DNA of 64,000 bases from contig JAIZOF010000001.1 in the NCBI GenBank assembly GCA_020525365.1, forward strand, positions 1,077,456 through 1,141,455, given 5' to 3'. The notes under the pieces were generated by a model, which did no database searches, was not told the origin of the DNA, and was given only the letters and a program-made list of their open reading frames with translations. Made by a program: the position numbers and the translations under genes. Position 1 is the stretch's first letter, and each line of letters starts with the position of its first letter. Of this stretch, positions 1-64,000 are shown piece after piece. This DNA is from Sulfurovum sp. (GTDB lineage: Bacteria > Campylobacterota > Campylobacteria > Campylobacterales > Sulfurovaceae).

Positions 1-1
1 T

Positions 2-349
2 AATAAACTCATTCTTGAGCATAAAGAAGTACGTGTTTTTAATACTATTTGCAATGCAACCTTTGAGAATCAAGATGCAGCAGCTGTGTTGGCCAAGGAT
101 GCGGATGTAATGATTGTAATTGGTGGCAAACACTCCTCCAATACTAAGCAGCTACACTCCATCTGTAAGACCTATTGCGGGGACAGTTATCTTATTGAAA
201 ATCAAGATGAATTAAGATTAGTGTGGTTTAAAAATAAGGAACTGTGTGGCATCTCAGCAGGTGCCTCTACACCAGACTGGATTGTACAGAATGTGATAGA
301 AAAGATTCAAGAATTAGTTCAAAAGGCTGAGGTTTTAAAGAGTGAATAG
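2..349 (+). CDS. ispH: 4-hydroxy-3-methylbut-2-enyl diphosphate reductase (C-terminal part)
   Basis: This is the C-terminal part of IspH, the [4Fe-4S] enzyme that makes IPP and DMAPP in the last step of the MEP isoprenoid pathway. The window cuts the 5' end; the frame is open from base 2. The segment [10 protein letters not shown] holds the cysteine equivalent to the third cluster ligand of IspH, and the later SSNTKQL and [11 protein letters not shown] motifs are family signatures in the right order. The stop lies inside the start of aroA (8-nt overlap), so the two are probably translationally coupled. Identity is near certain. Confidence 0.93.
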
Positions 350-1625
350 TATTACACTTGAGCCAATTAAGCGGGTAGAAGGCATAGTAAATCTTCCTGG
401 CTCTAAAAGTCTTTCTAACCGTGCACTATTACTTGCAGCACTAGCAGAGGGAACGACCACGCTAACCAATCTGCTAAAGAGTGACGATACACAACATATG
501 TTAAATGCTCTTAAGATACTTGGGGTAAAGTATATACTCTCTGAGGATGGGACTGAATGTACCATTACTGGAAACGGAGGATCCTTTCAGTGCAGTGAAC
601 CCATTGAACTATTTCTTGGTAATGCTGGAACAGCGATGCGACCACTTTGTGCGGCACTCACTTTGGGTAGTGGTGAATTTGTTCTAACTGGTGAACCACG
701 CATGAAGGAGCGTCCTATTGGACACCTTGTCAATGCCTTAAGGGAAGCAGGATCTGATGTTATCTATTTAGAAAATGAGGGATATCCTTCTCTAAAAATA
801 AGAGCCAATGGTCTTCATGGAGGAGAGGTTAGTATTGATGGCAGTATCTCTAGTCAATTTTTAACAGCATTACTCATGGCAGCACCTTTAGCACAGAATG
901 ATATGCATATTCATATTGTTGGGGATTTGGTTTCTAAACCTTACATCGATATTACACTTAATATTATGAAGCACTTTGGAGTTGAGGTTGAGAATAGAAA
1001 TTATAAGACCTTTGTCGTAAGAGCAGGGCAATGCTATAGGGCGGTGAAACGCTATATGGTAGAAGGTGATGCCTCTTCTGCCTCTTACTTTTTAGCCGCT
1101 GCGGCAATTAAAGGCGGAACAGTCAAGGTTGTAGGTATTGGCAAAAATAGTATCCAAGGAGATATTGCTTTTGTTGATGTACTAGAAAATATGGGATCCA
1201 AGGTAGAGTGGGAAGATGATTGCATTTCCGTCAGTTGTGATGAACTGCATGCTGTAGATATGGATTTCAATCATATACCCGATGCGGCAATGACCATTGC
1301 GACTACTGCACTTTTTGCTAATGGCACCACCACGCTACGCAATATTTATAATTGGCGCGTTAAAGAAACCGATAGGCTTTCAGCTATGGCAACAGAACTT
1401 CGTAAAGTAGGAGCTGATGTGGAAGAGGGAAAAGATTATCTGACTGTTACACCACCCAAGAGGCTCAAGCATGCCACTATTGATACCTATGATGATCATC
1501 GTATGGCAATGTGTTTTTCTTTATTGTCACTTGATCCAGTCTCTGTAACCATTAATGATCCAGAATGTACCGCAAAAACGTTTCCAACTTATTTTGAAGT
1601 ACTGGAGAGTATTGTTGTGAAATAG
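342..1625 (+). CDS. aroA: 3-phosphoshikimate 1-carboxyvinyltransferase (EPSP synthase)
   Basis: This 427-residue protein, of normal family length, adds the enolpyruvyl group of PEP to shikimate-3-phosphate in the chorismate pathway. Family signatures are clear: [17 protein letters not shown] near residue 20 (substrate-binding Lys/Ser/Arg), [15 protein letters not shown] near residue 90, and [11 protein letters not shown] near residue 385. It begins with GTG inside the last codons of ispH. An ispH-aroA pairing is familiar in Campylobacterota, although the neighbour order varies. Nothing in the sequence suggests a defect. Confidence 0.96.
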
Positions 1626-1759
1626 TAAGAATGATTACTGCATGCCAGTAGGCTTTCTAAGGGCGGCATATAATGTAATTCTAACATATTTTTAAGTATA
1701 ATCATCCCCCATTTAATACTTACTATAGTGCTATCATTTTATTTTTTTAAGGTTGAATT

Positions 1760-4700
1760 ATGAGAGATCTTTTTACATCATTCAAGGATAATTGTGGATT
1801 TGGATTATTGTGTTCTATTGATAATACGCCCACACACCAAAACTTGGAAGATGCCATTACATCACTGTCACGCATGATGCATAGGGGAGCGATTGCAGCA
1901 GACGGAAAGACAGGCGATGGATCTGGGCTGCTTCTCTCTTTTCCAAAAACATTCTTTGAATATGTTGCTACCAAAGATGGGGTAAGCCTTCCTGAACAGT
2001 ATGCGGTTGCGATGGTTTTTTCTCGTAATGAGGATGATTTTGATATCATGGACAAAGTATGTGGTAGCAATGATCTTGAAATAATCTATACTCGTACTGT
2101 GCCAGTCGATACCAATGCACTGGGAAAACAGGCACTTGAGACTCTTCCAACTATCAAGCAGGTCTTTGTTGCGCCAAAAGGTGTGGTAGCACTTGAGCGT
2201 TTTGATGCACTTGTATATCTTTCACGCAAAGAGATTGAATATGAGCTTAAGCATGATAAAGATTTTTACATCTCTTCTTTCTCTACCAAAGTAATTTCCT
2301 ATAAAGGTTTGGTTATGCCAACCCATATTAAGGAATTTTATCAAGATCTTGCAGATAAGAATTTTAAGATCTCTTTTTGTCTTTTTCATCAGCGATTCTC
2401 TACAAACACACTACCTGAGTGGAGACTGGCACAACCATTCCGTATGATCGCACACAATGGTGAGATTAACTCTGTTACTGCCAACCGTTTCAATGTCAAG
2501 GCAAAAATGGCAGCGATTAAATCAGAAATTTTTACCGATAAAGAGATCAAACGTTTAACCAACGTCATTCAGGATGGTATGTCTGATTCTGCAAGTCTTG
2601 ATAACTTTATGGAGTTTCTCCGTGTTAATGGCGTAGACTTTTTTAAGGCAGCACGTTCTCTCATTCCTGCACCATGGCACAATGCACCTCAGATGGATAG
2701 TGATCTTAAAGCTTTCTATGAGTACACCTCAACTTGCTTCGAACCATGGGATGGTCCTGCAGCAGTAAGTATGACGGATGGGCGCTATATTGGTTGTGTT
2801 CTCGACCGAAATGGACTAAGACCCTCTAAATATATCATTACTACCGATAATAGACTCTTGATTAGTTCTGAATATGGAGTACTTCAGGTCCCAGAAGAGC
2901 AGATTGCCGAACGTGGACGTCTGCAATCTGGCGAAATGATGGGAGTTGACCTTAAGTTTGGAAAAATACTTAAGTCCAAGGATATTGATGACTATCTTAA
3001 ATCGATGCACCCTTATAATCAATGGATTAGTAAAAACATGAGCTACCTGCAGGAACATGTTCCTTCAATTAAAGCAGAAAGTTCCCCAGTTGACCACAAA
3101 GAGATGGAAGCCAAACAACGCTATTTTAATTTTACGCTTGAGGTTATGAGAGAGGTTATCAAGCCAATGATTTCAGAAGGAAAAGAGACCACTGGTGCAA
3201 TGGGCGATGATACACCAATTGCAGCTTTTTCAACTGAGCAACGCAACTTTACTGACTTTTTTAAACAAAAGTTTGCTCAAGTCACAAACCCACCAATTGA
3301 TCCAATCCGTGAGAAGATTGTTACCAGCCTCAATACCGGTTTTGGTGAAGTAAGAAATATCTTATCTGATGATGCAGAGTATGCAAAACGTCTCAAAACT
3401 GTATTGCCTATAATGTCAACAGAAAAATTTACTATTTTGAAAGAGTTTGGTGATGAGGGGAACGAAAAGTATGATCCTGCATATAAGTTTGCAAGTTACA
3501 ATACTGCCTATACCCATAATCTCAGAGAAAGCCTCAACAAGCTGGTAGAGCATATCATTTCTGATGTACGTGATAATGGTATTAGAACAATCATTCTTGA
3601 TGATCGTGATCTCTCTAGAGAGAAAAAGGTTATTCCTATGCTAATGGTCATTGGTCGTCTTTCTCAGGTACTTGTTGATGCAGAGCTCAGACACTTAACA
3701 AGTATTGTTGCTGTGACTGGTGAGGTCTTCGATCCACACTCGGTTGCATGCCTGATAGGCTACGGTGCTGCTGCGATCTATCCGTATCTATTCTATTATA
3801 CGGTGGAACAACTTACAGCAGATAAAGCAGATGATATAAAACTGATACTTAGGCGTACTAGACGTGCCATGGGAACAGGGTTGCTTAAAATTATGTCCAA
3901 AATGGGTATTTCGACTATCTCCTCTTACCGAAACTCAAAACTCTTTGATGTGATTGGATTGAGTGATGATATTATTGGTGAGTGTTTTGATGGCTCCAGA
4001 GGGCTACTTAAAGGACTTGGCTATAATGATATCGATCAACGCCTTAACACCTATCATCAACGTGCCTATGCTGGTGAATTTGAAGATAAAAAAAATGTAC
4101 TCTACAAAGGTGGATTTTATAAATATAAAAAAGGTGAGGAGTATCACGACTTCTCTAGACCAGTCATTAGTGCTATTCAGAAGGTTGCCGAAACAGGAAG
4201 CAAAGAGGATTATAAAAACCTCTCCGAGATGATTGATAAACGTGATAAAAAGTTTATTCGTGATTTCTTTGAACTTCACTCTTCAAGGAAGCCTATCTGT
4301 ATAGATGAAGTAGAACCAATTGAAACAATTTTCAAACATTTTTCTACTGCAGCAATGTCTATGGGGTCCATCTCTCAAGAAGCCCATGAAGTACTTGCTG
4401 AGGCCATGAATACCATTGGAGGAAAGTCTAACTCTGGGGAGGGAGGAGAAGATCCTGCGCGTTATGGCACAATCAAAAATTCCAAAATTAAACAGGTTGC
4501 CTCAGGGCGTTTTGGTGTAACACCAGAATATTTACGTTCAGCCGAAGAGATACAAATTAAAGTGGCACAAGGAGCCAAGCCTGGTGAAGGTGGACAGCTT
4601 CCTGGAAGTAAGGTCTCTCCACTTATTGCATCACTGCGTTACACTAAGCCAGGGGTAACGCTTATCTCTCCACCACCACACCATGATATCTACTCCATTG

Positions 4701-6178
4701 AAGATCTTGCTCAACTAATCTTTGACCTCAAGCAGATCAACCCTAAAGCCAAAATTGCTGTCAAGCTGGTATCTACAGCAGGTGTCGGTACTATTGCCGC
4801 AGGTGTAGCAAAAGCCTACGCAGATAAAATTATTATCTCAGGTGGAGATGGTGGTACGGGTGCCGCACCTATTGGCTCTATTCGTTTTGCAGGGAATCCA
4901 TGGGAACTTGGTTTAATAGAAGCACACAATGCGCTCAAAGCCAATAACCTGAGAAGTCTTGTAACCGTTGAAACAGATGGTGGACTTAAAACTGCACTTG
5001 ATGTTATTAAGGCAGCAATCTTTGGTGCAGAAGAGTATGCGTTTGGTACGGGAGCATTGGTGATTGTTGGATGCATGATGTTGCGCGTCTGTCACCTCAA
5101 TACCTGTGGTGTAGGTGTTGCAACACAAGATCCACATCTTCGAGCCCGATTTAAAGGAAATGTTCAAAAGGTAATTAACTACTTTACACTACTTGCCAAA
5201 GAAATTAGGGAAATCCTTGCACAACTTGGATACAGGAGTCTTGAAGAGATTATTGGAAAGACTGAATTGCTTAAGGTAATTGATGATGAATTTGCCAATA
5301 AGTTTGACTTTCAACAGCTTCTTGAAAAAATAGAAGGAGTTGATATTTGTCAAGTACCATACAATGAACCATTCGATAAAAATGAATTTGAAAAAGAGAT
5401 TGTTAAAGAACTTATGCCAACCATCAAAGATCCAAGTAAGCCAGTAATTATTACAAGGAAGATTACCAATCTTAACCGAAGTTTTGGTACGCGTATCTCT
5501 GGTGAAATTGCGGAGATACATGGAAACAAAGGGCTTCCCGATGATACTATTACCATCAATCTTGAAGGAGTTACCGGACAGTCTTTGGGTGCTTTTCTCT
5601 CTAAAGGGGTAACTATCAATGTCAATGGTGCTGGAAATGACTATATTGGTAAAGGAATGAACGGTGGACATATCGTTATTACCTCTCTAAAATCCGGATC
5701 TAACTTTGCATTAGGAGGAAATACTTGTCTTTATGGTGCGACTGGCGGCACACTCTATATTAGTGGAAAAGTAGGTGAGCGTTTTGCAGTACGTAACTCT
5801 GGTGCAACAACTGTCGTTGAAGGTACAGGAGATCACCCTTGTGAGTATATGACTGGCGGTACAGTAGTGATTCTTGGTGATACTGGTGTAAACTTTGGTG
5901 CAGGGATGACTGGAGGCAAGGCATTTGTGTATGATAAAGAAGGAACCTTCTATGAGAAACTTAATCTTGAGCTTGTGGAGGCAATCCGTATTGATACCGA
6001 TGAATGGGATTTTGAAATGTTTGAACTTAAGCACCTTCTTAAAGATTATGTCACCAAGACTGGAAGCAAGAAGGCTCAAAACATTCTTAACAATATCAGA
6101 ACAGCTTTACGAAAGTTTTGGATGGTTGTGCCGCGTGGTGCCAAACCTACACTTGAGACAAACAAGAAAGGAGAGTAG
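1760..6178 (+). CDS. gltB: Glutamate synthase large (alpha) subunit
   Basis: The 1472-residue alpha subunit of GOGAT transfers the glutamine amide to 2-oxoglutarate, giving two glutamates. The order is a class II glutaminase domain, with the catalytic cysteine expected at Cys12 (CGFG) after an 11-residue leader that would be removed; a central domain; the FMN/2-oxoglutarate barrel from about residue 830 (GGKSNSGEGGEDP, then ISGGDGGTGAAP); the [3Fe-4S] cysteines Cys1105, Cys1111 and Cys1116; and a C-terminal GXGXG beta-helix. The ATG follows AAGG. The partner gltD, which supplies electrons from NAD(P)H, is not next to it or anywhere in the window. Confidence 0.97.
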   Translation: MRDLFTSFKDNCGFGLLCSIDNTPTHQNLEDAITSLSRMMHRGAIAADGKTGDGSGLLLSFPKTFFEYVATKDGVSLPEQYAVAMVFSRNEDDFDIMDKVCGSNDLEIIYTRTVPVDTNALGKQALETLPTIKQVFVAPKGVVALERFDALVYLSRKEIEYELKHDKDFYISSFSTKVISYKGLVMPTHIKEFYQDLADKNFKISFCLFHQRFSTNTLPEWRLAQPFRMIAHNGEINSVTANRFNVKAKMAAIKSEIFTDKEIKRLTNVIQDGMSDSASLDNFMEFLRVNGVDFFKAARSLIPAPWHNAPQMDSDLKAFYEYTSTCFEPWDGPAAVSMTDGRYIGCVLDRNGLRPSKYIITTDNRLLISSEYGVLQVPEEQIAERGRLQSGEMMGVDLKFGKILKSKDIDDYLKSMHPYNQWISKNMSYLQEHVPSIKAESSPVDHKEMEAKQRYFNFTLEVMREVIKPMISEGKETTGAMGDDTPIAAFSTEQRNFTDFFKQKFAQVTNPPIDPIREKIVTSLNTGFGEVRNILSDDAEYAKRLKTVLPIMSTEKFTILKEFGDEGNEKYDPAYKFASYNTAYTHNLRESLNKLVEHIISDVRDNGIRTIILDDRDLSREKKVIPMLMVIGRLSQVLVDAELRHLTSIVAVTGEVFDPHSVACLIGYGAAAIYPYLFYYTVEQLTADKADDIKLILRRTRRAMGTGLLKIMSKMGISTISSYRNSKLFDVIGLSDDIIGECFDGSRGLLKGLGYNDIDQRLNTYHQRAYAGEFEDKKNVLYKGGFYKYKKGEEYHDFSRPVISAIQKVAETGSKEDYKNLSEMIDKRDKKFIRDFFELHSSRKPICIDEVEPIETIFKHFSTAAMSMGSISQEAHEVLAEAMNTIGGKSNSGEGGEDPARYGTIKNSKIKQVASGRFGVTPEYLRSAEEIQIKVAQGAKPGEGGQLPGSKVSPLIASLRYTKPGVTLISPPPHHDIYSIEDLAQLIFDLKQINPKAKIAVKLVSTAGVGTIAAGVAKAYADKIIISGGDGGTGAAPIGSIRFAGNPWELGLIEAHNALKANNLRSLVTVETDGGLKTALDVIKAAIFGAEEYAFGTGALVIVGCMMLRVCHLNTCGVGVATQDPHLRARFKGNVQKVINYFTLLAKEIREILAQLGYRSLEEIIGKTELLKVIDDEFANKFDFQQLLEKIEGVDICQVPYNEPFDKNEFEKEIVKELMPTIKDPSKPVIITRKITNLNRSFGTRISGEIAEIHGNKGLPDDTITINLEGVTGQSLGAFLSKGVTINVNGAGNDYIGKGMNGGHIVITSLKSGSNFALGGNTCLYGATGGTLYISGKVGERFAVRNSGATTVVEGTGDHPCEYMTGGTVVILGDTGVNFGAGMTGGKAFVYDKEGTFYEKLNLELVEAIRIDTDEWDFEMFELKHLLKDYVTKTGSKKAQNILNNIRTALRKFWMVVPRGAKPTLETNKKGE

Positions 6179-6217
6179 CCAAATCCTCCCTCTTGTGATT
6201 ACCAGAAGGAATTTTTT

Positions 6218-6964
6218 TTGAATGAATTTATCCAAGCTTGTATTGTTGCCAATGAAGAGATCGCAACAGCGCTTGAGAAAGGTATAGATACTGTTTTATT
6301 TGAAAAGACCAAGATTGGTGTGGGTGGAGATGTAAGTTCTCGTCTTGATATTTTTGCCGAATCAATTTTTGTTAAACATCTTGCTCTCTTTGGACAGATA
6401 GAGTCAGAAGAGTCTGGACTCATTGGTGAAGGAGAAGCACAAATCATTATTGACCCTATCGATGGCTCCTCTAATGCACTCTCTCTTTTTCCTTATTTTG
6501 GGACTTCTGTTGCTCGTGTTAATGCCGATGGTATTCTTGATGCAGCAGTGGTTTGCAATCTTGCCAATAGAGATATTTTTTACAAGACTCCAGGTAAAGA
6601 TTTGCTGCATGGAAAACTATTTAAAAATGATTTTACCTCTCCCCAAAATGCACCCGCATCGGAAATTGGACTTTTTGAGAAAGCTTATGCCAATCCAAAA
6701 CTGGTAGCAATGATGGATGCTTCTGGATTAAAATTTCGCTCTCCTGGTGCCATTGCCCTCTCTCTTGCCTATGCCCATACAGTTCGATTTGTACTTTTTG
6801 TCGGTACATTTCGTATTTATGATTTTGCCGCAGGTTTAGCACTTTGTGAAGGGCTTGAAGTAATCGTTGAGCAAGATTATGTTATAGTTTCGAAAGATAA
6901 AAATGTGGTTTCTATGCTTGAAATACTTATTGGTAAGCAAAAAACTATCAAAGAGGAAAAGTAA
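6218..6964 (+). CDS. Inositol monophosphatase-family sugar phosphatase
   Basis: This 248-residue member of the Mg-dependent inositol monophosphatase / FBPase superfamily has the metal-binding signature DPIDGSSN (Asp79, Asp82), an upstream acidic IESEESG segment and the C-terminal YDFAAGLALCEG motif, which holds the last metal ligand. DGSSN is closer to the fructose-bisphosphatase wording than to DGTxN of true inositol phosphatases, so the substrate is open. The start is TTG, 7 nt after AGAAGGA, with no better in-frame ATG. It ends 2 nt before accD and is probably co-transcribed with it. Confidence 0.85.
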   Translation: MNEFIQACIVANEEIATALEKGIDTVLFEKTKIGVGGDVSSRLDIFAESIFVKHLALFGQIESEESGLIGEGEAQIIIDPIDGSSNALSLFPYFGTSVARVNADGILDAAVVCNLANRDIFYKTPGKDLLHGKLFKNDFTSPQNAPASEIGLFEKAYANPKLVAMMDASGLKFRSPGAIALSLAYAHTVRFVLFVGTFRIYDFAAGLALCEGLEVIVEQDYVIVSKDKNVVSMLEILIGKQKTIKEEK

Positions 6965-6966
6965 TT

Positions 6967-7815
6967 ATGGAATTTAATAATATGTTTGGTAGCCTGTTTG
7001 GAAAAGAGGAAAAGAAAGAGGAGCAGCAGAATCAGTGGATAAAATGTCCCAAGTGTACCTCGCTTATGTATTATAAAGAGGTGGAAGCAAAGCAGAATGT
7101 CTGCCCCAAGTGTAACCACCATTTTCGCATTAGTGCAGATAGGCGTATTGCATCGATTGTTGATGAAGGGAGTTTTAAGGAGTATGATGCCTCACTTGCA
7201 CCGGTTGACCCTTTAAAGTTTACTGACAAAAAGTCTTACAAAAAACGTATTGAAGAGGCAAAAGCCAAAACGGGAAAGACCTCTTCTGTAGTAAGTGGAA
7301 GCTGTACTATTGGTGGTCAGCCTGCAGAATTGGTTGTTTTTGACTTTGCCTTTATGGGTGGAAGTCTTGGTTCTGTTGAGGGTGAAAAAATTGTTCGTGC
7401 CGTAAATCGTGCTATGGAGAAGGAGTGTGGCGTTATTATTGTCTCTGCTTCTGGTGGAGCAAGAATGCAGGAAAGTACATACTCACTGTTGCAGATGAGT
7501 AAAACTTCTGCTGCATTAAAACGTCTAAGCAACAGGGGATTACCTTATATTTCAGTATTGACAGACCCAACCATGGGTGGTGTTTCTGCATCTTTTGCAA
7601 TGTTGGCAGATATTATTATGGCAGAGCCAGGCGCACTTATTGGCTTTGCTGGTCAACGTGTTATCAAGCAGACAGTGGGTGTAGATCTTCCGGAAGGTTT
7701 CCAACGCTCTGAGTTTTTACTTGAGCATGGACTTATTGATATGATTACCAATCGAATTGATATGCATCAAACACTAGCAGATTTACTTAAACTAATGGAT
7801 AAAAAAGCAAGTTAA
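6967..7815 (+). CDS. accD: Acetyl-CoA carboxylase carboxyltransferase subunit beta
   Basis: AccD (282 residues) forms the carboxyltransferase with AccA and moves CO2 from biotin to acetyl-CoA, making malonyl-CoA for fatty acid synthesis. The N-terminal zinc ribbon has Cys27, Cys30, Cys46 and Cys49 (CPKC twice), followed by the crotonase-like fold with SGGARMQES near residue 160 and GFAGQRVIKQT near residue 228. It starts with ATG 2 nt after the phosphatase gene. AccA is not in the window. Confidence 0.96.
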   Translation: MEFNNMFGSLFGKEEKKEEQQNQWIKCPKCTSLMYYKEVEAKQNVCPKCNHHFRISADRRIASIVDEGSFKEYDASLAPVDPLKFTDKKSYKKRIEEAKAKTGKTSSVVSGSCTIGGQPAELVVFDFAFMGGSLGSVEGEKIVRAVNRAMEKECGVIIVSASGGARMQESTYSLLQMSKTSAALKRLSNRGLPYISVLTDPTMGGVSASFAMLADIIMAEPGALIGFAGQRVIKQTVGVDLPEGFQRSEFLLEHGLIDMITNRIDMHQTLADLLKLMDKKAS

Positions 7816-7840
7816 GCTATATGGATTCCAAGGATATACT

Positions 7841-8239
7841 ATGAAAAAACATTTATTACTAGCAACACTCTTAAGTACAATACTTTTTGCTGAGTTTAAA
7901 ACCATTGATACAGTAAAACTTGAAATATTACAGGCTAAGGGAGTACCGGTAATTGATATCCGTACACCAATGGAGTGGAAAGAGACGGGTGTTATCAAAG
8001 GGGCACATAAAATGATGTTCTTTGGACCCAATGGACAACCAGACCTTGCTGAATGGTTCTTTGATCTTGGTCATATTGTAAAAGATAAAAAACAACCCTT
8101 TATTATTTATTGTGCACACGCCAACCGTACAAAAGCACTTGGAAAAGGGCTTGAAGATATGGGATTTGAGCATGTCTATGAACTTAAAGGTGGCATTGAA
8201 AATGGCTGGATCAAAGCAGGTAAGCCAACAGTCAAATAG
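7841..8239 (+). CDS. Periplasmic single-domain rhodanese
   Basis: This 132-residue protein has a short signal peptide (about residues 1-17, LSTILFA) and one rhodanese domain. VIDIRTPMEWKETG is the conserved Asp-Arg strand, and the active loop CAHANR starts at Cys91, followed by the ELKGGIENGWIKAG C-terminal signature. The cysteine is present, so persulfide or sulfur-transfer activity is plausible; substrate and partner cannot be read from sequence. It lies 25 nt after accD. A second exported rhodanese is encoded at 9182-9697, with a DUF4395 membrane gene between them. Confidence 0.88.
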   Translation: MKKHLLLATLLSTILFAEFKTIDTVKLEILQAKGVPVIDIRTPMEWKETGVIKGAHKMMFFGPNGQPDLAEWFFDLGHIVKDKKQPFIIYCAHANRTKALGKGLEDMGFEHVYELKGGIENGWIKAGKPTVK

Positions 8240-8251
8240 ATTTAATAATAC

Positions 8252-8977
8252 CTAAAAATCATCCTCTTCCGCATTGAGCTCTGCTTCTATTTTTGCTTCT
8301 ATTTCTGCTTCAAGTTGCTCTTCTGTTAGTACTAGTTCATGGAGAAACTCACCAAAAAAAGTCCTTGAATCAGTTTTAGCAATAAAGAGATAGGTTCCTA
8401 TAAGAATTCCGATAAACATAGTGGTTGCAATAATCTTTTGAGAGAAACTAAAGGTCTGAATAGGATCTTTGGTACGTATTTCACATACACCACCAGGGCA
8501 ATATTGTGCCTCTTTTCGACTAAAAAGTGCGTATAGTTTGCATCCTACGCAAATACCAAAAGCACTCTCAAAAAAGATAATACCTAAACAAAATTTACAC
8601 AGCAATACTCTATAGAAAGTAACTTCCCAGTGAAGTACAAACCAGTTCATCATTGGAAGAAAAATTATCCATCCTAGTATCCATGCAAAACGTTTCTGTA
8701 CTGCTCCAACATATTCAGGCTTCTGGTTCTGCACAAAAAACCTTCCTAAAAGTAAAAAAGGAGAGTAGCGAGGTGTGATAATGCGTATGGTTAAATCAAA
8801 AAAAATTAAAGTAAGATAAACCCTAGCTACAATAGCATGATTAAACCCAATTCCAACAAAGATGACAATCATTCCAAGCATAAACATGATGCCAGCAGCA
8901 GCTCTGACTTCTCTATCGTTCAGAACCCCTGTTTCATATCCTGATACTGTTTCACCGTATTGTTTAGATAATAGAAT
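8252..8977 (-). CDS. DUF4395 family membrane protein, probable AUU start
   Basis: This is a multi-spanning inner-membrane protein of the DUF4395 family. NQKPEYVGAVQKRFAWILGW and the Cys pair in ESAFGICVGCKLY are family hallmarks, and further Cys residues follow in YCPGGVC. The C-terminus is acidic. The first in-frame ATG is at 8887, but the frame stays open upstream with protein-like sequence (YGETVSGYETGVLNDREVRA), and no ATG, GTG or TTG codon lies in it. An ATT codon ending at 8977 sits 6 nt after AAAGGA, so I take it as the likely start; otherwise the gene ends at 8887. Function unknown; the rhodanese neighbours suggest sulfur or thiol chemistry. Confidence 0.75.
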   Translation of the reverse strand: MLLSKQYGETVSGYETGVLNDREVRAAAGIMFMLGMIVIFVGIGFNHAIVARVYLTLIFFDLTIRIITPRYSPFLLLGRFFVQNQKPEYVGAVQKRFAWILGWIIFLPMMNWFVLHWEVTFYRVLLCKFCLGIIFFESAFGICVGCKLYALFSRKEAQYCPGGVCEIRTKDPIQTFSFSQKIIATTMFIGILIGTYLFIAKTDSRTFFGEFLHELVLTEEQLEAEIEAKIEAELNAEEDDF

Positions 8978-9137
8978 GATTAATCCTTTGAAAATTCTAT
9001 GGCATTATAGCACTGAAAAGTTAATTTTTTGTAAAGACAGAGTGAAGAGTGTAGATAAAGCTTAAAAGCATCATTTTAAATGAATATATTATATAAAATA
9101 ATCCATAAATTATAAAATTTACTTAAGTTAACAAAGC

Positions 9138-9143
9138 TATAAT
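9138..9143 (+). promoter_or_regulatory. Candidate -10 box for the second rhodanese gene
   Basis: A perfect TATAAT lies in the AT-rich stretch 39 nt before the ATG at 9182, with AAAGGAATATCT as ribosome binding site. No good -35 hexamer is visible, which is usual for Campylobacterota sigma-70 promoters. This is a sequence match only. Confidence 0.4.
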
Positions 9144-9181
9144 TTATATTCCAAAATTTAATCATTTTAAAAGGAATATCT

Positions 9182-9697
9182 ATGAGAATAGCTACTATTT
9201 TGATTGCAATATTATTGGCTCTTGGTATTACCAATGCTGATACGTTCATAAACTACAAACACTTGACAAAAAAGCTAAAAGAGCAAAATAGAAAAAATGG
9301 AACTATGGCATCTACAGATGACGTTAAAAAAGCCTTGAAATCAAAAGATTGGGCAGTGGTTGATGTAAGAACACTTGAAGAGTGGAATGCAGCTTCTATA
9401 AAAGGGTCAGTAAGAGTTGGAAGACAAGCACCTGAGAAGGTTCTGGAGTCCATAGTTCTTGATGATGATGACAAGTTCATTAAAGACAAACTTGTAGTTA
9501 TCTGCAACACTGCCTCAAGAGCCTCTATTGAGGCACAAACATTTAGACAGATGGGTTTTAAAAAGGTGAAAATATACCCTATATACAAATGGATAGATGA
9601 ATGTAATCCTGTAGCAACGAGATATACAAATAAAAAATATAAAAAAGGAACCAAGAAAAAGTTTGGGCTGTTTTATACCGAACATTGTAAAAAGTAG
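9182..9697 (+). CDS. Exported rhodanese-domain protein
   Basis: This 171-residue protein has a signal peptide (cleavage probably after TNA, residue 19), a lysine-rich linker and a rhodanese domain. The domain shows WAVVDVRTLEEWNAASIKGS and the active loop CNTASRAS with Cys108. A basic tail of about 40 residues (KKYKKGTKKK) ending in a lone Cys extends beyond the domain. It is divergent from the rhodanese at 7841 and is not a recent duplicate. The tail could bind a partner or an anionic surface, but this is only inference. Confidence 0.82.
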   Translation: MRIATILIAILLALGITNADTFINYKHLTKKLKEQNRKNGTMASTDDVKKALKSKDWAVVDVRTLEEWNAASIKGSVRVGRQAPEKVLESIVLDDDDKFIKDKLVVICNTASRASIEAQTFRQMGFKKVKIYPIYKWIDECNPVATRYTNKKYKKGTKKKFGLFYTEHCKK

Positions 9698-9741
9698 CAA
9701 GTATTCACAAAGAACACACAAAGTATTAGTTTAATGGTAAG

Positions 9742-9975
9742 AAGCCCACAGACAAAGGAGGTCTTCACCCTACTTATCAAACAACTTACAGTGGGCTACA
9801 CCTGAAGCAGTGGGTAGAATCTTGCTATTGAGATGATACCTTTGAAGAGATTTACCAAATCTCTATTTCTACAGCAATGATCAATTGCATTATAGAGAAA
9901 TATCACCGTACGAATAGAAGCTACATCTACTGGGATTATGAATTTTATGAGATTTGGATCCATAGAAAACACTAG
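9742..9975 (+). pseudogene. Decayed reading frame, unrecognised
   Basis: One frame reads as protein for about 78 codons but is interrupted by a TGA at 9829-9831. After it the frame continues as DDTFEEIYQISISTAMINC, runs on through YWDYEFYEIWIHRKH and ends at TAG 9973. No start codon with a ribosome site is visible. An inverted repeat, AGCCCAC near 9743 and GTGGGCT near 9791, lies at its left end. I do not recognise the family; it is the left edge of the accessory island. Confidence 0.35.
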
Positions 9976-10020
9976 GTTATTTTAGAAAAATAAATTACCT
10001 AAGCTGGGAGAGGTAATTTT

Positions 10021-10218
10021 GCATACACCGAAGCAGATACCAGAGCAAAACTTGTTGACCTCAAATTAAATCTCAGTAACCGGCTAGAACTGCCACTGTC
10101 CGTGAATACTACTTTTACCAATGGGCGTAAGCTCATTGTGGCACCCATCAGATATAGGGCAGATGGATGTATGTCAATAATGTTCGACGACCCAGAAATG
10201 CGTTTTTCAAAGAGGACA
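10021..10218 (+). pseudogene. Relic of a type I restriction enzyme HsdR N-terminus
   Basis: The frame reads AYTEADTRAKLVDLKL, then after a short divergent stretch FTNGRKLIV. This is the opening of many HsdR subunits (AYTEADTRAKLIDP, later FTDGRKL), which translocate and cut DNA in type I restriction. A GAGAGG ribosome-site-like sequence lies just upstream, but the codon where ATG is expected is TTT. Similarity fades after about 60 codons and no nuclease, helicase, hsdM or hsdS sequence follows, so only an N-terminal fragment is left. Confidence 0.6.
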
Positions 10219-10482
10219 ACTCACCATAGGCATCATCCTCTGCACACAGACAAAGACAACACGGTGGTAAATACTCCAGCATCGACAATGAGAAGCTCTT
10301 GTTTCCTCAGTATCAGCTGTAATTCAAGTTTTTCGACAGAAAGAGGAGTTAAAAGCTGAGATCAAGAAGGCTGATGTTAGGAGTTGGAGATGAGGGTGGA
10401 TGATAATGACTGAGATTAAGAGACTTTGAGAGTGCAGCGAATATCTGTAAGGGGCATTTTTGGGTTGGTAGAGGAGAGATTT

Positions 10483-10857
10483 ATGATGAAATTAATTGAA
10501 ACACATAGGGAGATTAAAGGTTTTCGTTCATTTGGAAATCAAAAAATACAAATTTACAATCTTGGTTATGATGAAAAGTATCATGCATTTTTTTACAGTA
10601 ACTCTAAAAAGCGAAAAGCTAAAAAGATGGTATTAACAAACAATATCATTTTAGCTTTCAAGAAAAAAGTTGGTACCGATACATTAAATATGATACTAGA
10701 TAAGTATCATTTACAATTGATTCAAGCAATGGCTATAGGTAATGGTTTTTATGTATTGAGATGTTTAGACAATAACCCTTTAGGCGTTGCAAATCAAATA
10801 TATGAGAATGAAAATAATATTAAATCATCATATCCAGACTGGATGTATTCAAAGTAA
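10483..10857 (+). CDS. Stand-alone subtilase prodomain-like protein
   Basis: This 124-residue protein has no signal peptide. Its C-terminal half (residues about 65-115: TLNMILDKYHLQLIQAMAIG, then LRCLDNNPLGVANQIYE) resembles the inhibitor/chaperone propeptide that precedes the catalytic domain of many S8 proteases. Here it is a separate gene. The chosen ATG follows GAGGAGAG by 4 nt; the frame is open further upstream but without a ribosome site. Its stop overlaps the protease start by one base (TAATG), implying coupled translation. Likely a folding helper or inhibitor of that protease; how it would reach an exported enzyme is unclear. Function is inferred. Confidence 0.7.
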   Translation: MMKLIETHREIKGFRSFGNQKIQIYNLGYDEKYHAFFYSNSKKRKAKKMVLTNNIILAFKKKVGTDTLNMILDKYHLQLIQAMAIGNGFYVLRCLDNNPLGVANQIYENENNIKSSYPDWMYSK

Positions 10858-12326
10858 TGAAATTATTATTGATCCTATTATTGGCAATATTATTAATAGG
10901 TTGTGGAGAAAACAACAAAGAGGACCCACTCAAAAAAGACCAATGGTATTTAGATGGGTCAAAAAATGAATATATTGATATAAACTTACAACATAGTTTA
11001 TATAGAGGGAGAAACGTATTGATAGCCATTGTTGATAATGGTATAGATATTTTTCATGAGGATTTAAAAGAGAATATTGGGGTTGGTAGCTATAGTTATC
11101 TCACAAAAGAGTATAGTTTTAATGATGCAAATCATGGAACCGCATGTGCTGGAATAATCGCAGGGGTTGAAGGAAATGGCAAAGGCATAAGAGGAATTGC
11201 TTCAAAAGCAAAAGTAATAGGCTACAATGCATTAAAAGTACCATCTATTAGTAATATTGCAGATGCGCTTATAAGAAATAAAGAAAAAGTTTGGATTTCA
11301 AATAATAGTTGGGGTGATTTTAATTCATGGGGTGAGCCATTATTATTAAGAAGCATCGAAGAAGAGGCCTTAAAAGATGGTGTGCGGTATGGTAGAAATG
11401 GAAAAGGTATTATTTATGTATTTAGTGCGGGAAATGGTTCAGCAGACGAGAAGAGTGTGCCAACTGACAATGTCAATTATAGTGGATTAGTGAACAACAG
11501 ATATACAATACCAGTTGGTGCAGTTGATGAATTTGGTAAAAAAGCCCACTATTCAGAAGTGGGTGCTACATTAATTGTTGTTGCTCCATCAAAAGGGAGT
11601 ACTGAAGGGGCTGGAATTGTTACAACAGATGTGACAGGAGAAAAGGGTTACAACCCTGAAACTTTCCCTAGTGATTATAAAAATCACAGTTATACCAAGA
11701 ATTTTGGCGGAACTTCTGCATCAGCACCCATGGTAAGTGGTGTTGTTGCATTAATGCTTGAAGCAAATTCGCATTTAACTTGGCGAGATGTTAGAATGGT
11801 ATTGGCTCAAAGTGCTACTAAAAATGACCCCAACGATAGTGATTGGGAGTACAATGGTGCAAATTTGCATATTAACCATAAATATGGATTTGGTTTAGTC
11901 AATGCAAAAGAAGCCATAGATTTAGCATTAAATTGGAAGGGTGTAGCAGAGGAAAAATTGATAGAAAAATTTCAAGATGTTAATGTATCAATTCCTGACA
12001 ATAATGACAATGGGGTAGATGGTGTTATCAATATAGAAAAAAATATTTCTATTGAATTTATTGATATTTATTTTAATACAAATGATCATCAAAAATTAGG
12101 AGATTTAGAAATTACTCTCATATCACCATATGGAACAAAAAGTATATTGGCACAAAGACATGAAGAAGCGTTTGAGGGTATTTTTAAATATAATAATTGG
12201 AGGTTTGGAACAATGAGACATCTTAATGAGTATTCAAAGGGTGAATGGAAATTGCAAGTAAAAGATTTACGAGAAGGCAATAGTGGTACTTTTATATCGT
12301 GGGGATTAAAAATTTATGGGCATTAG
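10857..12326 (+). CDS. Kexin-like S8 serine protease, lipoprotein, with P domain
   Basis: This 489-residue subtilisin-family protease begins with a lipoprotein signal (LLIGC, lipidated Cys16). The catalytic triad is complete: Asp60 in IAIVDNGID, His93 in NHGTACAG and Ser287 in GGTSASAPMVSG, with the oxyanion Asn in FSAGNG. The last 130 or so residues form a proprotein-convertase P domain (GDLEITLISPYGTKSIL, ending GTFISWGLKIYGH). It has no N-terminal prodomain, consistent with the upstream gene supplying it. It is probably anchored in the cell envelope and cuts exported proteins. It lies between decayed sequences and looks horizontally acquired. Confidence 0.9.
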   Translation: MKLLLILLLAILLIGCGENNKEDPLKKDQWYLDGSKNEYIDINLQHSLYRGRNVLIAIVDNGIDIFHEDLKENIGVGSYSYLTKEYSFNDANHGTACAGIIAGVEGNGKGIRGIASKAKVIGYNALKVPSISNIADALIRNKEKVWISNNSWGDFNSWGEPLLLRSIEEEALKDGVRYGRNGKGIIYVFSAGNGSADEKSVPTDNVNYSGLVNNRYTIPVGAVDEFGKKAHYSEVGATLIVVAPSKGSTEGAGIVTTDVTGEKGYNPETFPSDYKNHSYTKNFGGTSASAPMVSGVVALMLEANSHLTWRDVRMVLAQSATKNDPNDSDWEYNGANLHINHKYGFGLVNAKEAIDLALNWKGVAEEKLIEKFQDVNVSIPDNNDNGVDGVINIEKNISIEFIDIYFNTNDHQKLGDLEITLISPYGTKSILAQRHEEAFEGIFKYNNWRFGTMRHLNEYSKGEWKLQVKDLREGNSGTFISWGLKIYGH

Positions 12327-13327
12327 GTGCAACAAAACCTCATATTAAAAATAAATGTATCAATAAAATCGATTTAAGCGAAGATACTATTGCCCATCAA
12401 AAAACAAAAAAATAGTTTCGTTAGATTATGTTAGCAGATATCTATTTTGAAGATAAGGCATACGAGAATAAAAACAACGATAGATCAAGGGGTGCGTACA
12501 ACTATATATTTTAAAATGTTTTGTTATCATAGACCTAAAAAGAAGCAAACGCACGCATTAGGACATAGGAAAGATGGGTATGTATGTCAATATGTTCGAT
12601 GACTTAGAGATAAACAAGGCAGAAGAAGCAGAGCTAGATGGGAAGGGTTATACACCTACATCATAGACCAGAAGTACTGTTGGGATGTTTTGGGTTTGTC
12701 CTAAAGATGCCAAGCTTGACCTGATGAGTGCTTATGGGACATTCCGCTAGGAGTTTAGAATGGAGTTGTTTTTAATCTAAGGGCTTTAAATCTATCACGG
12801 CTGGATGAAAACAGGAAGTATGGGCAAGATAGGGCTATTTTGAAAGTTTATAGACCTGTATTGGCATCGGGCAGAGGCGAGGTGCTGACATCATCGACGA
12901 GATGGACTTCACTCTTTCGGCTGATCTGGTTTTAGCTTCCTTAACATTTACGAAAACTTTAAAGATATGGACAGATATCAGTTCATATATTACATGTTCC
13001 AACAACCTAAATGAGTCAAAAGAAAATGAATGTTATTAAATTGTAATTCCACCACTAAAAATCCAACAAAAACCGTCACCTACCTGGGGACAAATCCTCC
13101 TAAAAACAGAGAAAACCCAAACAGGCACAACAAGAGAAGATGCAGAGCCTTAAAGATTGAAAGCTCTTCACTTTAGACAGGGCTTTTAGAGGGGAAAGGT
13201 GAGGGGTAGGTCTTACAGCAATATAGTTTTAAAAAAGCAGAAAAAGTTTGAGATGTTTAAATAATAGTGGGTTTTTGAAGTGAGTGATAGTTATAGTTGT
13301 GGATGACATAGAATTTCAGATGCTCTC
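12327..13327. other. Degenerate 1-kb intergenic region
   Basis: No intact gene is visible here. It holds one relic frame (12580-12750, listed separately) and scattered short frames, one of which near 12890 reads GADIIDEMDFTLSADLVLAS. Near 12571 there is a phrase resembling one at 10168 on the other side of the protease unit. The last 250 bases before ftsY show no recognisable coding sequence. Confidence 0.6.
12580..12750 (+). pseudogene. Broken reading frame, unrecognised
   Basis: One frame reads MYVNMFDDLEINKAEEAEL, continues to GKGYTPTS, hits TAG at 12664-12666, then continues in the same frame as TRSTVGMFWVCPKDAKLDLM until another TAG at 12748. The composition is protein-like, and the opening resembles MSIMFDDPEM coded near 10171. 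I do not know the family. Confidence 0.35.
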
Positions 13328-14194
13328 TTATATAAAGATTTCATCCAAAATGGTATTAACATACTCATTGGCTTTGAAGCGAATCATATCTTTGGTTTCT
13401 TCTCCTGTACCAATATAGAAGATAGGTATTTGGATTTCATCAGCAATACTGAGTATCGACCCACCTTTGGCCGTACCATCAAGTTTGGTAATAATGATAC
13501 CATCAATACCTACCATTTCGTCAAAGGCTTTTGCTTGATTGATAGCAGAACTTCCTTGTGTTCCGTCAAGAATAAGCATTTTTCGGTGCGGTGCACCCTC
13601 CATTGCCTTCCCTGCAACACGAATCATCTTTTTGAGTTCTTTGCCCAGATTGGTTTGCGTATGAAGACGACCTGCTGTGTCAATGATGACATGATCCAAA
13701 CTCTTTGCCTTGGCTGTTGTAACAGTGTCATAAACCACCGCCGAAGGATCATTCCCTTGACGGGTTGCAACAATGGGAATATCTAGTCTGTTTGCCCAGC
13801 GTGACAACTGTTCAATCGCAGCAGCACGAAAAGTATCACCTGCACCAAGAATCACTTTTTTCCCTTCTTGTTTGTAGCGATAGGCAAGTTTTGAGATAGT
13901 GGTGGTTTTGCCTGCGCCATTAACGCCAATTACTATCTCTACATAAGGAGTGACATCATTCTCTTTCCAGTCTGCTTTATATTGAAATACGGAAATAAGA
14001 GAGTTGAATGCCTGTATACGACTGATGGTCTCTGGTAGTGTTTCGAGTAGACGTTCAATAAGTCCATAGTTGACATCAGCTTCAAGTAGAACTTCTTCAA
14101 ACTCTTCTTTGGGTATCTCTTTTCTCTTTATTGACACCACTTTCTTGGCGGTATCAGTTGTTTTTCCAAATGATTTTTTTAATATATTAAACAT
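13328..14194 (-). CDS. ftsY: Signal recognition particle receptor FtsY
   Basis: FtsY (288 residues) is the membrane-associated SRP GTPase that delivers ribosomes carrying membrane proteins to SecYEG. A short N domain (about residues 10-75) precedes the G domain with P-loop GVNGAGKTT (90-98), DTFRAAA, DTAGR (172-176) and TKLDGTAKGG (from 236). It lacks the long acidic A domain of E. coli FtsY, as in other Campylobacterota. It is followed 11 nt upstream on the same strand by a thioredoxin-fold lipoprotein gene and is probably co-transcribed with it. Confidence 0.97.
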   Translation of the reverse strand: MFNILKKSFGKTTDTAKKVVSIKRKEIPKEEFEEVLLEADVNYGLIERLLETLPETISRIQAFNSLISVFQYKADWKENDVTPYVEIVIGVNGAGKTTTISKLAYRYKQEGKKVILGAGDTFRAAAIEQLSRWANRLDIPIVATRQGNDPSAVVYDTVTTAKAKSLDHVIIDTAGRLHTQTNLGKELKKMIRVAGKAMEGAPHRKMLILDGTQGSSAINQAKAFDEMVGIDGIIITKLDGTAKGGSILSIADEIQIPIFYIGTGEETKDMIRFKANEYVNTILDEIFI

Positions 14195-14205
14195 AATAAA
14201 CCTTT

Positions 14206-14844
14206 TTATTGCAACAGTACTTTAACATCGTGTTCAATCATCTCAATTGGAACAATACCCTCATAATGACGATAGTAGTTTCCCTTATAATAAATAATAG
14301 TTAGAGGAATAGAGAAAGTTTCTGCCATATGCATATTTTTAAGTATTTTTTTTACAAAACGGTCATTGTCGTCACTACTTGAGATAAAATAGTCTACTTG
14401 GGTTTTTAAGATAAATGCTTCAAGATCCTTCAAGTACTTATTGGGATGAATCATGATTCCCATAACAAATATATCATGAGAGTATTTTTTCTGAAGGTCT
14501 GAAAGATAGGGGGCTTCCGATTGACAAGGAAGTGACCATGTGCTAAAAAAATTAAGAACAACAATAGGCTGTGAAATATCTTTAAAAAGGAGCTGATTGT
14601 TCTCAACAGAGAGTATATGTGCTATCTTTTTTTGATCTTTAAAATTGAAAGTGTTCTCTTTGTTTAGATGGGAGTTAGGGATATTGGTGTACTCTTTGCT
14701 ATTATTTGACTCTGTTAGATTTTGGGATAGAGGTTTTGTTATGTTTCCGTTATCAAGAGGAGACTCTTTTGGCTTTTCGTTGCACCCAAAGAAGAGTAGC
14801 ATGAGGGCAAAAAGTGGGAATCCAATAGTAAAGAGTACTTTCAC
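14206..14844 (-). CDS. TlpA-like thioredoxin-fold lipoprotein with SxxC active site
   Basis: This 212-residue protein has a lipoprotein signal (LLFFGC, Cys21), an Asn/Ser/Lys-rich linker to about residue 75, and a thioredoxin fold of the TlpA/ResA type (VVLNFFSTWSLPCQSEAPYL). The usual WCxxC is WSLPC, so the nucleophilic first Cys is Ser and only the second Cys remains. Normal disulfide exchange is therefore unlikely; it might trap mixed disulfides, bind a ligand or be a pseudo-enzyme. I chose the GTG at 14844 because AAAAGGA lies 5 nt upstream and it gives a clean signal peptide; a GTG nine codons earlier lacks a ribosome site. Confidence 0.8.
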   Translation of the reverse strand: MKVLFTIGFPLFALMLLFFGCNEKPKESPLDNGNITKPLSQNLTESNNSKEYTNIPNSHLNKENTFNFKDQKKIAHILSVENNQLLFKDISQPIVVLNFFSTWSLPCQSEAPYLSDLQKKYSHDIFVMGIMIHPNKYLKDLEAFILKTQVDYFISSSDDNDRFVKKILKNMHMAETFSIPLTIIYYKGNYYRHYEGIVPIEMIEHDVKVLLQ

Positions 14845-14965
14845 GCATTTCCTTTTGGTATAATTGGGCACAATAGCATAAACTACTTATAGGGTTTAAT
14901 TCATATTCATTGAATAACCTAAAACTATTGAAAGCGGAAATTATACCTAAAGAGCACTAAAAAGA

Positions 14966-15517
14966 ATGGAAGAAAAGAAAAAAACCTTAAAGAAAATATT
15001 TCGCCAAAAATGTCTAAATAGGCTTAGAAAAAGTAGTAGAAAAAGTACCTATATGAAAGACAAGAGTGTGTTGAAAAAACTATATAAAGTGATTGAAAAA
15101 GAGAATGTAAAATCTTTAATGCTCTACCTACCTCTGAAAATAGAAGTCGATATTTGTCCTTTAATACGTCGGCTTAGACAGAAAAGGTGCAGGATATATG
15201 TACCCTTTATGGAAGGTGAAAGTTTTAGATTGGTAAAATATAGATACCCATTGATAATAAAGCATTTTGGTATTAAAGAACCAAAAAACTCAAGACAATA
15301 TAGAAATAAACAGATAGATTTAGCAGTCGTACCAATAGTAGGAATAGATATTACATATAGACGTGTAGGATTCGGTAAAGGGATGTACGACAGATTTTTT
15401 AAAAAAGAGATTAAAAATATAAAAAAAATAGTATTTGTAGCACGAGAATTGTGCTACAGCAAAGAGATTGTGACAGATCATTATGATATTAAAGCAGATT
15501 TGGTTATTGTGCCGTAA
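14966..15517 (+). CDS. 5-formyltetrahydrofolate cyclo-ligase
   Basis: This 183-residue protein converts 5-formyl-THF to 5,10-methenyl-THF with ATP, recovering the stable folate storage form. The signature GIDITYRRVGFGKGMYDRFF near residue 128 contains the glycine-rich phosphate-binding loop, and MLYLPLKIEVD and YVPFMEGESF match the family. It is very Lys/Arg-rich at the N-terminus. It lies upstream of rny on the same strand with a 52-nt gap. Identity is confident. Confidence 0.92.
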   Translation: MEEKKKTLKKIFRQKCLNRLRKSSRKSTYMKDKSVLKKLYKVIEKENVKSLMLYLPLKIEVDICPLIRRLRQKRCRIYVPFMEGESFRLVKYRYPLIIKHFGIKEPKNSRQYRNKQIDLAVVPIVGIDITYRRVGFGKGMYDRFFKKEIKNIKKIVFVARELCYSKEIVTDHYDIKADLVIVP

Positions 15518-15569
15518 AGGGCGGAAATATATTTTTAGTACTCTTTTCTGTTAAGGAAAAGGATATAGA

Positions 15570-17096
15570 ATGACAGGAATGGTTATCTTTTCTGGTATTT
15601 TTGGGATATTGATAGGCATAGGTATTGGGTACCTATGGCTGATAAAGAGTAGCAAAAATACATTTGCATATTATGAACTAGAAGCCAAAGCCAAAGCAAA
15701 AGCTATTAGCAACGAAGCAGAACTGTTATTGCAAGAGGCAAAAGTTAAACTAAAAGCCAAAGCATTAGAACAAGAATCAGAGTTGCAAGAACGTATTGCA
15801 GAGATTGATGAACGCAACCGTACACTTACCCTAAAACACAAAGAACTTGAGACAAAGCAGGAGCGCATACAATACTTCGAAAATAGCCTCTATGAAAAAG
15901 AAGAAAGGCTTAAACAGCTTGAGATACAGAAGCAAAAACAGATAGATGATGCAATAGACAAACTTCAAAATAGTGCCACCTTGACAAGAGAAGAGGCAAG
16001 AGATTATATTCTCAAGAGGGTAGAGGAGCAGAGTAGGCTAGAGATTGCTGTAAATATTCGTAAATATGAACGACTTGCAAGAGAAGAGGCAGAAAAAAAG
16101 GCTAATTATATCTTAGCGCAGGCAACTACTCGTTTTGCTGGCGAGTTTGCGGGAGAAAGATTAATTAACTTTATTAACCTTCCTAGTGATGAACACAAGG
16201 GACGTATTATTGGAAAAGAGGGGCGCAATATCAAGGTACTCGAGATGTTACTTGGTGTAGATATTGTTATCGATGAGACCCCAGGAGTTATTCTTGTAAG
16301 TTCCTTTAATCTTTACCGTCGTACCATTGCTACCCGTGTGATTGAGATACTTGTAGAGGATGGTCGTATTCATCCTAAACGCATTGAAGAAGTATATGAG
16401 AAGGTAGAGAAAGAGTTTGAGCAGAAGACCTATGAAGAGGGAGAGAATATTTTGATAGATCTAGGACTTTTTTCGATGCACGAGGAGCTTGTTAAGCTTC
16501 TTGGGAAATTGAAATATCGCGCTAGCTATGGACAGAATGCACTTTCCCATACACTTGAGGTTGCTAAGCTTGCTAGGGTGATGGCGGCAGAGATGGGGGG
16601 TGATGAAAAGCTTGCCATGCGTGCAGGATTATTGCATGATATCGGCAAGGCATTGACACAGGATCTTGGTGGATCACACGTAGAGATAGGAGTAGAGCTC
16701 TGTCGGCGTTACAATGAGCATCCTACGGTGATTAATGCGATTTATGCGCATCATGGACATGAAGAACCTGACTCTGTAGAGAGTGCGGCTGTTTGTGCAG
16801 CAGACACACTTAGTGCTGCACGTCCAGGCGCAAGAAGAGAGGTGCTTGAGAGTTTTACTATGCGGGTTAAAGAGATTGAAGAGATTGCTATCTCTAGACT
16901 TAACGTGGAAAAAGCCTACGCCATTAATGCTGGACGAGAGGTTCGTGTCTTTGTTAATGCATACAAAATAAATGATAATGAAGCAGTGCTTCTAAGTAAA
17001 GAGATTGCTAAGGAGATTGCCGAAAAAGTACAATTCCCTGGGGAGATTAAGGTAAATGTCATTCGAGAGACAAGGGCAGTAAGTATTGCCAAATAG
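15570..17096 (+). CDS. rny: Ribonuclease Y
   Basis: RNase Y (508 residues) is the membrane-anchored endoribonuclease that initiates mRNA decay. It has one N-terminal membrane helix (residues about 4-25), a long Lys/Glu/Ala-rich coiled coil (about 30-190), a KH RNA-binding domain with IGKEGRNIKVLE, and an HD domain with LLHDIGKAL (His356-Asp357), a second histidine in HVEIGVEL and HHGHEEP. The length matches family members. AAAAGGATAT precedes the ATG. It may form a unit with the folate enzyme before it. Confidence 0.96.
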   Translation: MTGMVIFSGIFGILIGIGIGYLWLIKSSKNTFAYYELEAKAKAKAISNEAELLLQEAKVKLKAKALEQESELQERIAEIDERNRTLTLKHKELETKQERIQYFENSLYEKEERLKQLEIQKQKQIDDAIDKLQNSATLTREEARDYILKRVEEQSRLEIAVNIRKYERLAREEAEKKANYILAQATTRFAGEFAGERLINFINLPSDEHKGRIIGKEGRNIKVLEMLLGVDIVIDETPGVILVSSFNLYRRTIATRVIEILVEDGRIHPKRIEEVYEKVEKEFEQKTYEEGENILIDLGLFSMHEELVKLLGKLKYRASYGQNALSHTLEVAKLARVMAAEMGGDEKLAMRAGLLHDIGKALTQDLGGSHVEIGVELCRRYNEHPTVINAIYAHHGHEEPDSVESAAVCAADTLSAARPGARREVLESFTMRVKEIEEIAISRLNVEKAYAINAGREVRVFVNAYKINDNEAVLLSKEIAKEIAEKVQFPGEIKVNVIRETRAVSIAK

Positions 17097-17148
17097 GTTT
17101 TTTATTATTTATCAAACATAAGAAGGTTATAATATTGGCTAAATTGAT

Positions 17149-17481
17149 ATGATAGAGGTAGATGTGAAGAGATGTGAAGAGATTGTAGCAAATGTAAGAA
17201 TGGAAGAGTGTTATGCCGGTTTGAGTTTGGTATTTGATGACAACAGAACGGATTTGAAAGAGAAGATTGATGTGGCAATTGAGAAAACATGCCAGCAAAC
17301 CGGTCTTAAGCCACTTGTGTTTAACAATACCAATACAGATAAATTTAACCATGAAGCATTTTATGTTGAGTTTACAGATGAAGCACAAAGAGAGAGCGGT
17401 GCGTTTTTTGAGGCATTGTTAGGTGAATTAAATATTGATAAATGTATCAATGATGTAATTAAAGAGGAGTACAGATTATGA
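17149..17481 (+). CDS. Small conserved-looking protein of unknown function
   Basis: This 110-residue soluble acidic protein has no signal peptide or membrane segment and four cysteines (9, 21, 48, 99). I do not recognise the family. A GTG five codons after the first ATG has AGAGG 5 nt upstream, so the true start may be 17164. Its stop overlaps the start of the cyclophilin gene (ATGA), so the two are translationally coupled. Being coupled to genes of RNA turnover and protein folding is the only functional hint. Confidence 0.75.
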   Translation: MIEVDVKRCEEIVANVRMEECYAGLSLVFDDNRTDLKEKIDVAIEKTCQQTGLKPLVFNNTNTDKFNHEAFYVEFTDEAQRESGAFFEALLGELNIDKCINDVIKEEYRL

Positions 17482-18023
17482 GAAGAAAATTTTTAAAGAC
17501 AGTTTTAATATTAGCAGCAAGCATGGGTCTATTGTGTGCCTCTGAAACAAAAGTACAAATTGTAGTACTCGAAACCAATGTTGGAAAGATTGAACTAAAA
17601 ATGTTCCCCAAGGTAGCACCACTTGCGGTAGAGAACTTTGTAACCCATATCAAGAATGGTTACTATAATGGGATCATTTTTCATCGTGTTATCAAAGGTT
17701 TTATGATTCAAGGTGGTGACCCGACAGGAACAGGTAGAGGTGGAGAATCTATTTGGCATAAAGAATTTAAGAATGAGTATGCACCAAACCTAGTATTTGA
17801 TAGACCGTTTTTGCTTGCCATGGCAAATCATGGACCAAATACCAATGGGAGTCAGTTCTTTATCACTACAGTTCCAACACCGTATCTTAATGGTGGTTAC
17901 ACTATCTTTGGTGAAGTGGTTAAAGGGAAGAAGACTGTTAAAAAGATAGAAAATGTAACAACGAGTGCCACTGATAGACCACTATTTGATATAAAAATTA
18001 AAAAAGCCTATCTAAAAAAGTAG
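17478..18023 (+). CDS. Exported cyclophilin-type peptidyl-prolyl isomerase
   Basis: This 181-residue cyclophilin has a signal peptide (cleavage about residue 21, LLCAS) and so probably acts in the periplasm. The core is intact: FHRVIKGFMIQGGDPTGTG (catalytic Arg in FHRV, then Met-Gln-Gly-Gly), LAMANHGPNTNGSQFFIT and TIFGEVVKG. It catalyses cis-trans isomerisation of X-Pro bonds in exported proteins. It starts in a 4-nt overlap with the upstream small gene. Confidence 0.95.
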   Translation: MRRKFLKTVLILAASMGLLCASETKVQIVVLETNVGKIELKMFPKVAPLAVENFVTHIKNGYYNGIIFHRVIKGFMIQGGDPTGTGRGGESIWHKEFKNEYAPNLVFDRPFLLAMANHGPNTNGSQFFITTVPTPYLNGGYTIFGEVVKGKKTVKKIENVTTSATDRPLFDIKIKKAYLKK

Positions 18024-18067
18024 CAGACAGCAATGTTGTACGCTCTACTTTGATAAATTGAAGGATA

Positions 18068-18973
18068 GTGGTGGATTTAAATGCATTACGTCAAGAGCGT
18101 AAAAAGTGGTTAAAATGGAAGAATATCTATCCCTATCAAGAGGCAATCTGCAATCTTCCAATTTTTAATGATGTCAAAATTACTTTAGAAGATCGCGTAA
18201 CAGTAAATATTCCCGCGCTGACAGAAGTTGAATCGGTACAGATAGAAAAAACGGCACGCTTGATGCTTCCATGGAGAAAAGGACCATTTCAGATTAACAA
18301 TCTTTTTATTGACTCAGAGTGGCAGAGCTATATGAAGTACAATCTACTCGAGCCTCACTTTGATCTTAAAAATAAAATTGTTGGTGATATTGGTTGCAAT
18401 AATGGGTACTATCTCTTTCGTATGTTAGCCCATCAGCCACAAAAACTAATCGGCTTTGATCCTTCTGCAATCTACTATTCCCAATTTCAATTTATTGATC
18501 ATTTTATTCAGTCCAATATTATTTATGAAATGCTTGGTGTAGAGCATGTAGAACATTATGAGCATAAGTTTGATGTACTCTTTTGCTTGGGGGTTCTTTA
18601 CCATCGTGCAGACCCGGTAGGAATGCTTAAATCACTTTTTAGAGGATTAAACAAAGGAGGAGAGCTTATACTTGATACCTTTATGATAGATGGGGAAGAT
18701 GAGGTGTGCCTTTCACCCAAAGAGCGTTACTCAAAAATACCAAATATCTATTTTATACCCACAGTTAATACTTTAAAGAACTGGTGTTACCGCTCAGGAT
18801 TTGAGAAAGTGGAAGTGTTAGAGGTTAGCAAAACCGACCTAAACGAACAACGTAAAACGATATGGATTAATACACAGAGTCTTGAAGATTTTCTTGATCC
18901 GAATGATTCAAGCAAAACAGTAGAAGGATATCCTGCACCTAAGCGAGTTTATATAAAAGCATACAGAACATAG
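18068..18973 (+). CDS. cmoB: tRNA U34 carboxymethyltransferase CmoB
   Basis: CmoB (301 residues) uses carboxy-S-adenosylmethionine to convert 5-hydroxyuridine at tRNA position 34 to cmo5U, widening wobble decoding. The N-terminal segment RKKWLKWKNIYPYQEAI, LPWRKGPFQINNLFIDSEW and the SAM-fold motif VGDIGCNNGYYLFRML are typical, as are FCLGVLYHRADP and LILDTFMIDG. Two adjacent GTG codons follow AAGGATA; either may start. CmoA, which makes the cofactor, is not in the window. Confidence 0.96.
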   Translation: MVDLNALRQERKKWLKWKNIYPYQEAICNLPIFNDVKITLEDRVTVNIPALTEVESVQIEKTARLMLPWRKGPFQINNLFIDSEWQSYMKYNLLEPHFDLKNKIVGDIGCNNGYYLFRMLAHQPQKLIGFDPSAIYYSQFQFIDHFIQSNIIYEMLGVEHVEHYEHKFDVLFCLGVLYHRADPVGMLKSLFRGLNKGGELILDTFMIDGEDEVCLSPKERYSKIPNIYFIPTVNTLKNWCYRSGFEKVEVLEVSKTDLNEQRKTIWINTQSLEDFLDPNDSSKTVEGYPAPKRVYIKAYRT

Positions 18974-19081
18974 TCTGCAAAAATCCCAAAAATCTTAAAA
19001 TATTTGGACAAAATTAAAAACTACTTTTATTTTTAAATAAGGAAGATTTGGTTATAAATACGCTATAAAAAAAGAAAATAG

Positions 19082-19121
19082 GAAAAACTTTAAGTTTTCT
19101 ATTTTTTGATCCATAAAACGA
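19082..19121 (+). promoter_or_regulatory. Inverted repeat upstream of hsrA
   Basis: The sequence AAAACTT, T, AAGTTTT is a perfect 7-bp inverted repeat about 40 bases before the hsrA start, followed by TCTATTTTTT. It could be a small terminator for cmoB or a binding site for autoregulation. The 160-base gap is otherwise AT-rich without clear coding content. Confidence 0.35.
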
Positions 19122-19136
19122 GAATAGTGCAAACAC

Positions 19137-19796
19137 ATGAGAATATTGACAGTAGGTTTTGACGACGATTATGTAAATGAGCTTAAAAATGAGCTTGAAA
19201 AATACTTTATTTGTATTATTGACAATGCAAAAGATATGTACGATGCAACTAATTTTACTGATTTTAGACACTATGAATTGGTGATTATTGTTGATGAAGG
19301 GATACATTTTTCCCTAGAACGTTATGTTAATGAAGTGAAGAAGAAGAAAAGTGAGACAAAGATTATTATTCTTACAGATAATATATATGGTCAATGCATA
19401 TTTTTTGATTTAGGAATTGATGATGTTATTGCTCACCATACTGAGCATCCAGATCTCATTGCGGTACGTGTACTTTCTAACATGAGACATCTTTTTGGTG
19501 CACAGATTAATATTGATAAACTGGTGATTGATATTGCCAACAAGAAGATTGAATTTGATGAGAAGATTGTCTCTTTAAATGGAAAGACTTTCGATATTCT
19601 TGCTTATCTTGCATTACGAAAGCAACGTGTTTTTAGTAAAGATGAAATTATTAATGCACTTTGGGAAGAGCCAGAGTATGTTTCTGACAATACGGTTGAA
19701 GTAGCAATCAATCAAATCAGGAAGCGTCTAAAGAGTATTTTAGGGTTTCAGGTTATACACACGGTACGTCGCCGTGGCTACAAATTCTCCTACTAA
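19137..19796 (+). CDS. hsrA: Atypical OmpR-family orphan response regulator, HsrA/HP1043-like
   Basis: This 219-residue protein has a degenerate receiver (1-120) and a winged-helix DNA-binding domain (125-219). The C-terminus, with ALWEEPEYVSDNTVEVAINQ and TVRRRGYKFSY, closely matches the essential Helicobacter pylori HP1043/HsrA regulator. The receiver strand that normally ends in the phospho-acceptor Asp reads YELVIIVDEG, with Val at that place, as in HP1043 where a non-phosphorylatable residue is found. No histidine kinase is adjacent. In Helicobacter the family controls growth-rate, translation and energy genes; the same role here is inference. Confidence 0.88.
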   Translation: MRILTVGFDDDYVNELKNELEKYFICIIDNAKDMYDATNFTDFRHYELVIIVDEGIHFSLERYVNEVKKKKSETKIIILTDNIYGQCIFFDLGIDDVIAHHTEHPDLIAVRVLSNMRHLFGAQINIDKLVIDIANKKIEFDEKIVSLNGKTFDILAYLALRKQRVFSKDEIINALWEEPEYVSDNTVEVAINQIRKRLKSILGFQVIHTVRRRGYKFSY

Positions 19797-19857
19797 AGCC
19801 TATACAGTATATGTAGGTTTAGATCTACTAGAATTAATGGTGAAGCAATATACACAA

Positions 19858-20463
19858 TTAGATTGTCTGCTTCACTTGCTTCATCCAGTAGGGAATAACT
19901 TTTTGTTCCGCTTTTAGAGTGGTACTGCTTCCATGACCTGGATATATGGTGTAATCCTCTTCTATTTTCATGACTTTCTCTAAACTTTCAAGCATCTCTT
20001 TTCCACTTGAAGAAGGAAAGTCCCATCGTCCAATACTCTGTTGAAAGAGGAAATCACCACTAAACCAGATATTGTCTATTTCGATGACGGAACAGCCAGG
20101 CGTATGTCCAGGAAAATGGTGGTACTGTACTTTAATATCAGCCAAATTAAACAATTCATTCCCAATGACTTCATAGTCAGGTTTGCTTGGCGGTGTACCT
20201 TGTCCTAATGGGTCATCCGTAAGCATAAATGTATCTCCTTTAGGGCAATAGATGGGAATATGGAGTATCTTTTTAATCTCTGCATTGCTCCAAACATGGT
20301 CAAAATGACCATGAGTATTAAGAATCGCAACAGGATTAGAGATATTTTTAAGAACCCACTCTGTTGCACCCACACCAGGGTCAATAATGAAATCCTTTCC
20401 TTTGATGGTAGCAATGTAGCAGTTTGTTTGATAGGTTCCCATGGGCTGGATTTTGATTTGCAT
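19858..20463 (-). CDS. Metallo-beta-lactamase-fold hydrolase (glyoxalase II-like)
   Basis: This 201-residue MBL-fold protein has all the metal motifs: THGHFDH (His51, His53, Asp55, His56), FPGHTPGCS, WFSGDFLF and YPGHGSSTT. It is shorter than true glyoxalase II and lacks its C-terminal helical substrate domain. It belongs to the broad cytoplasmic YcbL-like group of thioester hydrolases; substrate not assignable. It is divergently arranged with the DUF455 gene, 13 nt apart, so the promoters must overlap the neighbouring coding regions. Confidence 0.88.
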   Translation of the reverse strand: MQIKIQPMGTYQTNCYIATIKGKDFIIDPGVGATEWVLKNISNPVAILNTHGHFDHVWSNAEIKKILHIPIYCPKGDTFMLTDDPLGQGTPPSKPDYEVIGNELFNLADIKVQYHHFPGHTPGCSVIEIDNIWFSGDFLFQQSIGRWDFPSSSGKEMLESLEKVMKIEEDYTIYPGHGSSTTLKAEQKVIPYWMKQVKQTI

Positions 20464-20476
20464 GATATAATTCCTT

Positions 20477-21292
20477 ATGGATTTTCACAAGATACTTGAA
20501 GAAGCAATCATCAGTAGTGATGTGGCAGCTAAAGAGCATTTGACGCTTCTATGTTTGACATATTGTAACCAAAATGAGGTTAGGGTTGAAGCAGGATTCG
20601 TTCCTATGGAGTTTGAAACACCCTCTTATGCGTCACATTGCACCATTGTAAATCCAAAAGAGCTTCCTGCGCGTAAAGCATTTGATACCCCAGAAGGATT
20701 GGCAACACTAGTGCATGCTATTGCACATATTGAATATTCGGCGATAGATCTTGCACTTGATGCGGTTTACCGTTTTCCATACATGCCTCTTTCTTATAAA
20801 AGTGACTGGTTAGAGGTAGCAATTGATGAAATACGTCATTTTAAAATGTTGTATGCTATTCTCGAAACATTGGGATATACCTACGGTTCTTTTGCTGTTC
20901 ATAGTGGCCTTTTTGATGCAGCACGACACACAATGCATAGTGTACTTGACCGTATGGCAGTTGTTCCGCGTTACTACGAAGCTTCAGGGCTTGATGTAAG
21001 TCCACAGATTCTTAAAAAGTTAGAGAATAAACGTACCAACTTACAAGTAAGAGCACTGATTGATGCTCTTCATATTATATATGAAGAGGAGATAGATCAT
21101 GTCCAAAAAGGGGATAAATGGTTTAAATTTTGCTGTAAGCAGGAGGGAGTATCTACTTCAGTTTGGTTTGACATACTCAAAAAGTATCATTTAGTAGATA
21201 AGCATCGTCCTCATATTAATGTTCAGGTACGTAAAGAAGCAGGGTTTACCTGTGAAGAGATACGTAAACTTGGAGCAAAACAATGCGACTAA
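20477..21292 (+). CDS. DUF455 ferritin-like protein
   Basis: This 271-residue all-helical protein is of the DUF455 ferritin-like family. HAIAHIEYSAIDLALD carries the first Glu-x-x-His type ligand set, EIRHFKMLYAIL the second, and EEEIDHVQKGDKWF a third, together consistent with a carboxylate-bridged di-iron centre. The family is related to the tRNA hydroxylase MiaE fold, but function is not established. It overlaps lpxK by 10 nt, so the two are co-translated. Confidence 0.85.
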   Translation: MDFHKILEEAIISSDVAAKEHLTLLCLTYCNQNEVRVEAGFVPMEFETPSYASHCTIVNPKELPARKAFDTPEGLATLVHAIAHIEYSAIDLALDAVYRFPYMPLSYKSDWLEVAIDEIRHFKMLYAILETLGYTYGSFAVHSGLFDAARHTMHSVLDRMAVVPRYYEASGLDVSPQILKKLENKRTNLQVRALIDALHIIYEEEIDHVQKGDKWFKFCCKQEGVSTSVWFDILKKYHLVDKHRPHINVQVRKEAGFTCEEIRKLGAKQCD

Positions 21293-22212
21293 GCTATATG
21301 TACGAGCAGATACTTTTTCATCCCAAATGGTATCATTATTTATACATTTTAGTGTTACTTCCTATGGCATTATTGTATGGGATAGGGATGTGGATACGTC
21401 GTAAAACAGCAAAACGAAATGATTTTGGTATTCCCATTATCAGTGTGGGAAATTTAATTGTTGGTGGTAGCGGCAAGACACCTTTTGTGATTGCACTTGC
21501 TTCACGCTATGATAAGGTCACGATTGTCTCTAGGGGGTATGGTAGGCAGAGTAAGGGGCTGATTGAGGTAAGCTACCAAGGAGAAGTGTTGACTGATGTG
21601 ATACAAAGTGGTGATGAGGCAATGCTGATGGCACAGTCGCTTCAGCATGCTTCGGTCATTGTTAGTGAAGATCGATCCAAGGGGATCATGTTGGCAAAGC
21701 AACAAGGTGCATCACTTATCATACTTGATGATGGATTTAATCAGGTTGGGATAGAAAAATTTGAGATTATTCTTGAGCCTATGCGCATAGAGAATTATCT
21801 CCCTTTTCCCGCTGGCCCTTTCCGAGAATTCTTTTTTTGTAAATATATGGCCGACATAGTAGTAAAAGAGGGCAGGGATTTTTTTCGTAAAGTAATCTAT
21901 AAGAATTTACAAGAACGTATGCTGCTTGTGACTGCCATCTCTGACCCAGAACGACTTAATGTTTATTTGCCTAAAGGAGTGATACAGAAGATCTATCTGC
22001 CTGATCATGACTATTTTGATGAAAAAGAACTCATGTATTTAATGAAAGAGCATCAAGCGGAAAGTCTACTCGTAACTCAAAAGGATGAGGTGAAGATGAA
22101 AAGCTTTAAGTTGCCGTTGTCAAAAATGAAGTTAGAATTAGATATTAATAAAGATATTTTTCAAAAAATAGAAGAGTATGTAGAAGGATATAGACGTGAA
22201 AAGCAAGATTGA
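21283..22212 (+). CDS. lpxK: Tetraacyldisaccharide 4'-kinase
   Basis: LpxK (309 residues) phosphorylates the 4' position of the lipid A disaccharide, the sixth step of lipid A synthesis. An N-terminal hydrophobic helix (about 20-37) anchors it to the inner membrane, and the P-loop is GGSGKTPF (61-68). LIILDDGFNQVGI near residue 145 matches the conserved DDGFQ motif with an Asn in place of Gln. It overlaps both neighbours, by 10 nt upstream and 17 nt downstream. Confidence 0.95.
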   Translation: MRLSYMYEQILFHPKWYHYLYILVLLPMALLYGIGMWIRRKTAKRNDFGIPIISVGNLIVGGSGKTPFVIALASRYDKVTIVSRGYGRQSKGLIEVSYQGEVLTDVIQSGDEAMLMAQSLQHASVIVSEDRSKGIMLAKQQGASLIILDDGFNQVGIEKFEIILEPMRIENYLPFPAGPFREFFFCKYMADIVVKEGRDFFRKVIYKNLQERMLLVTAISDPERLNVYLPKGVIQKIYLPDHDYFDEKELMYLMKEHQAESLLVTQKDEVKMKSFKLPLSKMKLELDINKDIFQKIEEYVEGYRREKQD

Positions 22213-23047
22213 TGTCGTCAAGACACTTTTGGATGCATTGCCATTTATTAAAAAATTCTCCAATGAGAAAATTGTTATTAAGTATGGTGGTTCGGCACAG
22301 ACATCACCAGAGTTTAAAGAGTCTTTTGCACAAGATGTTGTGTTGCTGCATTTGGTAGGCATGAAGCCAATTATCGTACATGGAGGAGGCAAGAGTATTA
22401 CTGATCTTCTTGCAGATCTTGGGATTGAAACAGAATTTGTCAATGGGCAGCGCGTAACCAGCAAAACAGTGATGCGTATTGCTGAGATGGTACTCAGTGG
22501 GGAGATTAACAAAGAGATTGTCTCATTGCTTAATAATCATGGCACCAAAGCCATTGGTATTTCTGGGAAAGATGGTAAATTTCTTGAAGCACGCTCCAAA
22601 GATTTTGATAGTTTTGGTTACACTGGAGTTATTGAGAATGTTAATCCTGAGATTGTTCATAATATTATTAATGATGGCTTTGTGCCAGTCATTGCACCTA
22701 TTGCATCAAGCAGCAGTATTGGACACCCTGGTTTCAATATCAATGCTGATCTTGCTGCCAGTCAGATTGCCATAGCACTTAAAGCACGCAAAGTACTCTT
22801 TTTGACCGATACAGCAGGAGTACTTGATAAGGAAATGCAACTTATTACAAATCTTGATATTACCAAGACTGAAGCACTCAAGATTGATGGTACCATTAAC
22901 GGTGGCATGGTTCCTAAGGTTGATGCCTGTATCGAAGCATTACGTGGTGGCGTAAAGAAAGCGCATATTGTTGATGGCAGAGTAGAGCATTCGCTTCTGC
23001 TTGAGATATTAACATCTTCAGGGGTTGGAACCTGTATCGAACTGTAA
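22196..23047 (+). CDS. argB: Acetylglutamate kinase
   Basis: ArgB (283 residues) phosphorylates N-acetylglutamate in arginine synthesis. The kinase motifs are clear: VIKYGGSAQTSPEFK near residue 27 (catalytic Lys), PIIVHGGGKSI, HPGFNINADLAASQIA and INGGMVPKVDACIEAL. It starts with GTG 17 nt before the lpxK stop. The amino-acid gene sits in a lipid A context, so coupling reflects compaction, not pathway logic. Confidence 0.96.
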   Translation: MKSKIDVVKTLLDALPFIKKFSNEKIVIKYGGSAQTSPEFKESFAQDVVLLHLVGMKPIIVHGGGKSITDLLADLGIETEFVNGQRVTSKTVMRIAEMVLSGEINKEIVSLLNNHGTKAIGISGKDGKFLEARSKDFDSFGYTGVIENVNPEIVHNIINDGFVPVIAPIASSSSIGHPGFNINADLAASQIAIALKARKVLFLTDTAGVLDKEMQLITNLDITKTEALKIDGTINGGMVPKVDACIEALRGGVKKAHIVDGRVEHSLLLEILTSSGVGTCIEL

Positions 23048-23118
23048 CATTGCTTTGCTTTATTTGCCATCTCCATGATTTTATAATATTTCCTCCCTCA
23101 TTACTAATTGGATCGTAT

Positions 23119-23124
23119 TATAAT
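23119..23124 (+). promoter_or_regulatory. Candidate -10 box for the propeller gene
   Basis: TATAAT is found 34 nt before the ATG at 23158, with AAGGAAC as ribosome site. No convincing -35 element is visible. It matches the expected location and consensus only. Confidence 0.4.
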
Positions 23125-23157
23125 TGATAAAATAAATTAAAAATATAAGGAACATAT

Positions 23158-24345
23158 ATGTTTAAAAGAAAACATGTCATGCTCATTATGATTGTTCTGA
23201 TGGCAGTTATATCCTCCTTAAGTGCCAAAAAGATAAAATCAAAAGAGGTCTATACTGATGCTTGGCAAAAAATTTATGGTGGCAAGGAAGATGATATTGC
23301 TTATGGTGTTGTCTCGCTTGAAAATGGTGAAAGTGCCATCGTAGGTACCTGCAAATCATTTGGTGCACAGCGTACAGATATCTGTGTGACTCGTATGAGT
23401 GCTAATGGAGAGATGAGATGGCGTTTGTGGCTTGGTGGCAAGAAAAAAGATGAAGGTAAGGCTATTGCCAGAACAGTAGATGGAAATATTGTAGTATTGG
23501 GGCGATCAAAATCCTTTACCAAGGCATATGCTTATGATCTTTACGTAGCAAAGATCTCTCTTGATGGAAAAAAGATTTGGGAAAAGACGCTTGGTGGTGA
23601 GCGTGATGAATATGCTGGGGGTATTGCTGGTACCGATGATGGCGGTGTATTGATAGTAGGATCCAGTGAATCTTATGGCAAGGGTGACAAGGATATCTAT
23701 ATTGCTAAACTCGATAAGAATGGCAAGCTGGTCAATGCCCATAAAATAGGTGGAGAGAAAGAGGATGTAGCAACAGCACTTACCCGTACCCGTGATGGAA
23801 AGATGGTATTGGTTGGGTATCGAGAGGTTGAATACAGTGGAGATAGTGATTTTCTCATTATGGAGCTTGACCAAGCGGGAAAACGTCTTTGGACCAAAAC
23901 CTTTGGAGGAAAGCATGAAGATATACTTCTGGGTGTAACAGCAACAGTAGATAACGGAATTGTTGCCATTGGAAGTACACGTTCTTATGGCTCTTCCCAG
24001 ACAGATCTTACGGTTATGAAGATAGATAAAAAAGGTAAGACTGTTTGGCATAAGATTTATGGATTTAAGTACTATGAGTATGGTAATGCTGTAGCAACCA
24101 CACGTGATGGCGGCTTTATGCTTGTTGGTGGTACCAATACACTTGGTAAAGGAAACCATAGTGCCTATATATTAGCACTAGATAAGCATGGGAACCTTAT
24201 TTGGTCACATGTGTATGGTGATGAGCGCAAAGATATTGCTCATGGTGTGGCACGCATGAGTGAGGGTAGCTTAGTTGTAGTGGGTGAAACTGATAGTTTC
24301 AGGCGCGAGAAGAACTTCTATTTAATTAAACTGGTAAAACAATAG
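23158..24345 (+). CDS. Secreted seven-repeat beta-propeller protein
   Basis: This 395-residue protein has a signal peptide (cleavage about residue 23, LSA). The mature part consists of seven repeats of about 50 residues, each with a variant of YGGKEDDIAYG, then a DGG..VVG strand, S.G..D, and K.D..G...W. The seven repeat leads are YGGKEDD, LGGKKKD, LGGERDE, IGGEKED, FGGKHED, YGFKYYE and YGDERKD. This matches a seven-bladed propeller of the kind found in surface or periplasmic binding proteins. No catalytic residues are recognisable; it probably binds a partner or polymer. It stands alone with its own promoter-like sequence. Confidence 0.82.
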   Translation: MFKRKHVMLIMIVLMAVISSLSAKKIKSKEVYTDAWQKIYGGKEDDIAYGVVSLENGESAIVGTCKSFGAQRTDICVTRMSANGEMRWRLWLGGKKKDEGKAIARTVDGNIVVLGRSKSFTKAYAYDLYVAKISLDGKKIWEKTLGGERDEYAGGIAGTDDGGVLIVGSSESYGKGDKDIYIAKLDKNGKLVNAHKIGGEKEDVATALTRTRDGKMVLVGYREVEYSGDSDFLIMELDQAGKRLWTKTFGGKHEDILLGVTATVDNGIVAIGSTRSYGSSQTDLTVMKIDKKGKTVWHKIYGFKYYEYGNAVATTRDGGFMLVGGTNTLGKGNHSAYILALDKHGNLIWSHVYGDERKDIAHGVARMSEGSLVVVGETDSFRREKNFYLIKLVKQ

Positions 24346-24424
24346 TTTTCTAAGAAGAGTATGCGGATTGTCATTAGATTTTAGTTATAATAATGTTAAT
24401 GATAATACTGTATTAGGATGATGT

Positions 24425-25891
24425 ATGCAATTTATTGAGACCCGTGGAAATGATGGTATCAAACCCATCTCTGTATCTTTTTCGGAAGCAATTCTTAGCC
24501 CAAGTGCAAGTTTTGGTGGACTGTACGTACCTGAGAAGATTCCTGATGTGAATAGTACATTTTTAGAGAAACACCTACTTAGTCACTACAAAACATTGGC
24601 AATGGATTTTTTGATTCGGTTTGGTATTGATGTTGACAAAGAGACCCTGCAAGCAGCATTAGATCGTTATGATATGTTTGATGATCCCAATAATCCTGTG
24701 CCTCTTGAAGAGATAGAGGATGATTGTTGTGTAGCAGAGCTCTACCATGGTCCAACACGTGCATTTAAAGATATGGCACTGCAACCCTTTGGCTATATCC
24801 TCTCCAAGTTAGCACAAGTGCGTGATGAAAATTATCTAATCATGGCAGCCACCAGTGGTGATACCGGACCAGCTACACTGGAGACTTTCAAAAATCAGTC
24901 TCATGTCAAAGTTGCCTGTCTCTATCCTGATGGTGGTACTTCAGATGTACAGCGTTTGCAGATGGTTACAGAAGATGCTCCCAATTTAAAGATAATTGGG
25001 GTTAAGGGAAACTTTGATGATACACAGCATGCACTTAAAGAATTTCTATCATCAGTCGATTTTAAGGCAGAACTTGAAGCAAAGCATATTAAGCTTTCAG
25101 CTGCAAATTCAGTAAATTTTGGTCGTATTATTTTTCAAATTATCTACCATATTCATAGCTATCTTGAAATGGTTCGTTGTGGAAAGATTACAATGGGTGA
25201 GAAGATTTATCTTGTTGTTCCTAGTGGGAATTTTGGAAATGCCCTTGGTGGCTATTATGCGAAAAAAGCTGGTCTTCCAATTGAAAAAATACTTATTAGC
25301 TCCAATGCTAACAATATTCTTACTGATTGGATTGAAAAAGGTGAGTATGATCTTAATGGGCGTGAGCTGTTTATGACTAAATCACCAGCAATGGATATTC
25401 TTAAGAGTTCTAATATTGAACGCATTATGTATGATAAATATGGAGCAGCACGTACAAAAGAGTTGATGGAGTCGCTTGCATTTGAAGAAAAATTTACTTT
25501 GACACAAGAGGAACATGCTTTACTTAAAGAAGATTTTGCAGCAAGCTATTCTGATGATACGGAGTGTGAAAGTGAGATTACTCATTATGCCCAAAAAGGT
25601 TATATCATGGATCCACATACAGCAACCTGTATTAAAGCCTATAAAACACTTCGAAAGAAGCGTCTGCCAGCAGTTATCTACTCCACAGCAGAGTGGACTA
25701 AATTCTCACCTACTGTTGCAAAAGCACTAGGGTATTCTGTTGGTAATGATTCTGAGGCACTTAAGTGGGTGATGGAGCGGAATAATACCAATGTTGCACC
25801 AATAATTAAGACACTTTTTAAAAAACCAATTGTTCATACAGTGGTAGTGGAAAAGGACACAATTAAAGGAGAAATACTGAACTTTCTCTAA
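24425..25891 (+). CDS. thrC: Threonine synthase
   Basis: ThrC (488 residues) converts O-phosphohomoserine to threonine with PLP. The PLP lysine is Lys115 in GPTRAFKDMALQ; SGDTGPATLE and VPSGNFGNALGGYYAKKAG are further cofactor signatures. Length and N-terminal lobe fit the longer, fungal/proteobacterial type. A TATAAT at 24386-24391 and GATGATGT lie before the ATG. It is followed closely by the LysM gene. Confidence 0.96.
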   Translation: MQFIETRGNDGIKPISVSFSEAILSPSASFGGLYVPEKIPDVNSTFLEKHLLSHYKTLAMDFLIRFGIDVDKETLQAALDRYDMFDDPNNPVPLEEIEDDCCVAELYHGPTRAFKDMALQPFGYILSKLAQVRDENYLIMAATSGDTGPATLETFKNQSHVKVACLYPDGGTSDVQRLQMVTEDAPNLKIIGVKGNFDDTQHALKEFLSSVDFKAELEAKHIKLSAANSVNFGRIIFQIIYHIHSYLEMVRCGKITMGEKIYLVVPSGNFGNALGGYYAKKAGLPIEKILISSNANNILTDWIEKGEYDLNGRELFMTKSPAMDILKSSNIERIMYDKYGAARTKELMESLAFEEKFTLTQEEHALLKEDFAASYSDDTECESEITHYAQKGYIMDPHTATCIKAYKTLRKKRLPAVIYSTAEWTKFSPTVAKALGYSVGNDSEALKWVMERNNTNVAPIIKTLFKKPIVHTVVVEKDTIKGEILNFL

Positions 25892-25905
25892 GTTTAAGTA
25901 GTTGT

Positions 25906-26910
25906 ATGATGGAAAAACCGATGAAGATTATACCTTTAATACTTTTTTTTCTTGTCAGTAGTCAGCAGGCGAGGGAGAATCTGGTAGATTGTCGTACTGT
26001 TATCGGTAGTGTACGCGAGTGTAGTCCTTATGATACTAAATTAATTAGAGTAAAAAAGTTTCCCAGAAAAATTCAAAAGAAGTCTACTGTTAAAAAAATG
26101 CCTTCTATCTCTTCTGTAGCAACAAAGGAAGAAAAGCCTAAAAAATCTAAAGAAAGAAAGAAGCTGTTAATCAAAAATGCCATTGAGTCTCAAACTAAAA
26201 AAGAAGTAACTCCACCAGATGACTCAGTAAAAGAAAATATGAGTGAAATATTATCTAAACATGGAATATATAGTGTGAAACAAGGCGATACTCTTAGTAA
26301 GATCGCATTAATGTTTAGACTGAAAATCAATACACTTGTAAAGATGAATGCCTTAAAGCATAAAAATAGCCTTAAAATAGGACAGAAGTTAAAGATTCCT
26401 TTAGCGCAGAGGATGGTTGATATTATTGCTACAGCTAAGTATAAAGTACAAAGAGGTGACACTCTTTTGGGTATTGCTAAAAAATTTAAGCTTGATTCTA
26501 AAGAGCTGGTGGCTTACAACAAGATAAGAAATAGCAATCAAATACGAGAAGGGAAAGTGCTTGCACTGCCATTTCCATATATCATTGCAGAAGAGAGACA
26601 AAAACGTAGGCTAAGGGTAATAGCGACTGCCTATAGTTCTCATGGAGACCAGACAGACAGTACACCATTTCTTGCTGCATGGAACAATCATTTAAGACCG
26701 GGAATGAAGGTGATCGCTGTTTCAAGAGATTTGCTTTATAAGTATGGTATGCGAAATGGAACAAGGGTAAAAATAGTAGGTTTGCCTGGCTACTACAGGG
26801 TACGTGACAAGATGAATAAGCGCTTTAAAAGACGTATTGATATCTATATGGGAATCAATCGTAGAAAAGCATTGAAATGGGGTAGAAGGAGTGTTATTAT
26901 TCGTTGGTAA
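25906..26910 (+). CDS. LysM and 3D-domain cell-wall protein
   Basis: This 334-residue protein has a signal peptide, a Lys-rich linker (about 40-115), two LysM peptidoglycan-binding domains (about 122-166, YSVKQGDTLSKIALMF; 176-225, YKVQRGDTLLGIAKKF) and a C-terminal double-psi barrel of the 3D type (240-330: ATAYSS, STPFLAAWNNHLRPGMKVIA, then RRIDIYMG). The 3D domain is shared with MltA-like lytic transglycosylases; the Asp in RIDIYMG fits the catalytic position. The ATG at 25921 is also possible since it gives a cleaner signal peptide. Probably a peptidoglycan hydrolase or remodelling protein. Confidence 0.85.
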   Translation: MMEKPMKIIPLILFFLVSSQQARENLVDCRTVIGSVRECSPYDTKLIRVKKFPRKIQKKSTVKKMPSISSVATKEEKPKKSKERKKLLIKNAIESQTKKEVTPPDDSVKENMSEILSKHGIYSVKQGDTLSKIALMFRLKINTLVKMNALKHKNSLKIGQKLKIPLAQRMVDIIATAKYKVQRGDTLLGIAKKFKLDSKELVAYNKIRNSNQIREGKVLALPFPYIIAEERQKRRLRVIATAYSSHGDQTDSTPFLAAWNNHLRPGMKVIAVSRDLLYKYGMRNGTRVKIVGLPGYYRVRDKMNKRFKRRIDIYMGINRRKALKWGRRSVIIRW

Positions 26911-26927
26911 AAAAGTTAGCAATTAAA

Positions 26928-28868
26928 CTAGAGTGATTCGTAAACTTCAAGTACTTCGAGATATCGCTCAACTTTTGCTTCATAAATTTGTTTTATTTCT
27001 GTAAGTTCTTCACTTAGTGTGGTTAAGCCTTTTAGTTGATAACATTCAGGATTGCTCAAACAGATATTTAATTCGTCTATTTTTGCTTCTAATACTTCTA
27101 TTTCATCAGGAAGGGTATCGAGATCATACTGGTTTTTATAGCTCAATTTTGTTGATTTCTTTTTCTCTCTTCCTCCTCCTTCCTCTTTGTTCTGTGTTTT
27201 TATAAGCTCTTTTTCCATCTGCTTGAGTGCCTTAACCTCTTTTTCAAGTTCTAGATATTTTGAATAACTCTGATAGGATTCCTCAATGATACCATTACCT
27301 TTGAAGATGTAGAGTTTTGAAGCGATCTTGTCAACAAAGTATCGGTCATGGGAGACAAAAATAAGTGCGCCTGTAAAATGAAGTAACTGCTCTTCAAGAA
27401 TGTTGATAGTTTGAATATCTAGATCATTGGTTGGTTCATCAAGAATGAGACAATTAGCATTCTTGGTAAAGAGCAAGGCAAGTGCCACACGGTTCTTCTC
27501 TCCACCACTGAGATGACCAATTTTTTTAGTAAGGAACTCTTTAGGAAAGAGAAACTGTTTAAGATAGGCATAAACATGCATTGTCTTACTACGTACATTT
27601 ACTTGGTCACCACCATCGGGACAAAAAGTACCAATAAGTGTCTCTTCATCCTTAAGCATTTCACGGTGTTGATCGAAGTAGCCAATATTAAAATCTCCAC
27701 GTTCAATAACACCACTATCAGGTTTGAGTCGATCTAGGAGTAGGTGGAGTAGGGTTGATTTTCCTGCTCCATTTATTCCTACAATGGCAATTTTATCTCG
27801 TTGCAGAATACGAGTAGTAAAATCTTTAATGAGTTCCTTGTTGGCAATACTGTAATGCAGATGGTCAACTTCAAAGAGCATTTTTTTCTTACCTAGGCTC
27901 TTTTCACGGTTAAAATGTTTCTTTTCTCGTTCGAGTTCTAGTTGCATCTTTCGGATAAGAGCAGGGTTCTCTTTTGCTTGTTCACGTAACTTGAAGACAC
28001 GTTGTTTACGACCCTGATTTCGCTTTTCACGTGCACGGATACTCTTACCTAGCCACTCCTCTTCATGCTTAAGGAGTTTGAGTAGATTTTCATGCTGCTT
28101 ACTAAGTATTTGCATGCGTACCTCTTTTTGGGTAAGGTAATCACGATAACCTCCTCTATAGGAGACTAATTTTTGATTTTCTACCTCAATGATACGGGTA
28201 GCAATGGTGTCAATAAAATGGCGATCATGTGAAATAAAAAGAAGGGTGAATTTCTCTTTGAGTAGAATCTCTTCGAGAAACTCCACCATATAGACATCAA
28301 GGTGATTCGTTGGTTCATCTAGCAGTAGTATGTCAGGTTTTTTGAGGATGAGTGAGGCAAGTGCCACGCGCCGTTGTTCTCCACCAGAGAGGGAGACAAC
28401 AAGTCTCTTTTCATACTCTTTGAGCTTAAACTCCTGTAGTACGCGCTCAACCTTGTCATCAAGACTCCATGCATTATGATGGTCAAGATAGGCAGTAACC
28501 TTTTCAAGTTCAGAAAGTAGTTGTTTGTTTTCAAAATCTTTAGCAACTTCACTAGCAAGATGGTCATATGCTATTTTTGCCTCTTTGAGCTCTGTTAGTT
28601 CATTTTCAATAGCTTCTTTTACATTGAGTGAGACATCAAAGCTTGGTTGCTGTGAAAGCATCTCTACCTGAATAGAACGATCAATGACTCGTCTACCTTC
28701 AGTAGGTTTCTCCTCTCCCGAAATAATCTTCATTAGTGTAGATTTTCCACAGCCATTCTTTCCAACAATGGCAATACGTTCTCCTTCATTCAGGTGAAAA
28801 TCCACCTCTTCAAGTAGCAACTTAATATCATACTGCTTTTTAATACCGAAGAGGTCAACAAGTGCCAT
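26928..28868 (-). CDS. ABC-F ATP-binding protein, Uup-like
   Basis: This 646-residue cytoplasmic ABC-F protein has two ABC cassettes and no membrane segment. Cassette 1 has GKNGCGKST and LSGGEQRRVALASL with LLLDEPTNHLD; cassette 2 has GINGAGKST, LSGGEKNRVALALLF and LILDEPTNDLD. A charged inter-domain linker (about 250-320) and a C-terminal coiled coil (about 555-645) follow, the layout of Uup. ABC-F proteins act on ribosomes, and Uup also affects DNA branch migration and transposon excision; the exact role here is inferred. Confidence 0.93.
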   Translation of the reverse strand: MALVDLFGIKKQYDIKLLLEEVDFHLNEGERIAIVGKNGCGKSTLMKIISGEEKPTEGRRVIDRSIQVEMLSQQPSFDVSLNVKEAIENELTELKEAKIAYDHLASEVAKDFENKQLLSELEKVTAYLDHHNAWSLDDKVERVLQEFKLKEYEKRLVVSLSGGEQRRVALASLILKKPDILLLDEPTNHLDVYMVEFLEEILLKEKFTLLFISHDRHFIDTIATRIIEVENQKLVSYRGGYRDYLTQKEVRMQILSKQHENLLKLLKHEEEWLGKSIRAREKRNQGRKQRVFKLREQAKENPALIRKMQLELEREKKHFNREKSLGKKKMLFEVDHLHYSIANKELIKDFTTRILQRDKIAIVGINGAGKSTLLHLLLDRLKPDSGVIERGDFNIGYFDQHREMLKDEETLIGTFCPDGGDQVNVRSKTMHVYAYLKQFLFPKEFLTKKIGHLSGGEKNRVALALLFTKNANCLILDEPTNDLDIQTINILEEQLLHFTGALIFVSHDRYFVDKIASKLYIFKGNGIIEESYQSYSKYLELEKEVKALKQMEKELIKTQNKEEGGGREKKKSTKLSYKNQYDLDTLPDEIEVLEAKIDELNICLSNPECYQLKGLTTLSEELTEIKQIYEAKVERYLEVLEVYESL

Positions 28869-28964
28869 GGTTTCCCTTTATTTTTTATAAAATTATACTC
28901 TTTTAAGGCTTGCTAAAGTCCATCGTGATATATTTGACATCATTATTTTTTAAAGGAAAATTAT

Positions 28965-30230
28965 ATGTTGGAGATTATTATTGCACTCTACTCACTCTAT
29001 ACGTTTATGCGGATCTATATCTCTGTAATGCAGATTGGATATATTAACCAAGAGAAGTGCAAGGCACCAGTGTTGATGCCTTCAGAAAAATATATGGTAG
29101 CAGCAAACTATGCTGTGGCAAAAGAGAAGCTGGTAATCGTTGAACACTTTGTAGGTTACCTGATGTTTGTTTGGTGGGTCTTTTCGGGGTTTTCATGGAT
29201 TTCTTCGCTTATTTCTATGAAGGGAGAGGTATATCAAGCAGTCTTTTTTCTCTACGGATTTACAATTGTTAACTATCTTGTAGGGCTACCTTTTGAGTTG
29301 TATCAAAAGTTTAAGATAGATGAGGATTTTCAGTTTAATCAGATGACACCAAAGATGTTTGTAGTCGATACACTCAAATCCTCAATTATGTTTTTTGTAC
29401 TAGGGGGTATCTTGTTTGCTCTATTGGCATGGATTATTATTAACTTTAAGATGTGGTGGCTAGGAGGCTTCATGCTACTTTTTGGAGCAGCACTTCTTGT
29501 TAATGTATTTTATCCAACAGTGATTGCTCCTCTTTTTAACAAATTCAACCCACTTGAAGAGGGGGAACTTAAAAATGCTATCACGTCAATGATGCAACAA
29601 GTTGGACTTAAGAGTGATGGTATTTTTGTCATGGATGCAAGCAAGAGAGATAGTCGCCTCAATGCTTATTTTGGTGGACTAGGAAAAAGTAAACGTGTGG
29701 TACTTTTTGATACACTACTCAATAAACTTAACCAAAAGGAACTGCTTGCTGTACTAGGTCATGAGTTAGGGCACTACAGCCATGGAGATATTTGGAAGAA
29801 TATTGGGCTAATGGGACTACTTCTATTTATAGTATTTTTTCTTTTTGGACATCTGCCAGATAATCTTTTTATACAGATGGGCATTGTTCCACATGCAGGT
29901 GCAAAGATTGCCATACTGATGTTACTATTGCCATTGGTAAGTTTTATCTTTACTCCATTTATGAGTTATGTTAGTCGTCACAATGAGTATGCCGCAGATG
30001 CATTTGGTTCAAAAATGGGTGGACAAGAAAACCTTATTGGTGCACTTCTTAAGCTAGTGACTGAGAACAAAGCTTTTCCCAAGTCACATCCTTTGGTAAT
30101 CTTCTTCTATCATACACATCCACCAATTATTGAGCGTCTGAATGCCATGGGGTATGATGCTAGCAATACAATTGTGAGTGAAGAAGCAGAAAAGAGTGAA
30201 AATTTATTGTCAAATGATGACCGTCTATAA
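28965..30230 (+). CDS. M48 family membrane metallopeptidase (Ste24-like)
   Basis: This 421-residue integral membrane zinc protease has about seven hydrophobic helices and a HELGH motif (His266-His270) followed by the third ligand region NEYAADAFG. The arrangement, with an N-terminal multi-helix CAAX-type region, matches Ste24/CAAX prenyl protease 1 homologues of bacteria. Bacteria do not make CAAX proteins, so it likely handles membrane-protein quality control. It overlaps prmC by 17 nt. Confidence 0.92.
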   Translation: MLEIIIALYSLYTFMRIYISVMQIGYINQEKCKAPVLMPSEKYMVAANYAVAKEKLVIVEHFVGYLMFVWWVFSGFSWISSLISMKGEVYQAVFFLYGFTIVNYLVGLPFELYQKFKIDEDFQFNQMTPKMFVVDTLKSSIMFFVLGGILFALLAWIIINFKMWWLGGFMLLFGAALLVNVFYPTVIAPLFNKFNPLEEGELKNAITSMMQQVGLKSDGIFVMDASKRDSRLNAYFGGLGKSKRVVLFDTLLNKLNQKELLAVLGHELGHYSHGDIWKNIGLMGLLLFIVFFLFGHLPDNLFIQMGIVPHAGAKIAILMLLLPLVSFIFTPFMSYVSRHNEYAADAFGSKMGGQENLIGALLKLVTENKAFPKSHPLVIFFYHTHPPIIERLNAMGYDASNTIVSEEAEKSENLLSNDDRL

Positions 30231-31050
30231 TGCATTAAAATGGGCAGCTGTTCAACTTCAAGTAAGTTGTAAGCGTCCTCAGTTTGAGGCAGAATTGCTC
30301 TTAGCATACCATTTAAAAAAAGAGCGTATTTGGTTAATGACACATCCCGATACAGCCGTGAAGAATCTTAATTTTTTTACATCTTTAGTGGCAAGAAGGG
30401 CCATGCATGAGCCTTATGAATACATTGTAGGAGAAGCAAGTTTTTATGATATTCATCTTGCAGTAGAGAAAGGGGTACTTATTCCTCGCCCAGAGACAGA
30501 GACTCTTATTGATATAACTACCGAAATTATTAAACGAGAGAAGATTACCCGCATTGCTGAGATAGGTGTAGGAAGTGGAGCAATTAGTATTGTTTTAGCA
30601 AGAAAGTTTCCACAACTTTACATTGTTGCTACTGACATTGAAGAAAAACCGCTGCAGGTAACAGCAAAGAATATTGTTAAATATGGTGTAGAGGCACAGA
30701 TAACCTTGCAAAAATCAAACCTGATTGATAAAGTTGATAAAAATATTGAAATGGTAGTCTCTAATCCACCCTATATTGCAGAAAATGCCTCACTTGAGAG
30801 CAATGTGATTGACCACGAACCCCATAGTGCACTTTTTGGTGGCAAGATAGGTGATGAATTGCTTAAGCAAATTATTACTGATGTTAACAAAAGAGGCATT
30901 AGATGGTTGGTATGTGAAATGGGGTATGATCAAAAGAGGTCTATTGAAGTATTTGTTAATAAAATAGAGATACAATCCATTAATTTTTACAAAGATCTTT
31001 CAGGACATGACCGTGGGTTTGTTGTGGATTTTGGTGTGTCTAGCATATAG
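30214..31050 (+). CDS. prmC: Peptide chain release factor glutamine methyltransferase
   Basis: PrmC/HemK (about 278 residues) methylates the GGQ glutamine of release factors RF1 and RF2. The helical N-terminal domain is followed by IPRPETETLID, the SAM motif IAEIGVGSGAISIVLA and the diagnostic NPPY in VVSNPPYIAEN. I place the start at the paired ATGATG inside the M48 gene's end; an earlier in-frame codon would give a Lys-rich extension without family similarity. The overlap suggests coupled translation. Confidence 0.94.
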   Translation: MMTVYNALKWAAVQLQVSCKRPQFEAELLLAYHLKKERIWLMTHPDTAVKNLNFFTSLVARRAMHEPYEYIVGEASFYDIHLAVEKGVLIPRPETETLIDITTEIIKREKITRIAEIGVGSGAISIVLARKFPQLYIVATDIEEKPLQVTAKNIVKYGVEAQITLQKSNLIDKVDKNIEMVVSNPPYIAENASLESNVIDHEPHSALFGGKIGDELLKQIITDVNKRGIRWLVCEMGYDQKRSIEVFVNKIEIQSINFYKDLSGHDRGFVVDFGVSSI

Positions 31051-31100
31051 TCATGCTGAACCTTGTATGTTAAGCATAAAAGATAAATAGGAGATATGTC

Positions 31101-31580
31101 ATGAAAAAAATCTTTCGAATTACAACAATAATCTATTTGATTTTCTTAACTGCTACACTTGGGGCAGGGCTTTTTGCTGGTATTGTGGTTGCACCAGTGA
31201 CTTTCCACACTGAAGAGTGGCTTAATGGCAAGGTGTTGAGCCATTTTCAAGAGGGACTCATTATGACACAGAACTTCGTTAAACTCTCTTATCTGGTTGA
31301 TGTAATGGTAATTGCTGTAATACTCTATGAGGGGTATAAGTATAAGAAATTTGAACGTGATACCACTACGCAAGTGGCAACCTTTTTTGTTGTTGCTACA
31401 GGGGTAATGTTTGGGCACTACTATCTGCCAGATATTTTGACTATGCAACTTGCAGGAGAGGGGATGACTAAGTCAATAGCCTTTATTGCGACACATAAAG
31501 GGAGTGAGATTAACTTTAAAATCTTCTCAATGGCACTATTGGTGCTTATTGTGCGCAATATGCAAAAAGCGTGTAAGTAG
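31101..31580 (+). CDS. DUF4149 membrane protein
   Basis: This 159-residue protein has four predicted membrane helices (about 7-32, 62-80, 90-108 and 135-153). The first helix with GAGLFAGIVVAPVTF and the HFQEGLIMTQ loop match the DUF4149 family. Function is not known. It has a ribosome site (AGGAGATAT) and follows prmC by 50 nt. The gene after it is only 13 nt away, so the two may be co-transcribed. Confidence 0.85.
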   Translation: MKKIFRITTIIYLIFLTATLGAGLFAGIVVAPVTFHTEEWLNGKVLSHFQEGLIMTQNFVKLSYLVDVMVIAVILYEGYKYKKFERDTTTQVATFFVVATGVMFGHYYLPDILTMQLAGEGMTKSIAFIATHKGSEINFKIFSMALLVLIVRNMQKACK

Positions 31581-31593
31581 AAATAGGAAAAAA

Positions 31594-32082
31594 GTGAGTA
31601 GTAAGCAGTTATATCACCCTTTTGATCCTATTGTCTTTAGTGATACACGGATACTAATTTTGGGCTCATTTCCAAGTATTAAATCATTCAAGAATAATTT
31701 TTACTATGCCCATCCCCGTAACCAATTTTGGAAGATACTCGAAACAGTTACTGGCTACCCCGCCAATAACCGTGATCAAAAGATTTGGCTACTCAAAGAG
31801 TGCAAGTTTGGACTGTGGGATATGATCACCTCTTGTCACCGGAACAACTCGCTTGATACCTCTCTTAAAGATGAAACAGTCAATAATATTCCTGCACTAC
31901 TTGAGCAACACCCTACTATTTCTAAACTTGCTTTCACGGGCAAAAAATCTCAAGCACTTTTTGAAACACACTTTGGTTATTTCGATATTGAAAGGGTTTA
32001 TCTGCCATCTCCCTCTTCAGCTTATGCGGCAATGGAGTTTGAAGACAAGATTGTTGCATATCAACAAGGTTTAAAATCTTAA
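31594..32082 (+). CDS. DNA-deoxyinosine (hypoxanthine-DNA) glycosylase, UDG superfamily
   Basis: This 162-residue uracil-DNA-glycosylase-fold protein has LILGSFPSIKSFKNNFYYAH followed by PRNQFWKIL, the signature of the bacterial family described as DNA-deoxyinosine glycosylase. It starts base excision repair of deaminated adenine. The C-terminal LPSPSSAYAAM is the DNA-intercalation motif. The GTG at 31594 follows TAGGAAAAAA; the frame is open upstream into the DUF4149 gene but without family similarity. Confidence 0.87.
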   Translation: MSSKQLYHPFDPIVFSDTRILILGSFPSIKSFKNNFYYAHPRNQFWKILETVTGYPANNRDQKIWLLKECKFGLWDMITSCHRNNSLDTSLKDETVNNIPALLEQHPTISKLAFTGKKSQALFETHFGYFDIERVYLPSPSSAYAAMEFEDKIVAYQQGLKS

Positions 32083-32198
32083 TATTTTTTGTGTCTATTT
32101 CAAGTTTCTATTTTAAAATCTTGAGCCACCCATAATTTAATTCTTATGTTTTTATTATATCTGGTTAAAATACATCTCATTAAAAATATAGGAAAACA

Positions 32199-34856
32199 AT
32201 GAAAAAATTACTTCTTGCTTTATTGCTGTGTACAAGTAGTTTACCACGGGCATCATCGGTAATTACCCGATAATTATTATATAGATAACATAATAACCTT
32301 ACATATATTTATGCAAAAGAGTATCATAACTTAGTACCAGCAATACGGAACTATCAGCATAAAATTATAGATACCTATACAAAAGAGTTTGGTTTAAGGC
32401 TTGATGAGAAGCTTTATATAAAATTGGCATCATATAACAATCAGATAAGCGGTGGGTCTGCTACCCCAGTACCTTTCAATTCGCAACTTTTATATGGAAC
32501 AGGTGCTGATAAGTTGGACTATTTTGGTTCAGCATCATGGTTTAAGGTGCTACAAATACACGAGAGTGCACACAGTTTTCAGCTTAATGCAAAAGAGAAT
32601 ACTTTGTCCAAATGGGGTTATAAAATATTTGGAAATTTACCCACAATCGACCTAGGAACTCTGCTTATTATTTATCCTTTTCCTAATCTTTTTGTGGGAA
32701 GTTTTTTACTTGAGGGAAATGCTGTACTGAATGAATCACGTTTTGGATTAGGAGGCAGACTCTATTCTGGTGCAGTAGTAGCACAAAATATTCTGCTAGC
32801 CAAGGCAGGTAAAATGACACCTGAACTGATGTTTAATCATACTATACAATATCCCTATAAAGAAAACTGGTATTTTGAGGGGGGGATGTTTCAGACTTTT
32901 TTGGTTAAAAAGTATGGGATAGAGAAGGTCAATGGTTTTTTCAAGGAGTACTCTAAGCAGTATTTTCCTTTTGGGATCAATAATACTTTTGAAACCTATT
33001 ACGGGAAAGATTTTGAGACTCTTTTGGCTGAGTTTAGTAGGGAGCTTAAAACCAAACATAAAGGCTTTAAACAGACTAAAGGAAAAATACTTGCTACCAC
33101 CCAAATGCTTACTTCTCTTACAAAGCAAAATGGCAAGATTACAACATTGATTACAGATGTAAAATCTGCACCTAGACTATTGGAGATAAACAAAAAAGGC
33201 AATATCAGCAAAAATGAAAAAACCTCTTTTCTGCTAGGTCGGGTATTTCAAAAAGAGGGCAAATACTATACACAAAGTACTTACCTTTCATCGCCTACGC
33301 GTATGGTAAAAGGGCTATATGATGCAAGTGCAAGACTGTTGAAAGAGACAGACTCTAAAGTAATACAAGGTTTCAAGCCCAATGGTGAAATGGTCTATAT
33401 GGATGTCAATCGCTCTTTGGAGAAAATGCATATTTATGTAGGAAAAAATTTTTATGATACCTCCTCCTCTCGCGTACTTGTAGATGACAAAGGTGACTTA
33501 TACTACTTTAAGCAACAAGGTAAAATACGTACATTGTATAAGAATAGACAAGCACTCTTCTCTTACGAGGGGTACTATGGCTATGTGACAGATGTAGATA
33601 CTCATGGCAAAGTATACATCATCGCCCCAAGTAAGCATGGTACATCAGCCTATACTGTCAATCATCATGGACAATTAAAACGTATCACCCAGGGGGATGA
33701 TGTGGTAGACTTAAAAGTATTGGACAACGACAAGTTGCTAGTAGCCACCATGAGTGCTAATGGTTTTAATTATATTCTACAAAATAGAGAAGAGAGTGCA
33801 GCACAGATACCAGCATTTAAATATGCTTTTGAAAATACAGAGGATCAAACAGCGTTTGATCCTAGTGATCTTGTTTCTGAAAAAAATAGTAAAAACTTAG
33901 AATCTTACCATGCATTAACATCACTCAAATATAGCTCACTGTCTCAAACAGTAAGCTACAGTAGCGCCAATGGCATATTGGCTACTGCCAATATGCTTTT
34001 CATAGATCCACTTATGCGAAATAGTATCCATCTTGTTGCTTCTAAGCAACCAGACTACTCATTGGCAGGTTTGGGTTATGACAATAGCGCTTACCAGTTT
34101 CATTTTGGTGCTCATTTTATCTCTGTACTAGATAGTAATAGAAAGAAAGCCCATAATGATTATGGCTATAGTGCCTATGTAAAATATCCATTTTTACGCT
34201 CAGGATACTGGCATGCTGGTTTAGGATTGAAATATATACAATCTTTTGATAATGTATACCAAAAACCCCTTACGGTCACACTAAATATGGGCAACACAAA
34301 ACAGTATGGTATCAGCCAATACCCCAATAGCCATCATGAGTTATCACTATTTGCCTCAACAGATAGAGGTGGTATGCTGTATGGAGCTAGCTATGCATTG
34401 ATGCACGACATTGTAAATCAGAGTTATGTTGGTTTTAATACAAAGTATATAAAAAGTGATAGAGGGAACATAAGCATTAAAAAAGGTATCTCCATCAACC
34501 AAAATGGATATAAGCCTTTATCTGCACCCAATAGTATGGAAATTTTTAGTTTAGAAGAGGACTACTATGCCAAAGAGGCGATGATGGCAGAAGTGGGACT
34601 GTATAAAGTATTTGATGGATCAATCTATTTTTTCTCATTTCCACTCTCTGTTCAAAGAGAGTCACTCTATGTAAAGCAACGCTACTACCAAACAAGGTCA
34701 AAAGAGACGAAACACCTTAAATACCATGAAAGCATTATAGGTTTGAGTATGGATTTATTAATATACCACGATATGACCTTTCCTCTAAATATAGAGTGGG
34801 TACATAATACAGATGCGGAAGATCAAGATAGATTCAGAGTAATATTTACGTACTAA
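32199..34856 (+). pseudogene. Outer-membrane metallopeptidase/propeller/beta-barrel protein with two in-frame stops
   Basis: An ATG with TAGGAAAAC opens a signal peptide (MKKLLLALLLCTSSLPRASS). The same frame then has TAA at 32271 and 32286, after which it stays open to 34856. The long open part holds a gluzincin motif HESAH (His at nt 32559) with a downstream EGNAVLNES that could give the third ligand, a middle section of short propeller-like strands, and a C-terminal half of alternating beta-strands ending FRVIFTY, as outer-membrane barrels end. A TTG at 32424 could restart translation but without signal peptide. I call it a pseudogene, or a switched-off allele; only the two stops are damaged. 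Confidence 0.7.
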
Positions 34857-35340
34857 TTTTCACACAAATAAAATAAAAACAGATATTTATAAAAACAATT
34901 CAAATTCTTTAATCACATTAAGATATAATTCAGTACTCGTATATTATAATACGAGCGTGAATGTGATCACAAAAAATATTTTCAAGGAGAAAAAAATATG
35001 TTCAAAACATCTTTTACGGGCTTAGCGGCCTTAGGACTTTTAGTAGTCAGTACAACAGCGTATGGATTGACCAATCGTACTGGTGGTCCTAGTTATAAAA
35101 ATGTAGTTGATAGTACCCATATCTCTGGTGACTATGATATACCAGTACTTGGAGGTTCTGCGGAAACTCATATACGTACATTGATGGATCTAAATGAAAC
35201 AGACAGAGTAGACGAATTACTTACTTCATGTTTAGAAGGAAAGGTAAAAATTGAATTTATGAACCATGAGTATGGTTGTGTAGTGAGTCCAGCAGGTAGA
35301 GTATGGCTAGACAGAAACACAGGTGCTTCTAGAGTTGCTC
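34837..35340 (+). repeat. 504-bp direct repeat, copy 1 (promoter plus 5' half of A1)
   Basis: By direct line-by-line reading, this block is identical to 38347-38850 (offset 3510). It begins inside the last codons of the upstream outer-membrane gene, covers the promoter and inverted repeat, and runs into codon 114 of A1. The second copy carries the orphan tail of that outer-membrane gene, showing that the duplicated segment came from this site. Confidence 0.93.
34924..34955 (+). promoter_or_regulatory. Promoter with 7-bp inverted repeat before FISUMP gene A1
   Basis: Two TATAAT hexamers lie at 34924-34929 and 34945-34950. The second sits within an inverted repeat CTCGTAT / ATACGAG (34936-34942 and 34949-34955). 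A protein bound at this palindrome would cover the -10 box, so it may be an operator; a hairpin in the leader is the other option. A GTGATCAC palindrome follows. The whole region is repeated exactly before gene A3. Confidence 0.5.
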
Positions 35341-36080
35341 AAACAAAGAGAGACTCAAGAGCGTGGGGTGGTTTTTTCCAATGGGGAAGAATGCCAGACG
35401 GACATGAGTATGGTGGATCACTCTATCAAAAAAATAGATCAAGAAATACACCAACATCACCATATCCTGGAGCTTGGTTTGGGGTTCCACAACACATGCT
35501 GTATGATTTTGACTTAAACGATTGGTCAGATGATGATTTTGATGGTACAAAAAGACAAGCTTACTGGTCAACCATAGACGGTACAGCTGTATGTCCTGCA
35601 GGATTTAGAGTACCAAATATAAAAGAGTGGCTTGCAGAAGGAAAGTTCTGGGGTGCAGATAGCGATCCTTGGGACGATCATGGGATGGCAAGAGCATTTG
35701 GAGGTCCATTAAAACTTCCATTACCAGGATTCTTGTTGCCTTCTAAAGAGCATGTAAAGTATCATATGGCTCAGGACGATACCTATAGAACAGAGTTTGC
35801 TACAACAAACCATGATGCTATCTATTGGGCTACTGAACCTGGTCACAGAACCGATTTAGATGATACTGCAGCGGCATATTATTTCTATTGGAATGAAAAT
35901 GCTCCACACGGTGAGCATGCATCACTTCATTATGATACAGAGTTCAATAGGGTAAAAGGTGGATCTGTACGTTGTATTATGGATGAGATGGTTACTCCAG
36001 ATATATCAAATATAGATCTATCTGCACTAGATGCAAGTGTATCTGAAGAAGATGCAAATGATGCAAATGCATCAAACTAA
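34998..36080 (+). CDS. Secreted FISUMP-domain protein A1
   Basis: This 360-residue protein has a signal peptide (cleavage after TTAYG, about residue 23), a short variable segment and a FISUMP (Fib_succ_major) domain, a C-type-lectin-like fold. Signatures are GCVVSPAGRVWLDRNTGAS (near residue 94), the FFQWGR..DGHEYG stretch, CPAGFRVPNIKEW (near 200) and GGSVRCIMDE (near 326); cysteine pairs probably form disulfides. The tail is acidic (SEEDANDANASN). AAGGAG precedes the ATG. The 5' part is identical to A3 and the 3' part to A2, with five or so private differences between. Likely a surface or secreted adhesin; ligand unknown. Confidence 0.85.
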   Translation: MFKTSFTGLAALGLLVVSTTAYGLTNRTGGPSYKNVVDSTHISGDYDIPVLGGSAETHIRTLMDLNETDRVDELLTSCLEGKVKIEFMNHEYGCVVSPAGRVWLDRNTGASRVAQTKRDSRAWGGFFQWGRMPDGHEYGGSLYQKNRSRNTPTSPYPGAWFGVPQHMLYDFDLNDWSDDDFDGTKRQAYWSTIDGTAVCPAGFRVPNIKEWLAEGKFWGADSDPWDDHGMARAFGGPLKLPLPGFLLPSKEHVKYHMAQDDTYRTEFATTNHDAIYWATEPGHRTDLDDTAAAYYFYWNENAPHGEHASLHYDTEFNRVKGGSVRCIMDEMVTPDISNIDLSALDASVSEEDANDANASN

Positions 36081-36152
36081 ACTGTATATAGTTTAAGTCA
36101 ATAAATTAATACCTTTAAGGAGAGAATAAATATGTTTAAAACATCTTTAATA
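35394..36152 (+). repeat. 759-bp direct repeat, copy 1 (3' part of A1 plus start of B)
   Basis: This block is identical to 36623-37381 (offset 1229) by direct comparison. It covers the last two thirds of the A reading frame, the A-B intergenic region and the first 21 bases of a B gene. Identity stops abruptly inside the B signal peptide, marking the deletion in this copy. Confidence 0.93.
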
Positions 36153-36194
36153 TATTTCCTTTTTAAGCCCTCTGCTACTATCTCACAAGCGTGA
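36132..36194 (+). pseudogene. Remnant of a first B-type FISUMP gene
   Basis: After A1 the sequence repeats the A-B spacer, the ribosome site and the first seven codons of the B genes (MFKTSLI), then changes to unrelated codons and stops at 36192. Downstream (about 36187-36226) it resumes as the leader of an A gene. So the rest of this B gene and the promoter of the next A were deleted in one event. Confidence 0.8.
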
Positions 36195-36226
36195 ATGTAA
36201 TCGCAAAAATATTTATATGTTAAAAT

Positions 36227-37309
36227 ATGTTCAAAACATCTTTTACGGGCTTAGTGGTCTTAGGACTTTTAGTAGTCAGTACAACAGCATACGGAGTTAC
36301 CAATAGTACTGGTGGTTCTAGTTATAAACATGCAGTTGATAGTCGCCATATCTCTGGTGACTATGATATACCAGTACTTGGAGGTTCTGCGGACACCCAT
36401 ATACGTACATTGATGGATCTAAACGAAACAGATAGATTAGACCAATTATTTACTGCATGTTTAAAAGGAGAGATAAAAATTGAATTTATGAGCCATGAGT
36501 ATGGTTGTGTAGTGAGTCCAGCAGGTAGAGTATGGCTAGACAGAAACACAGGTGCTTCTAGAGTTGCTCAAGAACTGAGAGACTCAAGAGCGTGGGGTGG
36601 TTTTTTCCAATGGGGAAGAGTACCAGACGGACATGAGTATGGTGGATCACTCTATCAAAAAAATAGATCAAGAAATACACCAACATCACCATATCCTGGA
36701 GCTTGGTTTGGGGTTCCACAACACATGCTGTATGATTTTGACTTAAACGATTGGTCAGATGATGATTTTGATGGTACAAAAAGACAAGCTTACTGGTCAA
36801 CCATAGACGGTACAGCTGTATGTCCTGCAGGATTTAGAGTACCAAATATAAAAGAGTGGCTTGCAGAAGGAAAGTTCTGGGGTGCAGATAGCGATCCTTG
36901 GGACGATCATGGGATGGCAAGAGCATTTGGAGGTCCATTAAAACTTCCATTACCAGGATTCTTGTTGCCTTCTAAAGAGCATGTAAAGTATCATATGGCT
37001 CAGGACGATACCTATAGAACAGAGTTTGCTACAACAAACCATGATGCTATCTATTGGGCTACTGAACCTGGTCACAGAACCGATTTAGATGATACTGCAG
37101 CGGCATATTATTTCTATTGGAATGAAAATGCTCCACACGGTGAGCATGCATCACTTCATTATGATACAGAGTTCAATAGGGTAAAAGGTGGATCTGTACG
37201 TTGTATTATGGATGAGATGGTTACTCCAGATATATCAAATATAGATCTATCTGCACTAGATGCAAGTGTATCTGAAGAAGATGCAAATGATGCAAATGCA
37301 TCAAACTAA
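36227..37309 (+). CDS. Secreted FISUMP-domain protein A2, lacking normal promoter and ribosome site
   Basis: This 360-residue homologue of A1 has the same layout: signal peptide, FISUMP domain with VWLDRNTGAS, CPAGFRVP and SVRCIMDE, and acidic tail. From nt 36623 it is identical to A1; its first 130 codons are the most divergent of the three A genes (for example SSYKHAVDSRHISGD). The leader resembles that of A1 but lacks the TATAAT/inverted-repeat segment and the AAGGAG site: the ATG is preceded by TATATGTTAAAAT. It may be silent, weakly expressed, or serve as a donor for recombination. Confidence 0.8.
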   Translation: MFKTSFTGLVVLGLLVVSTTAYGVTNSTGGSSYKHAVDSRHISGDYDIPVLGGSADTHIRTLMDLNETDRLDQLFTACLKGEIKIEFMSHEYGCVVSPAGRVWLDRNTGASRVAQELRDSRAWGGFFQWGRVPDGHEYGGSLYQKNRSRNTPTSPYPGAWFGVPQHMLYDFDLNDWSDDDFDGTKRQAYWSTIDGTAVCPAGFRVPNIKEWLAEGKFWGADSDPWDDHGMARAFGGPLKLPLPGFLLPSKEHVKYHMAQDDTYRTEFATTNHDAIYWATEPGHRTDLDDTAAAYYFYWNENAPHGEHASLHYDTEFNRVKGGSVRCIMDEMVTPDISNIDLSALDASVSEEDANDANASN

Positions 37310-37381
37310 ACTGTATATAGTTTAAGTCAATAAATTAATACCTTTAAGGAGAGAATAAATATGTTTAAAACATCTTTAATA
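36623..37381 (+). repeat. 759-bp direct repeat, copy 2 (3' part of A2 plus start of B1)
   Basis: This is the second copy of the block at 35394-36152; see that entry. Here the B reading frame continues beyond the repeat end, so this copy keeps more of the ancestral A-B arrangement. Confidence 0.93.
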
Positions 37382-38297
37382 GGTCTAGTGGCCTTTGGAA
37401 TTTTAACAAGCAGTACGGCGTTATATGCAGTAGGATCACTTGCACCTTACGATAAAAATCGTTACGCATTTGGGGAGAAAAAGAATGACGGGAAAACATT
37501 TCCGAAAATAGACTGTAATGGTTGGTATACTTGGTATCAAGGGTTTAAGTATGGCTGTATCGTATCTAATACAGGTAGAGTATGGCTAGACAGAAACATA
37601 GGTGCTTCAAGTGTATCTAAAAATGGAGAAGACCCTGCATCATTTGGTGGTTGGTTCCAGTGGGGTAGACCATTTACTGGGCATGCACTTAGGGTAACAA
37701 GATACCACCAAGATATTGGTGGTGACCGTTTTGCTCTTCAAAATCCATTTTTAGATGATAACGATTTTTATTGTATTAACCCTAACTCAGACTATCTGAT
37801 TACATCAGAAGTTCGAGATGCAGATGGAGTATCGAGATCAGCATATTGGTCAAGAGCAGATGGTTATGGTAGTTATGATGCAAATAGAAGTTCCACTCCA
37901 CCAGATAGCTCCGCTCCACCAGCTATATGTCCTCAAGGATTTAGAGTACCGACATTAAGAGAGATGGAAGCAGAAGTTGCTTCTTGGAATTCACTTGATG
38001 CACGTGGAGCATTTGAGTCTTTAAAACTTCCATTGGGAGGAAATGAGATGGAGCCACAATGGTCATTACATCACTAGTCTGATTATCTATCTTAACAGTG
38101 ATTACAACCCATATTGGGAGATGATACTCGATTTGGCTGCAAATTGGTGGTTACTGGACCGTTGCTAACCACAGATACTGATCATGGTGCACAATGCACC
38201 AAATCCATTAGTAGATCGTAATATATGGTGGGCTGGAAAATATGGAGCTTCATCTCGCGGGATGGGTTACATGGTTCAAGCTGTATCTGATGTTTGA
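37361..38297 (+). pseudogene. Frameshifted B-type FISUMP gene B1
   Basis: The frame opens with AAGGAGAG and ATG 51 nt after A2 and codes a signal peptide and FISUMP sequence (GCIVSNTGRVWLDRNIGAS, FGGWFQWGR, AICPQGFRVPTLREM) to 38077, where it ends early. Compared with B2 there is an extra A in GGAGGAAATGAG near 38042, more single-base changes over the next 60 bases and a gap near 38192. In another frame the true C-terminus is readable (PNPLVDRNIWWAGKYG, then RGMGYMVQAVSDV) up to TGA 38295. It is therefore the most complete B sequence, but not translatable in full. Confidence 0.85.
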
Positions 38298-38346
38298 TTG
38301 AAGACTATTTAATATTAATTGATTGTGATATTCATCCATTTGCTTT

Positions 38347-38850
38347 GAGTAATATTTACGTACTAATTTTCACACAAATAAAATAAAAACAGATATTTAT
38401 AAAAACAATTCAAATTCTTTAATCACATTAAGATATAATTCAGTACTCGTATATTATAATACGAGCGTGAATGTGATCACAAAAAATATTTTCAAGGAGA
38501 AAAAAATATGTTCAAAACATCTTTTACGGGCTTAGCGGCCTTAGGACTTTTAGTAGTCAGTACAACAGCGTATGGATTGACCAATCGTACTGGTGGTCCT
38601 AGTTATAAAAATGTAGTTGATAGTACCCATATCTCTGGTGACTATGATATACCAGTACTTGGAGGTTCTGCGGAAACTCATATACGTACATTGATGGATC
38701 TAAATGAAACAGACAGAGTAGACGAATTACTTACTTCATGTTTAGAAGGAAAGGTAAAAATTGAATTTATGAACCATGAGTATGGTTGTGTAGTGAGTCC
38801 AGCAGGTAGAGTATGGCTAGACAGAAACACAGGTGCTTCTAGAGTTGCTC
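38347..38850 (+). repeat. 504-bp direct repeat, copy 2 (promoter plus 5' half of A3)
   Basis: This is identical to 34837-35340. Its left 23 bases are the tail of the outer-membrane gene that lies before A1, displaced here by the duplication. Confidence 0.93.
38434..38465 (+). promoter_or_regulatory. Duplicated promoter with inverted repeat before A3
   Basis: This is an exact copy of 34924-34955, with two TATAAT boxes and the CTCGTAT / ATACGAG inverted repeat. It is followed by the same AAGGAG ribosome site. A1 and A3 therefore should share regulation, unlike A2. Confidence 0.5.
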
Positions 38851-39557
38851 AAGAACTGAGAGACTCAAGAGCGTGGGGTGGTTTTTTCCAATGGGGAAGA
38901 GTACCAGACGGACATGAGTATGGTGGATCACTCTATCAAAAAAATAGATCAAGAAATACACCAACATCACCATACCCTGGAGCTTGGTTTGGAGCTCCAC
39001 AACACATGCTGTATGATTTTGATCTAAACGATTGGTCAGATGATGATCCTGATGGTCAAAAAAGGCAAGCTTACTGGTCAACTCTAGACGGTACGGCTGT
39101 ATGTCCTGCAGGATTTAGAGTGCCAACTATAAGAGAGTGGGATGTAGAATCAAAGATATGGGGTGAAGATAGCGAATCTGATTGGCATAATTGGGGAATA
39201 GAGAGAGCATTTAACTCTAACTTTAAGCTTCCATTACCAGGATTCTTGTTGCCTTCCAAAGAGCATGTAAAGTATCATATAGATAAGATATGGAAATACC
39301 GAACAGAATCATATACTGTGAATCATGATGCTTTTTATTGGGCTTCTGATCCTGGCACTAACGAGCTGTACGAAGATACTGCAAAGGCACTATATTTTTA
39401 TTGGAATGAAAACCCTGAACATGGTGAAACAGCAGCAATTAAGAGAACTACAGAGTTTAACCGTGTAAAGGGTGGATCTGTACGCTGTATTATGGATGAG
39501 TCAATTGCTACTCCAGATATAAATGGATCTGCAGAAGATACAAGTACATCAAACTAA
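38508..39557 (+). CDS. Secreted FISUMP-domain protein A3
   Basis: This 349-residue protein has a signal peptide and FISUMP domain and is the third A gene. Codons 1-114 are identical to A1, and the next part (QELRDSRAWGGFFQWGRVP) matches A2. From about residue 160 it is its own variant: DDDPDGQKRQ, PTIREWDVESKIWG, HIDKIWKYRTES and a different acidic tail ending SAEDTSTSN. Core motifs CPAGFRVP and GGSVRCIMDE are kept. It has a full promoter and AAGGAG and should be expressed. It probably pairs with B2 downstream. Confidence 0.85.
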   Translation: MFKTSFTGLAALGLLVVSTTAYGLTNRTGGPSYKNVVDSTHISGDYDIPVLGGSAETHIRTLMDLNETDRVDELLTSCLEGKVKIEFMNHEYGCVVSPAGRVWLDRNTGASRVAQELRDSRAWGGFFQWGRVPDGHEYGGSLYQKNRSRNTPTSPYPGAWFGAPQHMLYDFDLNDWSDDDPDGQKRQAYWSTLDGTAVCPAGFRVPTIREWDVESKIWGEDSESDWHNWGIERAFNSNFKLPLPGFLLPSKEHVKYHIDKIWKYRTESYTVNHDAFYWASDPGTNELYEDTAKALYFYWNENPEHGETAAIKRTTEFNRVKGGSVRCIMDESIATPDINGSAEDTSTSN

Positions 39558-39608
39558 ACTGTATATAGTTTAAGTCAATAAATTAATATCTTTAAGGAGA
39601 AAATAAAT

Positions 39609-40511
39609 ATGTTTAAAACATCTTTAATAGGTCTAGCGGCCTTTGGAATTTTAACAAGCAGTACGGCGTTATATGCAGTAGGATCATCTGCAGCTTACGA
39701 TAAAAATCGTTATGCATTTGGAGATAAGAAGAATGACAAGAAAACATTTCCGAAAATAGACTGTAATAGTTGGTTTACTTGGTATCAAGGGCTTAAGTAT
39801 GGCTGTATCGTATCTAATACAGGTAGAGTATGGCTAGACAGAAACGTAGGTGCTTCAAGTGTATCTAAAAATGGAGAAGACCCTGCATCATATGGTGGTT
39901 GGCTCCAGTGGGGTAGACCATTTACTGGGCATGCACTTAGGGTAACAAGATACCACCAAGATATTGGTGGTGACCGCTATGCCCTTCAAAATCCATTTTT
40001 AGATGATAAAGATTTTTATTGTATTTACCCTAACTCAGACTATCTGATTACATCAGAAGTTCGAGATGAAAGTGGAGCATTGAGATCAGCATATTGGTCA
40101 AGAGCAGATGGTTATGGTAGTTATGATGCAAATAGAAGTTCCACTCCACCAGATAGCTCCGCTCCACCAGCTGTATGTCCTCAAGGATTTAGAGTACCGA
40201 CATTAAGAGAGATGGAAGCAGAAGTTGCTTCTTGGAATTCACTTGATGCACGTGGAGCATTTGAGTCTTTAAAACTTCCATTGGGAGGAATGAGATGGAG
40301 CCACAACGGTAATTACATCACTAGGTCTGATTATCTATCTAACAGTGATTACAACCCATATTGGGGAGATGATACTGGACGGGCTGCAATTGGTGGTTAC
40401 TGGACTGCTACACCACAAGATAATGATCATGGTGCACACGCACTAACTATTTGTTACAGAAAATACAGTTTAACCCTTACTATGATACACTCTGGCTTGC
40501 AGGCGATATAG
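39609..40511 (+). pseudogene. B-type FISUMP gene B2, 3'-truncated by deletion
   Basis: The gene starts with AAGGAGAA and ATG, 51 nt after A3. It codes signal peptide and FISUMP sequence in one open frame through CPQGFRVPTLREM, GYWTATPQ and HGAHALTIC, then meets sequence of the apaH gene at about 40450. The last 20 or so codons (RKYSLTLTMIHSGLQAI) are apaH DNA read in the wrong frame. The expected C-terminal VDRNIWWAGKYG...VQAV end, visible in B1, is missing. The truncated protein would lack the final strand and cysteine of the domain. Confidence 0.82.
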
Positions 40512-41209
40512 TCAATCGGGGCGATAGCTCTTTGGAGACACTGGAGTATCTCTATAACATCCGTGATGCCGTCAAGTTGGTACTGGGCAACCATGATATA
40601 ATGCTTATTGCTGCCTATTATGGTATTAGAAAGTCTAACCCAACCATTGATCCAATATTGTCATCACCCATAGCAAAAGAGCTCATAGAGTGGCTACAGT
40701 CACAAAAAATCCTACATGTAGACTTCTCTTTAGGATACTGTATGGCGCATGCTGGTATCTCTCCAGAATTTGATTTAGGAATGGCAATGGAGTATGCCAA
40801 GCGTATTGAGACAAAACTACAAAGTAGCAGTGCAACAGAATGGTTGATGAAGGTATTCAAGTGTGGTATTGATCGGTTTGATAGGCATGCATCACCTGAA
40901 GACATTGACCGTTACGTTGTTAGTTCATTTACCCGTATGCGCTATTGCTATAAAGATAATCAACTCGATTTTAAACAAAAGGGTGCACCAACTACTGAAG
41001 TGAGGTCTAAGGGAATGAAGCCATGGTTTGAGTGCGATAACCGTAAGGAGATCGAATTGAAGATTATTTTTGGGCATTGGTCAACACTGGGATTCTATCA
41101 TGATGAAAATGTACTTGCACTTGATACAGGATGTCTGTGGGGAGGGAAACTTACCGCTGCTCGCATTGATCTTCTTGAATCAAAAATAATTCAGTTAGAT
41201 TGTAGATAA
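40451..41209 (+). pseudogene. apaH: Symmetrical diadenosine tetraphosphatase, N-terminus deleted
   Basis: The frame reads ApaH from about its 18th residue: LLQKIQFNPYYDTLWLAGDI, VNRGDSSLETL, VLGNHDIMLIA, AHAGISPEFDL and FGHWSTLGF. ApaH is a calcineurin-like phosphoesterase that hydrolyses Ap4A to two ADP. The N-terminal strand and the GDxQGC motif that supplies the first metal ligands are absent, since DNA upstream of 40451 belongs to the truncated B2 gene. A TTG at 40451 could start translation, but there is no ribosome site and the product should be inactive. The rest has no stop or frameshift, so the deletion is probably recent. Confidence 0.82.
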
Positions 41210-41266
41210 AATACATAAAACTACAATATATAGCCTATTTTAAGATAGTTATTTTTAAAAAAGGAG

Positions 41267-41295
41267 ATAGAAGAAGAGAGCATTCTTCATTCTAT
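41267..41295 (-). terminator. Terminator of the ftsA-ftsZ operon
   Basis: Right after the ftsZ stop the reverse strand has ATAGAATGAAGA, a six-base loop, TCTTCTTCTAT and then CTCCTTTTTT. The stem has one bulge and is AT-rich, but with the T-run it fits an intrinsic terminator. It also faces the end of the convergent apaH remnant. Confidence 0.55.
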
Positions 41296-41296
41296 A

Positions 41297-42445
41297 TTAG
41301 TCCATTTGTTTTCTCATAAAAGTAGGAATATCAATAATGTCTTCTTGACTACCATCATATCCACCGACTACTTTACGAGTGTTGATTGTATTAATTGTAT
41401 TGGTACTATTTAAGAGTGTCTCTTGTGTTTTGGTTTTAGGCGGTAGTTCAGAAATGGTACTCTTGTCTTCAAAGCCTGTTGCAATAATTGTAATCTTCAC
41501 TTCATCGATTTCCATATCTGAATTGGTCGTTGTACCAAAGATAACCGATGCATCTCCATCTACACTCTCTTCAACGATACCCATTGATTCACCAATTTCC
41601 ATAATAGGGTAATCAGGATGAATATCAAAGTGTACCAATACACCCATTGCACCATCAATACTGACATTATCAAGCAGTGGAGACTCAATGGCAGCTTTAA
41701 CTGCATCATAAGCAGCATTTGTGCCACGGCTGTGACCTGTACCCATAAGTGCGAGTCCTCTGTGACTCATAACTGTTTCAACATCGGCAAAGTCAAGATT
41801 GATATCATTTTCTCCATGTGAGAGAATCACTTTTGAGATACCCCCAACTGCCTGTGCTAGGATATCATCGACTAGTCTAAAGCTTTCTTTAATACCAAGA
41901 TTTTTTTCAACAATTGAAAGGAGTCTTTCATTAGGTATGACAATAATGGAGTCACTTTCAAGTTTGAGTTCTTCAAGACCTTCTTTTGCAAGTTTAGTTC
42001 TCTTGCGTCCTTCAAATCTAAATGGACTTGTTACAATAGAGACAGTCAATGCACCCACCTCTTTGGCTGCTTGCGCAATGATTGGCGCAGCACCCGTACC
42101 TGTTCCTCCACCAAGACCAGCAGAGATAAAGACAATATCAGCACCTTTAACCATGGATTTAATTTCTTCAAAACTCTCTAATGCTGCTTCACGACCTTTT
42201 TCTGGAACCATACCTGCTCCCAAACCTCGAGTAGCACTGATCCCAAGTTGCATTTTGTATGGTGCCAGTGAACTTTCAAGTGCCTGAGCATCTGTATTGG
42301 CAACGATAAGATCAATACCATCAACCCCCTCTTGGATCATATGGTCAATCATGTTCCCACCACCACCACCAACACCAATTGCTTTTATTTTTGCACCATC
42401 GGTATGATACTTTTTTTCAACAATATCAATTTCAAATTCTTTCAT
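41297..42445 (-). CDS. ftsZ: Cell division GTPase FtsZ
   Basis: FtsZ (382 residues) is the tubulin homologue that forms the division ring. Signatures are the nucleotide-binding GVGGGGGNM near residue 24, NTDAQAL, the tubulin GTP motif GGGTGTGAAP near 113, and NDINLDFADVETVM. After a variable linker (about 325-370) comes the conserved tail DIPTFMRKQMD, which binds FtsA. It is 36 nt downstream of ftsA, with AGGAGAG before the ATG. Confidence 0.98.
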   Translation of the reverse strand: MKEFEIDIVEKKYHTDGAKIKAIGVGGGGGNMIDHMIQEGVDGIDLIVANTDAQALESSLAPYKMQLGISATRGLGAGMVPEKGREAALESFEEIKSMVKGADIVFISAGLGGGTGTGAAPIIAQAAKEVGALTVSIVTSPFRFEGRKRTKLAKEGLEELKLESDSIIVIPNERLLSIVEKNLGIKESFRLVDDILAQAVGGISKVILSHGENDINLDFADVETVMSHRGLALMGTGHSRGTNAAYDAVKAAIESPLLDNVSIDGAMGVLVHFDIHPDYPIMEIGESMGIVEESVDGDASVIFGTTTNSDMEIDEVKITIIATGFEDKSTISELPPKTKTQETLLNSTNTINTINTRKVVGGYDGSQEDIIDIPTFMRKQMD

Positions 42446-42481
42446 TTTTCTCTCCTACAATTTTTTTCTATAGATTGATAA

Positions 42482-43861
42482 CTAAAAGAGCTGTTTTGTC
42501 CAATTAAAAAACCTTTCAACAGGATTATTCTTTTGTGCGTTTGAATTAGGTAAATCATCAAATATAACAGTTGTTTCCACCTCACTTTTTTCCTCTTCTG
42601 AAAGTAGTGTTTCAGTTTGTGGCTCCTGTTGTGTGTGTTCAAGTTTTATATCTTCCAAATTATTATCAGTACGGGTAAATGTTTTGGAATGAAGCATCTC
42701 TTGGTTAAAATTAATTTCATACTGAGTATACTCTCCAGCTTTGTATAGAAGAAGACCAACGACAGTAGCATAAGAAGGGTTTCTTAATTCGCCAAAGAGA
42801 CCTTCCAACTCTCGTGGTTTTGCAATCCTTACTGGCAAGGAAGTGAAAACTGACTGCGCAAGTTCTCTAATACCTTTAAGTTTTGTCATCCCCCCAGTCA
42901 AAATAACACCTGCACCAATCTGTTCTTTGAGTGTGGATTTTTCTAGTAATTTGTCAAGAATCATTAGTGCCTCTTCAACACGGGCAAAGATAACAGAACG
43001 TACAATCTCAAGAGAGACATCATTTCGATTCTCTTCTTCCTCTCCAATAATAGGAAATTCAATTACTTCATTGCTTGTTTCAGAAAGATCTCCATACTGT
43101 ATTTTAACCTCCTCTGCTACCTGAAGTGGTGTATGAAGTGCCATGGAGAGATCGTTTGTGATATGATTAGATCCAACACCAAGAAAATCATTGTAACGAA
43201 TGGAGTTACCTACATGAACGACAAGATTACTTGTTTGTCCACCAAGGTCAATGATTGCAGCACCAAGCTCCTTTTCATCTCTGTCCATAACGGCTATTGT
43301 TGAGGCATAACCACTTAGGACAATGTTGTCAATCTCTATACCAGCAGAACGTACTGCTTTTTTAAGATTGGAGAGATTGGATTTTTGTGTTATGATGATA
43401 TTGGCATCAACCTCCATGCGACTAGCATTCATTCCAAATGGATCTTCGACGAAACCTTGATCATCTACTCTAAAGTTATAGGGAAGTACATGGATTACTT
43501 CATATTCATTGGGAATTTTAGCATTGTAAAGTGCTGTTTGAAGGACACGATTAATCTCCTTAATAGAGATATCTTTATGTGCAATATTAACAATACCAGT
43601 GGAGTTAAGACTTTTGGCATAAGCATTTGAAATAGAAACAATCGCAGAGGTAATATTGTTTCCCGCAATACGTTTGGCATTACTAATAGCTTTTTTGATA
43701 GACTTAGAAGCCATCTCTATGTTGGTGATAGCACCTTTTTTGACACCTCGTGACTTAGAGACACCATGACCAAGTACCTGCACTCCTTCATCTTTTATTT
43801 CAGCTATAATGGCACAAATTTTTGTGGAGCCAATGTCTATGGCTAAAATCGTATCACTCAA
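42482..43861 (-). CDS. ftsA: Cell division protein FtsA
   Basis: FtsA (459 residues) is an actin-like ATPase that tethers FtsZ to the membrane. The phosphate-1 motif AIDIGSTKICAIIAE, AAIIDLGGQTSNLVV (phosphate-2) and GVILTGGMTKLKGI are present. After an acidic linker, the C-terminus ERFFNWTKQLF forms the amphipathic membrane-targeting helix. Start overlaps the stop of the upstream SurA-N gene by 4 nt (ATGA). Confidence 0.97.
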   Translation of the reverse strand: MSDTILAIDIGSTKICAIIAEIKDEGVQVLGHGVSKSRGVKKGAITNIEMASKSIKKAISNAKRIAGNNITSAIVSISNAYAKSLNSTGIVNIAHKDISIKEINRVLQTALYNAKIPNEYEVIHVLPYNFRVDDQGFVEDPFGMNASRMEVDANIIITQKSNLSNLKKAVRSAGIEIDNIVLSGYASTIAVMDRDEKELGAAIIDLGGQTSNLVVHVGNSIRYNDFLGVGSNHITNDLSMALHTPLQVAEEVKIQYGDLSETSNEVIEFPIIGEEEENRNDVSLEIVRSVIFARVEEALMILDKLLEKSTLKEQIGAGVILTGGMTKLKGIRELAQSVFTSLPVRIAKPRELEGLFGELRNPSYATVVGLLLYKAGEYTQYEINFNQEMLHSKTFTRTDNNLEDIKLEHTQQEPQTETLLSEEEKSEVETTVIFDDLPNSNAQKNNPVERFFNWTKQLF

Positions 43862-45333
43862 TTTGTGAGTCCCCCCATATATACTTTGGTTGGATATTTG
43901 GTATCCAAAATTTTAATAAGATTGGATTTAAATATCTTCTGTTTTACCATAGCTACAGTATCTTTGATGACCTGATCTTGTTTTTTGTCTATAGGCAGAT
44001 ACTTCTGTGCTATAATATTGTAAACTATTATTTTATTTGACACACTAATAGTACCCTTTTTTTGCGAAGATGTAAAGAGTCTTTGTAGAAATTGTAAACT
44101 TTCTTGTGAATTTAGTTTTTTAAGATTGTCAAACTTATTTAGATTTATAAACCCAGACACCTTTCCATTGGATTTTTTAAGTGTTTTCAATGTTGTCTGT
44201 GCAAGTGACAACAGCGCCTCTTTTTTTATTAGTTTTCTATAAAATTTTGTTACCGCTGATTCAGCTTCTTTAAATGTCATAATCTTTGGTTCTGTAATAG
44301 CTGTAATTTTAACAGTAGCATATCTATCGTTGACAACTTTTGGTTTAAGAATATCCCCTTTCTGTTTTTGCTGTATTGTTTCCCAAAGTACTCTGCTGAG
44401 CTTTGGATCATTGAGGGAAAGTGTTATCTCTTCGCTACTTTGTCTCTTTCCTTTTTTAAAAGCAATGTATGCCTTTTGTGCTATTTTCTTAGTCTTTTTG
44501 AGCTTAAGATCCTTCAAAACTTTATTTTTTGCATCTTTGAATAAGAGTTGCTTGCCTTTTTTGTCAGTATAACTGAAACTATTGGTCTCGTAGAAGTGTT
44601 TTAGCTCATCATCAGTAACCTTTGTATTGTTACTTTTAATCCATACGATCTGCAAACCATAACGCTTCGGAGTCATAAACTGTTCTTTGTTCTTTTCCCA
44701 AAAGGTTTTGAGCTTTTTTCTGTCTATTTTTGGGTTTACGTCATCTTCTGTCAACACACGGTACTCTATTTTATCTGCCATGCTCATGGCCGCACCAATT
44801 GCTTTCTCTTCAAGTGGAAGTGAACCCACACTTAGTAGACTAAAAAGTTTTGTAATAATAATTTCATCTTGGAGTATCTCTTCAAATACTTTTGCCTTGA
44901 GTCTCTTTGATTTAAGGTACATATCGTAAATACTTCTGTCAAATTTACCATCTTTTTGAAAACCTTTGATCGACCCTAGTGTACGTGCTACCTCTTCATC
45001 AGAGGCAATAAGTCCTATATCCTTTGCATAGTTAAGTAGTTTTGCCTGCACTTCAACACTAGAGAATGCCTGCCGTAAAAGCCCAAGTTCTTTAGCTTTT
45101 TTATTATCAAACTCTCCTTTGAATTTTTGATTGTATCGGTCATAAAGATTATTGTAAGTTACGTTAAATCTAGATTGTTTAATCTCAATATCTCCAACCT
45201 TTGCTATATTTCCTGCTTTTGTGCTAAAATCGTAGCTTCCCCAGCCTACAAAACCAGCACCAATGAATGCGATGGTTGAGACCCAAATGGTCCATACAAG
45301 GTATTTATTATGTTTTTGCATCCAACTAATCAT
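43858..45333 (-). CDS. SurA-N-domain membrane-anchored chaperone (PpiD-like)
   Basis: This protein of about 491 residues has one N-terminal membrane helix (YLVWTIWVSTIAFIGAGFVG) and a periplasmic SurA_N-type region (KVGDIEIKQSRFNVTYNN), as in PpiD. I see no clear parvulin catalytic domain in the rest, which is Lys-rich and helical, so a chaperone role for exported proteins is more likely than isomerase activity. I put the start at ATG 45333; the frame extends upstream into the divergent bioA gene without similarity. It is coupled to ftsA, an arrangement seen in other Campylobacterota. Confidence 0.83.
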   Translation of the reverse strand: MISWMQKHNKYLVWTIWVSTIAFIGAGFVGWGSYDFSTKAGNIAKVGDIEIKQSRFNVTYNNLYDRYNQKFKGEFDNKKAKELGLLRQAFSSVEVQAKLLNYAKDIGLIASDEEVARTLGSIKGFQKDGKFDRSIYDMYLKSKRLKAKVFEEILQDEIIITKLFSLLSVGSLPLEEKAIGAAMSMADKIEYRVLTEDDVNPKIDRKKLKTFWEKNKEQFMTPKRYGLQIVWIKSNNTKVTDDELKHFYETNSFSYTDKKGKQLLFKDAKNKVLKDLKLKKTKKIAQKAYIAFKKGKRQSSEEITLSLNDPKLSRVLWETIQQKQKGDILKPKVVNDRYATVKITAITEPKIMTFKEAESAVTKFYRKLIKKEALLSLAQTTLKTLKKSNGKVSGFINLNKFDNLKKLNSQESLQFLQRLFTSSQKKGTISVSNKIIVYNIIAQKYLPIDKKQDQVIKDTVAMVKQKIFKSNLIKILDTKYPTKVYMGGLTN

Positions 45334-45418
45334 TCTTCTATCTGCCTTCTTTAGGTAAAATTTGTATAATATTCTATTCAACTTGTGATTAATACTAACT
45401 TGAATAAAAGGACAATCT

Positions 45419-46741
45419 TTGCCAGCAAGAAGCAACAGCACCATGATGCAACGTGACCTAGAGGTGATATGGCACCCCTGCACACAGATGAAAGATCATG
45501 AAACCTTACCCTTGATTCCTATAAAATCAGGTAGAGGTGTCTACCTTTATGATTTTGAAGGCAATAGTTATATTGATGCTATTAGTTCTTGGTGGGTTAA
45601 TCTATTTGGGCATGCTAACCCTGCAATCAATACAAAAGTGAAGAAGCAACTAGATACACTTGAACATGTACTTTTGGCTGGTTTTACGCATGAGCCAGCA
45701 GTAGAGCTTGCACATAGATTGGTTAGCATTACACCTCATGGATTAAAGAAAGTTTTTTATGTTGACAATGGCTCAAGTGCAGTTGAGGCAGCACTAAAGA
45801 TGAGCTATCACTACCATCGTAATAAAGGTAGATCTAAATCACTTTTTTTATCGTTGACAAATTCCTATCATGGTGAGACCATTGGAGCACTCTCCGTTGG
45901 AGATGTGGCACTTTATAAAGAGACATATGAGCCACTCCTTATTGCCAATAAACAGGTACCAGTACCTAAAAATCAAAGCCAAGAGGCAGCAGCTGAAGCA
46001 CTAGAGGTGCTTCAGTGGGTACTACAAACACAGGGAGAAGAGGTTGCTGCTTTGATTGTGGAGCCACTGATACAAGGTGCAGGTGGTATGCATATGTATC
46101 ATCCCGACTATCTTGTAGGAGCATGGGAGTTGACACAAAAGTATGATGTTCATCTGATTGCAGATGAGATTATGACTGGTTTTGGACGTACGGGAAAAAT
46201 GTTTGCTTGCGAACATGCAGATATATCGCCTGATTTTATGACACTCTCAAAAGGGCTGACAGGTGGCTATTTACCACTCTCTGTTGTTATGACAACCAAT
46301 GAGGTTTATGGGGCATTCTATTGTGACTACAATGAACACAAAGCATTTCTTCATTCTCATAGCTATACAGGAAATCCTTTGGCATGCGGTGCAGCATTGG
46401 CAACACTTGATATTTTTGAAGAAGAAGATGTCTTATGTCAAAATAGAAAAAAAAGTGCCTATATTGCCCAAAAGTTAAAGCATTTTCACTCATTGAAGTA
46501 CGTCAAAGAAATTAGACAACAGGGAATGATTGTTGCGGTTGAATTAAAAGAGTATGACCCCAAAGTACGTATTGGGTTAAAAATATATCGTTATGGGTTG
46601 GAAAATGGGGTTTTATTAAGACCACTTGGGAATGTGATTTATTTCATGCCCCCCTATATCATTACAGAGCAGGAGATTGACAAGATGCTAGATGTAGCAT
46701 TTGAGGGAATCAGAAAGTTAGACATGAAAGTAAAGATATAA
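45419..46741 (+). CDS. bioA: Adenosylmethionine-8-amino-7-oxononanoate aminotransferase
   Basis: BioA (440 residues) makes 7,8-diaminopelargonate in biotin synthesis, using SAM as amino donor and PLP. IWHPCTQMKDHE and SWWVNLFGHANPAIN are BioA-specific N-terminal motifs; IADEIMTGFGRTG has the PLP-binding Asp and TLSKGLTGGYLPLS the Schiff-base lysine. The TTG at 45419 follows AAAGGA by 6 nt; an ATG at 45443 is possible but has no ribosome site. Other bio genes are not in the window. Confidence 0.95.
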   Translation: MPARSNSTMMQRDLEVIWHPCTQMKDHETLPLIPIKSGRGVYLYDFEGNSYIDAISSWWVNLFGHANPAINTKVKKQLDTLEHVLLAGFTHEPAVELAHRLVSITPHGLKKVFYVDNGSSAVEAALKMSYHYHRNKGRSKSLFLSLTNSYHGETIGALSVGDVALYKETYEPLLIANKQVPVPKNQSQEAAAEALEVLQWVLQTQGEEVAALIVEPLIQGAGGMHMYHPDYLVGAWELTQKYDVHLIADEIMTGFGRTGKMFACEHADISPDFMTLSKGLTGGYLPLSVVMTTNEVYGAFYCDYNEHKAFLHSHSYTGNPLACGAALATLDIFEEEDVLCQNRKKSAYIAQKLKHFHSLKYVKEIRQQGMIVAVELKEYDPKVRIGLKIYRYGLENGVLLRPLGNVIYFMPPYIITEQEIDKMLDVAFEGIRKLDMKVKI

Positions 46742-46750
46742 TTCTAAATA

Positions 46751-47725
46751 CTAAAACAATTTACTTAAAAATCCCTTATTGGCTTTATGTAGACGTGTAT
46801 AATGAGGATAGGCACGTTCTATACCAAGTTTCATTGCTTTATTGTAGAGTATTTCTGCTTGTTTTTTATCTTTTTCGATACCGATACCATATTCATACAT
46901 CTGTCCAAGGTCACACATTGCTTCACCATAATCATCATCTATGGCAAGGTGGTTGATTAGCACAAAGGCTTCTGAAAGGTTCTGTTGGAGAATATCGCCC
47001 TTAAAGAGGGAACGTGCTAGCATTAGCTGAGCAAATTTGGAGTGAGTGGCTGCAGAAATAAGCAAAAGCTGTGCTGCTTCTTCTTTTCTATCTGTTCTGG
47101 CAAGATCGCCTATATATGTAATTACCTCTTCTATCTCTTTTTCTGTATAGCCTTCATTGCTAATTTTTAGAAGCCATGTATTTGCAGAAGGGTAGTACTC
47201 TTGGGATACCTCAATTGGAGGATATTGTGCTATCATATCTTCTAGTTTCTGTTCAATATAGGGAATAGCTTCATAGTTTTTATCTGTCTCCTCCTCCTCT
47301 TTTTGCTTAGCAGATACTGCAATAATCTTTTCCCCATCTTTAAGAAGATTCTCAATACTATCTAAAGAGTGAATGGTTTTTGGTAAAAGTTCATCTGTAT
47401 CAGTCTCCTTGACTGTTGCTTGCCTCAAAATATCTGAATCTTCTTTATCGACTGTATCTTGTATTGAAATATCTGTATCTTCTTCGTCTGTTGATTCAAG
47501 GTCTGAAATACGTTGATGTATCTCTTTGTGAGAGGTTTCATTGTAATCTGAAATGAGTGTTTGGGTTTGTGCATAGTTCTTTGCTTGAAGCTCCTTAATA
47601 ATTCTCTGTATCTTCTTATCACTCTTAAGCAGATAGAGTTTTTGTGTTTGAAGTTGAATTGTTTCAGTATCTCCAATAGAGATAGCTAAGCTAATGATAT
47701 TTAAACGCTTTTGAGTTTGGTTCAT
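46751..47725 (-). CDS. Sel1-repeat protein with long charged N-terminal region
   Basis: This protein of about 324 residues is cytosolic by sequence (no signal peptide). The N-terminal half is Gln/Glu/Asp-rich, with repeats around DEEDTDISIQDTVDKED and a likely coiled coil. The C-terminal 110 residues hold Sel1-like repeats (AQLMLARSLFKGD, then MCDLGQMYEYGIGIEKDKKQ). Sel1 proteins act as scaffolds; no partner can be named. I chose the ATG at 47725 because GGGGATTA precedes it; the frame extends upstream into the next gene with hydrophobic but unlikely sequence. Confidence 0.78.
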   Translation of the reverse strand: MNQTQKRLNIISLAISIGDTETIQLQTQKLYLLKSDKKIQRIIKELQAKNYAQTQTLISDYNETSHKEIHQRISDLESTDEEDTDISIQDTVDKEDSDILRQATVKETDTDELLPKTIHSLDSIENLLKDGEKIIAVSAKQKEEEETDKNYEAIPYIEQKLEDMIAQYPPIEVSQEYYPSANTWLLKISNEGYTEKEIEEVITYIGDLARTDRKEEAAQLLLISAATHSKFAQLMLARSLFKGDILQQNLSEAFVLINHLAIDDDYGEAMCDLGQMYEYGIGIEKDKKQAEILYNKAMKLGIERAYPHYTRLHKANKGFLSKLF

Positions 47726-47804
47726 GCACTTAATCCCCTGAGAGTATAATGGGTTAAGTATAGCATATGCTTGCTTTATAAAAATTAAGTATATGCTATT
47801 GAAA

Positions 47805-48377
47805 CTAAAGATCAGTACTAAGTGCCAGTAGACGGCAAGAGTTCTCCAATATAGCAATTTTTTTAGCCATTTCAGTGATGTCTCTGTCGTAGGCTATTAG
47901 CCCAAACCCTTTTATGAGAAGTAGATGCGTATCGTATTTTTGAAAAAACTTAGAGATTTCATAGGGTGCTCGCTCTATCCAGTTGCTAAACTGTTGTGGG
48001 TCATAGACGACAACCTCTCCAAGTATCTGTTGCCCATAATAGTCTTGAGGAAAAACATTACTATGTTTGAGGGACAAAGCTGTAGCATAAGGTGGCATAG
48101 TATAACTGATATATTTTGCATTAGAAATACTTTCGTATATATGCTCATGGATATATACATCACTGTTAGCAAGACTCCATCGATAGTCACGCTTTTGGCA
48201 ATCAAGTTGCACAAGAGATGATTTGGTTACTTTATTAAGGATGGTATCTTTGGAATTAATAATGAAGCTATTGGTAGTAACACGTGCTGAAATGGAGCCA
48301 TGATAAACCCCAAAAAAATTTTTTTCAAAAAGAGAGTGAGAGATACGTTGTATCTCACTAATGAGATATCTGTCCAT
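47805..48377 (-). CDS. Class II aldolase/adducin-fold protein with altered metal site
   Basis: This 190-residue protein has the fold of class II aldolases (AraD/FucA): HGSISARV near residue 26 and the His-x-His of IHEHIYE near residue 77 are present. The third zinc histidine, normally in GHG, is replaced: KGFGLIAY. With two of three histidines left, metal binding may be weaker, or the protein may have another role. It lies divergently from rsmH with a 113-nt gap. Confidence 0.75.
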   Translation of the reverse strand: MDRYLISEIQRISHSLFEKNFFGVYHGSISARVTTNSFIINSKDTILNKVTKSSLVQLDCQKRDYRWSLANSDVYIHEHIYESISNAKYISYTMPPYATALSLKHSNVFPQDYYGQQILGEVVVYDPQQFSNWIERAPYEISKFFQKYDTHLLLIKGFGLIAYDRDITEMAKKIAILENSCRLLALSTDL

Positions 48378-48490
48378 AATTTTGACAACCTTTGTTAGGA
48401 TTATTTAGGTATTATAACAGTAATATTTAGTTAATAACGAATAGTACAAGAAAGCATTACATGATAACTTTTGTATAAAAAAGGAAATAC

Positions 48491-49420
48491 GTGGAGAGTC
48501 CACATATACCGGTATTATTGAATGAGGTTCTAAAAAATTTTGAGGAAACTCCAGAGGGGTACTTTGTTGATTGTACTCTTGGATATGCTGGACATAGTAG
48601 TGCAATATTAAAGTACTATTCTCATTTGAAACATATTGGTATTGATCGAGATGATGAGGCGCTTGCTTTCTCAAAGAAGAGACTCCATCTCTTTTCTGAT
48701 CGTAGCAGACTCTACAAGGGAACCTTCAGTATGGTACTTCCAACACTAAGAGAAAAGCCTATTACGGCACTTTTGGCTGATTTTGGTGTCTCTTCGTTGC
48801 AACTTGACAAGAAAGAGAGGGGCTTCTCTTTTGATTCAGAGATGCTTGATATGCGTATGGATACTTCTGCGTCATTAAGTGCCTATGAGGTGATCAATCA
48901 TTATAAGAGGGAAAAATTAGAGTATATATTTAATCAGTATGGGGAAGTACGCTCTTATAAAAAACTTGCTGGTACCATTGTAGAGGCACGTACCAAGAAA
49001 CCTATTGAAAGTGCAAAAGAGCTGAGTCGTATCATAGAGAAGGTAATACCTAGAGGAGGCAAGATACACCCTGCAACTCTACCATTTCAGGCAATCCGTA
49101 TAGAAGTAAACAATGAACTTGGTGAAATTGAAGGTCTTCTTGATGCAATAGAGACAAAACATTTTCCTGGTGAAGTGATCTCACTTATCTCCTTTCATTC
49201 ACTTGAAGATAGGTTAGTAAAGAACCGATTTAAGAAGTGGTCAACAGAGTGTATATGTGATTCGCATGCAATTCGTTGTACTTGTGGAAAAAATCATGCG
49301 TTAGGGAAAATACTTTCTCGAAAACCTGTCACTGCTTCAAAGGAGGAGTTGAGAAATAATCCTAGAAGCCATTCAGCGAAACTAAGAAGCTTTAGGTTTA
49401 AGGATAGAAATAATGCATGA
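48491..49420 (+). CDS. rsmH: 16S rRNA m4C1402 methyltransferase
   Basis: RsmH (309 residues) methylates N4 of C1402 in 16S rRNA. The motif HIPVLLNEVL at the start, FVDCTLGYAGHSSAIL (SAM site), ADFGVSSLQLDKKERGFSF and ISFHSLEDRLVKNRFK are diagnostic. Start is GTG, preceded by AAAAGGAAATAC. As elsewhere in bacteria it heads a division locus and overlaps the ftsL-like gene by 8 nt. Confidence 0.96.
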   Translation: MESPHIPVLLNEVLKNFEETPEGYFVDCTLGYAGHSSAILKYYSHLKHIGIDRDDEALAFSKKRLHLFSDRSRLYKGTFSMVLPTLREKPITALLADFGVSSLQLDKKERGFSFDSEMLDMRMDTSASLSAYEVINHYKREKLEYIFNQYGEVRSYKKLAGTIVEARTKKPIESAKELSRIIEKVIPRGGKIHPATLPFQAIRIEVNNELGEIEGLLDAIETKHFPGEVISLISFHSLEDRLVKNRFKKWSTECICDSHAIRCTCGKNHALGKILSRKPVTASKEELRNNPRSHSAKLRSFRFKDRNNA

Positions 49421-49679
49421 AAAACAGAGAAAAAGAGTTCCAAATGGTATTACATTTGGTATGTTTGGCACCATTTTGATGACAATGATAATTGTATTAG
49501 TGCTTACGCTACTAAAGATATACCTGAGTAATCAAATCTATTATGAAAGCAAAAAAGTCAACAAGATATATCGTCAGGTAGAGGCACTTAAAGCAGAAAA
49601 GGAAATACTGCAACAGAATGTAGAAGCCTTAAAGTTCAAAAATCGTGTCACCGATACAATTTTTGTTATTGAAGAGTAG
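49413..49679 (+). CDS. ftsL: FtsL-like division protein
   Basis: This 88-residue bitopic protein has a short cytoplasmic N-terminus, one membrane helix (about 18-40) and a periplasmic coiled coil (about 48-75, VEALKAEKEILQQNVEALK). This and its place directly after rsmH fit FtsL, which with FtsB and FtsQ activates septal peptidoglycan synthesis. FtsL sequences diverge strongly, so the assignment is mostly by layout and position. Confidence 0.75.
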   Translation: MHEKQRKRVPNGITFGMFGTILMTMIIVLVLTLLKIYLSNQIYYESKKVNKIYRQVEALKAEKEILQQNVEALKFKNRVTDTIFVIEE

Positions 49680-49688
49680 GTAGGTATT

Positions 49689-52600
49689 ATGAAAGGATTT
49701 ATTAAGTTTGCTATTGATAGACCTATGCTTAACCATACACTTATGGTCTTTATGCTTCTGTTGGCTGTTTTTGCCTATCGAAATATTGCCAAAGAGATAT
49801 TTCCCGCCTCTACACTCGATGAGATTTCAATTACTGGAGGTTATGTTGGTGCTAGTGCTGATGTGTTAGATAAAATGGTTGTAAAGCAGATAGAGGATAA
49901 ACTTAAAAGTCTCTCTGAGATTGATACTATCTATACAACCATTCAAAATGGTCTATTTTCTATTAGGGCTGACATTGGGCCAAACAATAATAAGCAATTG
50001 GTACTTTCAAGTGTAAAGGATATTATTGCCAATACAAGACATGATTTTCCTTCTGATATGGTTGAGCCTGTGGCAAGGATTGTGATACACGACTATCCAT
50101 TATTGCTTGTTGCCATATCTGGCGATGTGTCTAAAAAAAGATTGCTCGATGTGGCAGATGACCTTAAAGGAGAATTGGCACTCATTAAAGAGCTTAGTGG
50201 CATTATTGTTCGAGGAGATGCCAATAATGAAGTACTTATTACCTTTGATCAAGAAAAACTTGATGCCTATGAGTTAAGCAATCAAGCTGCTTATGAAGCT
50301 ATTAGTCAAATTTCATCTATTGTACCGGCTGGGAAAATAGATGAGACAGGAAACCACCTATATCTCTCTACAATTAATGGTGAAAAGACAGCAAAAGCAA
50401 TTGGAGATACACTTATTGGTATTAATGGGAAACATATTAGATTAAAAGATATTGCCACCGTAAAGGTAGGACTGGGTGACCCTGTACAAATTTCTCATTT
50501 TAATGGAAAGCCAAATATCTCTTTGAATCTCCAAAAAACCAAAGAGGGAAATGCAATTACTTTGAGTAAAGAGATAAAAAAGATACTTAGACGATATAAA
50601 AAAGTATACCCAGACATCTCTTTTTCTACCTACACTGACACCTCGGTATGGATTAAGAATCGTCTCAATCTTATCTCCTCTAATATTCTTTTTGGACTTA
50701 TTTTAGTCTTCTTGGCACTTTTTCTTTCAGTTAATATTCGTATTGCATGGGTGGTTGCTATTGGTATTCCTACTTCATTTTTTATTGCACTCATTGCGGC
50801 AAATATGATTGGTTATTCACTCAATATGTTGACATTACTTGGGGCACTGATTGCGTTAGGCATGTTGGTAGATGAGGCAATTGTTGTTGCAGAGAATATC
50901 TATCGTCATCTTGAGATGGGAAAAAGTCCCAAAGAGGCAGCAATAGATGGAGCAACAGAGATGTTTCCTGCAGTACTAACTGCAACACTCACGACAGTCT
51001 TTGCTTTTTTGCCACTACTCATTATGAGTGGAAAAATGGGTATGTTTATGCAGGTACTGCCAGTGATGATCTCTATTTTATTATTAAGTTCACTCTTTGA
51101 AGCATTCTATTTCCTGCCACTGCATGCCAAAGAGTTTTTTAATATTGGAAATATGAATAATCTTAATAAAAAGAAAGGTTTTTGGAAACAGTTTGTTGAT
51201 GGCTATAAAGCACTTCTTGCACGGTTGCTATATACCAAATGGAAGTCACTATTTTTATTGGTACTTTTTATTGTATTTGCTACTATTGGAATCGTAAAGG
51301 TCACTAGGTTTCAGCTCTTTCCTGAGTTTGATGCACAGCAGGTTTATATTAGTGGAAAGATAAATATTAATCATAATCTTTATGAGACAGAAGCTTATAT
51401 TGTTCGTATAGAGAAGAAACTTCTCAAAATACTAAATAAAAATGATGTTGATTCTATAACATCCGTTATTGGTTTTAAATTTAACCCAGACTCCAGTTTT
51501 GAAACTGGGGACAATCTTTTTCAGATATTTGTTAACCTGCATGAAAAGACACCAGAGAGCTTTTTTGGTAAATATATCAACCCTCTACTTTCTTTAGAGT
51601 ATGATGATAGCGATATGATTCGAAAGCGCAAAGCACAGGAGATTGCAAAAGAGATTCAAAAAGAGGTCATAGATCCACTTAAAAAGAGAATAGTTGATGG
51701 AAAACTACTTTATGAGGAGTTTAATGTCTATGTCCAACAAGCAGGAATTGTTAGTCATGATATTGAGATAGGCTTCAGTGCAGACAGCTCTAAAAAAATG
51801 CTTGATGCGCTCCATACTGTAGAACAAAACCTTTCTAGCATGGATGGTGTAGAAGATGTCTTCACCAATGCCAACGAAGGAGAGCGTGAGTTAAAATTGA
51901 GAGTAAATGTGTATGGACAACAACTTGGTTTTACGGAGACCTATGTTGTCAATACGCTTCGTGGTGCTTTTTTAAAAAAGAAACAAGCTAAGATGTTTAA
52001 TAGTGAAGGCTTGATGCATATCAAGATAGAAGATGTTTCTAAAAAGAGTAGTAAGGATATAGCAAATTTTAGACTAACGACTCCAGACAAGAAACAGGCA
52101 GTACGACTTGGTGATATTTGTGATTTTTACTACCAAAAGAGTTTTGTTAAAATATTTAAAGAAGATGGAGACAAAGTACGATCTCTCTTTGCCCATATCA
52201 ATAAGCAGATAGCCACACCTACAGAGATCATGATGAAACTCTCCTCTGTCCTTAAAAAAGTGGAGAAAAATGGTGTTAAGGTGATTATCAAAGGAGAAGA
52301 GAAAGAGAATAAAAAACTACAAAAAGAGATGATACAAGCAGCAATGATCGCCACTTTTCTCATTTTTATCATACTGGTGTGGATGTTTGACTCTTTGGTT
52401 TTTCCCTTGCTTATTCTCTCTACAATTCCACTTTCAATTCTAGGAGCACTCACAGGAACAAAACTGATGGGAATTCATATGACGCTTCCTGGGGTAATGG
52501 GTATTATTGGTTTGGCGGGTGTGGTAGTAAATGATGGATTGATTATGCTCGATTTTATTAAAAATAGTAGAGATTATGACACATTGGTGCAAAAAGCTGG

Positions 52601-52817
52601 TATGCGGTTACGTCCGATTATTCTGACTTCTGTGACAACCGTTTTGGGACTCTCTTCATTGATTTTCTTTGCCAGTGGTCAAGCACTTATTCTTCAACCA
52701 ATGGCAATCTCTCTTGGTTTTGGTGTTGCATGGGGGACAGTACTCAATCTTTTCTATGTACCGTTGATGTATGCTGTTATCTATAAGGTTTCGGCAAAGA
52801 GTACAATGGAACGTTAG
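49689..52817 (+). CDS. RND-family (AcrB-like) efflux transporter
   Basis: This 1042-residue inner-membrane transporter has twelve expected helices in two halves, each with a large periplasmic loop. MLNHTLMVFMLLLAVFAYRN starts helix 1, GMLVDEAIVVAENIYRHLE is the helix 4 proton-relay region with its Asp, and VVVNDGLIMLDFIKNSRDYD is the matching region in the second half. No membrane-fusion protein or TolC gene is adjacent, so it may pair with components elsewhere or be of a less studied RND group. It begins 9 nt after ftsL. Confidence 0.92.
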   Translation: MKGFIKFAIDRPMLNHTLMVFMLLLAVFAYRNIAKEIFPASTLDEISITGGYVGASADVLDKMVVKQIEDKLKSLSEIDTIYTTIQNGLFSIRADIGPNNNKQLVLSSVKDIIANTRHDFPSDMVEPVARIVIHDYPLLLVAISGDVSKKRLLDVADDLKGELALIKELSGIIVRGDANNEVLITFDQEKLDAYELSNQAAYEAISQISSIVPAGKIDETGNHLYLSTINGEKTAKAIGDTLIGINGKHIRLKDIATVKVGLGDPVQISHFNGKPNISLNLQKTKEGNAITLSKEIKKILRRYKKVYPDISFSTYTDTSVWIKNRLNLISSNILFGLILVFLALFLSVNIRIAWVVAIGIPTSFFIALIAANMIGYSLNMLTLLGALIALGMLVDEAIVVAENIYRHLEMGKSPKEAAIDGATEMFPAVLTATLTTVFAFLPLLIMSGKMGMFMQVLPVMISILLLSSLFEAFYFLPLHAKEFFNIGNMNNLNKKKGFWKQFVDGYKALLARLLYTKWKSLFLLVLFIVFATIGIVKVTRFQLFPEFDAQQVYISGKININHNLYETEAYIVRIEKKLLKILNKNDVDSITSVIGFKFNPDSSFETGDNLFQIFVNLHEKTPESFFGKYINPLLSLEYDDSDMIRKRKAQEIAKEIQKEVIDPLKKRIVDGKLLYEEFNVYVQQAGIVSHDIEIGFSADSSKKMLDALHTVEQNLSSMDGVEDVFTNANEGERELKLRVNVYGQQLGFTETYVVNTLRGAFLKKKQAKMFNSEGLMHIKIEDVSKKSSKDIANFRLTTPDKKQAVRLGDICDFYYQKSFVKIFKEDGDKVRSLFAHINKQIATPTEIMMKLSSVLKKVEKNGVKVIIKGEEKENKKLQKEMIQAAMIATFLIFIILVWMFDSLVFPLLILSTIPLSILGALTGTKLMGIHMTLPGVMGIIGLAGVVVNDGLIMLDFIKNSRDYDTLVQKAGMRLRPIILTSVTTVLGLSSLIFFASGQALILQPMAISLGFGVAWGTVLNLFYVPLMYAVIYKVSAKSTMER

Positions 52818-52867
52818 CGAATTTTAGTTATAATTATCTGCTTAAATATTACCACAAAAGGGTATAG

Positions 52868-53764
52868 ATGCTCAATGCTGTTGAGAGAAAGATTAGTCAG
52901 TTTATTATAGAGCTTGATGATAAAGAGGTTACAGCGCTTTATATGAGCCTTCCTCATGGAAAACGTCTGCGTGCCAAGCTTATTTTAAACATAGCAGGTG
53001 GTTCACTGTCTGTCATTAAAACAGCTGCAGTAGTAGAGATGATTCATGCGGCAAGCTTGTTGCATGATGATGTAATCGATAATGCCAATATGCGTCGTGC
53101 CAAACCTTCACTCAATGCTATTTATGGCAACAAAACAGCCATTATGTTTGGTGATATTCTCTACTCTAAGGGTTTTTTTGAACTCAATAACATTTCACCT
53201 AAAATAGCAAAACTCATCTCCAATGCTGTTACGCAGTTGAGTCTTGGAGAGCTTAAAGATGTTTCACTTTCAAAAACATTTAATACCAATAAAGATATCT
53301 ATTTTGAAATGATCTACCAGAAGACAGCCTCACTCATAGAGGCAAGTGCAGGAGCAGCTGCAGTGTTGGCAGGTAAACCTGAAGAGCCTTTTATGACCTA
53401 TGGTCGTAATCTTGGTTTGGCATTTCAAATGATCGATGATCTACTTGATATTACACAAGATAGCACCATACTTGGCAAACCGGCACTACATGATTTTGTG
53501 GAAGGGAAGACAACACTGCCCTATATTTACCTGTATGAAGTACTCGATGAAGCAGGAAAAGAGAAGCTCCAGAAGATGCATGCACGATCGCTGAAGAAAG
53601 AAGAGCTTGACTGGCTAAAAAGAGAGTTTGAGACCCATCAAATACTCTCTAGATGCTACACACAGGCAAAAACACTTATTGATGAAGCGGTCGAGTCAAT
53701 GTATCAATTGGGAGAAGATACACTTTGTAAGATTGCAATAGAAATGATAGACAGGGAGTTTTAG
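52868..53764 (+). CDS. ispB: Polyprenyl diphosphate synthase (octaprenyl type)
   Basis: This 298-residue trans-prenyltransferase has the first Asp-rich motif LLHDDVIDNANMRR (Asp67, Asp68, Asp71) and the second in FQMIDDLLDITQD. It lengthens isoprenyl diphosphate, probably to make the menaquinone side chain; chain length cannot be fixed from sequence. It overlaps the hemA GTG by one base (TAGTG). Confidence 0.88.
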   Translation: MLNAVERKISQFIIELDDKEVTALYMSLPHGKRLRAKLILNIAGGSLSVIKTAAVVEMIHAASLLHDDVIDNANMRRAKPSLNAIYGNKTAIMFGDILYSKGFFELNNISPKIAKLISNAVTQLSLGELKDVSLSKTFNTNKDIYFEMIYQKTASLIEASAGAAAVLAGKPEEPFMTYGRNLGLAFQMIDDLLDITQDSTILGKPALHDFVEGKTTLPYIYLYEVLDEAGKEKLQKMHARSLKKEELDWLKREFETHQILSRCYTQAKTLIDEAVESMYQLGEDTLCKIAIEMIDREF

Positions 53765-55071
53765 TGTACTATCAGGCAGTCAGTTTTTCACACAAAAATT
53801 GTGATTTTGCAATGCGAGAACATCTTACCTTCTCCAATAATGAGGAGATGCAAATTTTTCTTGAGCATCTTACACAATTTGAATTTATCCATGAAGCATT
53901 TGTAATTTCTACCTGCAATCGTGTGGAAGTGGTACTTGCTACCCGTGATAATTTTGCCAGCTTTCATTCAGTTTTGGGTCTAATGGCACAAAAAAGTCAG
54001 TTAAATTTTTATGATCTAAAGCGTACTGTGAAGCGTTATGATGACGAAGAGGCAATAGAGCATATTTTTTCAGTAGTCTCTTCTCTTGATTCATTGGTAA
54101 TAGGAGAGTCTCAGATTACCGGACAGGTCAAGGATGCATTTAAATTTTCCTTTCAAAATGGTACAGCGGGTCGAAAACTCAATCGTGTTGTCTCCTATGC
54201 AGTCAAATGTGCTGCCAAAGTGCGTAATGTTACCAATATTTCTCAAAACCCTATCTCTATTGCCTCTGTTGCTGTTGCACAGGCACATAAAATACTCAAT
54301 GATAATATACAGGGCATGAAGGGCATCGTGGTAGGTGCTGGTGAAATGGGCATACTTGCTACTAGACATTTGCTAAGGGTTGGATGTGATGTTGTGCTTA
54401 TTGGTCGCAACATTGAAAAGGTGAAAAGGGTAGCAGAGTCACTTGGAGAGAATGTGAAGGCAGATACAATGGAAAACCTTCCAAAGTATATCAATCGATA
54501 CCGCCTTCTCTTCTCTGCCACCTCTTCTCTTGAACCAGTTATTACACAAGAGCTTATAGAGAATGAAACACTGTCTAGGCACTGGTTTGATATGGCGATC
54601 CCTAGAGATATTGCCGACATAGACCTTCCAAAATTACAACTTTTCCGCATAGATGATCTACGTTCAATTTCTGATGAGAACCATGCTATGCGTCAGGAGC
54701 AAGCAATACGGGCACAGGAGATTGTACAAAAATATACAGATGAATTTTATACATGGCTAAGAGCCCTCTCCGTTGAGCCAGTTATTAAACAAATGAGGGA
54801 GCATGTCTCTGTTGCTATTGAAAAGGAGATACAGCGGGCACTGAAAAAAGGTTTTATTCCCAAAGAGTATGAAGTCAATATGCGCAAGATGGCACAGCAG
54901 ATGTTTAATAGATTTCTACATGATCCAACCCAGAATTTACGCAAGTCATCAACTGAGAAGAAGAGTGCCAATTGCATAGAAGAGATTAAGAAGATATTCA
55001 ATATTGATACTGAGCATATTGATTTTAAACAGTATAAAAATGACCACCATGCTAAAGGATACGACACGTGA
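53764..55071 (+). CDS. hemA: Glutamyl-tRNA reductase
   Basis: HemA (435 residues) reduces glutamyl-tRNA to glutamate semialdehyde, the first step of C5-pathway tetrapyrrole synthesis. The catalytic cysteine is Cys51 in [30 protein letters not shown] and the NADPH-binding [15 protein letters not shown] follow, then a C-terminal dimerisation helix region. GTG start overlaps the polyprenyl synthase stop; stop overlaps the proS start (GTGA). Confidence 0.97.
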
Positions 55072-56780
55072 GATTTTCCAAATTATTAATATCTACCACC
55101 AAAGAGACTCCCAGTGATGCAATACTTTCAAGCCATATTTTTCTTATTCGTGCAGGCTTTATTCAATCAGTTGGCGGTAGTGGGCTCTACAACTTTTTAC
55201 CACTAGGCAAACGTGTACTTGACAAGGTACGCAATATTGTTAAAGAAGAGCTTGATAGGGCAGGTTGCCAAGAAGTAGGTCTTTCGTTTGTTACCCCTGC
55301 ACAATTATGGCAGGAAAGTGGACGTTTTGAGAAGTATGGCAAGGAACTATTGCGCTTTAAAGACAGAAAAGAGAATCACTTTGTACTAGGACCAACCCAT
55401 GAGGAGATGATGGTCAACTTGGTACGTCAAAGTGTCAAAAGCTATAAGCAACTGCCACTCAATCTCTACCAAATAAACCTCAAATTTCGTGATGAAATAC
55501 GTCCTCGTTTTGGGTTAATGCGTGGCCGTGAGTTTCTTATGAAGGATGGTTATAGTTTTCATGATTCGCAAAAAGATATGAAGCGAGAGTTTGACTTGAT
55601 GGAAGAGACCTACAAAAAGATATTTGACCGTCTAGGGTTAACATTTCGTGTGGTTGAAGCCGACTCAGGTGCTATTGGCGGTAGTGGCTCTAAAGAGTTC
55701 ATGGTACTTGCAGATAGCGGAGAGGATACTATTGTTATTTGTAATAGTTGTGATTATGGTGCAAATATTGAAGCAGCAGTATGCAAAAAGCAAGTGTGTG
55801 AGGCACCTATACCGACACTGGAAAATGAAAAGGTTCATACTCCCGATACAACAACCATAGAGGCTTTGGCAGATTTTTTTAAGGTATCTTCTTATTATTT
55901 GGTCAAAACAGTTGCCATGAGAGCAATGTATAATGAAGGTAAAAGTAAAATAGTTCTCTTTGCACTCAGAGGTTCTGATGAGTTACAGGAGGTAAAAGCC
56001 TGCAACGCTGTTGATGCAAATAATCTGGTTGACGTAAATGAAGAGGAGTTAACAGAAGTAGGGTTGGTTGCTGGCTATATGAGTCCTCTTAATGTATCAA
56101 AAGATGTACACGTGGTGCTTGATGAGAGACTTAAGGGTGCGATGAATATGATTTGTGGTGCCAATGAGAGAGGGTATCATTTAACGGGGGTGTCATTTGA
56201 GGGTATTGAAGCAAATTTTTCCGATCTTGTTGCTGTGCAAGAGGATGATACCTGTGTTAAGTGTGATGGTAAACTACGTTACAGCAAAGGAATTGAAGTA
56301 GGACATATTTTTCAACTTGGCACTCGCTATTCTGAACCACTTGGATGTACTTTTCTCAATGAGCATGGCAAGGTGAAACCGATGGAGATGGGTACCTATG
56401 GGATTGGTGTGAGTCGGCTTTTAGCTGCCATTATTGAACAGCATCATGATGAAAAAGGGTGCATCTGGACAGAGGCATCTGCACCGTTTCATTTACATAT
56501 TATTGTTTCAAACATTAAAGACGAAACACAGTTGGCATTGGGCGAGAAACTCTATGAGGCAATGCAAGCAAAGGGTGTTGAGGTACTTTTTGATGACAGA
56601 AAAGATCGTTTTGGTGTAAAAATGAAAGACTATGAGCTTATTGGGATTCCTAATGCTGTGGTTATTGGAAAAAAACTTTCTGATGGTTTTGTAGAGTTTA
56701 TCACCCGTGATGGATTGGTCAAAGAAGAGATTGTGGCTGATGAGATTGTGACTACAATAGAAGAGAAGTTATGCTCTTAG
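55068..56780 (+). CDS. proS: Prolyl-tRNA synthetase
   Basis: This 570-residue class II synthetase is the bacterial type with an editing insertion (about residues 225-385) that clears Ala-tRNA(Pro). Motif 1 is near [15 protein letters not shown], motif 2 is [17 protein letters not shown], motif 3 is [17 protein letters not shown] start overlaps hemA by 4 nt. The gene pairing hemA-proS is typical of Campylobacterota. Confidence 0.97.
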
Positions 56781-57208
56781 TTGTATTGATTCCCTATCTC
56801 TTTTTAGAGATTTATATTTCCTTAGATATGCTTGAGAAAATTGGCGCATTTTGGGCAACCATTTGGACAATTGCAACCATCATGATTGGTTCGGGACTTT
56901 TAAAGAATTCTCCTTATGCAATTATGGGCAATATGTACTCTTTGCAAATGGGGAAGCTTGACTTTCAAAAGTTTCAAAATACGACCACATTTTATTTTTT
57001 TGGGGCGATTTTACTGATTATTCCTGGGGTATTTAGTGATTTTTTAGGCATTATTGCACTACTTTATATAGTTTATTTACAATTTATTGCTACAATTACT
57101 CCCGAGAAATCAAATATATACCAAAATCAAAAAGGAGATGATGATGTCATTGATGTCGAAATTGTTAACGAGTACACTAATAGCCACGATTGCATTAAAC
57201 GCAAGTAG
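56771..57208 (+). CDS. FxsA family membrane protein
   Basis: This 145-residue protein has three or four membrane helices and the FxsA-family pattern [16 protein letters not shown], ending with [18 protein letters not shown]. FxsA relieves exclusion of phage T7 in E. coli when overexpressed; its normal function is not known. It overlaps proS by 10 nt and the DsbC-like gene by 65 nt; the acidic tail ([13 protein letters not shown]) is coded by DNA shared with the next gene's ribosome site and signal peptide. Confidence 0.85.
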
Positions 57209-57980
57209 TGCAATTCCAAGTAATAAAACACTTGTTGAATATGTGAAGAGAAATATAGTGAAAAATCCAGATGTAAATGTAAGTGGTGTTAAGGTTCTTG
57301 AGACTGTCACTAGAAAAGGTCTTCCAGGGTGGACTGTTTTGTTAACAACAATAAATCTATCTTACAAGAAGAAGAAAATAGATATTCCTGAGCCCATGTT
57401 TATAAAAAATGGGCTCATTACGGGAAGTCTATTTAGACTAAAAGATGGCTATAGCTATCGTGACAATATTAAGCCGCATGTACAAGACGATATGTATAAT
57501 GATGCTCATTTGCTTTTTGGAAACAAAAATGCAAAACATAAACTTGTTGTCTTTTCTGACCCTATGTGTCCATTCTGTCGAAAGATTGTACCCGATATTA
57601 TAAAGGCAGCAAAGAAGCATCCTAATAGAATTGCACTCTACTACTACCATATGCCTCTATTGCAACTTCATCCTGTTTCAGGTGCATTGACAGCAATTAT
57701 GCATGAAGCACAAAAAGAGGGCAAAACAGATGTAGTTGAAAAAATGTATACAATTGGAATTGATGCTAAGGAAACTGATCTGAAAAAGATTATTGCTGCT
57801 GTTAAAAAACATACTGGTTATGAGATTACAGAAGAAAAACTAAAAAGTAAAGAGCTTTTTGAGGCAATGAAAACAGATATGGATGTATCCATGAAAATGA
57901 TGGTTGGTGGTACGCCAGCTATCTATGTTGATGGTGAATGGGATAGAGAGAAAGATAAGTACAAGAGACTCATTAAGTGA
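57144..57980 (+). CDS. Periplasmic DsbC/DsbG-like thiol-disulfide protein
   Basis: This protein of about 278 residues has a signal peptide (cleavage about residue 23, NASSA), an N-terminal dimerisation-like domain, and a thioredoxin fold with CPFC (Cys142, Cys145) followed by the cis-Pro loop GGTPAIYVDGEW. The layout matches DsbC/G disulfide isomerases, though the pattern is also seen in single-function oxidants. AAGGAG is 6 nt before this ATG; two adjacent ATG codons upstream are alternatives. It lies within a heme/translation operon, which may mean no functional link. Confidence 0.88.
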   Translation: MSLMSKLLTSTLIATIALNASSAIPSNKTLVEYVKRNIVKNPDVNVSGVKVLETVTRKGLPGWTVLLTTINLSYKKKKIDIPEPMFIKNGLITGSLFRLKDGYSYRDNIKPHVQDDMYNDAHLLFGNKNAKHKLVVFSDPMCPFCRKIVPDIIKAAKKHPNRIALYYYHMPLLQLHPVSGALTAIMHEAQKEGKTDVVEKMYTIGIDAKETDLKKIIAAVKKHTGYEITEEKLKSKELFEAMKTDMDVSMKMMVGGTPAIYVDGEWDREKDKYKRLIK

Positions 57981-58121
57981 GTTTCTTGCTACCAAGATTT
58001 ATTTTTTTCTGTTTTATATGAGGGTAGGTTCGTGCCTACCGTATAAAATAGGTAGATTATCTATTGTGCCCAAAGGCAATATCTTATTGAATAGAGAAAA
58101 GTGAATTAAAAAGGAAATGGT

Positions 58122-59075
58122 GTGGAGAAGCTGGTCATAGCAACAAGAGAGAGTGCATTGGCGCTTTGGCAAGCATACCATATTAAACAAAGAGTAGAAA
58201 AAGCATTTCCAAAAGTGAAGGTGATACTTAACAAGATGACCTCCAAAGGAGATCAGATCCTTGACAAACCACTGGCACTGATTGGTGGGAAAGGGCACTT
58301 TACCAAAGAGCTTGAAGATGCGATGCTCTTAGGTGAGGCAGATATGGCGGTACATTCTCTCAAAGATGTACCAACCTACATTCCTGAAGGTTTAGCGTTG
58401 TGTGCAATTACACAACGTCAAGATCAGAGTGACGTACTGCTGTCACATATCTATGCTTCTTTGGATGACCTTCCTCAGGGTGCCACAGTGGGAACAACTA
58501 GCCTTAGGAGACGCATGCAGCTTCTGGAGCATCGTCCCGACCTTAAAGTTAAAGAGCTTAGAGGCAATGTCAATACACGTCTTCGTAAACTTAAAGAGGG
58601 GCAGTATGATGCAATCATCCTTGCCTATATTGGGCTACACAGACTTGATTTACTCAAAGATATTCCCCATGTACAAAAGCTAGACTTTTTTATTCCTCCC
58701 ATGGGGCAGGCAGCACTAGGCATAGAGATTGTAGCAAACAATGATAGGGTTAGAGAGATTGCTATGTCTCTTAATGATGAAGATACTTTTAGAGCTACGA
58801 AGATAGAGAGAGATTTTGTTGCTGCCATTGGGGCAGGGTGTTCTGCGCCTGTAGCCGTGAATGCTAAAATCAATGATGAAAATGTTACTGTCAAGGCAAT
58901 GCTTGGCTACCCAGACGGTACACATATTATACATAAAGAGTTGAATGCAAAGGTGAATGCGTGTGAGACACTAGGCAAGGAGCTTGCGACTATGATGATA
59001 GAGGAGGGTGCGCTCAATATCCTCGAAAAAGCAGAGTCTATTGCCTTTAAAGATGAGATGCCGGAGAGGCTATAG
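58122..59075 (+). CDS. hemC: Porphobilinogen deaminase (hydroxymethylbilane synthase)
   Basis: HemC (317 residues) polymerises four porphobilinogens into hydroxymethylbilane. Signatures: LVIATRESALALWQA at the N-terminus, MAVHSLKDVPTYIPEGL near residue 75 and the dipyrromethane cofactor cysteine, Cys240, in GAGCSAPVAVNAK. GTG start follows AAAAGGAAATG. It is in the same direction as hemA, two tetrapyrrole steps earlier, with three genes between. Confidence 0.97.
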   Translation: MEKLVIATRESALALWQAYHIKQRVEKAFPKVKVILNKMTSKGDQILDKPLALIGGKGHFTKELEDAMLLGEADMAVHSLKDVPTYIPEGLALCAITQRQDQSDVLLSHIYASLDDLPQGATVGTTSLRRRMQLLEHRPDLKVKELRGNVNTRLRKLKEGQYDAIILAYIGLHRLDLLKDIPHVQKLDFFIPPMGQAALGIEIVANNDRVREIAMSLNDEDTFRATKIERDFVAAIGAGCSAPVAVNAKINDENVTVKAMLGYPDGTHIIHKELNAKVNACETLGKELATMMIEEGALNILEKAESIAFKDEMPERL

Positions 59076-59201
59076 AGGTTACTCTTCTATGGTATCTATT
59101 TGGTATCTTGCGTGTAGCTTTAGGGTTGCCGTCTATGGTTGTGCTATTTTGTAGTGTATTTTGTCCTCTATTTGGCTACCACTAAACCAAAGGAGAGCAA
59201 A

Positions 59202-59287
59202 ATGAAACAACCATCATTTACCGTACATTTCAATATATTATTGGTGCTGTAAAGGTACAACACCCTACACAAAAAGAAAGAAAATGA
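59202..59287 (+). pseudogene. Short frameshifted peptide gene
   Basis: An ATG with a good AAAGGAGAGC site codes MKQPSFTVHF and then stops after 16 codons. In another frame the sequence continues protein-like as IIGAVKVQHPTQKERK with its stop overlapping the start of the methyltransferase (ATGA). It looks like a small gene or leader with a one-base shift; weak evidence. Confidence 0.3.
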
Positions 59288-59859
59288 AAAAGATAAAACA
59301 AATTATAAAGAACATAGAAAAAGAGACAAAAGCCATAGGCTTTGACCAAATATCAGACAATAAAGTAGGAGAGTTATTGGCTACGTTAATAGCCTCTAAG
59401 GCAAGTGCTAAGATAGTAGAATTGGGTACTGGGAGTGGATTATCTACAGCTTGGATAGCCCATGGTATGGATAGTACTAGTCAGTTAATCACGGTAGATA
59501 CCGAAGAACACTTAGTATCCATAGCACGCAAATACCTAGGTGAAGATAGCCAAATTAGATTTGTAGTTGGTACAGGTGAAAGTGTGATAGATAGTATAAA
59601 GCATGAAAGTATAGATATCATTTTTGCTGACACATGGCCAGGAAAATATCACTATGTAGAAGAAGCTTTGTCATTGTTAAAAGTAGGTGGTATGTACATC
59701 ATAGATGATATGTTACCACAAGAGAATTGGCCAGAGGGACATGATGTAAAAGCAGACGCATTGATAAAATATTTGAAACAAAGAGAAGATTTACAAGTTG
59801 TTGAGATGTCATGGTCTACTGGTGTGATAGTGTGTACAAAAATTGCAAGGGACTTCTAA
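59284..59859 (+). CDS. SAM-dependent O-methyltransferase-like protein
   Basis: This 191-residue class I methyltransferase shows the SAM motif KIVELGTGSGLSTAWIA, the acidic strand QLITVDTEEH, and IDIIFADTWPGKYHYVEEAL with the Asp of motif II, as in catechol-like O-methyltransferases. DDMLPQENWPEGHD is the metal-site region. Substrate unknown. It sits in an accessory patch next to the remains of another methyltransferase. Confidence 0.82.
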   Translation: MKKIKQIIKNIEKETKAIGFDQISDNKVGELLATLIASKASAKIVELGTGSGLSTAWIAHGMDSTSQLITVDTEEHLVSIARKYLGEDSQIRFVVGTGESVIDSIKHESIDIIFADTWPGKYHYVEEALSLLKVGGMYIIDDMLPQENWPEGHDVKADALIKYLKQREDLQVVEMSWSTGVIVCTKIARDF

Positions 59860-60057
59860 ATAAAAAAACTAACAACTGGAGTCCAAAAAACCTACAACAA
59901 ACATACGGTATTTACATCTAAATTAGTATTACCTGTAGTAGATTTACTAGACCCAAAAGAGGGAGAACAGATTTTAGATGCAAGGCACTATATTCAGTCA
60001 GAAAAGCCAAATGTAGCTTTTGGTAAGATGATAAAAAAGATAAAATCATTTAAATGA
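59860..60057 (+). pseudogene. Collapsed SAM methyltransferase relic
   Basis: Directly after the O-methyltransferase stop, an open frame without start codon reads TYNKHTVFTS, then VVDLLDPKEGEQILDA. This matches the beginning of a methyltransferase family in which LLDPKEGERILDLGCGTG is typical. Here the DLGCGTG motif is gone and after ILDA a short Lys-rich tail follows (FGKMIKKIKSFK, stop 60055). The middle was deleted. Confidence 0.6.
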
Positions 60058-60066
60058 GAAACTAAT

Positions 60067-60204
60067 ATGTCACAAATAATTATGCTATTTTTATTTCCTG
60101 TAGTGATGTACTTTTATTTTTTTCAAGAGCGTCCATGCAGACCAATGTACTATAAAGTTTTTGACGATTTTCAAAAGCCTCATATAATGGAGTTTAGAGT
60201 ATAA
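60067..60204 (+). CDS. Small putative membrane peptide
   Basis: ATG opens a 45-residue frame with a hydrophobic N-terminus (IIMLFLFPVVMYFYFF) and a polar C-terminus (PMYYKVFDDFQKPHIMEF). The ribosome site is weak (GAGAAACTA). It may be a real small membrane protein or the tail of a lost gene; no family recognised. Confidence 0.35.
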   Translation: MSQIIMLFLFPVVMYFYFFQERPCRPMYYKVFDDFQKPHIMEFRV

Positions 60205-60323
60205 TCATAAAAAACTAGAGCGTAACATGAACTGGCTTGCACATGTTTTTCTTTCTGAAAATCACACAGAACATCAATTTGGTAATTTGCTCACTGGTCC
60301 ACTCAAAGGCAAAAAGGACAATA

Positions 60324-62096
60324 ATGAAACCCAAGTGTGAAACAATCAAAAAAATACCTCTCATTGTATCATTAGCTTTTTTGATAGGGTGTACTTCTAC
60401 GCCTGAGCCAAAACCGTTTCACTCCAAATTAGACAAATATGCTTATGTAAAAACGTATATGCGTTGGTACATCAAAGAGCAGATGGATGATAAAGACCTT
60501 GTAGGGCTCTCAGTGGCGCTAGTAGATGACCAAAAGATAGTCTGGTCAGAAGGCTTTGGTTATGCTAACAAATCAAAAGGTATCAAAGCAACACCACAAA
60601 CACGCTACCGTGCTGGGTCTATTACCGAACTCTTTACCGATATGGCTGTAATGAAGTTGGCAGAAAAGGGTAAAATGAATATAAACAAACCATTTAAAAC
60701 CTATCTGCCAGCATTTAGCATCAAGAGTCGTTTTGGTTCTACCAATAAAATTACGCCACGAAATATGATGACACATCACTCTGGGCTTCCGGGTGATTGG
60801 CTAGATAGAATGTTTTCCCCAAACCCATTGCCTTATACAAAATATGTAAAAGTAATACAAAATGAATATACTGCCTATAAACCCAATACTATTATGAGTT
60901 ATTCAAATTTAGCTATTACGCTTTTAGGACATAGTGTAGAAAGAGTCAGTGGTATGAAATATGCAAAATATATAAAAAAAATACTCTTCAAGCCTCTTGA
61001 CATGAAGCATGCTGATTTAAGAATGGTACTTTCAGGAAAAAATGCATCAAAGAGTTATAACAAAGGGAGAGAAGTTGTGGAGTTACCTATTGGTAAAGTT
61101 CCAGCAGGAGCACTCAACAGCTCTGTTGAAGATCTTGCGCACTTGGCTATGATGATAAATGCTAATGGGAAATATAAAAAACATCAAGTACTTAAAGCTT
61201 CTACCCTCAAAAAGATGCTTACTGTACAAAATAAAAATGTTAAATTGGATGTAGGGAATAAGATAGGTTTGGGGTATTTTATCGATAATACATTATTGGG
61301 TAAAAAAGATAAAGTCTATTATCATGGCGGTGTTACAATATCCCAAAATGCTTTCTTTTGTGTAAGCCCACATAGCAAACTAGGTGTAGTCGTAATGTCA
61401 AATAACGCAGGTACAGATGCTGAGGATATTGCAAAAAAGTTACTGCAAAAAGCGTGGGAAGCCAAAACAGGCAAAAAGGTAAAAAGAGTGAGGCCTTCAG
61501 TTGCTCATGAGTCTGATTTTTTTGGCGTATATGCTACGGTAGCAGGGAGGATTATTTTTAAGGAAAATTCAGATGATACCTATATTGCCTATACAGATGA
61601 CGGCATGTTTAAGCTTTATAAGGCAAAAAATAATCTGTACAAACTTGTAGGACTTACTTTAATAAATCATAATGTATTTGATGGGGTTAAGCTTTATACT
61701 GATATCATAAAAGGACACCGTGTCATCATTGCTTTTTGGAAAGGAAATAAGTTTATAGTAGGAGTGAGAGTAGATAATCTAAAGCCCATACCACATACAT
61801 GGAGACAATATGTTGGACACTACAAATTAAATAATTTTGAAGTAGGAGGGATAGCGGTAAAAGAGATAGAGCTCAAAATAGAAGATGGATTTATGCTAAT
61901 GAAGCAGACTTATAGATCGGGTAAAAAAAGTACACATATTATAACCCCTATCAATGACATAGAAGCAATTGTTGAGGGGCTAGGAAAAAATATGCAGGAG
62001 ACTGTTTGTGTGAAAAATGGTGTTTTTCACACTCAAGGGCTAAGGTTTAAAAAAGTAATAAAACCACCAAAAAAGATAAGATCGTACCGAATGTAG
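60324..62096 (+). CDS. Class C beta-lactamase-family serine hydrolase lipoprotein with SxxE
   Basis: This 590-residue protein has a lipobox (FLIGC, Cys23), a beta-lactamase/esterase domain (about 35-380) and a C-terminal beta-rich region (about 400-590) like those of bacterial D-aminopeptidase or EstB-type proteins. The active Ser99 is in AGSITELFT. The catalytic lysine of SxxK is Glu102 (GAA instead of AAA). Tyr193-Ser-Asn195 and the HGG motif are kept. Without the lysine the standard mechanism should fail; it may be inactive, or a pseudo-enzyme. AAAAAGGAC precedes the chosen ATG. Confidence 0.85.
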   Translation: MKPKCETIKKIPLIVSLAFLIGCTSTPEPKPFHSKLDKYAYVKTYMRWYIKEQMDDKDLVGLSVALVDDQKIVWSEGFGYANKSKGIKATPQTRYRAGSITELFTDMAVMKLAEKGKMNINKPFKTYLPAFSIKSRFGSTNKITPRNMMTHHSGLPGDWLDRMFSPNPLPYTKYVKVIQNEYTAYKPNTIMSYSNLAITLLGHSVERVSGMKYAKYIKKILFKPLDMKHADLRMVLSGKNASKSYNKGREVVELPIGKVPAGALNSSVEDLAHLAMMINANGKYKKHQVLKASTLKKMLTVQNKNVKLDVGNKIGLGYFIDNTLLGKKDKVYYHGGVTISQNAFFCVSPHSKLGVVVMSNNAGTDAEDIAKKLLQKAWEAKTGKKVKRVRPSVAHESDFFGVYATVAGRIIFKENSDDTYIAYTDDGMFKLYKAKNNLYKLVGLTLINHNVFDGVKLYTDIIKGHRVIIAFWKGNKFIVGVRVDNLKPIPHTWRQYVGHYKLNNFEVGGIAVKEIELKIEDGFMLMKQTYRSGKKSTHIITPINDIEAIVEGLGKNMQETVCVKNGVFHTQGLRFKKVIKPPKKIRSYRM

Positions 62097-62129
62097 CCTA
62101 AAATATCATAATATTTATTTGGTTATTGA

Positions 62130-62447
62130 TTAACCAAATAAATATTGAATAGTTGTATAAAATTCACCGTATTGACCATTGTGGGGTTGGAGATAATAAT
62201 CTACAAATTTTTTTGCATCTTCTTCTGATATTTCCTCTGAAATAAATGGTTCAATAGCTTTATTTCGTAATTTATTTAATTCATCTATATTTAATTGTAA
62301 TATTTCTATAGTATCCTCTGAATCTTTATCTGTACCCAAAATATAACCATCTGCCGTATATTTGAATTTTGTTTCGCAATCATTATCTAAAGGTGTAATT
62401 GGAAGGTTTTCATTATCTTTACTATTGCCACATAGTACCCAATACAC
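62130..62447 (-). CDS. Orphan 105-residue acidic protein
   Basis: The frame codes an acidic soluble protein with a possible coiled part (IEILQLNIDELNKLRNKAIE) and an aromatic C-terminus. The start GTG has no ribosome site and a TAA lies three codons upstream, so it may be the tail of a truncated gene. I do not recognise it. It is codirectional with nothing nearby and sits between the hydrolase and dapD. Confidence 0.4.
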   Translation of the reverse strand: MYWVLCGNSKDNENLPITPLDNDCETKFKYTADGYILGTDKDSEDTIEILQLNIDELNKLRNKAIEPFISEEISEEDAKKFVDYYLQPHNGQYGEFYTTIQYLFG

Positions 62448-62500
62448 ACTAATTTAAATAAAACCAAGTATAATCACCCTAATTTTTACAGGAGTTTTAC

Positions 62501-63694
62501 ATGGCACTAGAAGCGATTACATCAACAGATGAGTTCAAAAAATTGGTTACAGAGACAACCTCACAAAAGGGTTACAAAGAACCCATAGCATTTGGTATTG
62601 CACGTGTTGATAGAGGTCAAAAGAATGCAGAGAAGGTGCTTCAAGCAAACTTTCCACTAATAAATTGGAAGGAGAATTTTGGTTCTGCAGCAGTCTTTAT
62701 TTGTGCACTTCAGAAGGCAAAGATTGATGTTGATTTTTCTAGTTCAGAGTTTGTAGCGACCATTAACGATAACTTTATTGCCAATACTATGGCAGCATTT
62801 GCTCCCTATATACCAGAAGCAACAGGTGATGCACACAAAAATGTACAGGTTATCAAAACACTCGCTGCCATGGAGGATGTTGGTAAAAACTTCCGTATTG
62901 TCTTTTTGTTTGAAGATACCAATCCACAGTCAGTTGAAGCAGTCTATTTGAAACTCTATGCACTGTCACTCAGAAAAGTAAAATTAAGAGAGGTAAACTT
63001 AAATGGTGCATTTGGTATTCTTAGTAACGTTGCATGGGTAGGTAATGTGCCTTATGAACTTGACTATCTTAGAGAAAATGAAATTGAGATGAAACTAAAT
63101 GGTACATATCCAGCCATTGATGCGGTAGATAAATTCCCACGCTTCCTGCAACATATTATCCCCGATGATAATACACGTATTCTTGAAGCCTCCAAAGTAC
63201 GTATGGGTGCACAACTTGCAGCTGGTACAACGGTTATGCCAGGTGCAAGCTACATTAACTTCAATGCTGGAACACTCGGACCGGTTATGGTTGAAGGGCG
63301 CATTAGCTCTTCTGCTATCGTCGGTTCAGGCTCCGATGTGGGTGGAGGTGCAAGTATTCTTGGCGTCTTAAGTGGCACAGATGGTAACCCAATTAGTATT
63401 GGAGAAAATACTCTGCTTGGTGCTAACTCTGTTACGGGACTACCACTCGGTGATGGTTGCATTGTTGATGCGGGTTTAACAATCCTAGCAGGTACAAAGA
63501 TTAAGATTACAACAGAAGAGCTTAAGAAAATTGCAGTAGCCAATCCCACAGTAAAACTAGACAATAAAACAGTATTCAAAGGGGAAGAGCTTCAAGGACT
63601 TAATGGTATTCACTACCGTCAGAACTCCACTACTGGTGAGATTATTGCACGCAGAAGTACACGTGAAGTAAAACTCAACAAAGACCTACACTAA
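62501..63694 (+). CDS. dapD: Tetrahydrodipicolinate N-succinyltransferase (long form)
   Basis: DapD (397 residues) succinylates tetrahydrodipicolinate in the lysine/meso-DAP pathway. It is the long form found in Campylobacterota and some others, with an N-terminal alpha/beta region and a C-terminal left-handed beta helix of hexapeptide repeats (GAQLAAGTTVMPGASYINF, SIGENTLLGANSVTGLPLGD). TTTTACAGGAG precedes the ATG. It appears to lead a short unit with the next two genes. Confidence 0.94.
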   Translation: MALEAITSTDEFKKLVTETTSQKGYKEPIAFGIARVDRGQKNAEKVLQANFPLINWKENFGSAAVFICALQKAKIDVDFSSSEFVATINDNFIANTMAAFAPYIPEATGDAHKNVQVIKTLAAMEDVGKNFRIVFLFEDTNPQSVEAVYLKLYALSLRKVKLREVNLNGAFGILSNVAWVGNVPYELDYLRENEIEMKLNGTYPAIDAVDKFPRFLQHIIPDDNTRILEASKVRMGAQLAAGTTVMPGASYINFNAGTLGPVMVEGRISSSAIVGSGSDVGGGASILGVLSGTDGNPISIGENTLLGANSVTGLPLGDGCIVDAGLTILAGTKIKITTEELKKIAVANPTVKLDNKTVFKGEELQGLNGIHYRQNSTTGEIIARRSTREVKLNKDLH

Positions 63695-63698
63695 ACCG

Positions 63699-63938
63699 AT
63701 GAATAATGAAGAACATGAAGTACTAAAGCAGGTAACTTTGTTAGGTATCATGAAGCGTAAACCTAATGAAAGTCTCGATGAAGTACGTACCATGCTGGTC
63801 GATACAGGAATGTACACAATGAAAGAATCCAAGCAGATATTCAAAGAACTTAAGGCAGAAAAATATCTACTCAATGGACAACTAACATTGAAGGGGTTAA
63901 CAGCTGCCAAAGAAGCAGAAGCAATGTTTAAACAATAA
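63699..63938 (+). CDS. Small conserved-looking helical protein
   Basis: This 79-residue charged protein, 4 nt after dapD, has predicted helices and no signal peptide. The pattern EVRTMLVDTGMYTMKESKQI followed by LTLKGLTAAKEAEAMF resembles a winged-helix-like small fold, but I do not know a family. Probably translated with dapD. Confidence 0.6.
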   Translation: MNNEEHEVLKQVTLLGIMKRKPNESLDEVRTMLVDTGMYTMKESKQIFKELKAEKYLLNGQLTLKGLTAAKEAEAMFKQ

Positions 63939-63967
63939 GTAATATTTGTAAAAAGGAAGGTTGTGCC

Positions 63968-64000
63968 ATGCGTGTAGATAAATGGCTTAGTGCAGTTAAT
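63968..64000 (+). CDS. S4-domain RNA-binding protein (N-terminal start only)
   Basis: The last 33 bases read MRVDKWLSAVN, the typical opening of Hsp15-like S4-domain RNA-binding proteins, and follow AAAAAGGAAGG. The window ends here, so only the beginning is visible. Confidence 0.65.
   Translation, partial: MRVDKWLSAVN

Follow-up and report, generated by a model that had tools for sequence, protein, structure and literature searches.

Recombination among tandem FISUMP-like genes in a block between a UDG-family gene and a truncated apaH in Sulfurovum

Introduction

Seven of eight Fibrobacteria genomes carry 17–119 copies of the FISUMP domain (PMC4704652). By HHsearch this domain is similar to DUF1566, and both are known targets of diversity-generating retroelements (PMC4159848). 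The Legionella protein Lcl is a surface adhesin that binds sulphated glycosaminoglycans (PMC11162425). The papers found on Fib_succ_major name the domain, and none of them describes the locus analysed here. Antigenic variation by gene conversion is known from Neisseria, where pilS supplies sequence to pilE.

We analysed a 64-kb stretch of a Sulfurovum genome (1.466 Mb in two contigs), located at C1:1077456–1141455 on the first contig and referred to below as the window. It had been proposed from the DNA letters that part of the window is a recombining array of surface-protein genes with three promoter copies, in which one gene, A, is kept and its partner, B, is being lost or is switched off. 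Here we compare the locus with its relatives, describe how its copies differ and weigh the explanations for its present state.

Results

Three tandem A-B cassettes, two with a promoter-like block

The array consists of three tandem copies of a two-gene A-B cassette. Its repeat families of 300 nt are 92–100% identical, which rules out chance. The features of the locus are the following, with the kind of evidence in parentheses where a comparison was used.

31486..32082, + strand: UDG-superfamily DNA glycosylase gene, the left flank (family match and synteny)
32190..34856, + strand: surface-protein gene of unknown family, left part of the putatively inserted block (signal peptide, relatives' frames)
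34837..34997, + strand: A1 upstream region, which takes in the last 20 bp of the preceding gene, a palindrome over a TATAAT-like box and an AAGGAG site
34998..36080, + strand: A1, open, 360 aa, FISUMP-like; 5' part as in A3, 3' part as in A2
36132..36194, + strand: B0 remnant, seven codons of B homology, then unrelated sequence and a stop after ~20 codons (sequence comparison)
36195..36226, + strand: degraded A2 upstream region, without the AAGGAG site (sequence comparison)
36227..37309, + strand: A2, open, 360 aa, without the promoter block and ribosome-binding site of A1 and A3 (open reading frame)
37361..38300, + strand: B1, with several small indels at ~38042–38215; C-terminal end readable in another frame (comparison with B2)
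38347..38507, + strand: second copy of the A1 upstream region, starting with the 20 bp of the preceding gene's 3' end (repeat comparison)
38508..39557, + strand: A3, open, 349 aa; predicted C-type-lectin-like fold at residues ~75–330 (open reading frame, model)
39609..40511, + strand: B2, B homology to ~40440, C-terminal part missing, frame ending inside the apaH region (open reading frame)
40451..41209, + strand: apaH frame without its first ~18–20 codons, GDIQG motif missing (comparison with relatives)

All three A genes are full open frames, as the original prediction had stated, and the distance to the following B start, given there as about 50 nt, is exactly 51 nt in the three units (B starts at 36132, 37361 and 39609). 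No intact B exists among B0, B1 and B2, also in line with that account. The claim of a promoter in three copies held for two of them: A1 and A3 are preceded by 100%-identical copies of a 173-bp block, whereas unit 2 has only a 78%-identical remnant of the block's 3' part, from which the AAGGAG site is gone. No further copy of the A promoter was found in the genome outside the array. A palindrome, CTCGTAT-N6-ATACGAG, lies over the TATAAT-like box at 34936–34955 and 38446–38465 and is missing at A2; it is a possible regulatory site. The 20 bp from the preceding gene's 3' end recur at 38347, before A3, marking where the duplicated unit broke on its left and where the tandem duplication was joined (38346/38347). 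The promoterless A2 was absent from the original prediction, as were the changed UDG-apaH synteny, the truncated apaH and the broken upstream gene described next.

The array lies in a block that separates neighbouring genes

Synteny comparison showed a UDG-family gene immediately 5' of apaH in 25 of 29 Sulfurovum relatives. In the window the two genes are 8.4 kb apart, and the interval is occupied by a surface gene and the array. Because direct adjacency of the two genes is the common state, we infer the direction of the change, and insertion of an 8.4-kb block is the simplest reading. No integrase, transposase or other mobile-element gene and no direct repeat was identified at the edges of the block.

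The gene at the right edge, apaH, was detected in all 40 good-quality genomes of the genus. In the window it begins at LLQKIQF; the N-terminal ..VWAIGDIQGCY of its relatives is missing, and the missing piece was not found elsewhere in the 64-kb window. This region is a conserved motif of the phosphoesterase family of apaH, so the remaining protein is probably inactive. One and the same junction breaks the 3' end of B2 and the 5' end of apaH.

At the left of the block, the preceding surface gene has a signal-peptide-like start (MKKLLLALLLCTSSLPRASS..) followed by in-frame stops at ~32258–32290, before a long frame. It is thus probably broken; its frames are 875–905 aa long in most relatives that have the gene. 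Its product gave no Pfam match. A 35-residue fragment of the gene, at 91% identity, lies on the first contig (C1:54114–54218) near a ricin-B-lectin/PPC protein gene.

A and B resemble the FISUMP family

Both A and B begin with the MFKTS signal-peptide opening and carry the signatures YGC.VS..GRVWLDRN.GAS, QWGR and CP.GFRVP, so the proposed common opening and domain signatures were found. In profile searches A scored 18.4–26.0 bits against PF09603 of Pfam (cut-off 33.9) and 26.1–28.2 bits against TIGR02145 of NCBIfam (cut-off 41.65), below both FISUMP/Fib_succ_major cut-offs; B2 reached 14.6 bits and B1 gave no score. An alignment with recognised relatives and conserved motifs was obtained all the same: 83 of the 94 aligned proteins match PF09603 at E<=0.001, and W103, D105, R106, N107, G109, A110, G130, R131, G135, H136 and P200 are invariant. 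By these motifs A and B are best taken as diverged, sub-threshold FISUMP relatives and not as curated members.

Relatives occur in other Sulfurovum genomes, in thiotrophic symbionts of Bathymodiolus and, as FISUMP-domain proteins, in Candidatus Thioglobus. None of those in 175 family genomes exceeded 46% identity, and a single-protein scan of named genomes returned no orthologous A-B locus. FISUMP genes were tandem or multi-domain in 16 of 80 retrieved loci. The genome itself contains further FISUMP genes, some of which encode PPC-bearing proteins close to the contig end, and it also encodes Lcl_C proteins. A FISUMP gene cluster with several PPC-domain proteins lies at both ends of the first contig (C1:1424406–1458354 and C1:1–810), and the same 262-aa FISUMP-domain frame appears at C1:238–702 and C1:495041–495505; in the parts compared, the two begin and end with the same residues. 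The second contig (C2) is 7.7 kb long and rich in simple repeats, and is possibly not bacterial, perhaps host DNA.

An AlphaFold2 model of A3 had a mean pLDDT of 69.9, and mostly 85–95 in its confident core, which comprises about residues 70–250, with a weak loop near 151–162, and most of 270–330. Plain Foldseek searches of the PDB and of viral models with this structure gave nothing at E<=0.001 (E>1), and a sequence search of solved structures gave no match. When the Foldseek candidates were aligned a second time, most of the top rows were C-type-lectin-like folds (Z 5.0–6.4). The best was the C-terminal domain of Legionella Lcl (8q4e; Z 6.4, rmsd 3.8, 111 residues); other top alignments were to Mtd, FGE/EgtB/PvdO and snaclecs. 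The lectin-like fold expected of a FISUMP protein is thus matched by the predicted A3 structure, and A is predicted to have a C-type-lectin-like fold at Z-scores of 5–6, which are middling. The A proteins may be exported and may serve in lectin-like binding and adhesion.

The B copies are broken

B0 was said to stop after seven codons. B homology does end there, at a deletion or junction, but the frame continues to about 20 codons. B1, described as frameshifted, stays open up to ~38042 and matches B2 at about 95% identity over that part; the next ~170 nt (to ~38215) carry many substitutions along with several small indels, and the C-terminal end is readable again after them. This damage could be local decay or a local consensus error. 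The C-terminal part of B2 is missing, as expected of a gene cut by a deletion, but the cut is better described as the junction that B2 has in common with the 5'-truncated apaH. For the open part of B1/B2 dN/dS is 1.3, a value that rests on few changes. The proposal that B is being lost fits all three copies, although the break in B1 may partly be consensus error and that in B2 is the edge of the block.

The alternative, that B is switched off, found no support. Inverted pairs of at least 40 nt were not found, tandem repeats were confined to two-copy repeats of 9–10 nt, and none of these lay at the B breaks. We rejected slipped-strand or inversion phase variation, given no simple repeat or invertible segment at the breaks or the promoter. 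A reverse transcriptase (RVT_1) was not detected in the genome, while control profiles were, and a diversity-generating retroelement was rejected on this ground. B was also rejected as a sequence donor for A because the stretches that they have in common are short (longest common word 27 nt; best long match 78% over 99 nt).

The A genes are a block mosaic

The alignment of A1, A2 and A3 has 1156 columns and 178 polymorphic sites, none with three states. Along the gene, 34 sites at which A1 equals A3 are followed by 6 at which A2 equals A3 and A1 is private, then by 137 at which A1 equals A2, and by 1 more. In 100,000 shuffles of the polymorphic sites, none of the three run lengths was reached. 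Clean blocks of pairwise identity over all 178 sites mean that recent recombination or gene conversion among the A copies is well supported, and the idea of a recombining cassette locus is borne out. Since the shared tracts contain no differences, the exchanges are young compared with the divergence among the copies. A1 and A2 are 97% identical in DNA, versus at most 84% between the copies of the other tandem FISUMP loci tested. Between the shared tracts, the 6 sites private to A1 look like a leftover of the original A1, the patch that overwriting from both sides would be expected to leave. As the mechanism of the exchange we infer gene conversion.

The main alternative is a local assembly or consensus artefact, in which near-identical repeats were misjoined into a mosaic and B1 was left unpolished. 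In its favour are exact tracts of about 505 and 758 nt at 100% identity. The small, alternating indels of B1 are packed into ~170 nt and adjoin 680 nt that match at about 96% identity without an indel, and the contig itself ends on both sides in other FISUMP genes, so repeats of this kind troubled the assembly. However, a chimera of A2 and A3 could not have supplied the 6 private A1 sites, and the block is flanked by a pair of genes that adjoin each other in relatives, so its position is not that of a random join. Elsewhere in the window the sequence is cleanly coding, 89% of it within frames of at least 150 aa, and the genome is 99.86% complete. We consider an artefact unlikely.

The mosaic also allows an analogy with pilS and pilE, in which the promoterless A2 would be a silent copy from which A1 and A3, the copies with a promoter, receive variable 3' halves, giving antigenic variation. 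The promoter block and ribosome-binding site are present only at A1 and A3, A1 combines an A3-type 5' half with an A2-type variable 3' half, and variation is concentrated in the C-terminal half. Yet the direction of transfer is not readable from one genome, in which no variants were seen; three copies would be a very small repertoire; and an A1 transcript could cover A2. This role for A2 seems improbable to us.

The A reading frames are open and probably maintained

About 160 substitutions distinguish A2 from A3, and none of them creates a stop. A neutral simulation gave a mean of 5.3 stops and zero stops in 0.3% of runs (P about 0.003). Length differences among the A copies are all multiples of three, so the indels are in frame, and the view that A is kept agrees with both observations. 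dN/dS is about 1.0 in the 5' part of A and 0.6 in the 3' part; the value near 1 is compatible with relaxed and with diversifying selection. Differences between A1 and A3 avoid the N-terminal 88 residues and fall mostly at residues 201–330. In the C-terminal half 47 of 130 residues differ, but only 5 of the 39 family-conserved positions do (34 spared).

That the block, A included, is an ordinary relic decaying neutrally in a small genome, with A merely unbroken so far, would suit the dN/dS of about 1.0 in the A 5' part and 1.3 for B1/B2 and the breakage of the preceding gene, B and apaH in one block, but the missing stops, the in-frame indels and the mostly spared family-conserved A positions make it the least probable of the explanations weighed here.

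Discussion

From this one genome of the species, we favour, with a probability of about 60%, an acquired adhesin-like cassette, duplicated in tandem, whose A genes are reshuffled by recombination while its B genes decay. A block made up of the surface gene and the A-B cassette, which would encode secreted FISUMP-like proteins of C-type-lectin fold, would have been acquired between the UDG-family gene and apaH, the 5' end of apaH now missing at its right edge. Tandem duplication of the A-B unit, with one breakpoint within the 3' end of the preceding gene, would have produced the array. Homologous recombination or gene conversion between the A copies would then have given A1 its A3-type 5' half and A2-type 3' half. 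A1 and A3 would have retained a promoter-like region and a ribosome-binding site, both of which are missing from A2. Selection would hold the A reading frame, the C-terminal half of A, probably the ligand face, would diversify, and B would be decaying in all copies.

Within a single genome, the locus documents clearly that tandem lectin-like genes of Sulfurovum have recombined. In addition, surface genes form a block here that splits a conserved gene pair and truncates apaH, a gene detected in each of the good-quality genomes examined from the genus. A possible division of the A copies into expressed and silent ones could be tested directly in isolates.

Among known systems, the FISUMP family has its motifs in common with A and B and the domain can be aligned, but A and B score below the curated cut-offs. 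The Legionella Lcl C-terminal domain (DUF1566/Lcl_C, PF07603) is the best structural match of the A3 model; A differs in being without a collagen-like stalk and is about 17% identical. Mtd and TaqVP, two variable proteins from diversity-generating retroelements, also align with the model, but the A copies differ in part by in-frame indels across the gene, and their mosaic indicates homologous exchange. With the gene-conversion loci pilE/pilS and vls the array has in common promoter-bearing copies, one promoterless copy and exchanged 3' halves, but it consists of three copies read in one genome. If A2 did act as a silent copy, the array would be a minimal Campylobacterota example of such a system, serving a lectin-like surface protein.
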